A DNA stretch of 64,000 nt, taken from contig NC_023035.1 in NCBI RefSeq assembly GCF_000507245.1, forward strand, positions 1 through 64,000. Reading direction: 5' to 3'. This stretch comes from Salinispira pacifica. GTDB taxonomy: Bacteria; Spirochaetota; Spirochaetia; DSM-27196; Salinispiraceae. The position numbers and the translations under genes are program-made. Shown here in pieces: positions 1 to 64,000 of the stretch. The notes beneath the pieces were generated by a model. That model had not been told where the DNA came from and searched no databases. It saw only the letters and a list, made by a program, of their open reading frames with translations. The stretch's first letter is position 1. Each line of letters starts with the position of its first letter.

Positions 1-1452
1 ATGAGTGAATGGGATGATTATCGCTTGTTCTGGGAAGAAGCGGTAAAACAGATACAGGAGGAACTGACGGAACAGGAATTCAGCCTCTGGTTCAACAGGA
101 TGTCATACGCCAGTTCCCGACAGGACACCATTATTGTATCTGTTCCCTCTTCTTTTTATCGAGATCAGGTGAAATCCCGTTATCTGAGTCTGATTGAAAA
201 TAAACTCTACGAATTATCCGGCAGCCGCATTGCCATTGAATTTCAGGTGCAGGCGGTACCATCAAATTCTGCACCGGAAAAAAACCAGACCCGGAGCGTT
301 TCCCCTTCCTCATCCCCCCGGGGAACATCCGGATCCCAGCCCCGGTCCGGAACTCAGAATCCTTCAGCTCCGGTGGCCAGACAGGAGCCGGCATACCGCA
401 ACCGCAGCTCCCATCACCCCTCTCTTAAAAGGGAATACACATTCGACAATTTTATCATCGGGGAAAATAATGCGTTTGCTGCTAATGCCGCCATGGCAAT
501 AGCCAAGAACCCCGGAACCGGATACAACCCCTGTCTGGTATACGGCGGTGTCGGTCTGGGTAAAACCCATCTTCTTCAGTCAATCGGGAACTCAGTGTAC
601 CAGGACTTCGGCGATTCCAAAATTATCTATGTGACCATGGAAAACTTCACCAACGAATTCATTCAGGCAATCCGTGAAAAAAAACAGCATATGTTCAAAA
701 ACAAGTACCGTCATGCTGACGTTCTTCTTATAGATGATATTCATTTTCTTCAGAAGAAACCTGAAACACAGGAGGAGCTGTTTCACACCTTTAATGCCCT
801 GTACGATTCAAACAAGCAAATGGTGTTCACCTGTGACCGGCCGGTATCCGAACTGAAGGAAATAACCGACCGCCTGAGAAGCCGCTTTGAACGGGGTTTG
901 AACGTGGATCTTCAGCCTCCAAGTTATGAGACACGCTACGCAATTCTGAAGAAGAAAATCGAGGCTGCGGGAGTACAGATCCCTGAAGAATCCATCAATC
1001 TGATCTGCGAAAATGTAACCACCAATGTACGGGATCTGGAGGCGGCTCTCACCAAGTTGATCGCCTACGCCGAGCTTGTAAACAAAAGCATCACCGTGGA
1101 AATAACAAAGCAGCAGCTCAAGGATTTCTTCTCTTCCCCCATTCAGAAAAACATCACCATTGCAGTAATTCAGAGAAATGTGGCCGAGTATTTCGGAGTT
1201 TCGGTTCAGGAACTGAAGAGTAAACGAAAAACCAAAACCATCGCTTTTCCGCGGCAGGTGGCCATGTATATTGCCCGGGATATTACCGAATACTCAACAA
1301 CGGAAGTGGGGCTGGAATTCGGCGGAAGAGACCACACAACCGTTATGCATGCCTGCGACAGGATCAAGGAACGGATGAAAAGCGATCCATATTTGGTGGG
1401 ACAGATCGACAGTTTAAAAAAAGCAATTCGTGAGGCAAGTAATAGAGCATAA
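1..1452 (+). CDS. dnaA: Chromosomal replication initiator DnaA
   Basis: AAA+ initiator that binds DnaA boxes at oriC and opens the duplex. The 483 residues show the usual four-domain layout: domain I (about 1-80), a Ser/Pro-rich linker (about 85-140), an AAA+ core with Walker A GGVGLGKT (182-189), Walker B LLIDD (242-246) and [10 protein letters not shown] (291-300), and a C-terminal DNA-binding domain with the signature [12 protein letters not shown] near residue 440. Length and motifs are normal for the family. The first base of the window is its ATG, so its promoter is not visible. The following spacer carries the origin it acts on. Confidence 0.98.
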
Positions 1453-1685
1453 AAAATAAACTGCTGTTACAATGTGAATTTATTGACAGTATCTGTGGAA
1501 AAACTACAGTATATGTGCAAATGTGGATGCTCCGGCAATATTGCCCATAGCTTATCCACAATGCTAAAAGGTGCCGGGATAAAGAGCTATGTGGTAAATT
1601 CACATTTCTACAGGCCCTACTACTATTACTACTAGAATTTATTAATAAGTATTTCTAGAGCTTGATACAAATAAGGAGCTTAATG
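1453..1685. other. oriC: DnaA boxes, GC-rich spacer, DnaA-trio and AT-rich element
   Basis: The 233-bp dnaA–dnaN spacer has the parts of a basal unwinding system in order. A perfect DnaA box TTATCCACA lies at 1552-1560. Near-consensus boxes are TGTGGAAAA at 1494-1502 and TGTGGTAAA at 1590-1598. A GC-rich step (GGCCC, 1613-1617) is followed by a TAC/TAT triplet run (about 1617-1635), which reads TAG-type trios on the opposite strand. The AT-rich stretch 1636-1655 comes next. A 12-bp perfect inverted repeat (1471-1482 with 1595-1606) brackets the box region. The layout matches the B. subtilis DnaA-box/GC/DnaA-trio design; function here is inferred. Confidence 0.88.
1552..1560 (+). promoter_or_regulatory. 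Consensus DnaA box in oriC
   Basis: Exact TTATCCACA match, the only perfect box between dnaA and dnaN, about 55 bp before the trio element. Confidence 0.8.
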
Positions 1686-2792
1686 ATGAGATTTTCATGT
1701 GAGCGGGACAGCATTCTGAAGGAAATATCAATAGCCCAGGAAATAATATCTTCCCGCAACGCACTATCCATATTATCCAATGTGCTGCTTGAAGCGGAGG
1801 GCGACATTCTTCTCATCAGAGCCACGGATCTGAAGGTGAGCTTTGAAACACGGATCCCCGTTGAAGTTCATGAAGCCGGGAAAACGACAACGTTCTGCGA
1901 AAAGCTTTCAGGAATTCTGAAAACCCTTCCCAGCGGAGAAATCGAATTTTCCGAACAGGAAGGGGAGCGGTTCATCATAGCTCCAAGGTTCAAGAAAATC
2001 GACTTTCGTCTGAAAACCATGGCTGCGGATAAATACCCTGAAGTTCAGCGTGCCGATGAAGATGCGTTTTTTGAGGTCCCCCAGAAGGAATTCAACCAGA
2101 TGATCAGTCAGACAATCTTTGCCGTCTCAGATGATGAAACCCGGTATTTCATGAACGGGGTGTATCTGGAAAACAGCGAAGGAAATCTGCTCATGGTGGC
2201 CACAGACGGAAAACGGCTTGCGTACATCCGCAAGGATACCGGAACCGAACTCCCGGATTTTTCACCGGTGATTATTCCTCCCAAGATTTTATCCCTGGTA
2301 AAAAAACTTTCTTCCGGCGAAGGAATGCTTTCCATGGCTCTAACCGAAAAGCACGTCTTCATGGAATTCGATAATCAGAAAATCAGTTCTGCTCTCATCG
2401 AAGGAACCTTTCCCAATTATCAGCGGGTTATTCCGGAAAACCAGGAGCACAGTCTCACGGTGAACCGCAATGAGCTGAATGAAGCTCTTCGCCGTGTTTC
2501 ATTGATGGTTGAGCGTTCAAGAAGGGTCTATGTTGAACTATCGGAAAATCTGATGGTGCTTCGTTCTGATGAAAGTGATTTGGGAACAGCCAGAGAGGAA
2601 ATTCCCTGCGATTTCAGCGGACCGGAAACGGTTATAGCCCTGAATTTCACCTACCTTTCGGATCCCCTGAGAGTGATTTCCGCTGAAGAAATTCTTGTTC
2701 AGTTTACCGAAACAACCAGAGCAATCAGTATCAATGCGGTGCCTGAAGAAGATTATTTTCACATAGTCATGCCCATGAATCTCAACGAATAA
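1686..2792 (+). CDS. dnaN: DNA polymerase III beta subunit (sliding clamp)
   Basis: Ring-shaped processivity clamp that tethers the replicative polymerase to DNA. The protein of 368 residues has the usual length and begins MRFSCERDSIL, like other beta clamps. It shows the three-fold clamp architecture and a C-terminal MPMNL tail typical of the family. An in-frame ATG at 1662 exists, but AAGGAG at 1673-1678 lies inside that extension and sits 7 nt before 1686 (4 nt before the alternative ATG at 1683), so 1686 is preferred. It follows oriC and is followed after 9 nt by recF, probably in one transcript. Confidence 0.97.
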   Translation: MRFSCERDSILKEISIAQEIISSRNALSILSNVLLEAEGDILLIRATDLKVSFETRIPVEVHEAGKTTTFCEKLSGILKTLPSGEIEFSEQEGERFIIAPRFKKIDFRLKTMAADKYPEVQRADEDAFFEVPQKEFNQMISQTIFAVSDDETRYFMNGVYLENSEGNLLMVATDGKRLAYIRKDTGTELPDFSPVIIPPKILSLVKKLSSGEGMLSMALTEKHVFMEFDNQKISSALIEGTFPNYQRVIPENQEHSLTVNRNELNEALRRVSLMVERSRRVYVELSENLMVLRSDESDLGTAREEIPCDFSGPETVIALNFTYLSDPLRVISAEEILVQFTETTRAISINAVPEEDYFHIVMPMNLNE

Positions 2793-2801
2793 CGGCACGG
2801 C

Positions 2802-3919
2802 ATGCCCTTCAGAGAGATCCGCTTTTTTCAATTCAGAAACATACGCAATCAAAAAGTGCCTGTTCATTACGAACAGGTTTTTTTGTCGGGCCCAACGGCC
2901 AGGGAAAAACCAACTTTCTTGAAGCTCTCTACATGCTGGCCTACGGAAAAAGCTTTCGAAGCAACAGGGATGAACCGCTGGTCCGCAGAGGTGAGAAGGA
3001 AATGTCTCTCAGCGGATCCTTCAGCGCTGATCTGGAAAGTCCGGTTCAGGATGAAATTTCGGTGAAATACGTGGACCGCCAGAAAGAGATCCGGTTTAAC
3101 GGATCCGCCGTGAAGGACCGGAAGCAGCTGGTTGAACTGCTGCCGGTGATTATCTTCGCCCATGATGATATTGCATTTGTGAAAGGCAGCCCGGATAATC
3201 AGAGATGGTTTTTTAATCAATGCCTGAGCACCTACCGGGTGGGGTTCATTGACAGCCTCAGAGCGTATTCAAAGCTGCTTCGAAACCGAAACCAGATTAT
3301 TCGCGATGGAAACCTCGAACTTCTGGATGTGTTTAACCAGCAGATCTCTCTCAGCGGCCTTGAAATCCTTCAGGCCAGGAAAGACCTCATTCTGGAGTTT
3401 AATACCCTGTTCAGCCCCCTCTTCGCATCTGTGAGCGGAATCTCCACACCGCTCGAGATCGAATATCGGCCCTCATGGAAAATCGAAGAGGATCAGGGCC
3501 TGGAAAAGGTTTCCCGGGAGGTGATTTCGATCCTGGAATCCCGGCTGGAGACGGATATCCAGATGAAGACCACCACCTCGGGTCCCCACCGTGACCGGTT
3601 CATGTTTCGTCTGGGAGGCAGGGATTTTCTCCAGGAAGCCAGCACCGGTCAGGTAAGACTCATGAGCCTGCTGCTGCGAGCGGCCCAGGCACGGCTTTTC
3701 GCCAGAATGAGCGGAAGAAAACCGATCCTGCTCATAGACGATGTTCTCCTGGAGCTGGATGGAGAAAAACGGGGGAAATTCATGTCGGAGCTGCCGGAAT
3801 ATGATCAGGTTTTTTTTACCTTTCTTCCGGATGAACATATTGAAAAATATCGCAGAGGAAGGGGAATCGTATACAGAGTGGATTCGGGAGAGTATACTGA
3901 AATTACGGGATCGGAATAG
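2802..3919 (+). CDS. recF: Recombination protein RecF, interrupted by a -1 frameshift at a T7 run
   Basis: SMC-like ATPase for gap repair, part of the RecFOR pathway. The reading frame is split. The N-terminus with the FRN motif (MPFREIRFFQFRNIRN) is in the frame starting at 2802. The Walker A GPNGQGKT (2888-2911), the signature STGQVRLMSLLLRAAQ and Walker B ILLIDDVLLELD are in the frame that ends at 3919. The two join if one base is re-read in the T7 run 2878-2884, giving about 372 residues, normal for RecF. The only internal ATG in the second frame (2933) lies after Walker A, so starting there would give a dead protein. A one-base sequencing error, a real mutation, or slippage at T TTT TTG could each explain it. 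Confidence 0.85.
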
Positions 3920-3924
3920 AAAAT

Positions 3925-4473
3925 ATGAAAAAAGCTGACGAAATAATCAAAGCATTTATCCCGATGATCAATTCACGGGAAGGAGCTGATTATCTGGATC
4001 TTTTTTCCTCATGGTCCAGTATTCTGGGAGAAGGTCTGGAGGATATTGCGGCTCATACAGAACCCGTTGATATAAAAAACGGGGCATTAATTCTCTATGT
4101 GGATCATCCCGGCTGGATGCAGAAACTGGAGTTCCGGAAATCCAGACTGCTGAGAATTCTCAAAAAAAAGTATCCTGAACTGGGAATTCACTCGGTGTTT
4201 ATTCAAAAAGTGAGCAATGAGCGCTTTCTTGAACGCAGGGAAGCCAGAATGATGGGAAATTCAGCGGCATCTGCATCTCCACCGGCATCCGGAACCCGGG
4301 AAAATCCAGCTCCCCGCCAACCGGAAAATACCGGACAAAGCAGGCAGGATGCAGAGCAGAAGGAAGAACAGGATACCGGCAATGAAGGGGCAGCAGCAGA
4401 AAAGTATGATCCCCGCTTCGCAGATACCCTTCGGAGATTCGCACAACTCAGTAAAAAAGCACCGAAGAAGTAA
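3925..4473 (+). CDS. DUF721 / DciA-like protein
   Basis: Small 182-residue protein with a DUF721 domain in roughly residues 1-95, ending near the strand VFIQKV, then a low-complexity tail rich in Ala, Pro, Gln and Glu (about 110-165). DUF721 proteins include DciA, the helicase loader used by bacteria without DnaC or DnaI, and often lie beside recF as here (5 nt gap). No dnaC or dnaI is visible in this window. The loader role is inferred from family and context; the tail is not diagnostic. Confidence 0.75.
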   Translation: MKKADEIIKAFIPMINSREGADYLDLFSSWSSILGEGLEDIAAHTEPVDIKNGALILYVDHPGWMQKLEFRKSRLLRILKKKYPELGIHSVFIQKVSNERFLERREARMMGNSAASASPPASGTRENPAPRQPENTGQSRQDAEQKEEQDTGNEGAAAEKYDPRFADTLRRFAQLSKKAPKK

Positions 4474-4501
4474 TTGTCTAGCTCACAGATATTTGCAGGA
4501 A

Positions 4502-4530
4502 TTGACACAGCAGACCGATAAATCTATACT
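4502..4530 (+). promoter_or_regulatory. Sigma-70-type promoter for rpmH-rnpA-yidC
   Basis: TTGACA (4502-4507), a 17-bp spacer and TATACT (4525-4530). The predicted start is near 4537, giving a leader of about 80 nt before rpmH. Confidence 0.75.
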
Positions 4531-4615
4531 ACGCTACCCGAATATGTATCTCAAAAAATGATATATGCAATTAACGGTTTTGCCCTGAGGGCGGGATCAG
4601 TATAGGAGACAATTC

Positions 4616-4771
4616 ATGAAACGAACGTATCAGCCAAGCCGCACCAAGCGGAATAGAAAGTTCGGCTTCAGAGAGCGGATGAAGACCAAAGCCGGTCGCA
4701 CAGTTCTCAAGAGAAGACGGGCGAAGGGCCGGAAAAAACTCTCTGTTTCAGATGAGAAAAAACCTTACTAA
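4616..4771 (+). CDS. rpmH: 50S ribosomal protein L34
   Basis: A 51-residue, very basic protein beginning [12 protein letters not shown], with the L34 signature [12 protein letters not shown] and a Lys/Arg-rich second half. It is slightly longer than the usual 44-47 residues because of a short acidic tail (SVSDEKKPY). A ribosome binding site (AGGAG, 4604-4608) precedes the ATG. Its last 20 nt overlap the start of rnpA in another frame, so translation of the two is probably coupled. Confidence 0.96.
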
Positions 4772-5117
4772 AGGTGAAAGGATAAGAAGGCGCGGAGACA
4801 TTAAAATGCTCTTTGCGTCTTCTTCCGTTTCAACCCGGGGGTTGAAAATTTTTTTTCGGGAAAATGACCAGGATATAACACGAATCCTGGTTACTCCCGG
4901 GCGTAAATACGGGAATGCCGTACAGCGCAATTATATTAAGAGGGTGGGAAAGGAAATATTCAGGGCTCAAAAAAGCCGGATGAAATCCGGATATGACGTT
5001 CTGTTTCTTTTTTACCCCGGCAGTTATACATACGACGATCGTGTTAATCAGGTGATCAGGCTGCTTTCAAAAACACCGGTTTTTCCCGTTGGGAACGCAA
5101 ATATACCAAGCATATGA
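4752..5117 (+). CDS. rnpA: Ribonuclease P protein component
   Basis: Protein subunit of RNase P, which matures the 5' ends of tRNAs. The 121 residues contain the RNA-binding signature [11 protein letters not shown] (about 54-64). The start ATG lies inside rpmH (20-nt overlap), a known arrangement in which rnpA lacks its own free ribosome binding site. The yidD gene that often follows is absent: only 79 nt separate the stop from yidC. Confidence 0.95.
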
Positions 5118-5196
5118 ATCTGCGTGCGACGTGCAGGTTCCCGGTGTCCTAAATATCAGTTCATGGAATACATGTACAGAATAAAGGAACTAACAT

Positions 5197-7026
5197 ATGG
5201 ATCGTAATACCCTGGTGGCGGTAATATTATCAACCATCGTCCTGGCAATAGGTTTCTATCTTCAAACGGCACTGTTTGCCCCTGAAGAGCCGCTTGAAGC
5301 AGCAGAAACTGCTGAGAATCTTCCTGCAGAAACTGAAACATCGGCAGATGATCCTTCACAGGATACGAATCAGCAAAATGCAGACGAAGCAGAAGATCCC
5401 GACTTCGGGGATGAAACTTCAACAGGATCGGAAATATCCGGCGAAGGATTTAACCTGAACGGACGGGAATTCATTGCTCTGGTTGAAGATGACCGGGAAC
5501 CAGTGGAACGGACGGTTGAATATGTACAGGAAGATTTTATCCGGATTGTAATGGATACCCGGGGTGGAAATATTTCCGAAGTGTATCTTCTCAGCCATGA
5601 AGACCAGGGCGAGCCCCTGGAGTTCTTTTTCGGAGAAGCCCGGCATAAAGGACTCAATCTTCGACTGGGCGGTATAGACGGGCCGGTTCTGGATCCTGTG
5701 TTTTACTTCCGGCAGGGAAGTGCAGATAACAGTTATGAGTTCTACCGGCAAATAATTGTACCCGGACAGGAAGACGCCCCTTTTGAGATAATTAAGCGCT
5801 ACACCTTTCTTCCCGATGAATATATGTTTGAGATGGAAGTGGAGCTGAGAAACTCGGTGAACCGGATCGTACCCCTGGATTACAACGGTACTTCCTACAC
5901 TCTCTCCATCGGTCCTCAGATCGGACCGGAATTCCAGACCCTGTCCAATACGAGCCGAACGGATTTTCGGAAATACAGCTATCTAGACGGGGAGAAGCGA
6001 AAGGATATCCGGAATATTTCCGACGGGGAACGAAGAAACCTTGACACATATTCCCCCTGGGCTGCGGTGAACGGAAAATATTTCGTGGCAGTTGCGGTGC
6101 CGGGAAACACCGGATCGGATATTGTGTTCGGAGCAGAACCCACCGATGACGGAATTCAGGGAAGCCAGCTTCATCTTCTGCGGCCTGCAGTGGAGAGCAG
6201 CCGGGTTACTGACACATTCCGGTTTTACTTCGGTCCGAAATCCACCGACGTACTTCGATCGTATCAGAATGCCGATGACAACGGCTTCGGAATCCGGGAA
6301 CTGAACATTGATGTACTCATGGAATCATCATGGATAGGCTGGCTGGAAAAGATCCTTAAAGGGATTATGAACTTCTTTTACGGTCTTATACCCAACTGGG
6401 GTGTATCCATTATCCTTCTGACCATCCTGGTGAAGGTTCTCCTCTACCCGCTGACCAGAAAAAGTTACGAATCCACTGCGAAAATGAAAGAGCTCTCACC
6501 GAAAATCGCTGCGATTAAAGAAAAATATCCTGATGATCAGCAGAAGCAGAACCAGGCAACAATGGAGCTTTACCAGAAGGAAAAAGTTAATCCTCTCGGG
6601 GGATGTCTGCCGATTTTGCTGCAGTTTCCTTTTTTCATCGCCATGTTCAGTCTTTTTAATAATCATTTCGACCTGCGGGGTGCAACGTTTATTCCCGGCT
6701 GGATAACCGACCTTTCCAGCCCCGAAGCAATTCTCAGTTTCGGTTTTTCCATTCCCCTGCTGAACTGGGATGCCCTGCGGCTTCTGCCTCTGATATTCCT
6801 GGGAACCCAGCTCCTGAGCGTAAAATTCACTCAGCCCGCAGATACAGGTCAAAGCAGCGGACAGATGAAGATGATGACAATGGGTATGCCTATTATGTTT
6901 TTCTTCATTATGTACAACATGCCTTCCGGACTTCTTGTGTACTGGATTTTCCAGAACATTATCACCACCGGACAGCAGTTCGCCTATAACTATTTCACAC
7001 ATAAGAAAAACACCCGGAAGGCATAA
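5197..7026 (+). CDS. yidC: Membrane protein insertase YidC/Oxa1
   Basis: Inserts and folds inner-membrane proteins, alone or with SecYEG. The 609 residues have the Gram-negative layout: an N-terminal membrane anchor (about 6-26), a Glu/Asp/Thr-rich linker, a large periplasmic beta domain (to about 370), and the C-terminal five-helix insertase domain. The hydrophilic-groove position that is Arg366 in E. coli YidC is Lys here (K413, motif TILVKVLLYPLT). AAGGA precedes the ATG. It lies between rnpA and jag, its usual neighbours. Confidence 0.97.
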   Translation: MDRNTLVAVILSTIVLAIGFYLQTALFAPEEPLEAAETAENLPAETETSADDPSQDTNQQNADEAEDPDFGDETSTGSEISGEGFNLNGREFIALVEDDREPVERTVEYVQEDFIRIVMDTRGGNISEVYLLSHEDQGEPLEFFFGEARHKGLNLRLGGIDGPVLDPVFYFRQGSADNSYEFYRQIIVPGQEDAPFEIIKRYTFLPDEYMFEMEVELRNSVNRIVPLDYNGTSYTLSIGPQIGPEFQTLSNTSRTDFRKYSYLDGEKRKDIRNISDGERRNLDTYSPWAAVNGKYFVAVAVPGNTGSDIVFGAEPTDDGIQGSQLHLLRPAVESSRVTDTFRFYFGPKSTDVLRSYQNADDNGFGIRELNIDVLMESSWIGWLEKILKGIMNFFYGLIPNWGVSIILLTILVKVLLYPLTRKSYESTAKMKELSPKIAAIKEKYPDDQQKQNQATMELYQKEKVNPLGGCLPILLQFPFFIAMFSLFNNHFDLRGATFIPGWITDLSSPEAILSFGFSIPLLNWDALRLLPLIFLGTQLLSVKFTQPADTGQSSGQMKMMTMGMPIMFFFIMYNMPSGLLVYWIFQNIITTGQQFAYNYFTHKKNTRKA

Positions 7027-7050
7027 GCTTCCGGTTTAGGAGAATCCTAT

Positions 7051-7758
7051 ATGGTATATGAATTTGAAGGAAAAACAGAAAAAGAAGCCATGGATTTAGC
7101 AATCGGTGAACTGGGACTGGAACGGGATCAGTTCGATGTTGAAATTCTTGAGACGCAGAAAAGCGGGTTTCTGAACCTGCAGAAAAAAGTGGTGATCAGG
7201 GTTCATACCCATGATGACTCTTCCGGGGATCAGCGGGATCAGAGCGTTCCCCAGCGCAAACGGGCTTCATCACGCTATAATCCCAATCCGGAACCCGAGA
7301 ATGATTTTGAACACGCACTGGTGGATTTTGTCCGGTCTATGGTTGAAAAGATGGGATATGAGGTCGAGGTCAGCATTTTGTACCGGGAAGATGACAAGAT
7401 TGCCCTGAAACTGGATTCGGAACACAGCGGTATTCTCATCGGACGGAAAGGAAAGAATCTTGATGCACTGCAGTTGCTCGCCAATGTGATTGCCACCCGT
7501 CTCAGTGATGAGAATGTGAAGGTGATTGTAGATGCGGAAAACTATCGAAGCCGCAGAGAGGAAGCGCTTATACGGCTGGCACAAAAAGTCGGCGATCAGG
7601 TTCTGCGTACAAAAAAATCAAAGCTTCTGGAACCCATGAATCCTTTCGAGCGACGCCTCATCCATACCACTTTAAACGATATTGAGAACATCGAAACGGT
7701 GAGTGAAGGTGAAGGCCTGATCAAACAGGTGAGGGTTGTGTACAAAGGCTACAGATAA
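7051..7758 (+). CDS. jag: RNA-binding protein Jag/KhpB (Jag-N, KH, R3H)
   Basis: Single-stranded RNA-binding protein found beside yidC in many bacteria and linked to cell division and envelope regulation through RNA. Domains in the 235 residues: Jag-N (1-52), linker, KH domain with GRKGKNLDALQ (about 131-141), and R3H domain with NPFERRLIH (about 191-199). It starts 24 nt after yidC with AGGAG in front. A strong terminator follows 43 nt after its stop and closes the operon. Confidence 0.93.
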   Translation: MVYEFEGKTEKEAMDLAIGELGLERDQFDVEILETQKSGFLNLQKKVVIRVHTHDDSSGDQRDQSVPQRKRASSRYNPNPEPENDFEHALVDFVRSMVEKMGYEVEVSILYREDDKIALKLDSEHSGILIGRKGKNLDALQLLANVIATRLSDENVKVIVDAENYRSRREEALIRLAQKVGDQVLRTKKSKLLEPMNPFERRLIHTTLNDIENIETVSEGEGLIKQVRVVYKGYR

Positions 7759-7801
7759 TCACCGACTTCCAGTCGGAAAATTACTTTGCTGAAGAAAGCT
7801 G

Positions 7802-7833
7802 AAAAGGCCTCGGGAACACTCCCGGGGCCTTTT
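7802..7833 (+). terminator. Rho-independent terminator after jag
   Basis: Stem of about 14 bp with one G-T pair (arms 7802-7815 and 7820-7833), loop ACAC, ending in T5. The symmetric A4/T4 flanks could let it work in both directions. Confidence 0.85.
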
Positions 7834-7846
7834 TATGTGGACAGCC

Positions 7847-8076
7847 TGTGGATAAACTCTTTATATTTTTCAGTGAAATGCCGGAAAAAGAAACACAGGA
7901 TCAGAATTCTGATGAATAGATAGATATCTAATCAAATATAAACCAAATATATTATATAACTCCAATTTGAACCTGATTATTTTCTGAAAACAACCTGATA
8001 ATTTCCGGTAGATAGAAGAATCTAACATACGCAGATTGGGAATGTATCGCAGCAATTGTGGATAACTTGTGGATAC
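7847..8076 (-). promoter_or_regulatory. Second DnaA-box cluster between jag and gcvT
   Basis: The 374-bp spacer 7759-8132 holds two perfect DnaA boxes in the same orientation (TGTGGATAA at 7847-7855 and 8057-8065) and a near-perfect third (TGTGGATAC at 8068-8076) 11 bp after the second. A strongly AT-rich stretch (about 7896-7990) lies between them. It is 6.3 kb from oriC. It could titrate DnaA, be an accessory origin part, or regulate gcvT; the sequence alone does not decide. Confidence 0.6.
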
Positions 8077-8119
8077 ATTGCTCACAAAGGAATAATTTTC
8101 CTGCATGACGATTTGGGTG

Positions 8120-8125
8120 TATAGT
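8120..8125 (+). promoter_or_regulatory. -10 element directly before gcvT (leaderless start)
   Basis: TATAGT ends 7 nt before the gcvT ATG, and no Shine-Dalgarno sequence lies between. No clear -35 is visible. Confidence 0.5.
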
Positions 8126-8132
8126 TTAATAT

Positions 8133-9248
8133 ATGAAACAGAAAACAACGGTTTTACACTCCTGGCACAAGGCTCATGGCGGAAAGATGGTGGACTTCGC
8201 CGGATATGAAATGCCTGTCCAGTACGCTGCCGGTTCCAGGCAGGAACATCTTGCGGTGAGGCGAAGTGCGGGATTATTCGATATCAGCCATATGGGCCGG
8301 CTGTATGTGCGCTGTCGCGACAATGAGGACATTAAAGCATATGAGCGGCTTATCTCCTCGCATGTTTCCTCCATGGAAACTTCCACAGGAAGCTATGGTC
8401 TCCTTTGCCGTCACGATGGCGGAATTCTGGATGATATATTCCATTTCCGGCTGGAAGAGGACAGCTGGCTGCTGGTAGTGAATGCTGCGAATCATCAGAA
8501 GGATCTTGATTGGATACGAACAGAAGCTCCCGAATTACAGGTTGAAGACATAACCGGAAAAATAGGCATGCTGGCACTCCAGGGACCTGAAAGTCTGAAA
8601 ATTCTTTCCCGTGCCGGATATGAGGAAAAGGTGAAATCCATTCCCCAGAGAAATCAGGTGTCCCGGGGGAATTTATTCGAAGACGGAATTTTCACCAGAA
8701 CCGGATATACCGGAGAGGATGGAGTGGAAATATATGCTCCAACGGAAAAGATCGAACAGATTGCCGATGCATTGCTTCAAGCGGCAGAAAAAGAAAAAAT
8801 CGAATGTCCGCCCTGTGGTCTTGCGGCCAGAGACAGTCTGAGATTTGAGCCGGGGTACCCCCTGTACGGTCATGAACTGACCGAGGAGATCACCCCCAGG
8901 GAAGCAACCATGAAATGGACCTGTAAACTCGATGACGGGGATCCCGATTTTATCGGCAAGGAAGCCATCAGGCAGCGGTATGCTGAAAACGATGACTTTC
9001 ACCGGCTCCGGACCGTGAAAATGCTGGACCGGGGTATGCCCCGGCAGGATATGAAGGTTGTGGATGCACAGGGAAACGATATCGGCTGGGTAGCCAGCGG
9101 AATAGCCAGTCCAAGCCTGGACGGATTTTATGCGAATATCTTTATCCGAAAGAGTGCTTCGCAAACCGGAAATCGGGTATATATTGAAATACGCGGATCC
9201 CGAAAAGAGGCTGAAATCGTAAAGCGGCCTCTTTACCGGGTTCTGTAG
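8133..9248 (+). CDS. gcvT: Glycine cleavage system T protein (aminomethyltransferase)
   Basis: Transfers the methylene group from the lipoyl arm of H protein to tetrahydrofolate, releasing ammonia. The 371 residues have normal length. The N-terminus (HGGKMVDFAGYEMPVQY, about 15-31), LQGPES and TGYTGEDGVEIY segments, and the C-terminal barrel are typical GcvT. It heads a gcvT-gcvH-gcvPA-gcvPB operon. No glycine riboswitch was recognised upstream; instead the start codon sits just after a -10 element and a DnaA-box cluster. Confidence 0.96.
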   Translation: MKQKTTVLHSWHKAHGGKMVDFAGYEMPVQYAAGSRQEHLAVRRSAGLFDISHMGRLYVRCRDNEDIKAYERLISSHVSSMETSTGSYGLLCRHDGGILDDIFHFRLEEDSWLLVVNAANHQKDLDWIRTEAPELQVEDITGKIGMLALQGPESLKILSRAGYEEKVKSIPQRNQVSRGNLFEDGIFTRTGYTGEDGVEIYAPTEKIEQIADALLQAAEKEKIECPPCGLAARDSLRFEPGYPLYGHELTEEITPREATMKWTCKLDDGDPDFIGKEAIRQRYAENDDFHRLRTVKMLDRGMPRQDMKVVDAQGNDIGWVASGIASPSLDGFYANIFIRKSASQTGNRVYIEIRGSRKEAEIVKRPLYRVL

Positions 9249-9352
9249 AAAGTGACTTCACATACGGAACGGATACTGTCTGTAGCCGATAAATTCCGCA
9301 TCTGCCACTTTTAGAGTCGTGCAGAGCATGCTAATGTTTCTTTGGAGGAATC

Positions 9353-9742
9353 ATGAAATACGATAAAGCAGTGATGTATCAGAAGTCCCACGAGTGGGCC
9401 AGAAAAGACGGAAATACGGTTGTTGTAGGAATTTCCGATTATGCCCAGGACAGTCTGGGAGATGTGGTATTCGTTGAGCTTCCTGAGGTCGGTTCGAGCA
9501 TGAGCCAGGGTGATGCGTTCGGTGTGGTTGAAAGTGTAAAGGCTGCAAGTGATGTATTTGTTCCGGTGAGCGGAGAAATTACTGAAGTAAACGAGGAACT
9601 CTCGGACAATCCTGAACTGATCAATGAAGATCCGTTCGGAAAAGGTTGGATTATTAAGATTCAGGCATCGGATGTTTCAGAACTTGATGGTTTAATGGAT
9701 GCGGATGCATACGAGGAATACACCAAAGATTTGGATGACTAA
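9353..9742 (+). CDS. gcvH: Glycine cleavage system H protein
   Basis: Lipoyl carrier that shuttles the aminomethyl group between P, T and L proteins. The 129 residues match the family; the lipoylation site is K63 in VESVKAASD. GGAGG lies just upstream of the ATG. The stop codon TAA shares its last base with the ATG of gcvPA, so translation is coupled. A 104-nt gap separates it from gcvT. Confidence 0.97.
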   Translation: MKYDKAVMYQKSHEWARKDGNTVVVGISDYAQDSLGDVVFVELPEVGSSMSQGDAFGVVESVKAASDVFVPVSGEITEVNEELSDNPELINEDPFGKGWIIKIQASDVSELDGLMDADAYEEYTKDLDD

Positions 9743-11073
9743 TGAATTTCAGTGGAAATGAAGCCCGAAGAGATGAGATTTTGTCTCATCTCGGGCATGT
9801 AAAAATATCGGATTTGTTTGCCCAGATTCCGAATAAACTGTTATATCCTGAAATCCCGCTGAATACGGGATTGGATGAGCATTCCCTGCGCAGACATTTT
9901 CAGGATTTATCCGATGCCAATGCCTCTGCTCTGGGAGGAATCCGGTTTCAGGGCGGTGGATTCTACACCCATTACATTCCTTCGGTTGTTGATTATGTCA
10001 GCTCCATGGGAAGCTTCACAACGGCGTACACTCCGTATCAGGCAGAAGTAAGTCAGGGTACGCTCCAGTCTCTTTTCGAATATCAGACATACATTTCGGA
10101 AATAACCGGTATGGAGAATGTGAATGCATCCCACTATGACGGAGCCACAGCCTATGCCGAAGCATTCCGGATGATGTACGAAGCGAATAAACGGAAAGGC
10201 GGACGAATTCTGGTCTATTCACAGATATCCCGGGAGTACCGTGAAATTCTGGATACCTATCTCCAATTTACCGACGCCGTTATCGAATACCGTGATCTGT
10301 TTGAGTCGGATGCGAACGCGGCTGAAATACAATTACCGGAAGACTGCGCAGCGCTAAGCGTGTCTCTTCCGGATTTTCATGGAAGGGTTGCTGATATCCG
10401 GAATCTTGCAGATCGCTGCAAAGAAGCGGGAATTTTGCTTCACATCCATGGGGATCCGCTTCTCCTGAGCGTTATCACCCCACCTGGCCAGCTGGGAGCG
10501 GATGTATATACCGGCGAAGGGCAGGTTCTGGGAATCCCGGTGAATCTGGGAGGACCCCATCTGGGTATTTTCGCCGTATCCGGAAAATTACTCAGAAAAA
10601 TACCCGGCAGGATTGCCGGGGAAACAGTTGATAGTAACGGTAAACGGGGATTTGTTCTGGCTCTCAGCACCCGTGAGCAGCATATCCGCAGAGAACGGGC
10701 CAGCAGCAATATCTGCACCAACCAGGGCCTCATGGCCTTGAGAGCGCTGGTGTACATGTCAGCCATGGGCAGAGACGGTCTCCAGACCGTGGCAAGAAAA
10801 TGCATACATAACGCCCATTACCTAATATCAGGTCTCAGAAAGCTGACAGGAATAGAGATTGACCAACCGGACGCCCTTCATTTCCGGGAGTTGCGTGTTA
10901 CGTGTGATTATTCTGTGGATAAATTGATGAAATATGCTGAAAGCCAGGGGATAACTCCCGGAATTCCTGTGGATGAAAATTCCATACTTGTTTCCACCAC
11001 AGAGATTCACGGAGAAGACGAGCTGGACAGACTGATCGAACTATTTAAAACCTTCGATCAACAGGAAGTATGA
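9742..11073 (+). CDS. gcvPA: Glycine dehydrogenase (decarboxylating) subunit 1
   Basis: N-terminal half of the split P protein, the PLP-dependent glycine decarboxylase. The 443 residues are the usual subunit length. They include the fold-type I segments LGGPHLGIFA and REQHIRRERASSNICTNQ but no PLP lysine, which is on subunit 2. The start overlaps the gcvH stop by one base, and the stop lies 1 nt before gcvPB. Confidence 0.95.
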   Translation: MNFSGNEARRDEILSHLGHVKISDLFAQIPNKLLYPEIPLNTGLDEHSLRRHFQDLSDANASALGGIRFQGGGFYTHYIPSVVDYVSSMGSFTTAYTPYQAEVSQGTLQSLFEYQTYISEITGMENVNASHYDGATAYAEAFRMMYEANKRKGGRILVYSQISREYREILDTYLQFTDAVIEYRDLFESDANAAEIQLPEDCAALSVSLPDFHGRVADIRNLADRCKEAGILLHIHGDPLLLSVITPPGQLGADVYTGEGQVLGIPVNLGGPHLGIFAVSGKLLRKIPGRIAGETVDSNGKRGFVLALSTREQHIRRERASSNICTNQGLMALRALVYMSAMGRDGLQTVARKCIHNAHYLISGLRKLTGIEIDQPDALHFRELRVTCDYSVDKLMKYAESQGITPGIPVDENSILVSTTEIHGEDELDRLIELFKTFDQQEV

Positions 11074-11074
11074 T

Positions 11075-12559
11075 ATGAACAATGACCAAAACACACAGCC
11101 CGCTGCCGATCCGGGACATATACCTCTTTTGTGGGAAAACATAGATACCAGCAGGAAAAACCAGTATATCAAACCTGTTGAGAATGAAAGGATGCCGGAA
11201 GCCTTTAAGGCTATGGCCAGGAAAGGTGCAGGGGGAAACACGCCATCCCTCCGTCTTCCCCAACACAACGAACTGTATATTGTCAGGCATTTCACCAGGC
11301 TGGCAGCCTCAAATTTCAGCATAGATTCAAACATGTATCCCCTGGGTTCCTGTACCATGAAATACAACCCCAGGGTGAACGATGCAGTTGCCTCTGCTGC
11401 AGGCTTTGCCTCAGTGCATCCTGCGGATGCCGAAAAAGCCCAGGGAAGCATGGAAGTGCTGTTTAATCTTCAACACCAGCTTGCCCAGCTAAGCGGATTT
11501 GATGCGGTTGCCCTCTCCCCTGCAGCTGGAGCTCAGGGTGAACTTACCGGGGTAATGATGATCAGAAAGTATCATGAGTCCCGGGGGGACTTCGGTCGAA
11601 CCACGGTTCTGGTACCTGATACCGCCCACGGGACAAACCCTGCTACGGTGGCCATGTGCGGGATGAATGTACGAACCATTCCAAGCAATGAGGCCGGGCA
11701 GGTGGACCTTGCTGAGCTTGACGGTCTTCTGGATGAAAGCATTGCAGGAATGATGCTTACCAATCCCAATACGCTGGGAATTTTCGAGAAGGATGTTGTG
11801 GAAATCTGCTCCAGAGTTCATAAAGCCGGGGGACTGATGTACGGCGACGGAGCCAATTTTAACGCCATTGCAGGGATAGTCCGTCCTGCCGCCCTGGGAT
11901 TTGATGTGATGCACTTCAACCTTCATAAAACCTTTGGAACCCCCCACGGCGGGGGAGGACCGGGAGCGGGACCGGTGGGCTGCACTTGGGAATTGCAGGA
12001 GTTTTTACCCGGACCTCTTATCCGGAAAGACAAAGACCGATATGCAGCCTATACACCCGGGAAAAGCATCGGAAAGCTGAAAACAGGATTTGGAAATTTC
12101 GGGATTCTTCTGAGGTCCTATGCATATATCACGGGACACGGCATCGACGGTATTACCACCAACAGCGAGATGGCCGTTCTGAAGGCAAACTATCTGCGGA
12201 ATTTGCTGGCAAAATATCTTCCTGCGCACCACGGCACCCCAAGCATGCATGAATTTGTTGCTTCCAATCCGTTGAAGAACGGGGTGAGCACCATGGATAT
12301 TGCGAAAATGCTTCTGGACAGAGGATTTCATGCCCCCACAGTCTACTTCCCCCTTACGGTGAAGGAGGCGTTGATGATTGAACCCACCGAAAGCGAAAGT
12401 TTCGAGGAGATTGAGGCCTTTGCTCAGGCCCTTATGGAAATTCTCGATACAGCGGAAAAGGATCCTGAAGCTGCCCACCGGGCACCGGAAACGACCCGGC
12501 TGGGCCGCCTGGATGAGGTAGCCGCGAACCGCAAACCAGTTCTTCACCACAAACTCTGA
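11075..12559 (+). CDS. gcvPB: Glycine dehydrogenase (decarboxylating) subunit 2
   Basis: C-terminal half of the split P protein, carrying the PLP lysine K285 in HFNLHKTFGTPHGGGG. Length 494 residues. AGGAAG at 11063-11068 precedes the ATG. With subunit 1 it decarboxylates glycine and loads H protein. No lipoamide dehydrogenase (L protein) gene is in this window, so that subunit must be encoded elsewhere. A hairpin follows at 12612. Confidence 0.95.
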   Translation: MNNDQNTQPAADPGHIPLLWENIDTSRKNQYIKPVENERMPEAFKAMARKGAGGNTPSLRLPQHNELYIVRHFTRLAASNFSIDSNMYPLGSCTMKYNPRVNDAVASAAGFASVHPADAEKAQGSMEVLFNLQHQLAQLSGFDAVALSPAAGAQGELTGVMMIRKYHESRGDFGRTTVLVPDTAHGTNPATVAMCGMNVRTIPSNEAGQVDLAELDGLLDESIAGMMLTNPNTLGIFEKDVVEICSRVHKAGGLMYGDGANFNAIAGIVRPAALGFDVMHFNLHKTFGTPHGGGGPGAGPVGCTWELQEFLPGPLIRKDKDRYAAYTPGKSIGKLKTGFGNFGILLRSYAYITGHGIDGITTNSEMAVLKANYLRNLLAKYLPAHHGTPSMHEFVASNPLKNGVSTMDIAKMLLDRGFHAPTVYFPLTVKEALMIEPTESESFEEIEAFAQALMEILDTAEKDPEAAHRAPETTRLGRLDEVAANRKPVLHHKL

Positions 12560-12611
12560 ACCAAAGAGAAAAAGAGAAATAGTTGTATAAGCTTGATCTG
12601 AATAATTGATC

Positions 12612-12637
12612 CGGGCGGCAGGTTGAACTGCCGCCCG
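12612..12637 (+). terminator. Terminator hairpin after the gcv operon
   Basis: Perfect 10-bp GC-rich stem (12612-12621 with 12628-12637) and 6-nt loop, 53 nt after the gcvPB stop. The trailing T-tract is weak (TCTTGT). Confidence 0.65.
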
Positions 12638-12670
12638 TCTTGTATGCCAGGTGCAAGATGTGAATTGGGC

Positions 12671-12706
12671 AAAAAAAAACGCAGACGGTGTACCAAGCCG
12701 TCTGCG
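12671..12706 (-). terminator. Rho-independent terminator of the putative small RNA
   Basis: Nine perfect base pairs (12680-12688 with 12698-12706), 9-nt loop, then nine consecutive U on the minus strand (12679-12671). It serves no annotated minus-strand gene. Confidence 0.85.
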
Positions 12707-12781
12707 CCATACCAGAAACCACGAAATTGACGAGGATCACAAAGAATCTTGTGTATCCATAGTCACTTTAGGAGACTTACA
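12671..12781 (-). ncRNA. Putative small RNA of about 110 nt
   Basis: A compact unit with its own promoter and a very strong terminator but no open reading frame of credible length. From the predicted start near 12781 the RNA carries UCUCCU (12775-12770) a few nt from its 5' end. Next is an imperfect hairpin (12734-12758), a short linker, and a 9-bp terminator stem (12680-12688 with 12698-12706) followed by U9. The UCUCCU could pair with Shine-Dalgarno sequences. It matches no RNA family I recognise. Confidence 0.6.
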
Positions 12782-12787
12782 AACAAG

Positions 12788-12816
12788 AATATATAATACC
12801 TGAGTCTAAGCGTCAA
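12788..12816 (-). promoter_or_regulatory. Promoter of the putative small RNA
   Basis: Minus strand: TTGACG (12816-12811), 17-bp spacer, TATATT (12793-12788). A perfect TATAAT on the plus strand at 12849-12854 lies just upstream and may fire the other way. Confidence 0.65.
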
Positions 12817-12848
12817 CTATTTTTAAAAAGTTTCTTAAAATCCCCGGG

Positions 12849-13191
12849 TATAATTTCATGTTGTACATGGAATGCTGCGGGTTTCACTTTTGCCTTCCGC
12901 GGTTTTCGCTCAAGCGTGGATGTTAATCCCGGTCGATACTGAATGCCGGCCGGGCATACCAGCCCGAATTAACAACTGGATATGGCAGCCGGAAACAATT
13001 GTCAGTCACCAGAGCCGGACATTACAATTGACAATCCCGGGGAAACTCCATAATTTACCTACCATACGAAAGACGCAGCTCAGCTGAAGAAACACGATAG
13101 ATGACTCAGCCTCGGTGCTTTACGGAACTCCGCCGGAAGGCTGGCATGTAATACAATCTGAGAGAAGTCAATTATCATACAAGGAGCATAC
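12849..13191 (+). other. Structured leader region upstream of lysA
   Basis: About 340 nt with no credible gene. It contains a TATAAT at 12849-12854, a second promoter-like pair TTGACA (13028-13033), 17 bp and TAATTT (13051-13056), and several small hairpins such as CGGGC/GCCCG near 12953-12968 and CAGCCT/AGGCTG near 13110-13143. No lysine riboswitch or T-box signature was recognised. The ribosome binding site AAGGAG lies just before the lysA ATG. Confidence 0.45.
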
Positions 13192-14448
13192 ATGCCCGAA
13201 CGACATATTCCCCTGAACAGGGATGAACTGGAAAACCTGACAGAGAAGTATCCAACTCCGTTTTATCTTTACGATGAAAAGGCAATCAGGAAAAATGCCG
13301 CATATATGAACGAAAGCTTCAAATGGGTTCCCGGCGGATATAAAAACTATTATGCAGTGAAAGCCCTGCCCAATCCTTACGTATTGGAGTTTATCCGCGA
13401 AGAGGGAATGGGTTTTGACTGCAGTTCCAAAGCAGAGCTGCTCCTTGCGGAGAAGCTGGGTGTCCGGGGTGAAGAAATTATGTTCACCTCCAATGATACT
13501 CCCGCGGAAGAGTATCAGAAGGCCATGGATCTGGGTGCCATCATCAATCTGGATGATATTTCCCACATTGATTATCTCAACGAACACTGCGGTATGCCCG
13601 AGCTTATCTGTTTCAGGTATAATCCCGGACCGCTGAAGAAGGGAAATGCCATTATCGGCAAACCCGAGGAAGCAAAGTACGGTCTTACCAGAGATCAGCT
13701 GTTCGAAGCCTATGAACAGGCGAGGTCCCTTGGGGCAAAGCGGTTTGGTCTTCATACCATGGTTGCAAGTAATGAACTGGATCCGGATTACTTCATTGAA
13801 ACTGCCCGTATGCTCTTTGAACTGGTTGTCGAGTTGCGGGAAAAACTGGATATACAGATCGAGTTTGTGAACCTGGGCGGCGGCATCGGCATACCCTACA
13901 ATCCCGGCGAAAACCCTGTGGATCTGGAGAAGGTATCCCGGGGCGTAAAGAAGCACTACGACGAAATTATCGTTCCGGGAAACGCACATCCTCTGAACAT
14001 AGTCACCGAAAACGGTAGGGTGGTTACCGGACCCTACGGGTATCTTGTTACCCGGGTGATCCATGAAAAACACACCTACAAGGATTATGTGGGAACCGAT
14101 GCGAGCATGGCCAATCTCATGCGGCCGGGAATGTACGGGGCACATCATGAAATTACTGTGCCGGGCAAAAACGGTGCTGCTGAAAAAACCTATGATGTTA
14201 CCGGATCTCTCTGTGAAAATAACGATAAATTTGCCATAGACCGAAGACTGCCGGAAATAGAGGTGGGGGACCTCCTGGTAATCCATGATGGCGGAGCTCA
14301 CGGACATTCCATGGGATTCAATTACAACGGAAAACTGCGATGCGCTGAAATTCTTCTCAAGGCCGACGGCAGCACCAGACAGATCAGAAGGGCTGAGAAT
14401 TATGATGACCTGTTTGCAACTCTGGACTTCTCCGGGTTAGAATCATAG
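13192..14448 (+). CDS. lysA: Diaminopimelate decarboxylase (divergent subfamily)
   Basis: PLP enzyme of fold type III that makes L-lysine from meso-diaminopimelate. The 418 residues have the PLP lysine K57 in YYAVKALPNP, the glycine loop NLGGGIGIPY and the dimer-interface cysteine motif in SLCENNDKFA. Two signatures differ from classical LysA: ENGR replaces EPGR, and HTMVAS replaces the HIGSQ-type segment. These are traits of a clostridial/spirochaetal subfamily usually annotated as LysA. A related decarboxylase activity cannot be excluded. AAGGAG precedes the ATG. Confidence 0.85.
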   Translation: MPERHIPLNRDELENLTEKYPTPFYLYDEKAIRKNAAYMNESFKWVPGGYKNYYAVKALPNPYVLEFIREEGMGFDCSSKAELLLAEKLGVRGEEIMFTSNDTPAEEYQKAMDLGAIINLDDISHIDYLNEHCGMPELICFRYNPGPLKKGNAIIGKPEEAKYGLTRDQLFEAYEQARSLGAKRFGLHTMVASNELDPDYFIETARMLFELVVELREKLDIQIEFVNLGGGIGIPYNPGENPVDLEKVSRGVKKHYDEIIVPGNAHPLNIVTENGRVVTGPYGYLVTRVIHEKHTYKDYVGTDASMANLMRPGMYGAHHEITVPGKNGAAEKTYDVTGSLCENNDKFAIDRRLPEIEVGDLLVIHDGGAHGHSMGFNYNGKLRCAEILLKADGSTRQIRRAENYDDLFATLDFSGLES

Positions 14449-14481
14449 GCAAAACAGCCGTATTTCATAGGAAACAGGAAC

Positions 14482-17400
14482 ATGCGCATAGAAATCTCGT
14501 ACCGACCGGAGTTCGATGACGGGAAGGTCCGGAAGATCCTCAGAGGTCTGGAGACGGAACTTTCAGAGCAAATTGCAGATTTACGGATAGTGGATGTATA
14601 TCTGCTGGAAGAACGCCTGAAAAATCAGGCCGGGGAAATTACCCGTCTGTTTCTTGATCCTGTTTCCCAGCAGGCTGAAGTCCGGCTGACCCAGGAAGAT
14701 CCAGGGCTGATTGACGGCGATTGGGGACGCAAGGCTGCACCCTCCTGGGATCTTATGGTTGAGATCAGTTATAAGCCGGGAGTTACCGATCCGGTCGCCG
14801 TTACGGCCTGGGAGGCTCTGGAGCTGGAACTGGACGGTGAACGACCCGGGGTTTCCCGGGATAATACAGATGATGCCCCGCTGAGGGTACAGACTGCCCG
14901 GCAGTTGGTGTTCACCTTTTCCAAGGAACTGGACGAAGAGACCAAACGTCGTATCGGGGAAACCCTGCTCCCCGGTCTGTCCAACCCTCTCATTCAGAAA
15001 CAGCTTTCCATGTATTCAGATGAGTATTCCCGTGGAACGCGCTTTCCCCTTCTGTATCCCTTTGTAGCTGATACGGAAGTGCCGGCGGTACAGTATTTTC
15101 CCATTGCCCGTATGAATGATGAGCAGCTGGTGGCCCTGAGCAGGGAACGGCTTCTTGCCCTCAGTCTGGATGAGATGCGGGTGATCCGGGAAGAATTTTC
15201 CCGCCCCGGGCAGATTGCCGCCCGGAAAAAGCGCGGTATTTCCACTGATATCAGCGACATAGAACTTGAAATGCTTGCTCAGACCTGGAGCGAACACTGC
15301 AAACATAAAATTTTCCAGGCCCGAATAGACTACCGGGATGAGAACGGCAAATCCACAACCATTGACGGATTATTTAAATCCTACATCCAGGCTACCACCG
15401 ACGCCCTGAGTGCGTCCCGGCCGGATCTGCGCTCGGTTTTCCATGATAACAGCGGAGTAGTGGATTTTGATGAAGAACATGTTGTGTGTTTCAAGGCGGA
15501 AACCCACAACAGCCCCTCGGCCCTGGACCCCTACGGCGGAGCGATAACGGGAATTGTGGGTGTAAACCGGGATATTATGGGAACCGGCAAGGGTGCAAAA
15601 CCGATCTTCAATACAAATGTGCTCTGCTTTGGTCATCCCCATACCGCCCCGGAGGAGATACCCCGGGGACTTCTTCATCCGAAAAAGGTGATGTCGGGAG
15701 TTCATGAAGGAATAATCGACGGGGGAAACCAGAGCGGAATCCCCACTGTTGCCGGGGCATTTCTCTTTGATGATTCCTACCTGGGAAAACCGCTGGTATT
15801 TTGCGGAACCGGCGGCATAATGCCCCGGAAGGTTCTGGGAGAAGAAAGCTGGCTTCAGCATGTGGACTCTGGCGATCTGGCGGTAATGCTGGGCGGCCGC
15901 ATCGGTAAGGATGGAATTCACGGTGCAACCTTCAGCTCCCTTGCCCTGGACGAGGATTCACCCACATCGGCGGTACAAATCGGAGACCCCATAACCCAGC
16001 GGAAAATGCTGGATTTCCTCCTTGAAGCCCGGGACAAAGGTCTGTACAAGGGAATTACTGATAACGGAGCCGGAGGATTATCATCCAGTCTGGGAGAGAT
16101 GGCTGAATTCTCCAACGGTATTCGGGTGGATTTGGATAAAGCACCACTTAAGTATGCAGGCCTTGCGCCCTGGGAAATATGGGTTTCAGAAAGCCAGGAG
16201 CGTATGAGCCTGAGCGTAGCTCCGGATACATGGGAGGCCTTTCACGAACTTGCCCGGAGACGGGGCGTGGAGGCAACGGTTGTTGGGGAGTTCACCTCTT
16301 CCGGATTTGTGGAACTGGTATACCGGAATGAGACGCTCGGGCTGCTGCCCCTTGAATTTGTTCACAACGGGCTGCCGGTCATGGAGCTCTCGGCCTCCTG
16401 GATTGAACCGGAAAAAAGAAGGCCGGAATCTCAGGCCCGGGCTTACATCCGGGTACAGGCCGGACACTGGAACAGCGAGGAGTTTATGACAGCCCGGCTT
16501 TTCGAACTCCTTTCCGAGCCCAATATCCGTTCAAAGGAAGACCTGGTTCGCCAGTATGATCATGAAGTTCAGGGGCAGTCGGTGATCAAGCCGTTCACCG
16601 GAGTCCGATCCGATGCACCCACCGACGGCGGTCTGATCCGCCCGGTTGCCGAGTCATCCCAGGGGCTGACGGTTACCCATGGGGTGTGTCCAAGGATGTC
16701 GGAGGCGGATACGTACCAGATGGCCGTTCACGCAGTGGATGAGGCATACAGGGCGCACATCGCCATGGGCGGAGATCCTGACAGGGCATCCGCGCTGGAT
16801 AATTTCTGCTGGCCTGACCCGGTGCAGTCGGATTACACCCCTGACGGAGAGTACAAACTTGCACAGCTGGTACGGGCAAATCAGGGGCTGAAAGATGCCT
16901 GCATGGAGTATAATCTTCCCCTGATTTCCGGTAAGGATTCCATGAAAAACGACGCGGTTCTGGGAGGAAAAAAGGTATCGGTTCTGCCTACTCTGCTGGT
17001 GAGCCTCTTGGGCATTCATGGCGATGTGGAAAAAGCAACCGACCAAAGCTTCGCCAGTGAAGGGGATGAAGTATATCTCCTGGGGTCGGCGGAGTACCGC
17101 CTGGGAGGCAGTTATTTTGAAAAGCTGGAAGGAAATCAGCTAGGTGCAACTCCGCAGATTGATCTCAAAGGCAACAGAACCCGGTACGAGGCGATTCATG
17201 CCGGAATTCAGAGCCAACTCTTTTCTTCCATCCACGATATTTCCGACGGCGGTCTGGCCGTGGCATTGTCTGAATGCTGCATCGGCGGCAGGATGGGCGC
17301 ACGAATAGAGATTTCCGGACTGCGGGCCATATCCCCCTTGGAAACTACAGACGGATCGGAAAGGCTGACAGCAGCTGCCCTGCTGTTTTCCGAAGGCGGC

Positions 17401-17583
17401 GGGCGCTTTGTTGTATCGGTTCCCCCCGGCAGAAAAGAAACCTTCAAATCCCTCTTTCCGGAAGCAGAGCGCATTTTTCTGGGTGTAACCGGGGGGGAAA
17501 ACCTGGAAATCAGAGACGGCGGAGAAGCAGCCATTAATGTACCGGTGGAGCGGCTGGTGGAATCATTCACCACCCCGTGGTAA
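14482..17583 (+). CDS. purL: Phosphoribosylformylglycinamidine synthase, synthetase subunit
   Basis: ATP-dependent amidation of FGAR to FGAM, step four of purine synthesis. At 1033 residues it is of the long PurL type with the N-terminal linker domains (about 1-260), but lacks the fused glutaminase domain of the 1300-residue E. coli enzyme. The active-site segments ETHNSPSALDPYGGAITG (about 338-355) and SGKDSMKND are present. The glutaminase is the separate gene that follows, making a split large-type PurL/PurQ pair. Confidence 0.93.
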   Translation: MRIEISYRPEFDDGKVRKILRGLETELSEQIADLRIVDVYLLEERLKNQAGEITRLFLDPVSQQAEVRLTQEDPGLIDGDWGRKAAPSWDLMVEISYKPGVTDPVAVTAWEALELELDGERPGVSRDNTDDAPLRVQTARQLVFTFSKELDEETKRRIGETLLPGLSNPLIQKQLSMYSDEYSRGTRFPLLYPFVADTEVPAVQYFPIARMNDEQLVALSRERLLALSLDEMRVIREEFSRPGQIAARKKRGISTDISDIELEMLAQTWSEHCKHKIFQARIDYRDENGKSTTIDGLFKSYIQATTDALSASRPDLRSVFHDNSGVVDFDEEHVVCFKAETHNSPSALDPYGGAITGIVGVNRDIMGTGKGAKPIFNTNVLCFGHPHTAPEEIPRGLLHPKKVMSGVHEGIIDGGNQSGIPTVAGAFLFDDSYLGKPLVFCGTGGIMPRKVLGEESWLQHVDSGDLAVMLGGRIGKDGIHGATFSSLALDEDSPTSAVQIGDPITQRKMLDFLLEARDKGLYKGITDNGAGGLSSSLGEMAEFSNGIRVDLDKAPLKYAGLAPWEIWVSESQERMSLSVAPDTWEAFHELARRRGVEATVVGEFTSSGFVELVYRNETLGLLPLEFVHNGLPVMELSASWIEPEKRRPESQARAYIRVQAGHWNSEEFMTARLFELLSEPNIRSKEDLVRQYDHEVQGQSVIKPFTGVRSDAPTDGGLIRPVAESSQGLTVTHGVCPRMSEADTYQMAVHAVDEAYRAHIAMGGDPDRASALDNFCWPDPVQSDYTPDGEYKLAQLVRANQGLKDACMEYNLPLISGKDSMKNDAVLGGKKVSVLPTLLVSLLGIHGDVEKATDQSFASEGDEVYLLGSAEYRLGGSYFEKLEGNQLGATPQIDLKGNRTRYEAIHAGIQSQLFSSIHDISDGGLAVALSECCIGGRMGARIEISGLRAISPLETTDGSERLTAAALLFSEGGGRFVVSVPPGRKETFKSLFPEAERIFLGVTGGENLEIRDGGEAAINVPVERLVESFTTPW

Positions 17584-17613
17584 TCGGTGAAGCGGGAAAA
17601 AGGAGCAGAGCAG

Positions 17614-18348
17614 GTGATCGCAATACTGACCGGATATGGAATTAATGCCGATAAGGAGCTGGGAGAAGCATTTACGGCAGCGGGAGGCAGTGTGGAATTT
17701 GTACACCTCCGTGATCTGATTGATGACCCTTCAATGCTGGAATCTTTCCGGATTCTTGCTTTTCCCGGAGGTTTCAGTTTCGGGGATCATATCGGCTCGG
17801 GAACAATACTCGGGCATATGGTGAAAAATCATCTGCAGGATGCCATTAATCAGCTGATACAGCGGGACGGTCTTGTTCTGGGAATATGCAACGGCTTTCA
17901 AACCCTGGTGAAAATGGGGCTTTTGCCCAATACACAGGGAGACTGGAGCAATGAAGCAAGTCTGATTTCCAATGAAAGCGGGCTGTTTATTGATGACTGG
18001 GTTGGGCTGACCGTCAATACCTTGAATCCGTCACCCTGGATCCGAAATATGCCCGATTTTGACTGTCCAATCCGTCACGGTGAAGGAAAATTCATCTATG
18101 CCGGAATGAACGCCGAATTGAAAGAGCTGCCGAAGGAGCTGGTGGCATTCCGGTATCAGGATAATCCAAACGGATCTCAGGATGATATTGCAGGAATAAC
18201 AGACCCCAGCGGGCGGGTACTGGGAATGATGCCCCATCCCGAAGCATTCATCCGGGGAGAGCAGCATCCCCGCCGCCTGAAGACCTCTCAGGGAGCCGGG
18301 CTCTCCCTTTTCAGAAACGCAGTAGCCTATGTTTCTTCGGATAAATAG
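17614..18348 (+). CDS. purQ: Phosphoribosylformylglycinamidine synthase, glutaminase subunit
   Basis: Class I glutamine amidotransferase that supplies ammonia to PurL. Catalytic residues are visible: C92 in LGICNGFQ and H208/E210 in MPHPEAF. An upstream in-frame GTG at 17587 would give a 253-residue protein but has no ribosome binding site. AGGAG at 17601-17605 sits 8 nt before the GTG at 17614, and the protein then starts MIAILTGYG like other PurQ. It corresponds to the C-terminal domain of fused PurL. Confidence 0.9.
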   Translation: MIAILTGYGINADKELGEAFTAAGGSVEFVHLRDLIDDPSMLESFRILAFPGGFSFGDHIGSGTILGHMVKNHLQDAINQLIQRDGLVLGICNGFQTLVKMGLLPNTQGDWSNEASLISNESGLFIDDWVGLTVNTLNPSPWIRNMPDFDCPIRHGEGKFIYAGMNAELKELPKELVAFRYQDNPNGSQDDIAGITDPSGRVLGMMPHPEAFIRGEQHPRRLKTSQGAGLSLFRNAVAYVSSDK

Positions 18349-18398
18349 CCTGAATTCCCGATTGGATTTTCATCTTCTAAAGTGTACTTTATAGGTAT

Positions 18399-19172
18399 AT
18401 GAAAAACATTATGCTTGTTGAAGCGGAAATATGGACAGTAGCCAGAACTGAAAAGGGCAATGCAGTACTTGTTAAGCCTCTGGATGCCGAACGGGCCGTG
18501 CCCATTTTTATCGGTCAGCTTGAAGCCCAATCTATTCTCATAGGATTGGGAAAGGTACCCATGCCCCGACCTCTTACCCATGATCTGCTGCTTAACATTG
18601 TGGAAAAAATGCATATGTCCGTGGAACGGATAGAAATCAACGATCTGAAAGATGCAACCTTCTATTCCCGCATTATTGCGAAGCAGGGTATGAAAAAGTT
18701 TGTTTTTGACTCACGTCCTTCTGATGCCATGGCCCTTGCTACCAGAGTGAAATGTCCTGTGTATATCGCCGAATACATCATTGATGAAGCAAGCATACCC
18801 TTATCCATGATCAGCGATGCCGACCAGATGACCCAATCAGTGAATCAGAGTGTTCTTGAAGAGCTCCAGCGGGCACTGGATTCTGCGGTGGAAGAGGAAA
18901 ATTACGAGGAGGCTGCACGAATCAGGGACAGAATACGGGAGGTGGAGGAAGAAAAGCAGGAAGGCACGTCAGAAGAAAAGTCTGCCCCCCAACCCACCCT
19001 GGATGAGGATGTGGAGTTCAATGTTTTTGAGGAGTCCGAAGATTTCATAGATGATGAACTGGAAGCAGAAACGGATATCGACCCTGAAACATCCCTGAAA
19101 GCAGATTCTGAAGATGATGCGGATGAATCGGATGATCCGGATAATGAACAGGATGATGATATTGAATCCTGA
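18399..19172 (+). CDS. DUF151 (bifunctional nuclease-like) protein with UVR motif
   Basis: Residues 1-135 form a DUF151/BFN domain (PIFIGQLEAQSI, DSRPSDAMALA). Residues about 148-178 are a UvrB/UvrC-type helical motif (ALDSAVEEENYEEAARIRDRI). A strongly acidic tail of about 75 residues, nearly all Asp and Glu, follows. The BFN family was named for a plant nuclease; its bacterial role is unsettled. The gene has no clear Shine-Dalgarno sequence. Its stop codon lies in the first unit of a 15-bp tandem repeat. Confidence 0.85.
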   Translation: MKNIMLVEAEIWTVARTEKGNAVLVKPLDAERAVPIFIGQLEAQSILIGLGKVPMPRPLTHDLLLNIVEKMHMSVERIEINDLKDATFYSRIIAKQGMKKFVFDSRPSDAMALATRVKCPVYIAEYIIDEASIPLSMISDADQMTQSVNQSVLEELQRALDSAVEEENYEEAARIRDRIREVEEEKQEGTSEEKSAPQPTLDEDVEFNVFEESEDFIDDELEAETDIDPETSLKADSEDDADESDDPDNEQDDDIES

Positions 19173-19249
19173 CGTGTCTAAGCCTGACGTGTCTAAGCCT
19201 GACGTGTCTAATCCTGACGTGTCTAATCCTGACGTTCCTGATCCTGACC
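19168..19249. repeat. 15-bp tandem repeat between convergent genes
   Basis: About 5.5 units with core CCTGACGTGTCTAAG: two copies ending AAG, two ending AAT, one diverged (CCTGACGTTCCTGAT), and a partial CCTGACC. It begins in the stop codon of the DUF151 gene and runs into the 3' end of the convergent membrane-protein gene, adding codons to that C-terminus. Confidence 0.9.
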
Positions 19250-20980
19250 GGCGGCGTGAATAAACCTCCGGATATGAACAAGGGACTGCCTGGCTTCCGT
19301 CAGACGTATTTCCTCCAGAAGATGCCGGGAGAACAGGGATTCCTCAAATCCTGATGCGATGGATTGTACAGCCGAAAACAGATTGCTGTTACTGCCGTCA
19401 TCCGGTCGCTGGAGGCTCAGCGTCAGAAAAAGTGTCTGAATATTTTCTGCTATCTCGCTGATTGTATTACTGGGCCGTATCTCCAGCCCCAGAGCTCCGC
19501 ATTCAAGGACCATTTCCTGAAAGAGATCTGAAAAACCGGAAATCTCTCTGCGTTTTTCCTTGCTTCTTCCGCTGACTTCCCGCTCTGCCACCAACTCCCG
19601 AAGAAGTTTCTTCTGTTCCGATTCAGACTGCTTTCGTCCAGGTCCTTCACGTTTATTGAAAAGGGAAGCAAGTCCGGTAAAAATATTTTTCAGAGCCTGG
19701 AACGGCAGGATAAAAACAGAAACGATGTTCCTGCCGAAGTCTCCCAGCCACAGCCTTCCGAGTCGGAGAAAGATGGACAAAAAATTCTTTACTCCTTTTG
19801 AGCGAAGAAGCTTCTTAACCAGCCTGGGTATTTCTGGATCTTTGAAAAGGGGAAGTATTGCCACGTAGAACAGCAGTCCCAGCCCCAAAGCTATGAGAAT
19901 GTTATCCAGAAGTGCGGCAGCAAATTGTCCGTTGGCGTTGGCGGGCCGGGAGGTGAATTCCTCCCAGCTTTCCGCACCGCTTCGCATGAGCTGATTTTTG
20001 ATGAACTCGATGCTTTCCACTTGACTGGAAGGATTATCTATCTGGAACATCTCAAAAATGTTAACAAGAAACTGATAGAGCGCTGCAGGAGGTACAATGC
20101 TGCGGTTTGCAGATAAGGGCAGGGCAATCAGGCCGGCAAAAAGAATAATGCCGAATATCAGTGTGCTCCGCAGCCGCCTTTGGGCATCTGTGGGCAGCGC
20201 GCCGTAGGCCAGATAACTGTGATCCTGGGCGTACATTCTGGTGATTGCGGCAAGGTACAGCTGTCCGGAAATGCTGAGTATCGAAATGATGACGACCATC
20301 AATGAGGCTTGAGGAATTTCACTCCAGTACATCAGCATGAGAAGGGCGGTGAGCACCAGGCGGAAAGAAGCGGAGCGTCGGCTGGCCATCATTTGGGAGT
20401 AGGATGCCTGAACCAGGAGCTGGTCATCCTGGAGAAGCCGGGTAATTTCCTTTCCGGTTTTCCCGTCCAGCAGTCTGCTTATCTCCAGTCTGCTGAGCAA
20501 CCCCTGCAATGCAGAGCTCTGGGAGAACCAGAACATCAAACCCCAAATTATGAGGAACCCCGAACTGCCGTCTGGTACCAGAAGACGGCGAATCACTCCC
20601 GCAGCGGTGAACACCCTGGTATCGACCCCCGACAACTCTCCGGGGGACGGCAGCAGCAGAAAAAGCAGGTTGGCTGCAACTGAGAAAAGATACAGGAATA
20701 TGAGAACCAGACCGATTTCCCGGATTTTCCCCGATGAATAATTCCTTGTACCGCGGCTGAACACTGCGATGCTGTAGTCTTCCAGCCCCAGTAACAGAGC
20801 GAGAAGCAGGGTCAACGGCATGCTCACCCGCAGGGGGAAATCGAAAAGGACGGAAAATTCCGCCAGAATTCCTGCTGCCAGGAGATACATTGAGGACGTT
20901 GACCAGAACGTGATAAACAGGAAGGGGAGGCTGATCCGTATTCGGCTGCTTCGGACCGATTCATCTGCAATGCTACTCAA
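19223..20980 (-). CDS. Large multi-pass membrane protein of the MoxR-DUF58 operon
   Basis: 585 residues, not recognised as a named family. It has paired N-terminal hydrophobic helices (about 15-75), more helices to about 300, another near 365-390, and a soluble C-terminal half rich in charged residues. It starts with TTG at 20980, 6 nt after GGAGGA, overlapping the DUF58 stop by 8 nt, so translation is coupled. In MoxR-DUF58 operons this place is often taken by a membrane protein of the envelope-assembly module. Its last codons lie in the tandem repeat. Confidence 0.75.
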   Translation of the reverse strand: MSSIADESVRSSRIRISLPFLFITFWSTSSMYLLAAGILAEFSVLFDFPLRVSMPLTLLLALLLGLEDYSIAVFSRGTRNYSSGKIREIGLVLIFLYLFSVAANLLFLLLPSPGELSGVDTRVFTAAGVIRRLLVPDGSSGFLIIWGLMFWFSQSSALQGLLSRLEISRLLDGKTGKEITRLLQDDQLLVQASYSQMMASRRSASFRLVLTALLMLMYWSEIPQASLMVVIISILSISGQLYLAAITRMYAQDHSYLAYGALPTDAQRRLRSTLIFGIILFAGLIALPLSANRSIVPPAALYQFLVNIFEMFQIDNPSSQVESIEFIKNQLMRSGAESWEEFTSRPANANGQFAAALLDNILIALGLGLLFYVAILPLFKDPEIPRLVKKLLRSKGVKNFLSIFLRLGRLWLGDFGRNIVSVFILPFQALKNIFTGLASLFNKREGPGRKQSESEQKKLLRELVAEREVSGRSKEKRREISGFSDLFQEMVLECGALGLEIRPSNTISEIAENIQTLFLTLSLQRPDDGSNSNLFSAVQSIASGFEESLFSRHLLEEIRLTEARQSLVHIRRFIHAAGQDQERQD

Positions 20981-22130
20981 ACATTTCCTCCCCGTATTCC
21001 CGTATTCCGAAGATGCTCATCCGGGAAAATGCCGGTTTGTAGCGGGGGGTGACAAAATTCTCCCTGTGCACCCGGTCCTCAAGACACCAGTAATCGAAGG
21101 GGCTTCCCTGGGGAAGCAGTGAGGCAATGCTCACATATTCCTTTTCCGGTATGGGAGGTGAGATCAGGATTACACGTTCCCCCTGGGTGAAGCTGAGATT
21201 GCTGATAAGGATTTGAGCATCCGGACCATCACCGTCTACGGGTCCATCAAGACCCGCCAGGTACTCAAGGATACCGGCTGTCTGGTTTCGGGCCCGGGGA
21301 AAGAGCATACCGCTGCCGCTTATGACCAGACGAAATTCCTGGTTGAGCTCCTCCCAATGCCGACAGGCGCTTGCCCCTGCTTCAATAATCCGTTCAAAAT
21401 TTCTGTACTGGGAGTTCCCCTGAAATGCAGCTGCGGAAATGTTCAGAATGATGGTAACCGGAGCGGACATGGTGGAGCTGTACTCCATCACCTGGAGAAT
21501 ACCGGTTTTCGCACTGGCCTTCCAGTGAATACGCCGGGGGTCGTCTCCGGAAACATACTCCCGCAGACTCCGGTAGCGGCCGGGATCTTCATACATGCGG
21601 TTTTGTATGCTGATTTCCCCCAGGGGAAGCCCCTGTCGAAGAAGATATTCCAGGGGATAGACTCTGGGGAGAACCAGGAGGTCCAGCTCCTTCCCTGTGA
21701 TCATTCTGGTGGGAAACAGGCCCAGGGGGTCACAGAAAAATATCTCACCCGGACCGATCCGGTAGCGTCCACGGCGCTCGGATTTTACGCGATAACTCAA
21801 CTCCGCACTACCCTGTGACGGCAGGGTGTACACGCCAATCTGATCGCCGATAACTGACATTCCTCCTGCATCGTCTGCAATGAGGACCGAAGGCACTCTG
21901 AAAGGCAGCGGGTTGAAAATACGGATCCTGATGCTCATGGGGGTGAGGCGGAAGGTTCGGGGACTGAGATCCAGGCGCTGGACCGTCAGGGATTTTCTGA
22001 GCAGGCGTACATAGAGATAACTGAAAATGATCGTTATGATCATTGTAAGCGCCAGCCATTGAAGCGCAGCTATGGGAAAGAACAGAATAATGAATGAACC
22101 GGCCAGCACCGGAGGCAGCCAGGAGATCAT
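20973..22130 (-). CDS. DUF58 domain protein
   Basis: Membrane-anchored DUF58 protein, the usual partner of MoxR ATPases and related to von Willebrand A-like folds. Two N-terminal hydrophobic segments (about 6-45 after the preferred start) are followed by a beta domain and the diagnostic DPRRIHWKASAKTG motif. A start at 22193 would overlap moxR by 62 nt. ATG at 22130 (MISWLPPV) lies 1 nt after the moxR stop and gives 385 residues, so it is preferred. The substrate is unknown. Confidence 0.85.
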   Translation of the reverse strand: MISWLPPVLAGSFIILFFPIAALQWLALTMIITIIFSYLYVRLLRKSLTVQRLDLSPRTFRLTPMSIRIRIFNPLPFRVPSVLIADDAGGMSVIGDQIGVYTLPSQGSAELSYRVKSERRGRYRIGPGEIFFCDPLGLFPTRMITGKELDLLVLPRVYPLEYLLRQGLPLGEISIQNRMYEDPGRYRSLREYVSGDDPRRIHWKASAKTGILQVMEYSSTMSAPVTIILNISAAAFQGNSQYRNFERIIEAGASACRHWEELNQEFRLVISGSGMLFPRARNQTAGILEYLAGLDGPVDGDGPDAQILISNLSFTQGERVILISPPIPEKEYVSIASLLPQGSPFDYWCLEDRVHRENFVTPRYKPAFSRMSIFGIREYGEEMFE

Positions 22131-22131
22131 A

Positions 22132-23115
22132 TCAGTTCCCGCTGTTTTCCGAGGAGGGGGCTTCAACGCTCTCCAGGATCTCCTCAAGAACACCGGCTGC
22201 GGTAAGATTCCGCATCCGGGATTCAGGTTTCAGGATGATTCTCTGGGAGAACACCGATGCAAACAGGGATTTTACATCGTCGGGGATAACGTAGTCCCTG
22301 CCTTTAATGGCGGCCAATGCCTGGGAAGACCGTGACAGACTGAGACTTCCCCGGGGGCTTACTCCCATTTTCAGGGCAGAATGGTTTCGGGTAGCCTCGC
22401 TGAGATCAAGAATGTAATCCAGAATGGACTTTTCCATGTGAATATTCAGGATATTCATGCGGTGTTTCAGTACATCTTCGTTTCCTGACACAGCTTGAAG
22501 CTGCTCCACAGGATGACGGGCCTGCCGCTGACCGAGAATTATTGCGCTTTCACTGTTCCTGTCCGGATACCCGATCCCCAGGCTCATAAGAAACCTGTCC
22601 CTCTGGGCTTCCGGCAGGGGAAAGGTTCCTTCAAAGTCTATGGGATTCTCGGTGGCGATGAGCATGAAGGGTTCGGGTAGGGGAATGGTTTTACCGTCTA
22701 TGGATATTTGAAACTCAGCCATGGCTTCAAGAAGGGCGCTCTGGGTCCGGGGTGTGGCCCGGTTGATCTCATCCACCAGAACGATGTTGGATAAAATAGG
22801 TCCCCGTTTATATTTGAAGGTTTTGCTTTCAGGCTGATACACGGTTACGCCCAGAATATCGCTGGGGAGAAGATCCGGAGTAGCCTGAATACGGGAGAAT
22901 TTTCCGCCCAGGGCAGTTGAAATTGCCCGGGCCAGGATGGTTTTTCCCACACCGGGAATATCTTCCAGAAGCACATGCCCGCCTGACAGCACTGCCACGA
23001 GTATTTTCTGAATTACTTCGGGTTTGCCGATAAAGGCTTTCTGCACTTCCTGAAGTACAGAATCCGCCCATTGCTTTATCTCTCCGCTGTGGATGTTTCC
23101 GGATGATTCTCTCAT
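22132..23115 (-). CDS. MoxR-family AAA+ ATPase
   Basis: Chaperone-like ATPase of 327 residues: Walker A GVGKT (55-59), Walker B LVDEI (about 113-117), and the MoxR hallmarks GPILSNIVLVDEINRATPRTQ (in part) and ATENPIDFEGTFPLPEAQ (in part). These proteins act with DUF58 or VWA partners in assembling or remodelling membrane or metallo-complexes. AAAGGAAT lies before the ATG. It sits between the DUF4015 lipoprotein (33 nt gap) and the DUF58 gene. Confidence 0.92.
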   Translation of the reverse strand: MRESSGNIHSGEIKQWADSVLQEVQKAFIGKPEVIQKILVAVLSGGHVLLEDIPGVGKTILARAISTALGGKFSRIQATPDLLPSDILGVTVYQPESKTFKYKRGPILSNIVLVDEINRATPRTQSALLEAMAEFQISIDGKTIPLPEPFMLIATENPIDFEGTFPLPEAQRDRFLMSLGIGYPDRNSESAIILGQRQARHPVEQLQAVSGNEDVLKHRMNILNIHMEKSILDYILDLSEATRNHSALKMGVSPRGSLSLSRSSQALAAIKGRDYVIPDDVKSLFASVFSQRIILKPESRMRNLTAAGVLEEILESVEAPSSENSGN

Positions 23116-23148
23116 TAGCGATTCCTTTCAGAGGGTTTTGGCCGGGTA

Positions 23149-24960
23149 TTAATCAGCTGATACTCCGGATTCAGAGTCTTCCAGGGAAATACGGGCAGCC
23201 TGCTGAATCCTGGAGCGTACCGCCTCCCTGTCTACCATGTAGTATCTTCCCGAATTATTCCAAAGGGTGAATCCGTTTCCGCCGCCCTGGATTGTACCAT
23301 GAAGTTGACGATCCATATATTCAAAATACTCTTCTTCCTCATAGCGAAGTTCACCGCCGATGAGAAATGCCTGCACATACTGCCGTATGAGTGCCCTGTC
23401 TCCGGTGATGGCCCGGGCTCGCCGGGTTCCTTCCTCATAGATCAGCTGTGCGCGGTCGAAATAGCTCAGTTCCGGGAAGAAGCTCCGGGGATAATGGCTG
23501 GGATACGACATGGGCGAAATTACATCTACATAATGGCTCATCACCTCGATATCCTGGCCTAAATAGCTCATTCTCGACCAGGCATTAAAGCCGAATACAT
23601 CGGTACCGATGGGAATGGTCAATTGATCACGGGCTTCGGAAAGAAAGCGGGCAAGAATTCTCACCCGCTGGCTGTTTCTGTCCACATGCATGCGGCGGCC
23701 CTGATCGTCTTTCAGAAAGCGGGTTACAATATCTCCGGTCAATCCGTCGGAGGGAAAGCGGATGTAATCGAATTGAATTTCATCCACACCCAGGGACTCA
23801 AGTTCCCGGGCAAGCCGGATATTGTAGCTGCGGACAAACTCGGAATAGGGGTCCACCCAGTACTCCACCTGTTCTATCCGGGGTTCGGGATCGGGGTTTT
23901 CCTCAGTGGCTTCCTGTTCATAGCGGCGGTACACTCCCCAGGGTTCATCAAGACGGGAGTCCCACAGGGCGTAGGCGTTATTGTTGTAGGCATAGAGTGC
24001 CTTGTCCTTGAACACCACAAGTCTGGCGATAACGTAAATTCCTTTGCTGTGAAACGCCTGGATGAGCTCCTGTGCATCGAACAGGGGCCGGGCGGTTCCC
24101 GCATCCCGGACAACCGGGAGTTGACTGTTATAGCGAACCAGCCCCAGGTCGTCTTTGAAATCCACCACCACTGAGTTGAAGCCGTGTTCCACTGCGTAGT
24201 TCACGTATTCATCCAGCCGTGAGGACGCCTGATAGGCGCTGATGTAAAATCCGTATTTGTCCGACGCCGCCGCCCGGCGCTTCGCCCAGGCTTCGTCCCG
24301 TTCGAAGTTCTCCGGGAGTGGGGAGTTTTCTTCGGCCCGGGAAGGTATGGGCCATTCAGGCTGATACCCGGTTTCAACTGATGAATTCTCAGTGATACCG
24401 AAAGATCCGCTGTCCATGTTCAGCAGATACTGATTCCCGTTGAAGCCTGCCTGAATGAGCAGTTCATCATTTCCCGGGAGGAAGGCGAGTCCGGAAATTT
24501 CGTTGTAAAACCCTGTTCCCTGGTACAGCCCGTCCATTTCCGCCTGTGGGTCCATATCCTGCCAGGTTTCACCGCCGTCCCTGGATTCATACAGGCCGTA
24601 ATAGCTGGTTCCGATTACGATATGCTCGGGATCCGCCGGATTCTGTGCGGCTGCGGTGATGTAGGTCGCATCGGAAAATTGTGCCCTGGGGTCAAGCTGC
24701 CTCCAGCTTTGCCCGGAATCGCTGCTCAGATACAGATACTCCCTGCCGGGATAGGCCAGAAAACGGGGGATATCCGCCGGGTCATCTCCGTTGTCGCCGG
24801 ATCCGGGAAGATCGGACTGTTCGGAGGAATCCCCGGTTGCCCGAAGCTCTGAACCGGAAGTCGGGGGTGCAGCCGTATCGGCATAGGCACTTGTATTCAA
24901 CAGACAGCCCTGAAGCAGCAGAACCGTCGGGATTAACAGCAGAAATTGATGTACTTTCAT
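23149..24960 (-). CDS. Lipoprotein with BNR-like region and DUF4015 glycosidase-like domain
   Basis: 603 residues. A lipoprotein signal ends at LLQGC (C19). Residues about 70-190 carry BNR/Asp-box repeats (SSDSGQSW, SRDGGETW). Residues about 230-580 match DUF4015, a putative glycoside-hydrolase TIM barrel, with VVVDFKDDLG, YVIARLVVFKD and DEIQFDYIRFPSDG. Substrate unknown. It is the first gene of the operon with moxR and DUF58. An extended -10 (TGCTAATCT, 24976-24968) ends 7 nt before the ATG, with no Shine-Dalgarno sequence. Confidence 0.8.
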   Translation of the reverse strand: MKVHQFLLLIPTVLLLQGCLLNTSAYADTAAPPTSGSELRATGDSSEQSDLPGSGDNGDDPADIPRFLAYPGREYLYLSSDSGQSWRQLDPRAQFSDATYITAAAQNPADPEHIVIGTSYYGLYESRDGGETWQDMDPQAEMDGLYQGTGFYNEISGLAFLPGNDELLIQAGFNGNQYLLNMDSGSFGITENSSVETGYQPEWPIPSRAEENSPLPENFERDEAWAKRRAAASDKYGFYISAYQASSRLDEYVNYAVEHGFNSVVVDFKDDLGLVRYNSQLPVVRDAGTARPLFDAQELIQAFHSKGIYVIARLVVFKDKALYAYNNNAYALWDSRLDEPWGVYRRYEQEATEENPDPEPRIEQVEYWVDPYSEFVRSYNIRLARELESLGVDEIQFDYIRFPSDGLTGDIVTRFLKDDQGRRMHVDRNSQRVRILARFLSEARDQLTIPIGTDVFGFNAWSRMSYLGQDIEVMSHYVDVISPMSYPSHYPRSFFPELSYFDRAQLIYEEGTRRARAITGDRALIRQYVQAFLIGGELRYEEEEYFEYMDRQLHGTIQGGGNGFTLWNNSGRYYMVDREAVRSRIQQAARISLEDSESGVSAD

Positions 24961-24967
24961 TATGTCA

Positions 24968-24976
24968 AGATTAGCA
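24968..24976 (-). promoter_or_regulatory. Extended -10 before the DUF4015 lipoprotein
   Basis: TGCTAATCT on the minus strand, 7 nt from the ATG, predicting a leaderless transcript. Confidence 0.55.
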
Positions 24977-25029
24977 GAATTAATACGAGAACGGAAGCAC
25001 TTTTAGCCCTCGATAGAATCCGGTCCTTC

Positions 25030-25038
25030 TGTTAGAAT
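25030..25038 (+). promoter_or_regulatory. Extended -10 for malQ
   Basis: TGTTAGAAT, about 31 nt before the malQ ATG, which has its own GAGGT ribosome binding site. Confidence 0.5.
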
Positions 25039-25069
25039 ATACAGATTCACAAATGTTACCGAGGTAAAT

Positions 25070-27058
25070 ATGAATTTTTCCGGCTTTACCCGTTATAAAA
25101 CGGGGATACTTGTCCCAGTTTTCTCCTTGAAAACCGCCAAATCCCAGGGGAGCGGCGATTTTCTCGATCTTCTTGAACTGGGGAAATGGTGTAAAAAAAG
25201 TGATCTGGATCTCATCCAGCTTCTTCCGGTGAACGATACCGGGGGAGATCCTTCTCCATACAGTGCATTGAGTGCATATGCCCTCCATCCGGTGTTTATC
25301 AGACTTAATACGGTTCCAGAGTACAATACCCTGGGAGATACTGCGAAAGCCGGGGTCGATAAGGGACTGAAGAAACTCAAGAGTTACGAAAAGCAGGAGC
25401 GGCTGGCATACCACGAAGTTCTGGAGAAAAAGCTTGAACTGCTGCATCTGATGTTTGCAGATCATAAGGAGTCCATTCTCAAGGACGGCGAACTGCAGAA
25501 ATGGATCGGGGATAATCCCTGGGTGCAGGAATATGCCGTATTCAGAAGCATTAAGCAGCGGAATGAATTCCGTTCATGGCAGGAATGGCCGGAATATCAG
25601 GAAGTGACTCCGGAACAGATCGCCAGGCTCTGGTCTACGGACGATCTGTTCGATTCAACGCGCTTTTATGCCTGGGTTCAATACCGTCTGGAGGAGCAGT
25701 TTCTCGAAGCAGCCCGGGGTCTTGAAAAAATGGGGATCACCCTGAAGGGAGATATCCCCATTCTCATGAACGAGGACAGTGCAGATGTATGGGCCCACCG
25801 GGATATTTTTCAGCTTGAATCCAGGGCCGGCGCCCCGCCGGATATGTTTGCCGAACTGGGGCAGAACTGGGGATTTCCCGTGTATAACTGGGAAAATCTT
25901 GAGCAGAGAGATTACGACTGGTGGAAAATCAGGCTGAAGCAGGCGGACAAGTTTTATGAAGCCTACCGTATAGACCATGTTCTCGGCTTTTTCAGAATAT
26001 GGACCGTGCCGGCCAGCCAGAAAGAAGGAATTCTTGGGTATTTCTCCCCTTCACGGCATATGCACCGTCACGACCTCCACAGCATCGGGTTCGACGACGG
26101 ACGGATTAAGTGGCTTGCCCAGCCCCATATACGGGGACATCAGATTCAAAATGCCTTTGGCACCAAGTCACTGGAGGTGATCGCCCGCTGTTTCACCAAA
26201 CTGGGAAATGAAGATCTGTATCTGTTCAAGGATGATATTTCCGGTGAAAAAGATATTTTATCCCAACCCTTCGATAACCATGTTATTCATCTCCTTCTGG
26301 AAATGTACCGGGACCGGGCATTAATTCAGGTGGGTGATGATGAGTTCTCCCCGGCCTGGACATTCCGATCATGCAGCAGATATCAGGATTTATTTGATAA
26401 TGAAAAGCATGCCTTTGAAGAACTGGTCAGCAGAAAAGGCTGGGAAAGCGAACAGCTGTGGGAAAAACACGGAGAAAAACTTCTGGGTTTTATGCGGAAT
26501 ACAGTGGGAATGCTTACCTGTGCCGAGGACCTGGGGGTTGTACCCGATTGTGTGCCCAGAGTTCTTGAACGGTTGAGTATTCTTGGGCTGAAGGTTCCCC
26601 GCTGGGCCCGCCGCTGGGGTGAACCGGGAGATCCGTACATCCCCCATACCCAGTATCCATTCAATTCGGTGTGTGCGCCTTCCGTACATGACACATCAAC
26701 CCTGAGGGAGTGGTGGGAATTTGAAGACGGCAAGGAAGAGTTCTGGATGAGTCTTGGACTGGAAGGTCCCTGTCCCCAGGATTACAGCAGCAACACTGCC
26801 GAAATGGTTATCAGGCGTCTTCTGGATACCTCCAGCGCCATTGCGGTGTTCCAGCTCCAGGATCTGTTCGCCATTTCCGATGATTACCGGGCTGATGATT
26901 CCCGGAATGAGCGCATAAATATTCCCGGAACGGTACAGGAGAGGAACTGGTCCTACCGAATTCCCATGAAACTGGAAAGTCTGGGAAAAGATACTGCGTT
27001 TTTGAAAAAAGTCTCCGATATGGTGGCTTCACGACGGAGCAGACCCCTGCCGGAATAA
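25070..27058 (+). CDS. malQ: 4-alpha-glucanotransferase (GH77, DPE2-like)
   Basis: Moves alpha-1,4-glucan segments between maltodextrins. Catalytic residues: nucleophile D302 (YRIDHVLGF), acid/base E486 (CAEDLG) and D541 (SVHDTST). The spacing between D302 and E486 is 184 residues, against about 47 in classical MalQ, so a large insertion is present. Together with the N-terminal segment VPVFSL and QLLPVND this resembles plant DPE2-type enzymes, though without their starch-binding domains. GAGGT precedes the ATG. It is followed by a GH13 gene, suggesting glycogen or maltodextrin use. Confidence 0.92.
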   Translation: MNFSGFTRYKTGILVPVFSLKTAKSQGSGDFLDLLELGKWCKKSDLDLIQLLPVNDTGGDPSPYSALSAYALHPVFIRLNTVPEYNTLGDTAKAGVDKGLKKLKSYEKQERLAYHEVLEKKLELLHLMFADHKESILKDGELQKWIGDNPWVQEYAVFRSIKQRNEFRSWQEWPEYQEVTPEQIARLWSTDDLFDSTRFYAWVQYRLEEQFLEAARGLEKMGITLKGDIPILMNEDSADVWAHRDIFQLESRAGAPPDMFAELGQNWGFPVYNWENLEQRDYDWWKIRLKQADKFYEAYRIDHVLGFFRIWTVPASQKEGILGYFSPSRHMHRHDLHSIGFDDGRIKWLAQPHIRGHQIQNAFGTKSLEVIARCFTKLGNEDLYLFKDDISGEKDILSQPFDNHVIHLLLEMYRDRALIQVGDDEFSPAWTFRSCSRYQDLFDNEKHAFEELVSRKGWESEQLWEKHGEKLLGFMRNTVGMLTCAEDLGVVPDCVPRVLERLSILGLKVPRWARRWGEPGDPYIPHTQYPFNSVCAPSVHDTSTLREWWEFEDGKEEFWMSLGLEGPCPQDYSSNTAEMVIRRLLDTSSAIAVFQLQDLFAISDDYRADDSRNERINIPGTVQERNWSYRIPMKLESLGKDTAFLKKVSDMVASRRSRPLPE

Positions 27059-27104
27059 CTCCGCACCGGAAGCGCATAAGCACACCCATCCCCAAAGCGA
27101 CAAG

Positions 27105-27148
27105 TCCCCGGCATACCGCCGGGGATTTGCCGGATTTAAGGCAAATCC
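27105..27148 (+). terminator. Two overlapping hairpins between malQ and the GH13 gene
   Basis: Stem 1: 27105-27112 with 27118-27125 (8 bp). Stem 2: 27123-27131 with 27140-27148 (9 bp). They share 27123-27125, so they compete at their junction. No strong T-tract follows. It may be a terminator, a stabilising element or an attenuator. Confidence 0.45.
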
Positions 27149-27310
27149 GTACCCGAAGATTGAAAAATCTAGGATACAATAAAGAATGAGGCGGGAAGCA
27201 ATTCAAACTTGTGCCGAGCCTCAGCCATAAGATAAAATTTTTCCAGCGGCTGTGACCATCTGCCGGAGTCTCATGCGGATCGGTGGATTTCACGGCAAAG
27301 GAGAGCGCTC

Positions 27311-30300
27311 ATGTCCGGTCTTAGAGAATTTCACATCAGAAAAGAAATTCGCGATACGCTATCTTTCGATGAAGGACTGTATTCATCCAGAGGTACGGCT
27401 GTGTTTGCGAATCTTCAGGGCGCAAGACGGTTTCACCGCAAGCTGATAGAGCATCTTTCTGACAGCGGAGAAAGTCTCCGTGCGGAAGATCTCTACGCCA
27501 TGGGGCTGATTGACGAAGCCTTTCATGTGGTTCTTTTTCAGTACCGGAAAGATATCAGCTCCAATCTGATGTCCAGAATGTATGAGTATCTCTCCGGTGA
27601 AATAGGCAGAAACAGACTGGAAACCACTCTGGAAATGTTTCTTACCCGGTTTCCCACCCGCAGCATATATACCCGGGAAACGAACCCGACCCAGTATTTG
27701 AATTCAATGCATGATGGAGAAACCGGTACGGAAATTGCTCTGGAAGAACTGTTTCTTCTCTATCTGAGCAATGCGAACCCTGGCTATGCCGACGGAGAGC
27801 TTCTCATAAACGACCATGATCTCAATGAGCACAGCTCATACAGTGCAATTATCCAGGGAATCAGAAATTTTCTCTCAAAAGAGGCCGCCTACGGCCCTGA
27901 TGCCCAGGACCTGTTTACCATGCTCCGTTCTCCGGCAAAGCTATTTCCCCAATCGCTTCAGCAGCAGCTTGAGTATATCCGGGACCGATGGGGATATCTT
28001 CTGGGTGACCTGTTTATGAAACTGCTCAGGGGAATAGATTTTCTGAAAGAGGTGAACAGCTTTTTCACCAACCAGGGTCTCCAGCCTGGAGCCGGCGGTT
28101 TCATGGATCCCTACAGTTTTGACGGAATGGAAGACTATGAGCGGTTCTCCGACGATTCGGAGTGGATGCCCAAGGTGGTTCTGCTGGCAAAGAGCACCCT
28201 GGTATGGCTGAGCCAGCTGAGCAGCTATTATTCCCGGGATATCAACCGGCTGGATCAGATTCCCGATGAGGAACTGGACAGGATAGCTTCCCGGGGGTTT
28301 AACGCTCTTTGGCTTATCGGCCTGTGGGAGCGGAGCGATGCGTCCCGGAAAATAAAGCATCAATGCGGAAATCCCGAGGCGGCTGCATCGGCCTACGCCC
28401 TGTATAATTCTGAAATCGCCGGAAATGTGGGAGGCTGGGATGCACTGAAACAGCTTCGGGACCGATGTGCACGCAGGGGCATCCGTCTTGCCTCGGATAT
28501 GGTGCCCAATCATACGGGTATTGACAGCCAATGGATGCAGGAGCATCCGGACTGGTATCTTCAGCTTGATCATCCTCCCTACCCCAGTTACAGCTTCACC
28601 GGGGAGAACCTGTCATCCCGTGACGGTGTGGGAATTTACCTGGAAGACCATTACTACGATCAGAGTGACGCAGCCGTGGTCTTCAAGAGAATCGACTTCA
28701 ATACTGGTCATACCCGTTACATTTATCACGGGAATGACGGTACCCACATGCCCTGGAACGATACCGCCCAGCTCAATTACCTCAAGGAAGAGGTGCGGGA
28801 AGCGGTAATCCAAACAATTCTCCATGTTGCAAGAAATTTCCCCATTATCCGCTTCGATGCCGCCATGACTCTGGCAAAGAAGCATATTCACCGCCTATGG
28901 TTTCCCGAGCCGGGAAGCGGAGGGGATATCGCCACCAGAGCCGAGTTCGGTATGACCTGGAGTCAGTTCAACGAACTGATGCCCCGGGAATTCTGGCGGG
29001 ATGTTGTTGACAGGGTAAACCGGGAAGTCCCCGACACCCTTCTTCTGGCAGAAGCCTTCTGGATGATGGAGGGATATTTTGTCCGTACTCTGGGAATGCA
29101 TCGGGTGTACAACTCCGCATTCATGAACATGCTGAAAAACGAAGAAAACGACAAGTATCGGAAAACCATTAAAAACACCATCGAATTCGATAAGGATATT
29201 CTCAAACGCTTTGTGAACTTCATGAATAATCCGGACGAAGATACCGCAGTCGCCCAGTTCGGAGACGGCGATAAATACTTCGGTGTGTGCACCATGATGG
29301 TGACCATGCCGGGACTTCCCATGTTCGGACACGGACAGGTTGAAGGGTTCACCGAGAAATACGGTATGGAGTATCAGCGTGCATATTACGATGAAACGCC
29401 AAGGGACGATCTTCTCCGGCGTCATGAACAGGAAATATTTCCCCTGATGAAAAAACGCTACCTGTTTTCCGGTGTTGAACACTTTTTTCTTTTCGATTTC
29501 AAGGATCACGGTAATATTAACGATAATGTTTTCGCATACAGCAATGCCAACGATCTCGAACGTGCGCTGGTGTTTTACAACAACGCATACGGCAGCAGCT
29601 CAGGGTATATCAATGAAACATCACCCTATGTTGAGAAGAGCATTGGTGGGCGAAAGGAAACCCTGCAGAAAACCCTGGGAGATGCATTGCGTCTGAGTAG
29701 GAACGAAGATTCCTGGTGCCTTTTCAGGGAATCCGGCAGCGGTCTCTGGTATATCAGGCATTCCCTGGACATCCATGAAAACGGCTTTCATCTCCATCTG
29801 AACGGATATGAAACCAGGGTATATCTGGATATTCATGAGGTCCGGGATAACGAATACGGACATTACCGGCAATTGCACGACAGACTTCAGGGAGAAGGTG
29901 TAAAGGATATCGGAACGGCCATCCGGCAGATCCTTCTCAAGCCGGTGTATGATGCCTTCATTTCCGTATTTTCTCCGGATTTTGTTGATAAATTTGTGGA
30001 CTACCTGGGGACAAGCGGAAAAACAGCTGTGAGTTTGCATGAACAATTTGTGAAATCTTTCACCGGCTTTGTGAAAACCGTTGAAGAATACACCGTCGAT
30101 CCAGACTTTACTGACAACTCCATACGGACATTTTCACAGGTTATCCACAACATTCACAGGGCATTTGAAATCCGGTCCGAATCCTCCGGCAACAAAGCCA
30201 TGGCATATCTACTGGGACCGGTAAAAGAGAATCGTGAATTGAAGAAGCTCCTTCTTGGATTCATAATTCTCCACAGTATCGGAGACTATGACGATGAATG

Positions 30301-30868
30301 GATGCTGGAAGGAAGAATTCATGAGGTGCTGGGCTTCGCTCCGGACCTTCAGAAAACATTCAGCTGGCTCAGCAGCTATTCTCAGTGGAGCGGCGAAGGC
30401 GATGCCATTGCCGCATCGGATCTGAAAAGAGCGCTGGACTACCAGGTGGTGCTCAGGGCAATCGGAACCAATTACTTTAACGGTGTTCACTGGTTCAACC
30501 GGGAATCCTTCGAAGATTTTGCGTGGTGGTCCGCCGTGTATCAGATTATCCTCAGCGAGGGTCCTGACGAAGAGCTGATGAAGAAAAGCTATACACGATC
30601 ACAGAAATGGCTGAAGGCCATGGAGGAAAGCGGGTATGAGCTGGAGAAGCTGAAAGATCTGCTGCCATCACCCAAGTCCCCGAAGAAGACGCAGAAAGCG
30701 AAGTCATCCAAGCCGCAGAAATCCTCGTCCGATAACGGGTCGAAAAAGGCGCCAAATGAAGCATCAAAAAAAGCATCAAAAAAAGGACCGAAACAAACAC
30801 CGCAGAAAACGTCAAAAACTGATACCGGAAAAAGCAGGAAAACCTCAAAGGGCTCCGGGAGCACGTAA
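27311..30868 (+). CDS. Large alpha-amylase-family (GH13) protein
   Basis: 1185 residues, about twice the usual GH13 size. An unrecognised N-terminal region (1-290) precedes a GH13 barrel (about 300-720). Conserved regions: DMVPNH (D396, H401), nucleophile RFDAAM (D516), acid LLAEAF (E581), and third Asp in NNPDED (D642), where the common NHD His is Pro. An unrecognised region (about 750-1100) and a Lys/Ser/Pro-rich tail of about 70 residues follow. No signal peptide, so cytoplasmic. AAGGAGA precedes the ATG. Probably acts on alpha-glucans with malQ; reaction type unknown. Confidence 0.82.
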   Translation: MSGLREFHIRKEIRDTLSFDEGLYSSRGTAVFANLQGARRFHRKLIEHLSDSGESLRAEDLYAMGLIDEAFHVVLFQYRKDISSNLMSRMYEYLSGEIGRNRLETTLEMFLTRFPTRSIYTRETNPTQYLNSMHDGETGTEIALEELFLLYLSNANPGYADGELLINDHDLNEHSSYSAIIQGIRNFLSKEAAYGPDAQDLFTMLRSPAKLFPQSLQQQLEYIRDRWGYLLGDLFMKLLRGIDFLKEVNSFFTNQGLQPGAGGFMDPYSFDGMEDYERFSDDSEWMPKVVLLAKSTLVWLSQLSSYYSRDINRLDQIPDEELDRIASRGFNALWLIGLWERSDASRKIKHQCGNPEAAASAYALYNSEIAGNVGGWDALKQLRDRCARRGIRLASDMVPNHTGIDSQWMQEHPDWYLQLDHPPYPSYSFTGENLSSRDGVGIYLEDHYYDQSDAAVVFKRIDFNTGHTRYIYHGNDGTHMPWNDTAQLNYLKEEVREAVIQTILHVARNFPIIRFDAAMTLAKKHIHRLWFPEPGSGGDIATRAEFGMTWSQFNELMPREFWRDVVDRVNREVPDTLLLAEAFWMMEGYFVRTLGMHRVYNSAFMNMLKNEENDKYRKTIKNTIEFDKDILKRFVNFMNNPDEDTAVAQFGDGDKYFGVCTMMVTMPGLPMFGHGQVEGFTEKYGMEYQRAYYDETPRDDLLRRHEQEIFPLMKKRYLFSGVEHFFLFDFKDHGNINDNVFAYSNANDLERALVFYNNAYGSSSGYINETSPYVEKSIGGRKETLQKTLGDALRLSRNEDSWCLFRESGSGLWYIRHSLDIHENGFHLHLNGYETRVYLDIHEVRDNEYGHYRQLHDRLQGEGVKDIGTAIRQILLKPVYDAFISVFSPDFVDKFVDYLGTSGKTAVSLHEQFVKSFTGFVKTVEEYTVDPDFTDNSIRTFSQVIHNIHRAFEIRSESSGNKAMAYLLGPVKENRELKKLLLGFIILHSIGDYDDEWMLEGRIHEVLGFAPDLQKTFSWLSSYSQWSGEGDAIAASDLKRALDYQVVLRAIGTNYFNGVHWFNRESFEDFAWWSAVYQIILSEGPDEELMKKSYTRSQKWLKAMEESGYELEKLKDLLPSPKSPKKTQKAKSSKPQKSSSDNGSKKAPNEASKKASKKGPKQTPQKTSKTDTGKSRKTSKGSGST

Positions 30869-30923
30869 CCCCGGCCCGGTTATCTATCTGCGGGACGCCA
30901 TGTGTGGAAAGGTATGAGGAGCT

Positions 30924-32618
30924 TCAGAATACCAGCTCCATGAGGGTAATATCATCTTCGAAATATTCGGTGTTTGAAAGAGCTTCGATTTGGGTAATGA
31001 TCTGCTGGATATCCTCATCCGGGTTTCCCCGGGTGAGGGTCAGTAATTTAATGAACTCCTCCACACCCAGGATGCGGCCGTTGTTTCTCCGTATTTCAAA
31101 CAGACCGTCGCTGAACAGAAAGAGTCTGTCCCCTGCTTCGATTTTCTGACTCTGCACGGTATACGTGCTATCTTCCAAGGCTCCGATGATGATATCTCTG
31201 CTGGCAAGCTCAATATTTTTCTGGCTGCTCTCCCCGCTGCCGTTGTTCAAAAGGATGGCGGGCGGTGCGCCGGCGCTGGCATAATGGAGCATTTTTTCCT
31301 GAATGTTGTACACTCCGTACCAGATGGTAAAGAAGTTGGGATTTTCATCTTCAATCTGAAAATGTACATTCAGTCCTTCCAGCACTGACCCGGGGTTGGA
31401 AAAATCAACACCCGGCAGACTTCCGGTGCTCAGCAACTGGGAGATGCTGATGGCCAGAAGAGCCGAACGTATTCCGTGTCCGCTGGCATCAAGAATGAAC
31501 ATGCACAGTCTGCTCTCATCCAGCCAGAAATGGTTTACAAAATCTCCCCCCAGTTGGGCGGAAGGCTGAAAATAAACGGAAGAGAGAATTGAACCCTGAA
31601 GGGAGGAGGGGAGCTGGCTCTTTATATAGCTGGCAGCTTCATTCAACTCTCTGGCTAGATTATCCTGACTCTCCAGAAGGGCCCGTGTGTACTGCTGACG
31701 CTCCAGCTGAAGACTCCGTTTTTCGATGCATGCATCGATGCGGGCTTTGAGAATTGACGGTTCAAAATCTTTCGGCAGATAATCCTCGGCCCCCATCTTG
31801 ATGCACTGGGCGATACTGTCTGAATTCTGTACCGCAGACAGCATAATCACCGGAATATCGCTTGTGTCGTCATTCTTTTTCAGTTCCCGGAGAACCTGAT
31901 ACCCTGTCATGTCCGGCATTAATACGTCCAGAATAATAATATCCGGAGTCTGGGTTTTCAGCATTTCCAGTCCGTGTTCACCGGACTCGGCTTCTATAAT
32001 GCTGTGACCCAGTGCGGAAAGATGGCGGTTGATTAATCTTCGTGAGGCTGCAGAATCATCAACCAGAAGAATTTTCCCGGGGTTTTTGGATTTCTCGCCC
32101 TGAAAATCTTCGTCAATATCAAAATCACTGAAATCTGGCAGCGTCTCCTGGCTGTCCCCTCTGGAGGATGTGACCGTAGGGAAGGAATGATCGTCCCGGC
32201 CCTGTGCGAACAGCTCCTCCAGCTGAATATCAATTACCTCTTCCTCCACCAACTGGAGCATCTGGTTGGCCACATAGAGAATCTGCTCCCCGTCATGGAC
32301 GAAGCCGGGATCCTCACGTTTGAACTGCACAATCAGTCTGCGGGTATCGGTGATAATCTGCATGAGAGGAACAAAAAAGGCTTTTTTAATATCCTCGGAA
32401 CCCGACAGCTCAGAATAATCTGTATCTGTGTCCAGAAAAAAGTTGATGAGTCGACGGACTTTATCCGCCTTGGAGGTTATGCTTTCCAGGCCTCCAATGT
32501 AGGAGCCCCTTCCATATTCCAAAGCATCGGTGCGCAGAATCTCCGCATAGCCGATGATATGGTTCAGGTATGTCCGCAGCTCATGCCGCAGCTTTTCCAA
32601 TCGCTGTATTCCTTGCAC
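30924..32618 (-). CDS. Response regulator with SpoIIE-type PP2C phosphatase
   Basis: 564 residues. Residues 5-30 look like a histidine-kinase H-box (RHELRTYLNHIIGYAEIL, H12), but no kinase ATPase domain follows. A receiver (182-300) has D187/D188, phosphoacceptor D231 and K283. A coiled linker (303-335) leads to a PP2C/SpoIIE phosphatase domain (340-564) with GGDF (357-360) and DASGHG (377-382). It probably dephosphorylates an anti-sigma-factor-antagonist-type protein under two-component control. The GTG at 32618 has no ribosome binding site; a TTG at 32600 after AAGGA is an alternative. It starts 4 nt after the tolC-like gene. Confidence 0.88.
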   Translation of the reverse strand: MQGIQRLEKLRHELRTYLNHIIGYAEILRTDALEYGRGSYIGGLESITSKADKVRRLINFFLDTDTDYSELSGSEDIKKAFFVPLMQIITDTRRLIVQFKREDPGFVHDGEQILYVANQMLQLVEEEVIDIQLEELFAQGRDDHSFPTVTSSRGDSQETLPDFSDFDIDEDFQGEKSKNPGKILLVDDSAASRRLINRHLSALGHSIIEAESGEHGLEMLKTQTPDIIILDVLMPDMTGYQVLRELKKNDDTSDIPVIMLSAVQNSDSIAQCIKMGAEDYLPKDFEPSILKARIDACIEKRSLQLERQQYTRALLESQDNLARELNEAASYIKSQLPSSLQGSILSSVYFQPSAQLGGDFVNHFWLDESRLCMFILDASGHGIRSALLAISISQLLSTGSLPGVDFSNPGSVLEGLNVHFQIEDENPNFFTIWYGVYNIQEKMLHYASAGAPPAILLNNGSGESSQKNIELASRDIIIGALEDSTYTVQSQKIEAGDRLFLFSDGLFEIRRNNGRILGVEEFIKLLTLTRGNPDEDIQQIITQIEALSNTEYFEDDITLMELVF

Positions 32619-32622
32619 CGTG

Positions 32623-34068
32623 TCATTCTACGTCCTTGCCCGTAAGAAAATCAAGTTCCGCCATGGACGTCTCATACTCAAAGTTATAACTTAATGCTTC
32701 CAACCGGGCTCCCAGAAGCAGCAGCCGGCTGCCCTGCAGCTCTTCACGGGTTATCAGCTCATTTTCGAAGCTAACCACCGCATTTTTAAACTGCTCCTCC
32801 TGCAGGGCCAGCTTGCTTCGGGCCTCAAGGTAACGGGCTACTGCAAGGTTTATCTGCTGGATAATATTGGAAAGTCTGGCCTCCAATGCATCCAGAGTCA
32901 GGCTTTCACCGTTTTGGGCCTGCTGCAGCTGATATCCGGCCTGGGCATAGGAATTGTCGGCCTGCCCCCAGTCCAGTGTAAGCATATCAACACCAATCGA
33001 GAGGGTAATACCCAGATCCCAGGTTTCCCTCCAGTTGGGACTGAACGGAATTCGCTGACCGCTGAGTTCAATATCCGCCTGCAGTCCGATATCCGGACGG
33101 AAGGGTCTGCCGGCGGCCTGGATATCTTTTTGAACTTCAGCCAGCTGCCGCTGTACTGCAATATTCTGCAGTTCGCTGTTGTTTTCTCTGAGCTGAATGA
33201 GAAGCTGTCTCCGCCGCTCTTCAGAAATCTGATTGGAAAGAATCCGGTTATGATATTCTCCGGCGGTTTCGGAGTCGTCTCCGGGTTCTGCGGCTCTCTC
33301 CAGTCGGGAGGGTGTGAAAACGGGAGAAAGCCGGGAAGAGGGAATACCGCTGCTGATTTCCAGGCCCAGGCGGGCTGAGGCAAGGGCCTGATCAATCTCG
33401 GTCCGACGGGTGATGATGGATGATACATTGCTTCTGGCATCCAGTACCGCCTGCCAGTTAACCAATCCCTGATCGTAGCGAGCCCGGTTGTCCTCAAGCA
33501 TACCCGAGGCCAGCTCCTGCATCTCCGACACTATGCCGCTGCTTGCACTGAGCATTTTCACCGCCGACCAGCTTTGGCGGACATCCCGGATTATTTCCCG
33601 TCGGGTTTCCTGTTCCTGAAGTGAGCTGCTGTGCAGCTGGAGTTCCGCAGCTTTCCGGGCATTCTTCAGCTTATTCCATGTATAAATCGGCTGGCTGATA
33701 CCCGCAGTGAGACGGAAGAAGCTGTTTTCGGCCCCGGGAACCAATTCTATTTCGCTGTCTGGAACCGGTGCGGGAAACTGGCTCCCGGGCACCGTGGTTG
33801 ACCCAAGGCTACCTTCTTCAATGCTCACTCCTTCCGGCGGGTTACTCAGATAACTCATGCTTCCCCGGATATTGATGCTGGGGCGCATTGCCGCTGCGGC
33901 GCTTTCCAGATCAAGCCGCGCTGAATCCCGTGCAAGAACCTGGTTCTCCACCCTGAGATTGGTTTCCAGACTTGTCTGAATCACCTCCTCCAGGGTTTGG
34001 GGAAATACGGAGAAAGAGACGAGAGAGCTGATTAAGAATATGCAGTAAGGTCTGTAAAGCGTTCGCAT
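32623..34068 (-). CDS. TolC-family outer-membrane efflux protein
   Basis: Outer-membrane channel with a long periplasmic alpha-helical barrel. A signal peptide (SSLVSFSVFPQ, cleavage near residue 24) is followed by the two repeated coiled-coil regions of the OEP family, rich in Ala, Gln, Leu and Glu. The reading frame is open to 34128, but ATG at 34068 (MRTLYRPY) gives a clean signal peptide, avoids overlap with the preceding gene and has AAGGA upstream; length 481. It is last but one in the efflux block and completes the envelope-spanning pump. Confidence 0.88.
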   Translation of the reverse strand: MRTLYRPYCIFLISSLVSFSVFPQTLEEVIQTSLETNLRVENQVLARDSARLDLESAAAAMRPSINIRGSMSYLSNPPEGVSIEEGSLGSTTVPGSQFPAPVPDSEIELVPGAENSFFRLTAGISQPIYTWNKLKNARKAAELQLHSSSLQEQETRREIIRDVRQSWSAVKMLSASSGIVSEMQELASGMLEDNRARYDQGLVNWQAVLDARSNVSSIITRRTEIDQALASARLGLEISSGIPSSRLSPVFTPSRLERAAEPGDDSETAGEYHNRILSNQISEERRRQLLIQLRENNSELQNIAVQRQLAEVQKDIQAAGRPFRPDIGLQADIELSGQRIPFSPNWRETWDLGITLSIGVDMLTLDWGQADNSYAQAGYQLQQAQNGESLTLDALEARLSNIIQQINLAVARYLEARSKLALQEEQFKNAVVSFENELITREELQGSRLLLLGARLEALSYNFEYETSMAELDFLTGKDVE

Positions 34069-34096
34069 CAATGTATTATCCTTGTGATAAATATCC

Positions 34097-35254
34097 TTAT
34101 GGATACGGATCATATACGGGAAGATCATGCACCGGGTCGGTGGAAGTAACTTCCCGTCCTGATGCCCCTGTCCAGTCGAACTGACGGTCTATTCCGGCGG
34201 GATCGTCGGGAGCGCTCCCATCAAAATCCCCGTCTCCGCCAAGGTCCATGCTGAGAGTTCGGATAAATATTGAAGATTCACTTTGATCCGAAGATTCACT
34301 CCATTGCACAATAAAACTGTATTGACCCGCCGCATCAGTATAGGTCTGAAGAGTCCGGGTTGTGCCGCCGAAGGATAACTCATCATAGGTGATCTCCACC
34401 AGAACCCCGGGATACGGATAGTCAGCACCGCCGTTTGCGGGATCCCGGTTTTCAATGCTTCCTTGAAGCTCAACCTGGAATTCTGACTGGGGTATTCGGC
34501 TCACTGTAATGGATGAGGAGATCTCATATTCCTGATCAGAGTCCAGAGAAACTTCAACGGGCTGCCCGCTGTTTTCCCACTCATTGTCGTCAACAGAAAC
34601 CGTGGCGCTCTCAGTGCTGGAGGTTCCTTCCTCGGCGGCAGTCTCATCGGTCCATGTCACATTATTGAATTCAAACACGCCGATTGTGCCGTCCACTGTG
34701 GCGCTCACAGCCACATAATCCTCCGCTTCATCCGGGGTACTGTTCAGGTCGAGAACCAGGCGTACGCCGTTGACCCCTTCGCCGGAACTGTTCACCACCC
34801 GGCCTGAAACCAGAGGTGAGGAAAAGGTGGTGCGGTCCAGTTCGATATCTTCCAGAATATTGCTGGTATCAGAGAAGATGCCGCGCTGAGTCAGGATAAT
34901 GTCTGCATAGTCGGGATGGGTGACTCCCATGTAGATTTCTCCGGAATCCCCTTCCGGGCCGAAGCGCCCCACCAGGCTTTGCCAAATCACTTTGCTGGAG
35001 TAGTAGCCGGCTTCTCCGTTGAAATTCGCCGTGGATGTTTTGGTGAAGAATGATTCGTCATCGGGAAGTTCGGGTTCCTTATCGAAGAGGTAGATGGTAA
35101 CGCCGTTAATCCCTTCCCCTGACTCGCCGTCCTGAACATATCCCTGAATATCTGCGCTGTAAAAGTTACCGCATCCTGCAAGCAGCAACAGCCCGGCTAA
35201 TGTAAGCGCCGCGGCTGTCAGTTTGATTCTGCCGTTTCGTTTGGGGGTTTTCAC
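34097..35254 (-). CDS. Lipoprotein with carboxypeptidase-regulatory-like repeats
   Basis: 385 residues with a lipoprotein signal ending LLLLAGC (C27 or C28). The mature part is acidic. Three segments resemble carboxypeptidase-D regulatory-like (transthyretin-like) beta domains: IQGYVQDGESGEGINGVTIY (about 35-54), VSGRVVNSSGEGVNGVRL and LQGSIENRDPANGG...GVLVEI. It overlaps the RND pump gene by 4 nt (ATGA) and precedes the TolC gene, so it is probably made with the pump. Such a subunit is not standard in RND systems; its role is unknown. Confidence 0.72.
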   Translation of the reverse strand: MKTPKRNGRIKLTAAALTLAGLLLLAGCGNFYSADIQGYVQDGESGEGINGVTIYLFDKEPELPDDESFFTKTSTANFNGEAGYYSSKVIWQSLVGRFGPEGDSGEIYMGVTHPDYADIILTQRGIFSDTSNILEDIELDRTTFSSPLVSGRVVNSSGEGVNGVRLVLDLNSTPDEAEDYVAVSATVDGTIGVFEFNNVTWTDETAAEEGTSSTESATVSVDDNEWENSGQPVEVSLDSDQEYEISSSITVSRIPQSEFQVELQGSIENRDPANGGADYPYPGVLVEITYDELSFGGTTRTLQTYTDAAGQYSFIVQWSESSDQSESSIFIRTLSMDLGGDGDFDGSAPDDPAGIDRQFDWTGASGREVTSTDPVHDLPVYDPYP

Positions 35255-38200
35255 GCCTCTGCCTCCCGTCTTTTTAGTCTGTAAGATTCAATTATCCAAT
35301 ATATGGTGGGTATGAGCACCAGGGTAATGAGGGTGGATGTTGTGAGCCCTCCAACCACCGCCTTGGCCATGGGCGCCCGTAACTCCGCACCGGTTCCGTA
35401 CCCCAGGGCCATGGGAATCAACCCCAGCAGAGTGGTGGTTGTGGTCATCAGAATCGGTTTCAACCGGGTGGTACCGCCGCGAATGATTGCCGACTTGAGA
35501 TCCAGTCCCTGTGAACGGAGCAGATGAATATAATCGATGAGTACAATGGCATTATTCACAACAATGCCGGTAAGGAGAATCGCCCCGGTGAATGACAGGA
35601 TATTGAATGTGGTATTGGTGAGAAGCAGGGCGGCAACCAGCCCGAAAATGGAAAAGGGCACGGAGAACATCACGATCAGGGGATTCAGAAAGTCCTCGAA
35701 CTGGCTGGCCATTACCATGTACACCAGACTCAGGGCCATGATCAGAGCAAACAGCAGGCTTTGGAACGATTCATCCATCTCGCTTGCGGAACCGGCGATT
35801 TCCCGGCTGATACCCAGAGGAGCGGGGCCCATATCGTCAAGAATGGCCTCCATATCATCTACCACCCTGTTCAGAGCCCGGGAGCCGTCGGTATTTCCAA
35901 GCACTTCCACCACCCGGGTTCTGTCCTGCCGGATAATGCCCTGAGGACCCTGTTCTTCCACAATTTCTATTACATTCTCCAGGGGAATGGGAGTTCCCGC
36001 CTGATTCACAAATGTCAGATTTGTCATTTTGTCCAGGCTGTTCCGGTCTTCTTCATTGAGTATGATAACCACATCCAGATCATCGCCGTCTCTGGAAAAG
36101 CGGCTAACCGTCTGACCGTTGTATGCGGCACGTACGGTGGCGGCGATCTCCAGAGGGCTCAGACCCAGGCTCACCGCCTGTTCCCGTTTGATGCGGAACT
36201 GAAGCTCCGGACGGCCGGTTGAAAAACTGGAGCGGAAATTTCTGGTGCCCTCAACGGCGCCCATCCGGTTCACCAGAATTTCTGCATAATCCTGCATTGA
36301 TTCCAGGTCGTCTCCAAGCAGCCGCACCACCAGGGGGCTGCCGCCACCGCCGCTTGCCATGCCCGCCAGTGAGCTCATGCCGGTAATGGTCAGGTTGTGT
36401 TGTATATCCAGAATTTCCCGCTCTATCCGCCTGTTGATTCTGCGGGTAATTTCCCAGATGTCTTCACTGCGCTCATCCTTGCCCACCAGGGCGATATCAA
36501 CATTGGCGAAGTTGCTTCCTCCGTCGCCCACCCTGGTTGAGAGGGTTTCAAGATAGTCCCCGGCTTCCTCCCGGATAATGTCCTCAATTCCATATACTTT
36601 TTCCGTCGTGAGTGCATAGTCGGAACCCACCCGGGTCTCAATGGAGATCTGAAAGGTTCCCTCGTCGGCTTCGGGAATAAATTCCATACCCAGAAGAAGA
36701 ATTGAACCGAAACTGAACACCAGCAGCAGAACTGCCGAGATGATGACCGTCCACCGATGATTGAGACTCCAGTTGATCAGGGATTCATAACCTTCATCCA
36801 GTTTTTTCAGCCCGTGCTGTATCCATTCACCCAGCTTGTCCAGAACCCGGTTGCCGGTGCGGGTTGTCACATCCGCCAGGGACAGTTCATGAAGCTTGTC
36901 CGGATGAAGGCCGGTCAGTTTTTCCACTTTGAGAAAGCGTGAGGACAGCATGGGAATGAGAGCCAGGGCGGTAATCAGGCTCATACCCAGGCTGAAGCTG
37001 ATGGTGAGACTGAGATCCCGAAACAGGTGCCCTGCAAGCCCCTCAACGAAGAGCATGGGGATAAATACCGCCATGGTGGTGAGGGTTGAAGCGATAATCG
37101 CCTTGCTTACCTCTTCGGCTCCTTCGATGGCCGCGTCATGCCGGGAAATCCCCATCAGCTGCTTCCGGTAAATTGACTCCAGGACAACTATGGCGTTATC
37201 CACAAACATTCCGATGGCGAGGGTGATCCCCAGAAGGCTGGTAATATTCAGGGTCATGCCGCCGAAATCGATAAGACTGAAGGTTGCGATAACTGAAACA
37301 GGGATGGCCATGGAAACGATTACCGTTGAGCGCACATTCCGCAGGAATATGAGAAGTACAATGATGGCAAGAATTCCTCCCTGCCATGCGGTTGTGGCAA
37401 CTCCGCCGATGCTGCCCCGGACCTGAACCGCCTGATCGCTTTGAACCTCGAAGCGGATGGAGGAGGGCAGAACCCTTCGGATTTCTGAAATCCGCTCAAG
37501 GACGGCTTCGTTCACATCCACGGTGTTGAACCCGGACTGTTTCTGGATCGCCAGGTTTACCCCTTCGTTGCCCCGGACATACACGTATTCCTGCTGAGGT
37601 TTGTAATCCAGAGAGATTTCGGCAATATCTTTCAGGTAGACCGGGACCTGTCCCTTGTAGCCCACAAGGGTATTTCCGATATCCGTACTGTCTTTGAACT
37701 CACCGATGGTCCGGATAATGATGGTGCGTCTGTCGGCGGTGATGGTTCCACCGGGAAGGCTGATGTTTTCGCCTTCAAATGCTCGGATAACCTGGGGAAT
37801 GGGGATTTCCAGTTTTATCAGGCTTTCCATATCCAGCCGAACCATCATGGCGGCTTCCCGTCCTCCGAAAAAATCGACCTGGGCAACCCCGGGAATTCGT
37901 TCCAGCTGGGGAACCACCTCGGATTCAATAAGATCCCGGATATTAATTCCGCTGCTTCCGGTAAAAACGTTGACCCGAAGTGAGGGAAGAGTATTTGAGC
38001 TGAACTTGAAAATGAGGGGACGTTCCGTTCCTTGGGGAAAATTCTGGGAAACAGTATTGATTGCCTCCCGTATTTCCGGGAGCATAATATCCAGGTCTGT
38101 CCCGGACACAAAACCCACCTGAACCATGGACATGCCTTCATAGGATTCTGATGATATGGATTCCACGCCGTCCAGACCGGCGAAGGCGGACTCTATTCTC

Positions 38201-38394
38201 CGGCTTACACCGCTTTCCATCTCGTAGGGACCCACCCCGGGATTGGTGGTGAAGACAATGGCGGTGGGCAGGTTCACATCGGGAAATAACTCCTGACCGA
38301 TCCGGGTCAAAGAGAGAATTCCCAGTACAAAGAATGCGGCGAACACCATGGTAGCTGTAACAGGATGCTTTACCGCCAGTCGGGGAATGCTCAT
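35251..38394 (-). CDS. RND-family efflux transporter (AcrB/CusA type)
   Basis: Proton-driven inner-membrane pump of 1047 residues with 12 predicted helices and two large periplasmic loops. Typical segments: GQELFPDVNLP (N-terminal), GMFVDNAIVVLESIYR in TM4, where the proton-relay Asp pair is Asp-Asn, and TGIVVNNAIVLIDYIHLLR in the second half. This pattern fits the broad drug/export RND families rather than the metal pumps. The ATG overlaps the adaptor stop by 4 nt. Confidence 0.94.
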   Translation of the reverse strand: MSIPRLAVKHPVTATMVFAAFFVLGILSLTRIGQELFPDVNLPTAIVFTTNPGVGPYEMESGVSRRIESAFAGLDGVESISSESYEGMSMVQVGFVSGTDLDIMLPEIREAINTVSQNFPQGTERPLIFKFSSNTLPSLRVNVFTGSSGINIRDLIESEVVPQLERIPGVAQVDFFGGREAAMMVRLDMESLIKLEIPIPQVIRAFEGENISLPGGTITADRRTIIIRTIGEFKDSTDIGNTLVGYKGQVPVYLKDIAEISLDYKPQQEYVYVRGNEGVNLAIQKQSGFNTVDVNEAVLERISEIRRVLPSSIRFEVQSDQAVQVRGSIGGVATTAWQGGILAIIVLLIFLRNVRSTVIVSMAIPVSVIATFSLIDFGGMTLNITSLLGITLAIGMFVDNAIVVLESIYRKQLMGISRHDAAIEGAEEVSKAIIASTLTTMAVFIPMLFVEGLAGHLFRDLSLTISFSLGMSLITALALIPMLSSRFLKVEKLTGLHPDKLHELSLADVTTRTGNRVLDKLGEWIQHGLKKLDEGYESLINWSLNHRWTVIISAVLLLVFSFGSILLLGMEFIPEADEGTFQISIETRVGSDYALTTEKVYGIEDIIREEAGDYLETLSTRVGDGGSNFANVDIALVGKDERSEDIWEITRRINRRIEREILDIQHNLTITGMSSLAGMASGGGGSPLVVRLLGDDLESMQDYAEILVNRMGAVEGTRNFRSSFSTGRPELQFRIKREQAVSLGLSPLEIAATVRAAYNGQTVSRFSRDGDDLDVVIILNEEDRNSLDKMTNLTFVNQAGTPIPLENVIEIVEEQGPQGIIRQDRTRVVEVLGNTDGSRALNRVVDDMEAILDDMGPAPLGISREIAGSASEMDESFQSLLFALIMALSLVYMVMASQFEDFLNPLIVMFSVPFSIFGLVAALLLTNTTFNILSFTGAILLTGIVVNNAIVLIDYIHLLRSQGLDLKSAIIRGGTTRLKPILMTTTTTLLGLIPMALGYGTGAELRAPMAKAVVGGLTTSTLITLVLIPTIYWIIESYRLKRREAEA

Positions 38395-39677
38395 TTCGCA
38401 TCTCCCCTGCCGATCACCCGCACTTCCTGTTCATCTTCAAGAAATGCATTTCCTTCCACAATAATCTGGTGTTCAAGGCTTAACTCCGAGGTAATGGCGG
38501 TTACTCCGCCGTCACTTAAACCGGTTTCCACCTCTCTGCTTCTGGCAATAAAGGTTTCGGGGTCTCCCTCATCGTCAGCTTCCAGGGTGAACAGCACCTG
38601 ACCGCCTTCACGAAACACCAGCGCTGTATCGGGAACCAGGAGAACATCGTTGATCTCCTCCACAATAAAATCAACACCCACAAACATTCCGGGCTTCAGA
38701 AGAGAAGCGGGGTTTTCCACCGCAACATCCACCACAAAAGTTCTGCTTTCAGCCTGAATCACCTCCGCAATGCTGGTAATAAACCCTTCGAAGGGAGGAG
38801 AATCGGGGTAGGCAATGGGAGAGACCCGTGCTCGAATGCTGTCTCTCTGCTGCTGGAAAAGCCCGTAATGCTGTTCGGGGATGGTGATTTTGGCATAGAT
38901 CACATTGTCGCTTACAATAGAAAGAAGAGGATTGCCGGGAGCTGCGGTGTTTCCTGCGTCATTAAAGATTTCCACTACCCGGCCGGCAACCGGGCTTCGG
39001 ACCTGGGCATAATCAAGCTGAAGACTGGCAAGTTCGTACTGACGCTGTGCGGCACGGGCCTGGGCCCTGGCAACATTTATGTCTTCCTGCCGTGCGCCCT
39101 GTTCCATGAGCTGTACGTTCCGGCGTGCATTTTCCAGCTCAGTCTCTGCGGCGGTTACCCGGTTCTCCGCTTCTTCATACTCGGCTCGGGCGATGGTGCC
39201 CGACTCAAACAGGTTTTCCGTTCGCTCCAGGTTGTTCCGGGCGGTCTGAAGCTCATTTTCCGCCTGTTCCAGGCTGGCCCGGGCGTTCTGCAGCTCCTCG
39301 GGTCGTACACCCTGAACTGACTTTGCAAGGACGGCCTCCGCCGCTTCCCAGTTCGCTCTGGCCTGTTCTGCCTGGAGGCGAACCACATCATCATTCAGAC
39401 GGACAAGCAGTTGATCCTTTTCCACCCGTTCATTTTCATCCACAAGGATTTCCAGTATTTCTCCGGAAATGAGAGGGGTGACCACCGTGCTTTGTTCCGG
39501 TCTGAGGTTGCCGTTATATGAAAGTTCGACCTGAAGATCGCCCATATAGGGTTGCCCCGTTCTGACCGGAGTAGCCTGCACCGGAGGTTCTTCTTCCGTT
39601 GCCTGAACTATCAGCTGAACAGCAACAGCCGCCAGAAGTAATCCTATAACTGCCAGAGGTATTAGCTTTTTAATCAA
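38391..39677 (-). CDS. RND efflux periplasmic adaptor (membrane fusion protein)
   Basis: Links the RND pump to TolC. The 428 residues have an N-terminal signal anchor (about 5-27), a first half-lipoyl segment, a long coiled-coil hairpin (about 95-210; QAEQARANWEAAE, RAQARAAQRQYELASLQ), the second lipoyl half (QVRSPVAGRVVE) and beta-barrel/proximal domains. It follows the TetR gene with a 41-nt gap and overlaps the pump gene by 4 nt. Confidence 0.93.
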   Translation of the reverse strand: MIKKLIPLAVIGLLLAAVAVQLIVQATEEEPPVQATPVRTGQPYMGDLQVELSYNGNLRPEQSTVVTPLISGEILEILVDENERVEKDQLLVRLNDDVVRLQAEQARANWEAAEAVLAKSVQGVRPEELQNARASLEQAENELQTARNNLERTENLFESGTIARAEYEEAENRVTAAETELENARRNVQLMEQGARQEDINVARAQARAAQRQYELASLQLDYAQVRSPVAGRVVEIFNDAGNTAAPGNPLLSIVSDNVIYAKITIPEQHYGLFQQQRDSIRARVSPIAYPDSPPFEGFITSIAEVIQAESRTFVVDVAVENPASLLKPGMFVGVDFIVEEINDVLLVPDTALVFREGGQVLFTLEADDEGDPETFIARSREVETGLSDGGVTAITSELSLEHQIIVEGNAFLEDEQEVRVIGRGDAK

Positions 39678-39718
39678 TGTTCATCTCCCGGGTACGTTCA
39701 GAATGAACCCGGAAGTTT

Positions 39719-40309
39719 TTATTTTCCGGGTCGGTCTTCCTGAGGCATTATTCCCTGTACTATAAGGCTTCGCATCTTCTCAATTTCGCCCTTCAACCGG
39801 GTGCTTGAAACAGATGAGAATGTAAACAATATCCCGGAAATCCATAATTTCAGCAGATATGCCCGGGATTCTGAATCATATTGGGCCAACGGGTAATTTG
39901 CAGCCTCGGGGGCGTCAAAAATTGCCGAAAGCTGTGTGCTCACCCTCACAAGGTTTTTGCGGAACAGATTCAGACGGTTTGCTTCCTGATACATTCCCCG
40001 AACCAACGGATGCAGTTCTTTCAGAATATCGAACCCGTAATCTGTAATCGCTGTCACACGGTCTGATAAGGGGCGGTCGGAGTGGAGTATACTGCTTAAC
40101 TGCCGGTTGAACTTTTTCCACACCGCATTGACTGCCGAAATAAACAGTACTTCCTTATCCTTAAAATAGGTATAAATTGAGCCCGGGGCAATACCTGAAG
40201 CAATTGCAATATCTTTCATGGTAGTATTGGTAAAGCCCTGTTCTCCGAAGGCTTTGATTGCGGCCTGAAGAATTTTACTTCGCTTTTCCTCATCCTGCTG
40301 ACGGGCCAT
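39719..40309 (-). CDS. TetR-family transcriptional regulator
   Basis: 196 residues with an N-terminal TetR HTH (FGEQGFTNTTMKDIAIASG, IYTYFKDKEVLF; about 14-50) and a ligand-binding helical domain. The first in-frame ATG (40345) overlaps the predicted -10, so it would be outside the mRNA. The ATG at 40309 has AGAGGTG 4-10 nt upstream and gives the usual short N-terminus. As first gene of the efflux block it probably represses that block and itself. Confidence 0.92.
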   Translation of the reverse strand: MARQQDEEKRSKILQAAIKAFGEQGFTNTTMKDIAIASGIAPGSIYTYFKDKEVLFISAVNAVWKKFNRQLSSILHSDRPLSDRVTAITDYGFDILKELHPLVRGMYQEANRLNLFRKNLVRVSTQLSAIFDAPEAANYPLAQYDSESRAYLLKLWISGILFTFSSVSSTRLKGEIEKMRSLIVQGIMPQEDRPGK

Positions 40310-40344
40310 AAGCACCTCTTTTGTTATTTTTGAACTCTCATTCA

Positions 40345-40373
40345 AGTTTAGCGCATTCCTGAATCAAATTCAA
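40345..40373 (-). promoter_or_regulatory. Promoter and possible operator of the efflux block
   Basis: TTGAAT (40373-40368), 17-bp spacer, TAAACT (40350-40345). The spacer contains a short dyad ATTC-CT-GAAT (40355-40364), and ATTCAAG occurs twice, 28 bp apart (40340-40346 and 40368-40374). Either could bind the TetR protein. Confidence 0.6.
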
Positions 40374-40465
40374 GATAAATGCTGATGAAATTTATCATAA
40401 AGAGGCCGGGAGCAGCTCCCCCGGGCAGCTAACGGGTCCTATGGCGGACTGATGGAAAACGGGAC

Positions 40466-41560
40466 CTAAATTGTGAGAACTATGTGGATCGTGGTGGTTG
40501 CGTCGGTTTCGCTTCGGTTCACAAAACTCTCAAAGTTTATGTGAACCTTTTTGCATGCTTCATTCAGATATGACAAATAATACAACCCCAGATTCATGTT
40601 CTCCTGGAGTTCTGTTTGTCCTTCATAGAAGTCTTTCAAACTTTTCCCGCTGATATTGGCGGTAATCCGGTGGTTGATCTTCTGTTTCATATCATCAAAC
40701 CCGGATTTCTGGTTTGAGATCATGAAGTGCATGCGGGCCCTGTCACCTTTTTCATGGCGCTTTTTACTGAGGCGCAGCAGAATATAAATATTGTCATCGT
40801 CCAGAAGTTTTTTCAGCGCCGAGGACTGATCATCGCCCATTGCCATGTTCATCAGAAGCTCAACCAGCATCAGGGCCAGATACTCGGGAATGCTTGCTTT
40901 ATCCATAAACTGGGCCAGTAGCTGCTGACCTTTCCGGATCAGCTGGAAGTACCCCGTAGAACCCCGGTGAATTGAGAGAATGAAATAGATGAGGGGATCC
41001 AGGGTGTCCAGATATTTCCGTGCAAGATTTTTATACATGTTCTTTTCAGATTCATGCATGCTCTCATTCGTTTCAATTCTTTTGATAACGGGCTGACACA
41101 TCATCTGCTTGATTTCATTCACCGCAGATATGTTTTTCGTCAGGATATTATCCAGAACTTTCTGGTTGATTTTGGTTCGGTAATCAATGGGGTTTTTGAT
41201 GTTGTGGCGGTTATAATGCTGAATCAGCTCCGATTCCACCACATTTTCAAAGAGCAGCGTGTTGAATTGACGGTAGAGCATTCCGTAGGTCATCAGTTTG
41301 ATGAGATCGATAATCTCTTTCCGCTTGGAGACCACATCTTCAAGGGGAAGCTCCATCTTGCTGATATAATCGAGAAGCTGCATTCGCTGTATGGTGGCCG
41401 GGGAGAAATCCACCACATGAATTCCGTATTCCTCAACGCCGTCGGAAAGCTTAAATCGGTTGATTTTTTTCCCGCTTTTGGTGAAATACGACACACCTTC
41501 ATCGGTGAAGATCACCTTCATGGGAATGTCTAAAACACCTTTCTGCGTTGAAGTTTCCAT
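40466..41560 (-). CDS. Unknown protein with a possible degenerate GHKL domain
   Basis: 364 residues, no named family recognised and no signal peptide. The C-terminal third resembles the GHKL (histidine-kinase ATPase) order: an N-box-like helix LALMLVELLMNMA (228-240), a G1-like position ARMHFMISNQKSG (275-287) where DNGxG is missing, and a final strand pattern after NLGLYYLSYLNEA (323-335) ending TTTIHIVLTI. ATP binding is therefore doubtful. It is probably a structural or signalling cytoplasmic protein. Transcribed alone; GAGGTG lies 8 nt before the ATG. Confidence 0.6.
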   Translation of the reverse strand: METSTQKGVLDIPMKVIFTDEGVSYFTKSGKKINRFKLSDGVEEYGIHVVDFSPATIQRMQLLDYISKMELPLEDVVSKRKEIIDLIKLMTYGMLYRQFNTLLFENVVESELIQHYNRHNIKNPIDYRTKINQKVLDNILTKNISAVNEIKQMMCQPVIKRIETNESMHESEKNMYKNLARKYLDTLDPLIYFILSIHRGSTGYFQLIRKGQQLLAQFMDKASIPEYLALMLVELLMNMAMGDDQSSALKKLLDDDNIYILLRLSKKRHEKGDRARMHFMISNQKSGFDDMKQKINHRITANISGKSLKDFYEGQTELQENMNLGLYYLSYLNEACKKVHINFESFVNRSETDATTTIHIVLTI

Positions 41561-41601
41561 TAATTACCACACCTCGGTTCGGGACAAATCCGGCCCAGCA
41601 T

Positions 41602-41630
41602 ATATTAGCCGGTGTGAACTGATTTCGCAA
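41602..41630 (-). promoter_or_regulatory. Promoter for the GHKL-like gene
   Basis: TTGCGA (41630-41625), 17-bp spacer, TAATAT (41607-41602), about 42 nt before the ATG. Confidence 0.55.
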
Positions 41631-41645
41631 GATACTTGCACTGTA

Positions 41646-43304
41646 TCAAATATCTCTGCTGAGCTTCTGCTCATACATATTCCGGGCAATGGGAATCCGG
41701 CGTCCGGTACCGAAGGCCTTGGGTGATACTTTCAGCACCGGCGGTGCCTGCCGTCGTTTGTACTCCGAACGGGCCACAAGTCCGATAACTTTCTGAACCA
41801 CTTCCTGTTCAAAACCCATGTCGATCAGTTCCCGGGTTGTATAGCCCCGGTGCAGGTAAAGCTTGAGAATCCCGTCCAGTATCTCATAATCCGGCAGGCT
41901 GTCCTGGTCTTTCTGGTCGGGTCTGAGTTCCGCAGAAGGGGGCTTACTGATAATTTCTTCGGGAATGATTTCCCCGTTTCTGTTGATATGCCGGCACAGA
42001 GCGTACACTTCAGTCTTGAATAAATCCCCGATCACCGCAAGTGAACCGGCCATATCGCCGTACAGCGTACAGTATCCCACACCCAGTTCCGACTTGTTTC
42101 CGGTGGTGAGCACCAGACTGGCGTATTTGTTGGAATAGGCCATAAGTAGAGTACCCCGTATGCGGGCTTGAATATTTTCTTCCGCAAGGCCGGGTTGGGT
42201 ACCCTCAAAATGGGGGGCGAGGGAAGATTCGAATGCGTTGTACAGCGGCTCGATGGCAATGGTTTTGGGGGTAATTCCCAGGTTGCGGCAGAGCTTCTCC
42301 GAGTCGCTGATGCTTCCGCTGGAGGAATACTGACTTGGCAGCATAAATGCCTCCACCTTTTCTTTTCCCAGAGCATGGACTGCCAGGGTAAGAACCAGGG
42401 CGGAATCCACTCCACCGGACAGTCCCAGATGTACCCGCTGGAAGCCCGTTTTTTTCAGATAGTCGGAGATCCCCAGGTGGAGAGCCTGTTCGATTTCCTC
42501 ATATGAATCAACTGAGACGTCCAGAGCCCTGCCGTTCTCTACAATTTCATCAACCAGCAGCTGTTCCCGGAACCCTTCGCCCATGGCATGAATATCACCG
42601 TGGGAATCTGATATTAATGACCGGCCGTCAAAAATCAGATTATCGTTTGCACCGCACATATTGGCATATACCACCGGCACCCGGCTGGAGCTGCCGATAT
42701 TGTGGATCAGTTTTTTCCGGGTATTCAGCTTCCCTGCATGAAAGGGGCTTGCCGAGGGCACAAGAATCAGTTCGGCGCCCTCATCCAGCAGTTCCTGCAC
42801 AGGATCGACGGCATACCGGAGATTCCCGGCATCCTCATCCTCCCACCACATATCCTCACAGATGGCCACTCCGATTTTGCGATGGCCGAATTTCCAGACG
42901 GTTCTGGAATGGGCGGGTTCGAAGTACCGGGCTTCATCGAATACATCGTATGTGGGAAGAAGCGTTTTTTCCTGTCGGTGAACAATTCTGCCTCCGTATA
43001 TCACGGCGGCGGTGTTCTGCAGGGCTTTGCCCTTTAGTCCCGGGTTCTTCTCCACATAGCCAACAACTACGGCGGTTTCCGGCGGGAGTTCATGCTGAAG
43101 CCGTCTGAGAGCCTTCAGATTGTCCTGTAGAAAGGCGGGATGATCCAGAAGGTCCATGGGAGGATATCCGCATACCGAAAGCTCGGGAAATACAATTATC
43201 TCCGCACCCGCATCAGCAGCTTCCCGGCTGTAGCTGAGTATGCGCTTCACATTACCGGAAAAATCACCGATTACCGAATTGATTTGTCCCACTGCGATTT
43301 TCAT
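41646..43304 (-). CDS. nadE: Glutamine-dependent NAD+ synthetase
   Basis: Last step of NAD synthesis, amidating nicotinate adenine dinucleotide with glutamine-derived ammonia. The 552 residues contain an N-terminal nitrilase-type glutaminase (triad E41, K113, C149) and a C-terminal synthetase with the PP-loop LSGGVDSALVLTLA (about 294-307). Length is typical of the two-domain bacterial form. GGGAGG precedes the ATG. Confidence 0.96.
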   Translation of the reverse strand: MKIAVGQINSVIGDFSGNVKRILSYSREAADAGAEIIVFPELSVCGYPPMDLLDHPAFLQDNLKALRRLQHELPPETAVVVGYVEKNPGLKGKALQNTAAVIYGGRIVHRQEKTLLPTYDVFDEARYFEPAHSRTVWKFGHRKIGVAICEDMWWEDEDAGNLRYAVDPVQELLDEGAELILVPSASPFHAGKLNTRKKLIHNIGSSSRVPVVYANMCGANDNLIFDGRSLISDSHGDIHAMGEGFREQLLVDEIVENGRALDVSVDSYEEIEQALHLGISDYLKKTGFQRVHLGLSGGVDSALVLTLAVHALGKEKVEAFMLPSQYSSSGSISDSEKLCRNLGITPKTIAIEPLYNAFESSLAPHFEGTQPGLAEENIQARIRGTLLMAYSNKYASLVLTTGNKSELGVGYCTLYGDMAGSLAVIGDLFKTEVYALCRHINRNGEIIPEEIISKPPSAELRPDQKDQDSLPDYEILDGILKLYLHRGYTTRELIDMGFEQEVVQKVIGLVARSEYKRRQAPPVLKVSPKAFGTGRRIPIARNMYEQKLSRDI

Positions 43305-43376
43305 CTAACCTCCCGGGCAATCCTTCGCAAGCTTCCACTTGACCATGGATATACCTGAATATAGACTCAAGTTAGC

Positions 43377-44024
43377 ATGGAAGATACCCTTCTGATAACA
43401 GGAAATCAAAGTCCTCTAAACACCAGTCTGGCCAACCGCTGGCTGAAGCAGGACGGCAGAATTATTGCAACAGTTGAGAAAGAGGATGAAACCGTACTGT
43501 ATCCCGATGCGGATCCTGAAAAACTGATTATTACGTCCCATGACCGGCGATCACCGTTTTCATCCCGGGCGCTCTTTCTGGATCTCCGGAATAAAAAGAT
43601 CGAGCTGGATCATATATTTATTCTTTTTTCAATTATGGGAAACTCGGATCAGCTTCAGATGATGACAAGCAGGCAGATCGAAACGGGAATAGATGAAGAG
43701 GTGAAAGGCTTTGTTTTCCTGCTCAAGGAAAGCATTGGACATTTTCAGAACCGGAACGGCGGATCCATAAACATTGTTATCCATAATACCGGTCCGAATG
43801 TTCCCGCCCCCTTCGACGCACTCATTCTTGGAGGCATAGAAGCTATGAGCAATGCGTTCTTCACCTATTACGGCCGGGAAAAATTCAAAATCCGCGGGTT
43901 TCAGGACAATGAACATGATACAGATGGGTATGCAGATTTTATCTGCGATACGGTTCTCCAGGACCGTCCCGGCGGAAAATGGTATAACAAGAATAAAACC
44001 GGATTCTTCGGTTTCGGGCGCTGA
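43377..44024 (+). CDS. Degenerate SDR-like protein
   Basis: 215 residues. The start LLITGNQSPLNTSLANRWL resembles the SDR Rossmann beginning, but the TGxxxGxG loop is replaced. Later strands (DHIFILFSIMG, SINIVIHNTGPN) fit the fold, while the catalytic Tyr-x-x-x-Lys is not in place (nearest is TYYGREKFK). It is probably a catalytically inactive or repurposed member. No Shine-Dalgarno sequence is visible before the ATG, which follows a TTGACC/TAGACT-like promoter closely. Confidence 0.55.
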   Translation: MEDTLLITGNQSPLNTSLANRWLKQDGRIIATVEKEDETVLYPDADPEKLIITSHDRRSPFSSRALFLDLRNKKIELDHIFILFSIMGNSDQLQMMTSRQIETGIDEEVKGFVFLLKESIGHFQNRNGGSINIVIHNTGPNVPAPFDALILGGIEAMSNAFFTYYGREKFKIRGFQDNEHDTDGYADFICDTVLQDRPGGKWYNKNKTGFFGFGR

Positions 44025-44059
44025 TTGACCTGCCCCGGGCTTTCTATTAAGCTCATTTC

Positions 44060-45295
44060 ATGAAACTCTGGATCAAATACTTGATCGCCGCAGCAGCAGG
44101 AATTCTGTTGGGAATTCTGCTCCCGTTGAACGGCGGCGATACCGAAGTATATTTACAGAATCTGTATACCTATGTGCTGCACATAGGGCGGTACCTCATC
44201 TTTCCCCTGGTGTTTTTCGGTTTGACCATCGGGACGTACGAGCTTTGGATGGAAAACCGTTTCTTCAAATTATACGGCCGGAGTCTGGCCTATATTGTTG
44301 CTGCGGCCATCAGCTCAGGGGTTATCGGAGCGGTATTTGTAGCTGTTTTTTCCCCCGACCGGGTACCGATTATCATAGAAGAGGCCCAGGTCACCCCCCT
44401 GCCGGGTCTTGCAGAACAGTTCACCAGAGTTTTCCCGAAAAATCTCTTCAATGTGTTTACCGGAAACGGTGACTTCCTTCTTCCCCTGGTTATTTTTGCA
44501 GTGATCCTTGGAATCGGTCTTCTGAGAAACCGGTCTGTTTCCGCACCGGTGATTGATGTTTTTGAAAGTCTCAGCCGGGTTTTCCGGAACTTGAACCGGG
44601 TGGTACTTGAAATTCTCAGCTTCGGACTCTTTTTCATGGCTGCATACCGTACATCCCAGCTTCGGGGAATGGTTGATCTTGAACTGTTCACCCAGCTGCT
44701 GTTCGTGGTGATCGGCGCAGTTCTGTTTGTTCTGTTCGTTCTCATTCCCGCACTTCTCTATTTCCTGGGGAACCGCGAACGTAATCCGTTTCTGTGGATA
44801 TTTTCCGCCTTGCCGGCAGGAATTTCAGCCCTTCTTTCGGGAGATATGTATTTCACCCTCAGTTCAGCACACGGAAGCGTGGGGGAAAACATGGGAATCC
44901 AGCAGAAAGCCGGATCGGCCATGCTGCCTCTGGGAGCGGTCTTCAGCAGGAGCGGTACAGCCCTGGTTACCGCAATCAGCTTCGTCCTGATACTCAGATC
45001 ATATTCCAGTCTGGATGTAACCTTCGTACAGTACCTCTGGATCATCGGATCAAGCATTCTCATCAGTTTTATGCTGGGAACGGTTCCCGGCAGCGGAATG
45101 GTTGTAAGCTTATCCCTAATATCCGCCTGGTACGGGCAGGGTCTGGAAGAGGGGTTTCTCATACTTCTCCCCATAGCCCCCATTCTCACGGCACTTTCGG
45201 TTCTTGTTGATATTATGGTGATACTGCTGATAAACCAGCTGGTGGCTGATCGTGAATCCATGGTGCGCAGCGTCCCGGTGAAGGATTTTCTCTAA
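44060..45295 (+). CDS. Divergent DAACS-family (SDF) symporter
   Basis: Inner-membrane carrier related to glutamate/dicarboxylate:cation symporters; 411 residues with about eight helices and two re-entrant loops. The HP1 segment is SSAHGSVG in place of SSSAATLP, and the TM7 NMDGT motif that binds sodium is SRSGT (AVFSRSGTALVTA). HP2 is GTVPGSGMVVSLSL. Substrate and coupling ion may therefore differ from known members. It lies 35 nt after the SDR-like gene. Confidence 0.8.
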   Translation: MKLWIKYLIAAAAGILLGILLPLNGGDTEVYLQNLYTYVLHIGRYLIFPLVFFGLTIGTYELWMENRFFKLYGRSLAYIVAAAISSGVIGAVFVAVFSPDRVPIIIEEAQVTPLPGLAEQFTRVFPKNLFNVFTGNGDFLLPLVIFAVILGIGLLRNRSVSAPVIDVFESLSRVFRNLNRVVLEILSFGLFFMAAYRTSQLRGMVDLELFTQLLFVVIGAVLFVLFVLIPALLYFLGNRERNPFLWIFSALPAGISALLSGDMYFTLSSAHGSVGENMGIQQKAGSAMLPLGAVFSRSGTALVTAISFVLILRSYSSLDVTFVQYLWIIGSSILISFMLGTVPGSGMVVSLSLISAWYGQGLEEGFLILLPIAPILTALSVLVDIMVILLINQLVADRESMVRSVPVKDFL

Positions 45296-45389
45296 ACACC
45301 GCTTCGCTGACCCGGTACCCCGGGCACAGCCCGGGAGCCTCGGCCAAGGGGCGTCCATCTATACTATGTGAGAATCTATGTGAGAATGT

Positions 45390-46064
45390 TCACATGAGGA
45401 TGTTCATCCTGATCATGGTGCCTGCACTGAGGCTGTCCCAAAACGGAAGGTCCGACCCGTCCCAGAGATGCCAGATGGGGAGGATCACCTTGGAACCCAC
45501 GCTGAATCCGAACCAATCGTTTATCCGGAAATTTAGAGCAGGTTCAAACTGAAGATTGATCCACCGTCCCCTGCCCAGGGTGTAGTTGGAAATTTCGGAC
45601 ATGCTCTCTGTACCGTCCAGGGGAATTACCGGGATTCTGAATAAAAGCCCCGGCCCTGCGGCCAGGGAGAACGATGTGATGCTGCTGATATCAACCTGCA
45701 TATACCAGGGAATGTTGAGGTTCAGAGCCAGAAGCACGGCAACCGGGCCGGTAAAACTTCCTGTGGTCTTTTGGGTGGGGAACGCCCGTCCGTAGTCCTC
45801 AAGGTACACCATTTCGTCCGTATAGAGATCCAACGCCGGTGCGATTCCCAGAAAATCACTGAATGAGATGGTAACGCCGGTGCCTGCATAGGTGATGATC
45901 TGGCTGGCGGAAATGCCGTTTGCATCACCTCCGGTAAAATCCGTTTCCTGTGACTGTCCCTGCCAGAGAAGTCCTCCTCTGAAGAGTTGAATATCTGTTT
46001 CTACCGCCCAAACAGGAATGATGAGGAACACCATGAGCAAAACGCATACAAGCCGGATCTTCAT
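45390..46064 (-). CDS. Secreted or outer-membrane protein of unknown function
   Basis: 224 residues with a signal peptide (MKIRLVCVLLMVFLIIPVWA, cleavage near 20). The mature part has alternating aromatic and polar strands (GRWINLQFEPALNFRIND, WFGFSVGSKVILP), fitting a small outer-membrane beta-barrel. No named family recognised. An extended -10 (TGATATACT) ends 7 nt before the ATG. The convergent DAACS gene ends 94 nt away. Confidence 0.65.
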   Translation of the reverse strand: MKIRLVCVLLMVFLIIPVWAVETDIQLFRGGLLWQGQSQETDFTGGDANGISASQIITYAGTGVTISFSDFLGIAPALDLYTDEMVYLEDYGRAFPTQKTTGSFTGPVAVLLALNLNIPWYMQVDISSITSFSLAAGPGLLFRIPVIPLDGTESMSEISNYTLGRGRWINLQFEPALNFRINDWFGFSVGSKVILPIWHLWDGSDLPFWDSLSAGTMIRMNILM

Positions 46065-46071
46065 AGTTCAC

Positions 46072-46080
46072 AGTATATCA
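46072..46080 (-). promoter_or_regulatory. Extended -10 before the outer-membrane-like gene
   Basis: TGATATACT on the minus strand, 7 nt from the ATG at 46064, with no Shine-Dalgarno sequence between. Confidence 0.6.
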
Positions 46081-46142
46081 TGAGGAATGGGTAAAAGCAG
46101 AGGGCGGGGAAAAAATTCCGGATTTGAAGAGTCTGGCCAGGG

Positions 46143-46180
46143 AAAAAAACAGGGCCTGATGCCTTTCAGCAGGCCCTGTT
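46143..46180 (-). terminator. Rho-independent terminator after proS
   Basis: 11-bp stem (46148-46158 with 46170-46180) and a minus-strand U-run (46149-46143). A perfect DnaA box (TGTGGATAA, 46180-46188) touches its upstream edge. Confidence 0.85.
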
Positions 46181-46237
46181 GTGGATAATGCATTGCCATT
46201 GATTTGTATGGTTGATTTAGATCTCAGATATGGGGGA

Positions 46238-47692
46238 TCAGTAGGCCCGTGCAAAGACCGCCATGTGTTTGGCCGGTTCACCGGTGAAAATACAGGTTTT
46301 CCCACGGGCTTCTTCCTCATTTCCGAAGGGTAATACCCGGATGGTTGCCTTGGTTTCCCCTTTAATCCGGTCCTCCACTGCAGGATCTCCGTTCCATGCT
46401 GCGGTCACGAAGCCCTTGCCGCCGTCACCGCTGAATATTTCCCGGAATTCGTCATAGCTTTCCGCTGTTCGGCTGTTTTCCTCCCGGAAGGCCTTGGCCT
46501 TCTGGAAAAGCCCCTGCTGGATTTCTTCCAGCAGCCGGGGAATTTTTGCCGGAGCTTCGGAGGCATCCATGAGAATTTTCTCTTTGGTATCCCGGCGAAC
46601 CACCATTACCTTGTTGTTTTCCATATCTCTGGGACCGATTTCAACCCTGACAGGTACGCCGAGCATTTCATATTCGGCGAATTTCCAGCCTGGAGAGTTC
46701 TGTTCGTCGGTATCCAGGATCACAGATTTCGGCAGGCCGCCCACCTCTTCCTTTATTTCTCCGAAAATCTTTTCGGCATACGCCATAACCTGCTCTTTGG
46801 TCTTGTTCCGGAAAATGGGGACTACTGCAACCTTGGTGGGTGCAAGCCGGGGCGGGAGAACCAGGCCGCTGTCGTCGGAATGGGCCATGATCAGCGCACC
46901 GATGAGACGGGTGGATACACCCCAGGAGCTGGCCCACACATGCTCGAGCTTTCCCTCTTTGTTCTGGAAGCTTACATCGAACGCTTTGGCAAAGTTCTGA
47001 CCGAGAAAATGACTTGTGCCTGCCTGGAGAGCTTTACCGTCCTGCATCAGGGCTTCGATTGCATATGTGTCGATGGCTCCCGCAAATTTTTCATTTTCGC
47101 TTTTCACCCCGGTGAGCACCGGCAGAGCCATGTATTCCTCTGCAAAGGTTTTATATACGTTGAGCATGGTTTTGGTTTCTTCTTCAGCTTCTTCGGCGGT
47201 GGCGTGGGCGGTATGTCCCTCCTGCCAAAGAAATTCAGATGTACGTAAAAAGAGACGGGTTCGCTTTTCCCAGCGCATTACATTTGCCCATTGATTGATC
47301 AGCAGAGGAAGATCACGGTAGGACTGAATCCATTTTTTGTACATGCTCCAGATGATGGTTTCGGATGTGGGACGGATAACCAGGGGCTCATCAAGTTCCT
47401 GACCGCCGCCGTGGGTAACGACCGCAAGCTCCGGGGCGAACCCCTCAACATGTTCAGCTTCCCGGCGCATGAACTCTTCAGGTATAAGGAGGGGAAAGTA
47501 TGCGTTTTCATGCCCGGTTTCCTTGAACATTGTATCGAGGGCTGACTGAACCTTCTCCCATATGGCATATCCCCTTGGCCGGATCACCATGCTTCCCCGT
47601 ACGGGGCTGTAATCCGCAAGTTTCGCCTGGGTAACGATATCAATGTACCAATCGGAATAGTTCTCGCTTCGGGGAGTAATCTTTTCTGCCAT
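46238..47692 (-). CDS. proS: Prolyl-tRNA synthetase, archaeal/eukaryote type
   Basis: Class II synthetase charging tRNA-Pro. The 484 residues match the short ProS type without the editing insertion (class II motif 2 around [20 protein letters not shown] in part, motif 3 in the [10 protein letters not shown] region). This type is found in spirochaetes such as Borrelia and in some other bacteria, and ends with the characteristic AVFARAY. It lies 53 nt downstream of the DUF2259 gene. Confidence 0.95.
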
Positions 47693-47745
47693 TGTTTCTT
47701 CCTGTGTTAATCCGGAGTATATGGATATGTGATTTGGTGCTGATA

Positions 47746-48462
47746 TTAGTTGGAAAGACGCGCAGTTTCAACCATATAGCGGAGATAGCGGCCATCTTCG
47801 TCATCGAGTATTTTTTCCACAACGATTATTACAGACTGTTCGTCCGGAGAAACCAGCACCTGCTTGAGATTGTAATCGTTAATGCCTTTCCGGTAATAGT
47901 TGGGCAGACCGATGGTCTTTGCGCTCCGGGTTCCGTCGGTGCTCACGCTGTTTAAATTGATGTGAAAGGCGGCTTCAGGATTTTCATCACCACCCCGGAC
48001 ATTCTGTACAAGTTCGATGGTATAGGAATTCCCTGTGTTGAAATCCCGGAATGAGATTTGACGCCTGGGTTCACTGCCGTTGATATAGAGATACACGAGT
48101 CTTCCCGAGCGGAGATGATCAATTTCATAATTTTGTGCTATTTCATGCTGCATGCCCACCAGGTTGAAGAGGGCGCCGATTCCGTCCTGTCCCGGCTGAG
48201 CGGCATTATCGGAGAGAAACTGGGCCGTTCCACCCGGAACAAATTCATTTGCCGCCACATCAACAATATAGCTTTCGGCGTAGGGCTTTGAACTGTCGTC
48301 ATGAATGCCGTATTGACCGAACATAAATGTTGATCCATCCGGGGAGAAGCCCAGGTTCATGAAGGATGCTATATCCCCGGCAAACAGGTGGCCGGAGCCT
48401 GCGGTCAGGATAAATGCGAGGAGAAAAATGCTGAATGAGCACCGATGTGATTTCGTTTCCAT
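47746..48462 (-). CDS. Secreted DUF2259-like protein
   Basis: Periplasmic or secreted protein with a signal peptide ([16 protein letters not shown], cleavage near residue 29), followed by a domain I place in DUF2259, a spirochaete-enriched family ([28 protein letters not shown]). The frame is open to 48558, but GGAGG lies 7 nt before the ATG at 48462, which also gives the correct signal peptide. Function unknown. Divergent from the 48545 gene and probably co-transcribed with proS. Confidence 0.7.
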
Positions 48463-48528
48463 GGATGATCCTCCATTTAGTTTATCGAACTTCATGGAAA
48501 ATTCTATAGCTTTTTCTCCGTTTGTGCA

Positions 48529-48537
48529 TGCTATACT
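48529..48537 (+). promoter_or_regulatory. Extended -10 before the 48545 gene
   Basis: TGCTATACT ends 7 nt before the ATG at 48545, with no Shine-Dalgarno sequence. Confidence 0.6.
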
Positions 48538-48544
48538 TTGATGT

Positions 48545-49411
48545 ATGACGGTACGCACACGAAACGGAGTTTACTGGCTGCTTTTTATTCTGATAATTGT
48601 ATCCACCGCAGCAGCATCAATTCTTACCATCTACACCTTTCTTCCGGGTATGCTGCCGGAATTATCTCTGGATTTGCCGGGGGTTCCCTTTATCAGCACT
48701 CCCCAAAGCTCTCTTCCCGACCTGCTGAAGGACGGGGGAAATCTTACAGGACGGGTGAACCTTCTACGGGTAACGCTCATTTCGGCCGGCAGTCTCATCA
48801 TATCCTTGGCTTCTGCAGGGGTGTTCCTGCGGTTTTTCCGGAGGATCAGCGCCTCTCATCTGATGTTCTTTTTTCTGTTTCTTGTGAGTCTCAGCGGGGA
48901 ATCACTGAAAGCGTTCTCCCTCTATTTGTATATTCTCGGGGCTGACCTGGATGTACTGGTAATTCTTACCAGGGTATGCCTGAGCATGTATCTGGGAGGG
49001 CTGTTTTCGGTTTTTCTCATCAGTCTCTATTTTGTGGGAATCAAGTTTCAGCATCAGGGTACTGCAATGATCATTATCGTGGCGGTTTCAATGTTCATTT
49101 CTCTCTATCTTCCGGTGGATACATCCAGTTTCTCACGGAATTTTCTCTACACCCTTGCCTACAGCGGCCGGCTGCAGTGGATGGCAGGCGGGGTTATTCT
49201 GATAACCATTCTCGGCTACGCACTCCACTTCTGGGAACGGTTCAGCAAAGATGAGTTTCTGAGAGTATTATCCGCATCCATGTTTATGATCGGACACAGT
49301 CTGATGTTTTTTTCCCAAGGCATAGCCGGAAGCGCGGCGGGTTCGGTGTTGCTGGGTGTTGGGATTGTTATGTACTTCTTACGGCTTTTTTACGATTTCT
49401 TTTGGTACTGA
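48545..49411 (+). CDS. Multi-pass membrane protein of unknown function
   Basis: 288 residues with about seven or eight hydrophobic helices (10-30, 75-95, 105-128, 138-160, 166-188, 200-222, 240-260, 265-285). The 40-residue non-membrane segment after helix 1 probably lies outside the cytoplasm. No family recognised; the seven-helix pattern recalls membrane sensory domains, but no output domain is attached. Confidence 0.65.
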   Translation: MTVRTRNGVYWLLFILIIVSTAAASILTIYTFLPGMLPELSLDLPGVPFISTPQSSLPDLLKDGGNLTGRVNLLRVTLISAGSLIISLASAGVFLRFFRRISASHLMFFFLFLVSLSGESLKAFSLYLYILGADLDVLVILTRVCLSMYLGGLFSVFLISLYFVGIKFQHQGTAMIIIVAVSMFISLYLPVDTSSFSRNFLYTLAYSGRLQWMAGGVILITILGYALHFWERFSKDEFLRVLSASMFMIGHSLMFFSQGIAGSAAGSVLLGVGIVMYFLRLFYDFFWY

Positions 49412-49443
49412 TGGTCAGGTGATTCGGGTTTGATCCGCCGGGT

Positions 49444-50079
49444 CTACATAAGCAGGAGGGCTGCAAACAGACCGGTTCCTGCAGGAAGCACCAGATTGTC
49501 GAAGTCCCGTGTGGGCAGAGCTTCAAGTACCGTTGCAAACAGTGCAATGCTCAGTGCCAGAAAACTGATTTGCAGAACGATAAAACTGCTGAAGAATACT
49601 GCAGTGAAACATGTGAATGAACCTTCCAGTGATTTTCCGCCCGTATAAGGTATTTTGGTGGTTCCGAATATCTTTCCGAAGAGACTGGAAAGACCGTCTC
49701 CAAAGGCCAGAGCATATATGGCTACAGATGCGGCAGGCTCAGGATAAAACGTAAGGGCCAGCAGGGCTCCGAAGCCCAGGGTGACCGGAGCAAGTACAAA
49801 ATGTCCCTGATCCCGTTTTCGGGATGAGAGTCGGGTGAGCTTGGTGATCAGGAATACATGTGCGCCCTTCAGCCGAAGAGCTTCGGCAAAACTGTAAAAA
49901 AGGATACCGGTAAGCAGAAGAACCACCGCTGTTGTGCGTCCCAGCGACTGGGCCAGCAGGGGTACAAAGGCTATGAGCATATGGATGGCCTTGCGGATGA
50001 TTTCCGTCCGGATTTCCCTGGAGATTGACTTGATCCTGCCTTTATGTGTAACGATTAATGGTAAACTGTGATCGCTCAT
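49444..50079 (-). CDS. Dolichol/phytol-kinase-like membrane protein
   Basis: 211 residues, multi-pass, related to the CTP-dependent polyprenol/phytol kinase and CDP-diglyceride synthetase superfamily (SEC59/VTE5). Diagnostic segments are EIIRKAIHML (about 27-36), ALAFGDGLSSLFGKIFG (in part) and the GKSLEGS loop. It likely phosphorylates a membrane isoprenoid or lipid alcohol with CTP; the actual substrate is not shown by the sequence. Confidence 0.75.
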   Translation of the reverse strand: MSDHSLPLIVTHKGRIKSISREIRTEIIRKAIHMLIAFVPLLAQSLGRTTAVVLLLTGILFYSFAEALRLKGAHVFLITKLTRLSSRKRDQGHFVLAPVTLGFGALLALTFYPEPAASVAIYALAFGDGLSSLFGKIFGTTKIPYTGGKSLEGSFTCFTAVFFSSFIVLQISFLALSIALFATVLEALPTRDFDNLVLPAGTGLFAALLLM

Positions 50080-50353
50080 AATTGTATATCCCTTTTACAT
50101 GCTTCTGGGAATATATAAGCAATAAGCGTGCCATCTATATATGGAAAAAATGCGTTCATAAAAGCATGTAATAAAAGAAATTAAAAACCCCGGGTTTTAC
50201 CGTTTCATGATAACCTGTTCAGATGTGTAAATTTGTATACAGATGAATTCTTCTAAGACTGCTAGTTTTGAACTTTTCGTAACTGGCGGGGGGGCGGGAA
50301 ACGGAAAACTGATCCTCCCGGTACTGTAAGTGCCGGGACAAGGAGATTCATTC

Positions 50354-51622
50354 ATGAAAGCCCTGCGGTCCCTGACAAAACTGCTCGGAGTATCTTTATT
50401 AATAGTAGCACTGTATGCGGCACTGATCAACAGTTCTTGCGGAGGCAGGGCGGCAGAAGAAAACCGTACTGATTCCCCGACAGAGGGTGGCGAGTCAGCC
50501 TTCCCCGCCTATTCCGATCCCGCCTGGAGGATTCTGTCGGAGATGAGTCTGGACGAGAAGATCGGGCAGCTTCTTCTCGTCCAGCTCCGCTACGATACCC
50601 GGGGACAAGGACTGCTTGAATTGGGTGAGGCTGAAAAAGCGCTCTTAGGAGACCTGGCCCCCGGCGGAGTCATACTTTTCAGGGAAAACATGGATGAGAC
50701 GGAACAGCTCGTCAATCTGAACAGGGGCATAATACAGCACAGCAGCTACCCGCCCTTTATTGCCGCCGATGAGGAGGGCGGGCTGGTGCGCCGCCTCCCC
50801 AGAAGCGGAAAAATTCCCGTTACCCCGGTTCCCAGCGCAGAAGAGATCGCCCGGCACGGGACAGAACATCTTCGGCGGTTATACGGCATATTGGCCCGGG
50901 AACTGCGGGTGCTTGGTTTTAACATGAATTTTGCCCCGGTGGCCGATATTCAAAGCGATCCGGACAATGAGTTGGTGGCTACCAGATCCTTCGGCACCAC
51001 CCCGGAGGAGGTGATCCCCTATATCCGCAGCGCCGTGGAAGCCCTGCAGGAACAAGGGGTTATTTCGGTACTCAAGCACTTTCCCGGCCATGGAGAGAGT
51101 TCCGGGGACAGCCATTATGAGGTGATCAGTTTGCCCTTTAACCTGGACCGGCTTCGGGAAGTGGAGCTAAAGCCCTTTCAGGCGGGAATCCTGGCCGGCG
51201 CACTGGGCATTATGACAGCCCACCTCTATTTTCCGGAAATCGAGCCCCGGAACATTCCTGCATCTCTTTCACCGGTTTTCAACAGAGATCTACTCAGGCA
51301 GGAGATGGGGTTTAACGGGATTATAATTACGGACGCTCTGGAGATGCAGGGCTTGAGGGCAGTGGACAGCCCCGAGGAGGCCGGGGTTATGGCCATAGAG
51401 GCGGGCTCGGACATGCTTCTGATTCCTCCGTCCCCGTATGCTCAGAGGGACGCCATCCGTACCGCGGTTATCCGCAGGGAAATTTCGCCCCGGAGACTGG
51501 ATGAGGCGGTACACAGAATAATTTCTGTGAAAATTACTCAGGGAATATGGTATAATCAGGATATGCCGGATCTCCAGAAAGCCCGGAATCTTCTTGGCCG
51601 GGAGGGAGAACCGCAGAACTAG
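50354..51622 (+). CDS. Beta-N-acetylhexosaminidase, GH3 (NagZ-like)
   Basis: Cleaves beta-linked N-acetylglucosamine, probably from muropeptides. The 422 residues have a signal region (about 5-27; INSSC may be a lipobox) and the NagZ features KHFPGHGESSGDSHYEV, with the Asp-His pair, and nucleophile Asp in IIITDALEMQGL. AAGGAG sits 9 nt before the ATG at 50354; an in-frame ATG at 50330 has no such site. Export suggests a periplasmic role, unlike cytoplasmic NagZ of E. coli. Confidence 0.88.
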   Translation: MKALRSLTKLLGVSLLIVALYAALINSSCGGRAAEENRTDSPTEGGESAFPAYSDPAWRILSEMSLDEKIGQLLLVQLRYDTRGQGLLELGEAEKALLGDLAPGGVILFRENMDETEQLVNLNRGIIQHSSYPPFIAADEEGGLVRRLPRSGKIPVTPVPSAEEIARHGTEHLRRLYGILARELRVLGFNMNFAPVADIQSDPDNELVATRSFGTTPEEVIPYIRSAVEALQEQGVISVLKHFPGHGESSGDSHYEVISLPFNLDRLREVELKPFQAGILAGALGIMTAHLYFPEIEPRNIPASLSPVFNRDLLRQEMGFNGIIITDALEMQGLRAVDSPEEAGVMAIEAGSDMLLIPPSPYAQRDAIRTAVIRREISPRRLDEAVHRIISVKITQGIWYNQDMPDLQKARNLLGREGEPQN

Positions 51623-51650
51623 CACAAACCAATTATCCGGGGGAGGCAGC

Positions 51651-52490
51651 ATGGGGTTCACGTTTCAGGACAGCAGAGTGATTATCACCGGAGGAGCCGG
51701 CGGAATCGGCCGGGAAACGTCTTTGCTTCTTCTGGGGCTTGGTGCCAGACTTGCGGTGTGGGATTTCAACAAGGATGCGCTGGATGCCTTTCAGCAGGAG
51801 TGCGCAAATCTGGGTTACAGCATCCATTGCGAAATTTGCGATGTGACTGATTATCCGGAGGTTGACCGGGCCCTGGCACGGTCGGTGGAGGCTCTCTCGG
51901 GCCTGGATGTACTCATCAACAATGCGGGATATGTGGCCAACGGGTTTTTTCAGGAGCGGGAATTTCATTTCTGGTCCCGTACCCTTACTATCAACCTCGA
52001 AGCACTGATGTATCTCAGTTATCAGTCCCTGGAGACACTGGAAAAATCCTCAGATTCACGAATTGTGAATATCTCTTCAGCTGCGGGTGTGATCGGTACC
52101 GCAGGTCTTGCGGCCTATTCCGCTGCAAAATGGGGTGTATGGGGGTTCTCGGAGGCTCTTCGGCAGGAAATCCATACCAGGGGAAATACCAATCCGGGGG
52201 TCACCACCATTCATCCGTCCTATCTGGCCAAAGGAATGTTTGAGGGAGCACGGCTGAAAGGGCTGGGAGCACTCATTGTTCCGCTGGTGAAAAGTCATAA
52301 AGATGTGGCGAAAGCCATCGTGCGAAGCATCCGGAAGCGAAAAAACCGTGTAATGCTTCCCCGCTCGGTGGCGTCTGCGATATTCTTCCGGGCCATTCTT
52401 CCAGATTCCTGGTTTCAGGGGTTCACACGGCTTTTGAATGTTCACAGCAGTATGTCAGGGTGGAAGGGACAGGGACGATCCATTGACTGA
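51651..52490 (+). CDS. Short-chain dehydrogenase/reductase
   Basis: NAD(P)-dependent oxidoreductase of 279 residues: cofactor loop TGGAGGIG (about 12-19), NNAG (about 88-91), catalytic Ser in NISSAAG and YSAAK (Tyr/Lys). Substrate unknown. GGGAGG lies just before the ATG at 51651; the frame is open further upstream (51594), but that would overlap the hexosaminidase gene. It starts 28 nt after that gene and may share its transcript. Confidence 0.85.
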   Translation: MGFTFQDSRVIITGGAGGIGRETSLLLLGLGARLAVWDFNKDALDAFQQECANLGYSIHCEICDVTDYPEVDRALARSVEALSGLDVLINNAGYVANGFFQEREFHFWSRTLTINLEALMYLSYQSLETLEKSSDSRIVNISSAAGVIGTAGLAAYSAAKWGVWGFSEALRQEIHTRGNTNPGVTTIHPSYLAKGMFEGARLKGLGALIVPLVKSHKDVAKAIVRSIRKRKNRVMLPRSVASAIFFRAILPDSWFQGFTRLLNVHSSMSGWKGQGRSID

Positions 52491-52650
52491 ACATGGTTCA
52501 GCAGGGTGCGCAATCATCTCTTTCTTTTCGTTCTGCAACCAGGCTTTTTTTCGAACAGACTACGCGTTCAATTCATAATTCCGGTATCGTGCAAATAATC
52601 CGGACGCCCCGATCGACGGGGAGATACACCACATTTACAAAGGGGTTCGT

Positions 52651-53802
52651 ATGGTAATAGGCATTCCAAAGGAATTGTATCCCGGTGAGAACCGGGTGGC
52701 TTGTGCACCCTCCCAGGTGCAGAAGCTGGTCAAAGCCGGGCATCAGCTGATGGTTGAAAAGGATGCCGGTTTTATGTCGGGGTATACCGATGACAGCTAT
52801 ACAGAGAAGGGCGCCGAGGTGGTGGGCAGAGATGATCTGTTCTCACGAGCTGATGTTATTTTTACGGTGCGCAGCGGTGCTGCGGCCGGAGATCAGGGAG
52901 CCAAGGATGCATCTCACATGAAAGACGGTCAGATGGTGATCGGCACAATGGATCCATATCAGCCCCACCCCAGTTTTGAGATCTTTCGGGATAAGCATAT
53001 CAGCAGTTTTGCCCTGGAGCTGATCCCGAGGATCACCCGGGCGCAGAGCATGGATGTACTTTCCTCCATGGCGAATCTTGCCGGCTACAAGGCTGTGCTT
53101 CTGGCTGCCGGAGAGCTTTCGAAGATGTTTCCCATGATGATGACCGCAGCAGGTACAATTGTGCCGGCGAAAGTATTTATTGTGGGAGTGGGTGTAGCCG
53201 GTCTACAGGCCATAGCCACCGCAAAGCGGCTGGGGGCGGTTGTCTCCGCCTACGATATCAGACCTGCGGTAAAAGAACAGGTCCAGAGCCTGGGCGCCAA
53301 ATTTGTTGAAATGGAACTTGAAACTGACAGTGCCGAAGGAAGCGGCGGATATGCCCGGGAAATGGATGAGGACTTTTACCGGAAACAGCGGCAGATGATG
53401 ACCGACGTAATCGGTGACAGTGATGTGGTAATCACAACTGCCGCAATTCCCGGGAAAAAATCTCCGGTGCTGGTTACCGGGGAAATGGTGGATGCAATGA
53501 ATCCGGGTTCAGTAATTGTGGATATGGCCGTGGAACGGGGCGGTAACTGCGAACTGTCCAGGGCCGGAGAAACGGTGGATCATAAAGGGGTGAAAATCCT
53601 CGGGCCGGTGAATATTCCCTCAACCCTGGCGTATCACGCCAGTCAGCTGTATGGAAAAAACATCGAAACCTTCTTTCTGAATTTTTTCGACAAGGAAGGG
53701 AACTTTTCCATCGACATGGAAGATGAAATCATCAGCTCCACCATGCTTACCCATAATGGTGAGCTGCCTGTGGAAGAGCGAAAACGAATTCTGGGATTAT
53801 AA
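52651..53802 (+). CDS. pntAA: NAD(P) transhydrogenase alpha subunit, domain I part
   Basis: NAD(H)-binding domain of the proton-translocating transhydrogenase that makes NADPH from NADH and NADP+. The 383 residues resemble alanine dehydrogenase (ELYPGENRVACAPSQV) with the nucleotide-binding loop GVGVAGLQAIATAKRLGA (about 176-193). It is the separate PntAA polypeptide of three-subunit enzymes. AAAGG precedes the ATG; pntAB follows after 9 nt. Confidence 0.94.
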   Translation: MVIGIPKELYPGENRVACAPSQVQKLVKAGHQLMVEKDAGFMSGYTDDSYTEKGAEVVGRDDLFSRADVIFTVRSGAAAGDQGAKDASHMKDGQMVIGTMDPYQPHPSFEIFRDKHISSFALELIPRITRAQSMDVLSSMANLAGYKAVLLAAGELSKMFPMMMTAAGTIVPAKVFIVGVGVAGLQAIATAKRLGAVVSAYDIRPAVKEQVQSLGAKFVEMELETDSAEGSGGYAREMDEDFYRKQRQMMTDVIGDSDVVITTAAIPGKKSPVLVTGEMVDAMNPGSVIVDMAVERGGNCELSRAGETVDHKGVKILGPVNIPSTLAYHASQLYGKNIETFFLNFFDKEGNFSIDMEDEIISSTMLTHNGELPVEERKRILGL

Positions 53803-53811
53803 GGGGGATAT

Positions 53812-54087
53812 ATGGAACTTTTACAACTGCTGACCGTATTTGTGCTGGCGGTATTTCTCGGTTTTGAGTTGATAACCAAGGTGCCGCCCATACTTCATAC
53901 GCCGCTGATGTCCGGCTCGAATGCCATCTCCGGAATAACCGTGATCGGTGCACTCATTGCCACAGGTGCTGAGAACACCCGTCTTGGAATGATTCTGGGA
54001 ATGGTGGCTCTGATCTTTGCCACCATCAATGTGGTGGGAGGATATCTGGTAACTCATCGAATGCTGGGCAAATTCAAAAAGAAATAG
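53812..54087 (+). CDS. pntAB: NAD(P) transhydrogenase alpha subunit, membrane part
   Basis: 91-residue membrane protein carrying three or four helices of the proton channel, with the typical VFLGFELITKVPPILHTPLM (in part) and NAISGI segments. AAGGGGG lies before the ATG. It completes the alpha subunit together with PntAA. Confidence 0.94.
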   Translation: MELLQLLTVFVLAVFLGFELITKVPPILHTPLMSGSNAISGITVIGALIATGAENTRLGMILGMVALIFATINVVGGYLVTHRMLGKFKKK

Positions 54088-54097
54088 GCGGTGATGC

Positions 54098-55522
54098 ATG
54101 AATATTGATATGAACGTTTTAATAGCCGGTATGTACCTGATTGCCGCGGTATTTTTTACCCTGGGTTTAAAAGGGCTTTCCCATCCCCGGTCTGCGGTGG
54201 GCGGCAACTTCCTGAGTGCCGTGGGGATGCTTATTGCCATTGTGGCAACCCTACTGAATGCTGAAATACTGAGTTTCCAGCTGATCATTATCGGGATGGC
54301 CGCAGGGGCTGTGATCGGTACCATCATTGCTCTTACAATCAAAATGACAGCCATGCCGCAGATGGTGGGGCTGTTCAACGGTTTCGGAGGCGGGGCTTCA
54401 GTTCTTGTTGCAACCGCCGCACTGTTTGAAGCCGTCACAGGCGGCGGTGCCGGGGTAAGCGGAGCGTCAACGGTGGATCTTCAGTTTCTGATAGCCACCG
54501 TATTATCCGCATTGATCGGTGCGGTGACCTTCTGGGGATCTCTGGTTGCCTTCGGCAAGCTTTCCGGTATTGTGACTGAAAAAGCGGTGCGCTACCCTGC
54601 CGACCAGTTTGTGAAAGCCCTGGCGGGGGCCGGAATCCTGGTTCTTGCAGTGCTTCTGGTCATGAATCCCGGAAACCTCCTGTACCTGTGGCTGCTCATC
54701 GGGCTTTCTTCAATTCTGGGGCTGCTGCTTACCATACCCATCGGCGGGGCGGATATGCCCATAGTTATCGCCCTTTTAAATTCATACTCGGGTCTTGCTG
54801 CTGCGGCAACCGGTTTTGTCATAAGCAACAGTATCCTGATTATCGCCGGTTCCCTGGTGGGTGCTTCGGGAATTATCCTCACTCAGATTATGTGCAGGGC
54901 CATGAACCGGAGTCTGTTGAACGTACTGTTCGGCGGGCTGGGTGCTGCGGATGACGACGACACGGAAACTGCAGATGAAATGTATGCAGGTAAGGTAAAG
55001 TCCACATCACCGGATGAGGTTGCCATGATTCTGAAAATGGCCCAGCGTGTGGTATTTGTACCCGGCTACGGTATGGCGGTGGCAAGGGCGCAGACTGCTG
55101 TTCGCCAGCTTACAGAGATTATGGAGCAGGAAGGTATAGAAGTGGAATTCGGGATTCATCCGGTTGCGGGGCGTATGCCCGGACACATGAATGTTCTCCT
55201 TGCCGAGGAAAATATCTCCTATGACAAGCTGAAGGAAATGGACGTGATCAACCCCGGTTTCAGCAATACCGATGTCACCATCGTGCTGGGCGCCAATGAT
55301 GTGGTGAACCCACTGGCCAGGGAAGCCAGCGGCAGCCCCATCAGCGGAATGCCCATTCTGGATGTGGATAAAAGCCGCACGGTGGTTGTGATCAAGCGGA
55401 GTCTAAGCCCCGGTTTTGCAGGGATTCCCAACCCTCTCTTTGCCGCAGACAATTCGCTCATGCTGTTCGGAGACGGAAAAGATATGGTTGAGCAGCTGGT
55501 GGCTGCGTTCAAGGAAGCCTGA
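54098..55522 (+). CDS. pntB: NAD(P) transhydrogenase beta subunit
   Basis: 474 residues: an N-terminal membrane domain of about nine helices (1-265) and the C-terminal NADP(H)-binding domain III with GYGMAVARAQ (about 328-337) and HPVAGRMPGHMNVLLAEE (about 349-366). It uses the proton gradient for hydride transfer from NADH to NADP+. A 10-nt gap follows pntAB. The convergent HD-GYP gene ends 44 nt downstream. Confidence 0.95.
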   Translation: MNIDMNVLIAGMYLIAAVFFTLGLKGLSHPRSAVGGNFLSAVGMLIAIVATLLNAEILSFQLIIIGMAAGAVIGTIIALTIKMTAMPQMVGLFNGFGGGASVLVATAALFEAVTGGGAGVSGASTVDLQFLIATVLSALIGAVTFWGSLVAFGKLSGIVTEKAVRYPADQFVKALAGAGILVLAVLLVMNPGNLLYLWLLIGLSSILGLLLTIPIGGADMPIVIALLNSYSGLAAAATGFVISNSILIIAGSLVGASGIILTQIMCRAMNRSLLNVLFGGLGAADDDDTETADEMYAGKVKSTSPDEVAMILKMAQRVVFVPGYGMAVARAQTAVRQLTEIMEQEGIEVEFGIHPVAGRMPGHMNVLLAEENISYDKLKEMDVINPGFSNTDVTIVLGANDVVNPLAREASGSPISGMPILDVDKSRTVVVIKRSLSPGFAGIPNPLFAADNSLMLFGDGKDMVEQLVAAFKEA

Positions 55523-55566
55523 GGGCTACCGGACATCGGCTGTTGCGGTTTTCGTGCTGCAGCAGC

Positions 55567-56808
55567 CTATTCGCTTTCGTCAGGATACTGATCTGCCACG
55601 GTCTGCAGTCTGTCGTAGACTTCAAAGAAGATATCCACAAGGTCGGGGTCGAATTTCGTGCCTGAAAGTTTTCTGATTTCTTCCAGGACGTCCTCCTCTT
55701 TCCATGCTTCCTTATACACGCGTTTGCAGCGAAGAGCGTCATATACGTCGGCTATGGCCACAATCCTCCCGAAAACCGGAATTTCGGTACCTTTTTTTCC
55801 CAGAACGCGGCCGTCCTCATCGGTTTTCAGCGCATTTCCGGTATCAAGATCAATATGCCCCGGATAGCCCGTGCCGTCCCAGTTTTCATGATGATTCAAC
55901 ACCACCGTCTGGGCTACCTGATCAAATTCCGACTGGCTGTCCCTGAACAGCCGTGCACCGATCAGGGTATGGGATTTCATAATGCTGTATTCATCTTCAT
56001 CGAATCGGCCGGGCTTTTTCAGGATTGTGTCGGATATTCCCACTTTGCCCACATCATGCAGCATGGAGGCCATTCGGAAAATATCCCGGTCCTTGTTCCG
56101 CTTATGTTCAGGAATGCCCATTTTAAATGCCCAGCGGTCATACAGTTCAACGCTGAAACCGGCAACCCGGTTTACATGGGGACCGGTTTCTTTGGGGTCT
56201 CTCAATTCGGCCATCTGAACCATTCGCTGCAGGATGGCACGGGTCATCTGAGCCTTCTCCAGTGCAATGACTACATTTACCGCAAAATGGCGAACCAGCT
56301 GCTCATCTTCATTGGTAAAGGCGATCAGTTCACCCTCATCGTCCATCTTATTAATGATCTGCAGCACCCCCAGGCACGCACCCATATTGTTGAGAAGGGG
56401 GATGGCCAGCATTGATTTGGACAGGTATCCCGCATCCTTGTCATATTTTGCATTGTGGGAGTAGGGAGCATCTTTGGGAATGCCGTAGTAGTCTGGAATG
56501 TTCAGAAGCTTTTTCTCGGAAGCGCAGTAGCCGGCAATGGATTTGGAGTTTACAGGCAGGGTGAAAAACTTATAAATCAGTTTTTGACCGGGATCCAGGT
56601 CTTTCTGTAGAGTATCATTCTGGGCGTACTTTATATCCAGATTATTATCGCGTTTTATATATATGGATCCCGCATCTGCGTTGGTAATGCGGCGGGCAAC
56701 AGAAAGGATCCGTTCAAGGAGTATATCCTGATCCTGAATCTTGTTGAGTTCAGAATCAATTGCGATAATCTCCCTCAGTTTATCACTATCACTGGTAATC
56801 ACAGACAT
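55567..56808 (-). CDS. GAF domain / HD-GYP phosphodiesterase
   Basis: 413 residues: an N-terminal helix, a GAF sensor (about 20-165), a linker, and an HD-GYP domain with HDVGK and HHENWDGTGYPG. These residues predict cyclic-di-GMP hydrolysis. The frame is open to 56889, but that region is the rpmB terminator. The ATG at 56808 has TATAAT ending 6 nt upstream and no Shine-Dalgarno sequence, so a leaderless start there is favoured. Confidence 0.9.
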   Translation of the reverse strand: MSVITSDSDKLREIIAIDSELNKIQDQDILLERILSVARRITNADAGSIYIKRDNNLDIKYAQNDTLQKDLDPGQKLIYKFFTLPVNSKSIAGYCASEKKLLNIPDYYGIPKDAPYSHNAKYDKDAGYLSKSMLAIPLLNNMGACLGVLQIINKMDDEGELIAFTNEDEQLVRHFAVNVVIALEKAQMTRAILQRMVQMAELRDPKETGPHVNRVAGFSVELYDRWAFKMGIPEHKRNKDRDIFRMASMLHDVGKVGISDTILKKPGRFDEDEYSIMKSHTLIGARLFRDSQSEFDQVAQTVVLNHHENWDGTGYPGHIDLDTGNALKTDEDGRVLGKKGTEIPVFGRIVAIADVYDALRCKRVYKEAWKEEDVLEEIRKLSGTKFDPDLVDIFFEVYDRLQTVADQYPDESE

Positions 56809-56814
56809 CTCACT

Positions 56815-56820
56815 ATTATA
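56815..56820 (-). promoter_or_regulatory. -10 element before the HD-GYP gene
   Basis: Perfect TATAAT on the minus strand, 6 nt from the ATG at 56808. A TTGATA at 56846-56841 is the nearest -35-like hexamer (20-bp spacing). Confidence 0.55.
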
Positions 56821-56864
56821 TTCGAACAAAGCATCTGAAATATCAAGCAAAGATGGTGATATGC

Positions 56865-56911
56865 AAAAAAAACCGCATCGGGAGGTCATGTTCTGACCTG
56901 CCGATGCGGTT
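56865..56911 (-). terminator. Rho-independent terminator after rpmB
   Basis: 11-bp outer stem (56871-56881 with 56901-56911), a 6-bp inner stem (56883-56888 with 56894-56899), loop TGTTC, then a U8 tract on the minus strand (56872-56865). Confidence 0.9.
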
Positions 56912-56974
56912 CACAGCATCGATGGAATGCTGTAGTCCGGCGGCACCTTTGAGTCAGGTGCCGGGAGTCCGGTG

Positions 56975-57214
56975 CTACATTACTTCCTTGAGTGTGAGTC
57001 CTTTCTTGCGCAGATATGCGGAAAGGCCTACCTTGGAGATGCTTCGCAGTGCCCGGGTGGAGAGGCGAAGGCGTACTTCGCGTCCCAGTTCGGGATCGTA
57101 GATCTTCTTGGTCTGCATGTTAGGTCTCTGCCATTTGTTAGTCTTGATGTTAGACTTTGAAACTTTATGACCAGAGAGAGGCTTTTTTCCGCTTATTTTA
57201 CATTTCCTTGCCAC
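56975..57214 (-). CDS. rpmB: 50S ribosomal protein L28
   Basis: 79 residues, very basic, starting MARKCKISGKKPLSGHKVSKS (first 20 residues match L28), with NIKTNKWQRPN and the C-terminal LTLKEV. Normal length. The N-terminal CxxxxK segment keeps only part of the zinc-type cysteines. GGAGGA lies 7 nt before the ATG. Transcribed with rpmG. Confidence 0.96.
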   Translation of the reverse strand: MARKCKISGKKPLSGHKVSKSNIKTNKWQRPNMQTKKIYDPELGREVRLRLSTRALRSISKVGLSAYLRKKGLTLKEVM

Positions 57215-57234
57215 AGTATCCTCCAGAATGTCCC

Positions 57235-57405
57235 TTAGAACTTGCTGGTTTCCTTATAAAGTACGTGCTTGCGAACAATTGGATCGTACTTTTTAAGTTC
57301 CATTTTATTGGGTAAGTTCCGCTTGTTTTTGGTTGTATAGTAGCAGTGACCGCTCTCAGTGCTTTTCAGACGCACTTTGGTGGCACCCTTTGCTGCTTTT
57401 GCCAT
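57235..57405 (-). CDS. rpmG: 50S ribosomal protein L33
   Basis: A 56-residue protein read from the minus strand: [18 protein letters not shown], then [12 protein letters not shown], ending VLYKETSKF. This matches L33. Only one Cys (C21) remains, so it is the zinc-free form. Start chosen at ATG 57405 after AAAGGTGG; rpmB follows 20 nt downstream of its stop. Confidence 0.95.
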
Positions 57406-57443
57406 ACCAAACCACCTTTATTACTTTTGAGTAGTAGATCGGG

Positions 57444-57473
57444 AGAATACAATAAAAAAGATTCCAGTGTCAA
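57444..57473 (-). promoter_or_regulatory. Promoter for rpmG-rpmB
   Basis: TTGACA (57473-57468), 18-bp spacer, TATTCT (57449-57444). Confidence 0.65.
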
Positions 57474-57625
57474 CAAAATTTCATCGGCCGTCTCCGAAAT
57501 TCATTGCTATATAAGAATATACCGACACAAATCAAACGGATCCTCATTGTCAGCCGGTATTGGGACTTGATGTTTTGAAAATATATACATATCATGCCGT
57601 ATAATTATACAAAGATGGAGACGGC

Positions 57626-59491
57626 ATGAAACAAAAGTACCTTAACCGACTGAATGTATCTTCGGATATTCGTGAAATTCTTGAGAATAACCACGTCATT
57701 TTGCCGGAAAGCCGGCAGGAACTTCTGGACCTGACCTTTCAGGGACGGCCCGATGAGTTCGAGGTGAGTTATGATATTCCCGGCAAAGGGAAATATGTTG
57801 AAGCCCGGGTGACCCGCTGCAAAAACGGTGCTTCAGTGAATTACACTGAAGCCTATATGCGGCGTCGGGATCCCAATGCCATGCTGATTGCGGATGAAAA
57901 ACCCACGGATAAGGAAACCTATTCCCAGCGCTACGGTACCTCTTTCGATCCGACCAGAACAGAGACAATGGACTGGTTCAATTCTCTTGGTGAGGTGGTG
58001 GTTCTCCCCTTCCTCAGCGGGAACGACCGTTTCTCAGGCTATCCTTCTCTCCTGATTGCCCCCTCAAATGCAGGGTTTTTCGTAACCGGCCTGGCTGATC
58101 TCCAGGGATTCATACCCGCGTCCCAGATCCCCGAGGATTTTTCACCCCGGGCCGTACTCTATGTGGCCCCCCCGTTCCGGCACACCCATTTTGACGGAAA
58201 GCAGGTTGTTGTGCATAACCGTACTGATGAGCTCCATGAGCTGTTTTGCTACAATCTGTATCCAGGGCCAAGCGCAAAGAAAGGAGTGTACGGCGTCCTG
58301 CTCACAATCGGAGAGGAGGAGCACTGGACAACGCTTCATTCTTCGGCGGTCCGCCTGGTGACTCCCTATGACAACGAGTTTGTCATTCTCCATGAGGGAG
58401 CTTCAGGAGGAGGGAAAAGCGAAATGACCCAGGCCATCCACCGTGAAAGCGACGGCCGTATACTCATGGCGAAAAATACCGTTACCAAGGATGATTTCTA
58501 CCTGGAACTGCATGACACCTGTGACCTGCATCCCATTGCCGATGATATGGCCATAGCCCACCATGCCGAGAACGGTAAACTCATTATCAGCGATGCTGAA
58601 AACGGCTGGTTCCTTCGGGTGGATCATCTTAACGAATACGGAAAAGAACCCTACATAGAAAAACTCTGCATAGATCCTCCGGAACCCCTCATATATCTGA
58701 ATATCGATGGAAAGCCCGGAGCCACTGCCCTCATATGGGAACACACCATGGATGAGCCGGGAAAACCCTGCCCCAACCCCCGGGTAATCATGCCCCGGAA
58801 GTTTGTTGATAACACCGTGGAGGGAAAGGTTTCTGTTGATGTCAGGAGCTTCGGGGTCCGCACCCCCCCTGCCACCCGGGAAAAACCCAGCTACGGAATT
58901 ATCGGGATGATGCATATTCTTCCCCCTGCACTGGGCTGGCTCTGGAGACTTGTTGCCCCCCGGGGACATGCGAACCCCAGCATTGTGGCCACCAAAGGGC
59001 TTTCCAGCGAGGGAGTCGGTTCCTACTGGCCCTTTGCAACCGGCAAACGGGTGAACCAGGCCAACATCCTGCTGGATGTGACCAGGAACACGCCGGAGAC
59101 CGACCATATTCTTATTCCCAACCAGTATATCGGAGCCTATCATGTGGGGTTCAAAGCAGAATGGATTGTCCGGGAATACGTTGCCCGGCGGGGATCCGTG
59201 AAATTCCGGGAAGGCCAGCTTGTGGAAAGCAGGTGTCCCCTTCTTGGGTACACCCTTCCCAATCTCCGGGTGAACGGTCAGACCATTCCCCACACTCTGC
59301 TGCATGTGCAGGATCAGACAGAGGTTGGAAAAGAAGGGTATGACGCCGGTGCGAAAATTCTGGGAGATTTTTTCAAACAGGAGCTTGAACAGTATCTCAC
59401 CCCTGAACTGGATCCAATGGGAAGAAAAATCATAGAACTGGTGATGAATGATGCAGGACTTGAAGAACTGGTTTCTGTAATGGAGAATTAG
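57626..59491 (+). CDS. DUF4914-type protein with PEPCK-like P-loop
   Basis: 621 residues of the DUF4914 family, unknown function. A P-loop HEGASGGGKSE (GASGGGKS 258-265) resembles that of phosphoenolpyruvate-carboxykinase-type or HPr-kinase-type folds. Conserved Asp-His-rich segments surround it (ADDMAIAHH, about 300-308). No transmembrane part. TATAAT lies at 57600-57605 and GGAG at 57617-57620 before the ATG. Nothing nearby suggests a pathway. Confidence 0.7.
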   Translation: MKQKYLNRLNVSSDIREILENNHVILPESRQELLDLTFQGRPDEFEVSYDIPGKGKYVEARVTRCKNGASVNYTEAYMRRRDPNAMLIADEKPTDKETYSQRYGTSFDPTRTETMDWFNSLGEVVVLPFLSGNDRFSGYPSLLIAPSNAGFFVTGLADLQGFIPASQIPEDFSPRAVLYVAPPFRHTHFDGKQVVVHNRTDELHELFCYNLYPGPSAKKGVYGVLLTIGEEEHWTTLHSSAVRLVTPYDNEFVILHEGASGGGKSEMTQAIHRESDGRILMAKNTVTKDDFYLELHDTCDLHPIADDMAIAHHAENGKLIISDAENGWFLRVDHLNEYGKEPYIEKLCIDPPEPLIYLNIDGKPGATALIWEHTMDEPGKPCPNPRVIMPRKFVDNTVEGKVSVDVRSFGVRTPPATREKPSYGIIGMMHILPPALGWLWRLVAPRGHANPSIVATKGLSSEGVGSYWPFATGKRVNQANILLDVTRNTPETDHILIPNQYIGAYHVGFKAEWIVREYVARRGSVKFREGQLVESRCPLLGYTLPNLRVNGQTIPHTLLHVQDQTEVGKEGYDAGAKILGDFFKQELEQYLTPELDPMGRKIIELVMNDAGLEELVSVMEN

Positions 59492-59519
59492 GCTTCTGCC
59501 TTGAAGTTATGCCCTGCAG

Positions 59520-59557
59520 CGGCGGCAAGTTCATTCAAGCCCGCCGCCGGGGCTTTT
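59520..59557 (+). terminator. Likely terminator after the DUF4914 gene
   Basis: CGGCGG (59520-59525) pairs with CCGCCG (59541-59546) across a 15-nt loop, then GGGGCTTTT. The stem is short and the U-tract modest. Confidence 0.5.
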
Positions 59558-59576
59558 CATTCCCCCCAGGAAAAAA

Positions 59577-59582
59577 TATTAT
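59577..59582 (+). promoter_or_regulatory. -10 element before lnt
   Basis: TATTAT with TTTTCA 17 bp upstream; it ends 6 nt before the ATG at 59589. Confidence 0.5.
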
Positions 59583-59588
59583 ATCTGT

Positions 59589-61829
59589 ATGAGAAAACAT
59601 CTATACTCCTGGGCGGCCCTGTATGTGCTCATAGGCGTCATGTCTTTTGTGCTTTTTCTCTTTGAGAAAGGGATTCCGTACAGTTTTCAGCAATCGGACA
59701 TAGTCCCGATTTTTATGGCCGTCCTGCATGTGGCGGCAGGATTTGTATTTTTCATTCAGGCCCAGCCTAAGAATCAGGTGGAGCATGCCTGGAAAATGGC
59801 TGATGATCTGAGTAAACAGACAGGACACGGAAGACATAGGCCCTACCCGGACGATCAGATGTTCCTGCCCGAAGGTATTTTCGCCCTCACCCTGATAATA
59901 TTTCTGTTCAACTATATTTTTGCTCTTGCGGCGAACATGGACTATGTTCAGCGCTTTATTGAAACCGGCGGACAGCTGGACCTGGCCCTGGACAGCAGGA
60001 GCCAGCGGGTGCGGGTAATGTTCAGATACGGATTATACCTTCTTGCATACCCGGCGGCGGTTTGGATGCGGCTGCTCACCTCGGTGAAAGGTCAGCGCCG
60101 GAAAAATCTTCAAAGCTTTTTCCGGCTGCTCTTGGTGATCGCATCCGCAGTTGTCTACAGTTTCAGCTTCCCGTCATTTCTTCATCATGACGGACTGGGA
60201 TTCCTTGCCTGGGGTGCCCTCATCCCACTCTTCATCATTCTCAGAAGAAGCTATTTTCCCCGCTTCATGTTCTACGGTGTTTTCTGGATGATCCTTACCG
60301 TGCTTCTGAAGAATTACTGGCTGGGAACATTCAGTCTGGTGAGTCTACAGGTGGCAACCCTGATTCTCGGGCTGTATGGAATTCTGTTTTTCCTGGTTCT
60401 CTGGGGCATCGAACTGATACTCAGATATTTTGAGAAGATATTCCCAGAGCGTTATATCCTCCACGTGCTGATGTTTGCACTTCTGTACAGTGCCGCCTGG
60501 ACGGTGTTCGACTGGGTTCAGACCCAGGGATTTACCGCATATCCCTGGACTCTCATGCCTCACAGCCAGTGGAAAAACCTTCTTCTCATACAGTACTCTG
60601 CCGTAACCGGAATGTGGGGAATCTCCCAAATTCTTTATCTGGCAAACGCAGTTATCGCCTCTCTGTATGTGTTTCCCGGAGCCTATAAACCTGCAAGAAG
60701 ACTGATTTTTTCTCTGGCTGCCGTGTATATCGCAGTAATACATCTTCTGGGTGCCATCGCACTTCTCCAGGCAGGACCGAAACAGGCGGAGGAAGTAGCC
60801 CGGGTTATCCTGGATGGCAATGAAAACATGGTTCAGGTGATACCGGATGAACGAACGCCAGGAGATCCCGCTGAAGTTGAAGAAGGCAGCGTGCGCATTG
60901 CCCTTGTGCAGCAAAACTCCGACCCCCGAAAACACGACTATGAAGAAGTTTTCCGCACCCTTACCCGGCTCACTGACGGCATTCTCAATGCAGTCCCGGA
61001 AGTGGATCTTGTTGCATGGAGTGAAACTGCGTTTGTACCGAATATTTCCCGCTGGGGTGCCGAGGATCAGGATCCTGACCGACGACTGGTTCGTCTGGTA
61101 CGGCAAATGCTGGAATATCAGCGGAGCATGGAGACATGGCTGCTTACCGGTAATGATGATTATACCGTTGTGCTTGATGACGACGGCCGTGAACTTGAAC
61201 GCCTGAATTATAATGCGGCGGTGCTTTTCGATAATGAAGGCCGCCGTCGGGAAACCTACCATAAGATGAAACTGGTGCCCTTTACCGAGCATTTTCCCTA
61301 CGAGAGGCAGTTTCCCCGGCTGTATCAGTTTCTGCTGGACTACGATGTGAATTTCTGGGAGCCGGGAACAGAGCCTACCGTGTTTGAGCACCCCAAGCTG
61401 AGCTTTTCCACCCCCATCTGTTTTGAGGATGCCTTTCCCCTGGAAGTGCGGAGCTTTGTCCGTGAAGGGGCCGGAATGATTCTGAATATCAGCAACGATT
61501 ACTGGAGCCTTACCGAGGTTGCAGCGAAACAGCATTTTGCCGCCGCCCTGTTCCGGGCCACAGAGCACCGGAAATATCTCCTTCGCAGCACCTCCAGCGG
61601 CGTGACCACGGCGGTGGATCCCATGGGAAGAATCATCTTTGAGCTGCCCGGGTACACCGCCGCAGCAAGTGCCGTGGATATTCCTGTGGAGACCCCCGGA
61701 GGTCCCACATTCTACACCCTTGCCGGTGACTGGTATATCTGGCTGATATTTCTGGGAATTGCCGTTCTTCTGGCTTCCATCCTGATTTCCATGGGAGTTT
61801 CCATTTTCCGTTTCGGGAATGATTACTGA
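59589..61829 (+). CDS. lnt: Apolipoprotein N-acyltransferase with N-terminal extension
   Basis: Adds the third acyl chain to lipoproteins. The 746 residues are about 240 longer than E. coli Lnt. An extra N-terminal membrane region (about 1-175, roughly four helices) precedes the canonical membrane domain (about 175-400) and the nitrilase domain. The catalytic triad is E479 (AWSETAF), K559 (YHKMKLVPF) and C611 (PICFED). The neighbouring lgt and the lipoproteins in this window fit the pathway. No Shine-Dalgarno sequence; it starts just after a -10. Confidence 0.93.
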   Translation: MRKHLYSWAALYVLIGVMSFVLFLFEKGIPYSFQQSDIVPIFMAVLHVAAGFVFFIQAQPKNQVEHAWKMADDLSKQTGHGRHRPYPDDQMFLPEGIFALTLIIFLFNYIFALAANMDYVQRFIETGGQLDLALDSRSQRVRVMFRYGLYLLAYPAAVWMRLLTSVKGQRRKNLQSFFRLLLVIASAVVYSFSFPSFLHHDGLGFLAWGALIPLFIILRRSYFPRFMFYGVFWMILTVLLKNYWLGTFSLVSLQVATLILGLYGILFFLVLWGIELILRYFEKIFPERYILHVLMFALLYSAAWTVFDWVQTQGFTAYPWTLMPHSQWKNLLLIQYSAVTGMWGISQILYLANAVIASLYVFPGAYKPARRLIFSLAAVYIAVIHLLGAIALLQAGPKQAEEVARVILDGNENMVQVIPDERTPGDPAEVEEGSVRIALVQQNSDPRKHDYEEVFRTLTRLTDGILNAVPEVDLVAWSETAFVPNISRWGAEDQDPDRRLVRLVRQMLEYQRSMETWLLTGNDDYTVVLDDDGRELERLNYNAAVLFDNEGRRRETYHKMKLVPFTEHFPYERQFPRLYQFLLDYDVNFWEPGTEPTVFEHPKLSFSTPICFEDAFPLEVRSFVREGAGMILNISNDYWSLTEVAAKQHFAAALFRATEHRKYLLRSTSSGVTTAVDPMGRIIFELPGYTAAASAVDIPVETPGGPTFYTLAGDWYIWLIFLGIAVLLASILISMGVSIFRFGNDY

Positions 61830-61831
61830 AG

Positions 61832-62461
61832 ATGGCCGTTCTTACTGTTTTTGAATACATTGCAGTGCTCTCTTTCGCCGTTTCCGGCTCCATTATGGCG
61901 GTGCGAAAGCATATGGATCTGTACGGCAGTCTGATTCTGGCGCTGATGACGGCCATGGGAGGGGGGCTCATCCGGGATGTGATGATCGGAAATATTCCTC
62001 CCCTGGTGCTCAGCGATGCCAGTTACCTGCTTGTGGCCGCAGCCGCTTCCGCCATTGTGTACCTTCTTTATGAGCGGATAGAGACCCTGCAGTATCCCCT
62101 GCGTATTCTTGATGCGGTGGGGCTGGGTATTTTCACCGTGCTGGGTTCACGGCTGGCCCTTGATTACGGTTTGCCGCTGTACTCAGCCGTGATGATCGGC
62201 ATGATCAGCGGTACCGGCGGGGGGATGATTCGGGATCTGCTGGCACGGGAGGTGCCTCTGGTGCTCCAGCGGGGAATCTATGCCATGGCTGCGTTTATCG
62301 GAGGTTCCGGGTACGTGCTGATTGTCCGTGTTCTTGAGCCCTCTGAACAGCTGGAGCCCTGGATTGCTCTGGCTATTGCGTTTTTTATTGCAATTTTCAG
62401 AATTCTTTCGGTATACAAAGACTGGCATATGCCCAGGGCGTATCACCGTCATGGAGGGTGA
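61832..62461 (+). CDS. TRIC-type cation channel / UPF0126 membrane protein
   Basis: 209 residues, seven predicted helices in two repeats, each with a Gly-rich break: AMGGGLIRDVMIG (about 41-53) and GTGGGMIRDLLARE. This duplicated GGGxIRD pattern is that of the trimeric intracellular cation channel family. It starts 2 nt after lnt and is probably co-translated. Confidence 0.9.
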   Translation: MAVLTVFEYIAVLSFAVSGSIMAVRKHMDLYGSLILALMTAMGGGLIRDVMIGNIPPLVLSDASYLLVAAAASAIVYLLYERIETLQYPLRILDAVGLGIFTVLGSRLALDYGLPLYSAVMIGMISGTGGGMIRDLLAREVPLVLQRGIYAMAAFIGGSGYVLIVRVLEPSEQLEPWIALAIAFFIAIFRILSVYKDWHMPRAYHRHGG

Positions 62462-62507
62462 TACGGCGGAGGCGCGATGTTGTGACCATCCTCCCCGGGA
62501 CGGCTGA

Positions 62508-63434
62508 TCAGCTGTCGAAGGTTTCCACCTTCGGGCGCCGTTTGTAGCGAAAATAGAGCACTGCCATTAATGCTGTACCTCCCAGCACCGAGGCCAGGCT
62601 GAACAGCTGTCCCAGGCTGAGATTCAGCGGAGTGTAAAAATCAAAGCCGGGATCGAGCTCCCGGAAAAATTCAATAATAAAGCGGGCCGTTCCGTATCCT
62701 ATGAGATACACCGCCACACTGAATCCGTGAAACGGTTTGCGGGGTCGTACCACGAACCACAGCAGCAGCCAGAGAATGATTCCCTCTCCAAGAGCCTCAT
62801 AGAGTTGGCTGGGATGACGGGGAAGGTTCACGGCAACCTGATCCGGGGATACAGGAAATTCAAGCTGCTCTATGATCCGGCCCGCAAGCGGATCCTTCAC
62901 GCTCACTCTCCTGGCCGCAGGAAATATCATTCCCAGGGGGGAAGCGGTTATCCGGCCGTATAATTCACCGTTTATGAAGTTACCCAATCTGCCGAAGGTA
63001 TAGCCCAGTGGGAAGGCATGCACGATTACATCCCCCCAGAGCAGGATGTTTTTTTTATATTTCCGTGCCCACAGCAGCATCCCCGCCACCGCTCCCAGCA
63101 GGCCGCCGAAATAACTCATCCCCTGGAAACCGGTGAAGTTCATATTCGCATCGAAGGGCCAAAAAATGAGCCAGGGTCTGCGTAGATACTTGCCTGTGGG
63201 ATCGTATACGGTGGTGGCAAAGATCCGGGCCACCAGCAAAGCTGCGATCATGATCCAGATAAGCATGGTCAAAACATCGTCTGAATTGCTGTCGAGCCGC
63301 TGCTTCTTTACCTGACGGATCACCAGCAGATAGGTGATCAGCAGGGCGACGAGATACATAATGCTGTACCATCTGAAAGGCAGCCCGGGAATTACCTCCG
63401 GGCGCAGCCATGCGGGGTATTGCAGTAACATCAT
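62508..63434 (-). CDS. lgt: Prolipoprotein diacylglyceryl transferase
   Basis: Transfers diacylglycerol to the lipobox cysteine of prolipoproteins in the inner membrane. The 308 residues have seven helices and the Lgt signature GRLGNFINGELYGR (about 150-163). It is convergent with the TRIC-type gene and lies 7 nt after the DUF342 gene, so it is probably translationally linked to it. Confidence 0.95.
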   Translation of the reverse strand: MMLLQYPAWLRPEVIPGLPFRWYSIMYLVALLITYLLVIRQVKKQRLDSNSDDVLTMLIWIMIAALLVARIFATTVYDPTGKYLRRPWLIFWPFDANMNFTGFQGMSYFGGLLGAVAGMLLWARKYKKNILLWGDVIVHAFPLGYTFGRLGNFINGELYGRITASPLGMIFPAARRVSVKDPLAGRIIEQLEFPVSPDQVAVNLPRHPSQLYEALGEGIILWLLLWFVVRPRKPFHGFSVAVYLIGYGTARFIIEFFRELDPGFDFYTPLNLSLGQLFSLASVLGGTALMAVLYFRYKRRPKVETFDS

Positions 63435-63441
63435 AACGTAT

Positions 63442-64000
63442 TTACTCCGAGCTGTTCTCTTCTATATTGATCCGGCCCAGGCCGGTGTCGAATTGAATGA
63501 TCACATTCTTTTTTTCTTCAATTATTTCCATTTCCCGTCCGTGGCTTTCCAGCACAACTCCATTGTGAAGGCTGCCCCGGACTATTAGTCTGGATTCAAA
63601 ATGCTGCTCGAACCGTTCTTTCAAATTAAAGAGATGGAGATTTCGCTTTTCCATCATCTTCAGCAGTTTGGTCTTCTTATTAAAAACTTCCTTGAGTTTC
63701 TGTTGATTGCGCTCTTTTGCAAGGCGTTTCATGGTTGCATCCGCCTCTGCAATCTGTATCTGTATTTTTTTTATTTCCTTTTCCTGAACGTGAATCTGGT
63801 CTTCAACCAGATAATCCTGGCCGAAGTGAATTCTGGTTTGAATTCCCCGTTCAGATCCCAGATTATGGACATCCAGACCCTCTTTCACTTTCACCACACC
63901 GCCGATAATGCTGCTTTTATCTCCCATCATCAGTTTACCGTTGCATTTCACATTTGAACGGAACACGCTTTTCTGTATTTTCATATCCTTCACAGAAAGG
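63442..64000 (-). CDS. DUF342/FapA-like protein, 3' part
   Basis: C-terminal part of a DUF342 protein: beta-repeat segment (NVKCNGKLMMGDKSSIIGG, VKVKEGLDVHNLGS), a long coiled coil (about 60-125 of the visible part) and a final beta region (RLIVRGSLHNGVVLESHG). The frame stays open across the right edge (codons upstream of the ATG at 63993), so the gene is truncated by the window. Function is poorly defined; such proteins form membrane-associated assemblies. Confidence 0.75.
   Translation of the reverse strand, partial: LSVKDMKIQKSVFRSNVKCNGKLMMGDKSSIIGGVVKVKEGLDVHNLGSERGIQTRIHFGQDYLVEDQIHVQEKEIKKIQIQIAEADATMKRLAKERNQQKLKEVFNKKTKLLKMMEKRNLHLFNLKERFEQHFESRLIVRGSLHNGVVLESHGREMEIIEEKKNVIIQFDTGLGRINIEENSSE

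Follow-up and report, generated by a model that had tools for sequence, protein, structure and literature searches.

Salinispira pacifica L21-RPul-D2 very probably carries a real small RNA gene in the intergenic region between gcvPB and lysA. Its product is predicted to be a regulatory RNA of about 110 nt, previously undescribed and restricted to one lineage. The window analysed here is a stretch of 64,000 nt, positions 1–64,000 of a genome that was assembled as one contig of 3,782,798 bases; the published S. pacifica L21-RPul-D2 genome (CP006939.1) likewise comprises 3,782,798 bases (PMC4511686). All parts of the unit lie on the minus strand, between a convergent gcvPB that ends at 12559 and a divergent lysA that starts at 13192. 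They are as follows:

12788–12816, minus strand: promoter, with the −35 element TTGACG (12816–12811), a 17-nt spacer and the −10 element TATATT (12793–12788) inside GGTATTATATATT
12671–12780, minus strand: predicted small RNA of ~110 nt, its start (about 12782–12780) placed from the position of the −10 element
12761–12777, minus strand: 5′ hairpin P1, AGUC-UCCUAAAGU-GACU, which contains the invariant GUCUCCU, a C-rich segment resembling an anti-Shine-Dalgarno sequence
12734–12758, minus strand: P2 hairpin, GGAU-A-CACAA...UUGUG-AUCC, whose 3′ side overlaps the invariant UGAUCCUC
12709–12724, minus strand: block UCGUGGUUUCUGGUAU, 16 nt, mostly unpaired and identical in all four genomes compared
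12671–12706, minus strand: terminator, with a 9-bp stem, a 9-nt loop CUUGGUACA containing the conserved UGGUACA, and then U9

The initial annotation of this region, which did not give a strand, had described a consensus promoter with 17-bp spacing, a transcribed stretch of roughly 110 nt with two hairpins, and a 9-bp terminator with U9. These elements are borne out in the minus-strand sequence. The promoter reads TTGACG-17-TATATT, folding of the ~110-nt RNA yields the P2 hairpin and the terminator hairpin, and the terminator stem is formed by the arms CGCAGACGG (12706–12698) and CCGUCUGCG (12688–12680), with U9 at 12679–12671. A generic scan overlooked this terminator because its loop limit was 8 nt and the loop here has 9. 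Promoter matches alone occur in the window at chance level (5 found versus 3.5 ± 1.8 expected). The combination of a promoter matching at 10 or more of 12 positions with a strong terminator 50–250 nt further on is found once in the 64 kb, counting both strands, and in none of 60 first-order Markov resamples of the window. Transcription would be expected to run along the minus strand from the RNA’s own sigma-70-type promoter and to end at the intrinsic terminator, as judged from the sequence.

The best evidence for this predicted unit is its conservation in three other genomes. Among 60 relatives searched with blastn, the unit is present only in Spirochaetales bacterium CG_2015-01t_49_51 (G001), a second relative (G002) and Spirochaetaceae bacterium CSSed162cmB_170 (G003). 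Together with S. pacifica (G000), these are the four available family genomes, and each of them contains one strong match. A covariance model (R1) trained on the three relatives, with the S. pacifica copy left out, matches the window copy at 12776–12679 with 61.9 bits. Promoter layout and block spacing are nearly constant across the four genomes; G001 and G002 have TTGAC and the GGTATTATATATT block at corresponding distances, and in G003 the two are slightly varied. Within this phylogenetically narrow set of four sequences, GUCUCCU, UGAUCCUC, UCGUGGUUUCUGGUAU and the UGGUACA of the terminator loop are invariant, and the intervening sequence varies. One stretch of about 20–40 nt inside P2 is kept in the three relatives and lost in S. 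pacifica. Such a loss is what a functionless, decayed remnant might show. However, the promoter, the blocks and the terminator all survive intact and can still be aligned between genera, and the resampled windows never produced such a unit, so that either decay or a chance pairing of promoter and terminator is a very improbable account of the locus.

The same comparison bears on coding capacity. No reading frame is conserved across the four genomes, the frames being broken or shifted, in agreement with the initial annotation, which had found no coding sequence. A frame starting GUG-GAU-UUU is common to G002 and G003 and could be taken to encode a short peptide, either alone or as part of a dual-function RNA. 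That reading is barely credible: in G001 the frame is shifted and broken by stops, in the window the corresponding frame stops after seven codons, and the putative starts are not preceded by a Shine-Dalgarno sequence.

Folding and covariation analyses point to structure at the 3′ end. The RNA folds with z = −2.5 relative to its shuffles, 5 of 200 of which were equally stable. In the alignment of the four genomes, which has four rows and was fitted to the model, so that its counts lean towards structure, 97.6% of cells are paired, and both partners have changed in six of the pairs. Five of the six fall in the nine-pair terminator stem, in which 100% of cells are paired. The covariation score is 0.311, compared with a shuffled mean of 0.166, and none of 500 shuffles scored as high. 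Compensatory changes, which the initial annotation had named as support for the unit, are found in related genomes, almost all of them in the terminator stem. P1 and the outer P2 stem are invariant, and the inner P2 stem differs in length between genomes; since the P1 and outer P2 pairs never vary, covariation neither supports nor contradicts either stem. For the 5′ half, single-sequence minimum-energy folds disagree, including on P1, and RNAalifold favours a competing, long-range interaction between the 5′ part and UCGUGGUUUC, which does not cover the terminator stem. Of the predicted structure, the terminator hairpin is the only element that is firmly established.

The competing pairing and the downstream gene in two relatives could both be read as signs of a cis-acting leader. 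Under this reading the RNA would be an attenuator or riboswitch of a DUF4342 gene, its terminator would decide read-through, and the S. pacifica copy would be an orphan or remnant left after the gene moved. The start of a DUF4342 gene indeed lies 42 nt (G001) or 58 nt (G002) past the RNA terminator on the same strand. A cis-acting leader should always lie upstream of DUF4342, but the two adjoin in G001 and G002 and not in S. pacifica. There, no same-strand gene follows the RNA and the next gene is the convergent gcvPB, which agrees with the earlier statement that the unit has no gene to serve. In S. pacifica the DUF4342 gene sits at G000:2,993,629–2,993,868 and lacks an RNA of this kind upstream, yet the locus between gcvPB and lysA retains the promoter, the core blocks and the terminator. 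In addition, the 57 nt downstream of the RNA in G003 contain no DUF4342 start, no conserved antiterminator was seen, and the alternative pairing leaves the terminator stem free. We consider the leader reading distinctly unlikely. Because the RNA is kept in S. pacifica without an adjoining DUF4342 gene, action in trans is favoured over a mere leader. The gene itself appears to have moved in or out, as it lies between the RNA and gcvPB in the two relatives (L007:5452–5727 and L008:5032–5295) and elsewhere in S. pacifica. The stand-alone small RNA gene that the initial annotation proposed is supported on several counts: promoter, core blocks and terminator are conserved in four of four genomes, the terminator stem shows compensatory changes, no reading frame is shared by all four, and in S. 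pacifica there is no gene to serve.

Searches beyond the family gave strong matches only within it. This held for model R1 in 395 genomes from the class, for model R2 in 393 genomes from the phylum, and for R2 with looser filters in 40 close relatives. Weak matches reached at most 26 bits, and their number is what the E-values would give. Those inspected (L072–L075, L089 and L095–L097) are missing either the terminator or the core block, or fall within sequence that looks coding; weak matches outside the family are best seen as chance, and none is convincing as a relative, although a very diverged one could have escaped these searches. The pattern GTGGTTTCTGGTATNGNGC occurs 18 times in the genomes of 84,980 species, and only two of these matches, both from family members, fit the model. 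In the lysA flanks of 28 other genomes the RNA was not matched. The weak match L089 (14.8 bits) lies in S. pacifica itself, on the reverse strand at G000:628,185–628,286, and carries GGTTTCTGGTACAC just 5′ of a GC-rich hairpin; this short echo of the RNA’s 3′ blocks is probably due to chance.

Comparison with known RNAs likewise gave no assignment. In the covariance search against Rfam 15 that the initial annotation had recommended, no family matched at its gathering score in the window, the unit included, and E-values up to 5 gave nothing credible. The rteR sRNA (RF04181) shows a weak overall likeness in its 3′ hairpin and U tract, but its 20.8 bits fall far short of the 72 required for gathering and its E-value of 1.2 indicates chance. 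For 6S RNA (RF00013), relaxing the cut-off to E ≤ 10 still gave no match in G000, and a match to this family is also absent in 21 genomes. A T-box reading of UGGUACA was dropped, with both an Rfam match and a downstream gene absent.

In its general design, the RNA resembles trans-encoded base-pairing sRNAs. Like them, it has its own promoter, a length of about 100 nt, a structured body and an intrinsic terminator that ends in a long run of U, as well as a C-rich segment complementary to Shine-Dalgarno sequences and an unpaired invariant block. It differs in that Hfq is undetected in S. pacifica and its close relatives: PF17209 found no Hfq in any of 11 genomes including S. pacifica, in a search whose controls were positive in 5 of 14 cases and which a very divergent Hfq could escape. 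An Hfq-assisted mechanism is therefore without support. C-rich-loop sRNAs of Gram-positive bacteria carry motifs of the UCCC/UCCU type, and our drawn model similarly places UCCU at or close to a small hairpin's loop. However, these sRNAs come from a different phylum, the RNA described here has only one clear C-rich hairpin loop, and the likeness is one of motif placement rather than of demonstrated sequence relationship.

We lean towards the view that the RNA is mainly a trans-acting regulator that base-pairs with mRNAs, a mechanism that we infer from its conserved elements. The non-coding RNA would pair through its 5′ GUCUCCU, which is complementary to Shine-Dalgarno sequences, through the unpaired UCGUGGUUUCUGGUAU, or through both. 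The initial annotation had suggested that a 5′ UCUCCU segment could pair with Shine-Dalgarno sequences. Such pairing by GUCUCCU is plausible because the segment is invariant in all four genomes; its exposure is less secure, as it lies partly in the P1 loop of the drawn model but the minimum-energy folds differ over that hairpin. A different function is suggested by the extent of the conservation, since an invariant 16-nt unpaired block and a terminator loop exceed what a short seed needs. The block and the UGGUACA loop might instead bind or sequester a protein, with mRNA pairing secondary. Against this, the RNA matches no known binding motif, the search for 6S RNA came back empty and no Rfam family reached its gathering score; we regard protein binding as the main function as unlikely, though worth keeping in view.

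For base pairing in trans, a search of the S. pacifica genome for the complement of UCGUGGUUUCUGGUAU gave 38 sites with at most three mismatches, compared with 21 for the reversed pattern. Most of the 14 sites inspected are in coding sequence. One site in a 5′-UTR (L088:1490–1545; G000:446,300–446,340) precedes the gene of a 178-aa protein at about 446,336. This site, which was picked from the genome scan, offers 10 contiguous Watson-Crick pairs with the UCGUGGUUUCUGGUAU block and has GGAGAC, complementary to GUCUCC, at the Shine-Dalgarno position. AAACCACGAA and GGAGAC are colinear complements of the RNA’s two conserved blocks, and AAACCACGAA is flanked by the inverted repeats GAGGGGGA and TCCCCCTC. 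The duplex gives p = 0.02–0.04 against shuffles before selection and is no energy outlier, with 3 of 41 background start regions forming stronger ones. The other three genomes of the family contain no orthologue of this gene. The 178-aa protein gene is thus a possible candidate target, to be taken as a lead only. It is tempting to extend base pairing to a family-specific, Hfq-free regulator that would use two conserved sites at once, GUCUCCU to cover the Shine-Dalgarno sequence and UCGUGGUUUC to pair further upstream, and would tie the metabolism of amino acids or one-carbon units to other genes, but we consider this full scheme improbable. With a well-defined promoter, a conserved core and a terminator, the RNA is directly testable. 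To our knowledge, the small RNAs of free-living spirochaetes have hardly been described. If confirmed, a base-pairing RNA in a lineage without detected Hfq would provide a useful case of Hfq-independent regulation.

The neighbouring genes were identified as lysA by TIGR01048, above its cut-off, and as gcvPB by NF003346. The RNA is divergent from lysA in all four family genomes and has gcvPB on its other side in three (S. pacifica, G001 and G002); in G003 the contig stops 57 nt past the RNA, which places the gcvPB side out of view. Among 28 other genomes in which the lysA locus was checked, none has gcvPB within 1.5 kb of lysA. Regulation of lysA in cis was considered and rejected: the transcripts diverge, a TTGACA-like lysA promoter intervenes in the relatives, and in none of the four genomes does the RNA form a better duplex with the start of lysA than with shuffles (p from 0.20 to 0.94). 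The last result likewise lends lysA no support as a target of base pairing in trans. On the plus strand, a strong terminator-like hairpin of 10 pairs, nine of them G-C, follows gcvPB at 12612–12637. It faces the RNA’s terminator, and the converging transcripts would therefore have separate terminators. The distance from the RNA promoter to lysA is ~375 nt in S. pacifica (window 12817–13191), compared with roughly 100–190 nt in the relatives, and TTGTCA-18-TACAAT at 12999–13028 may be a lysA promoter.
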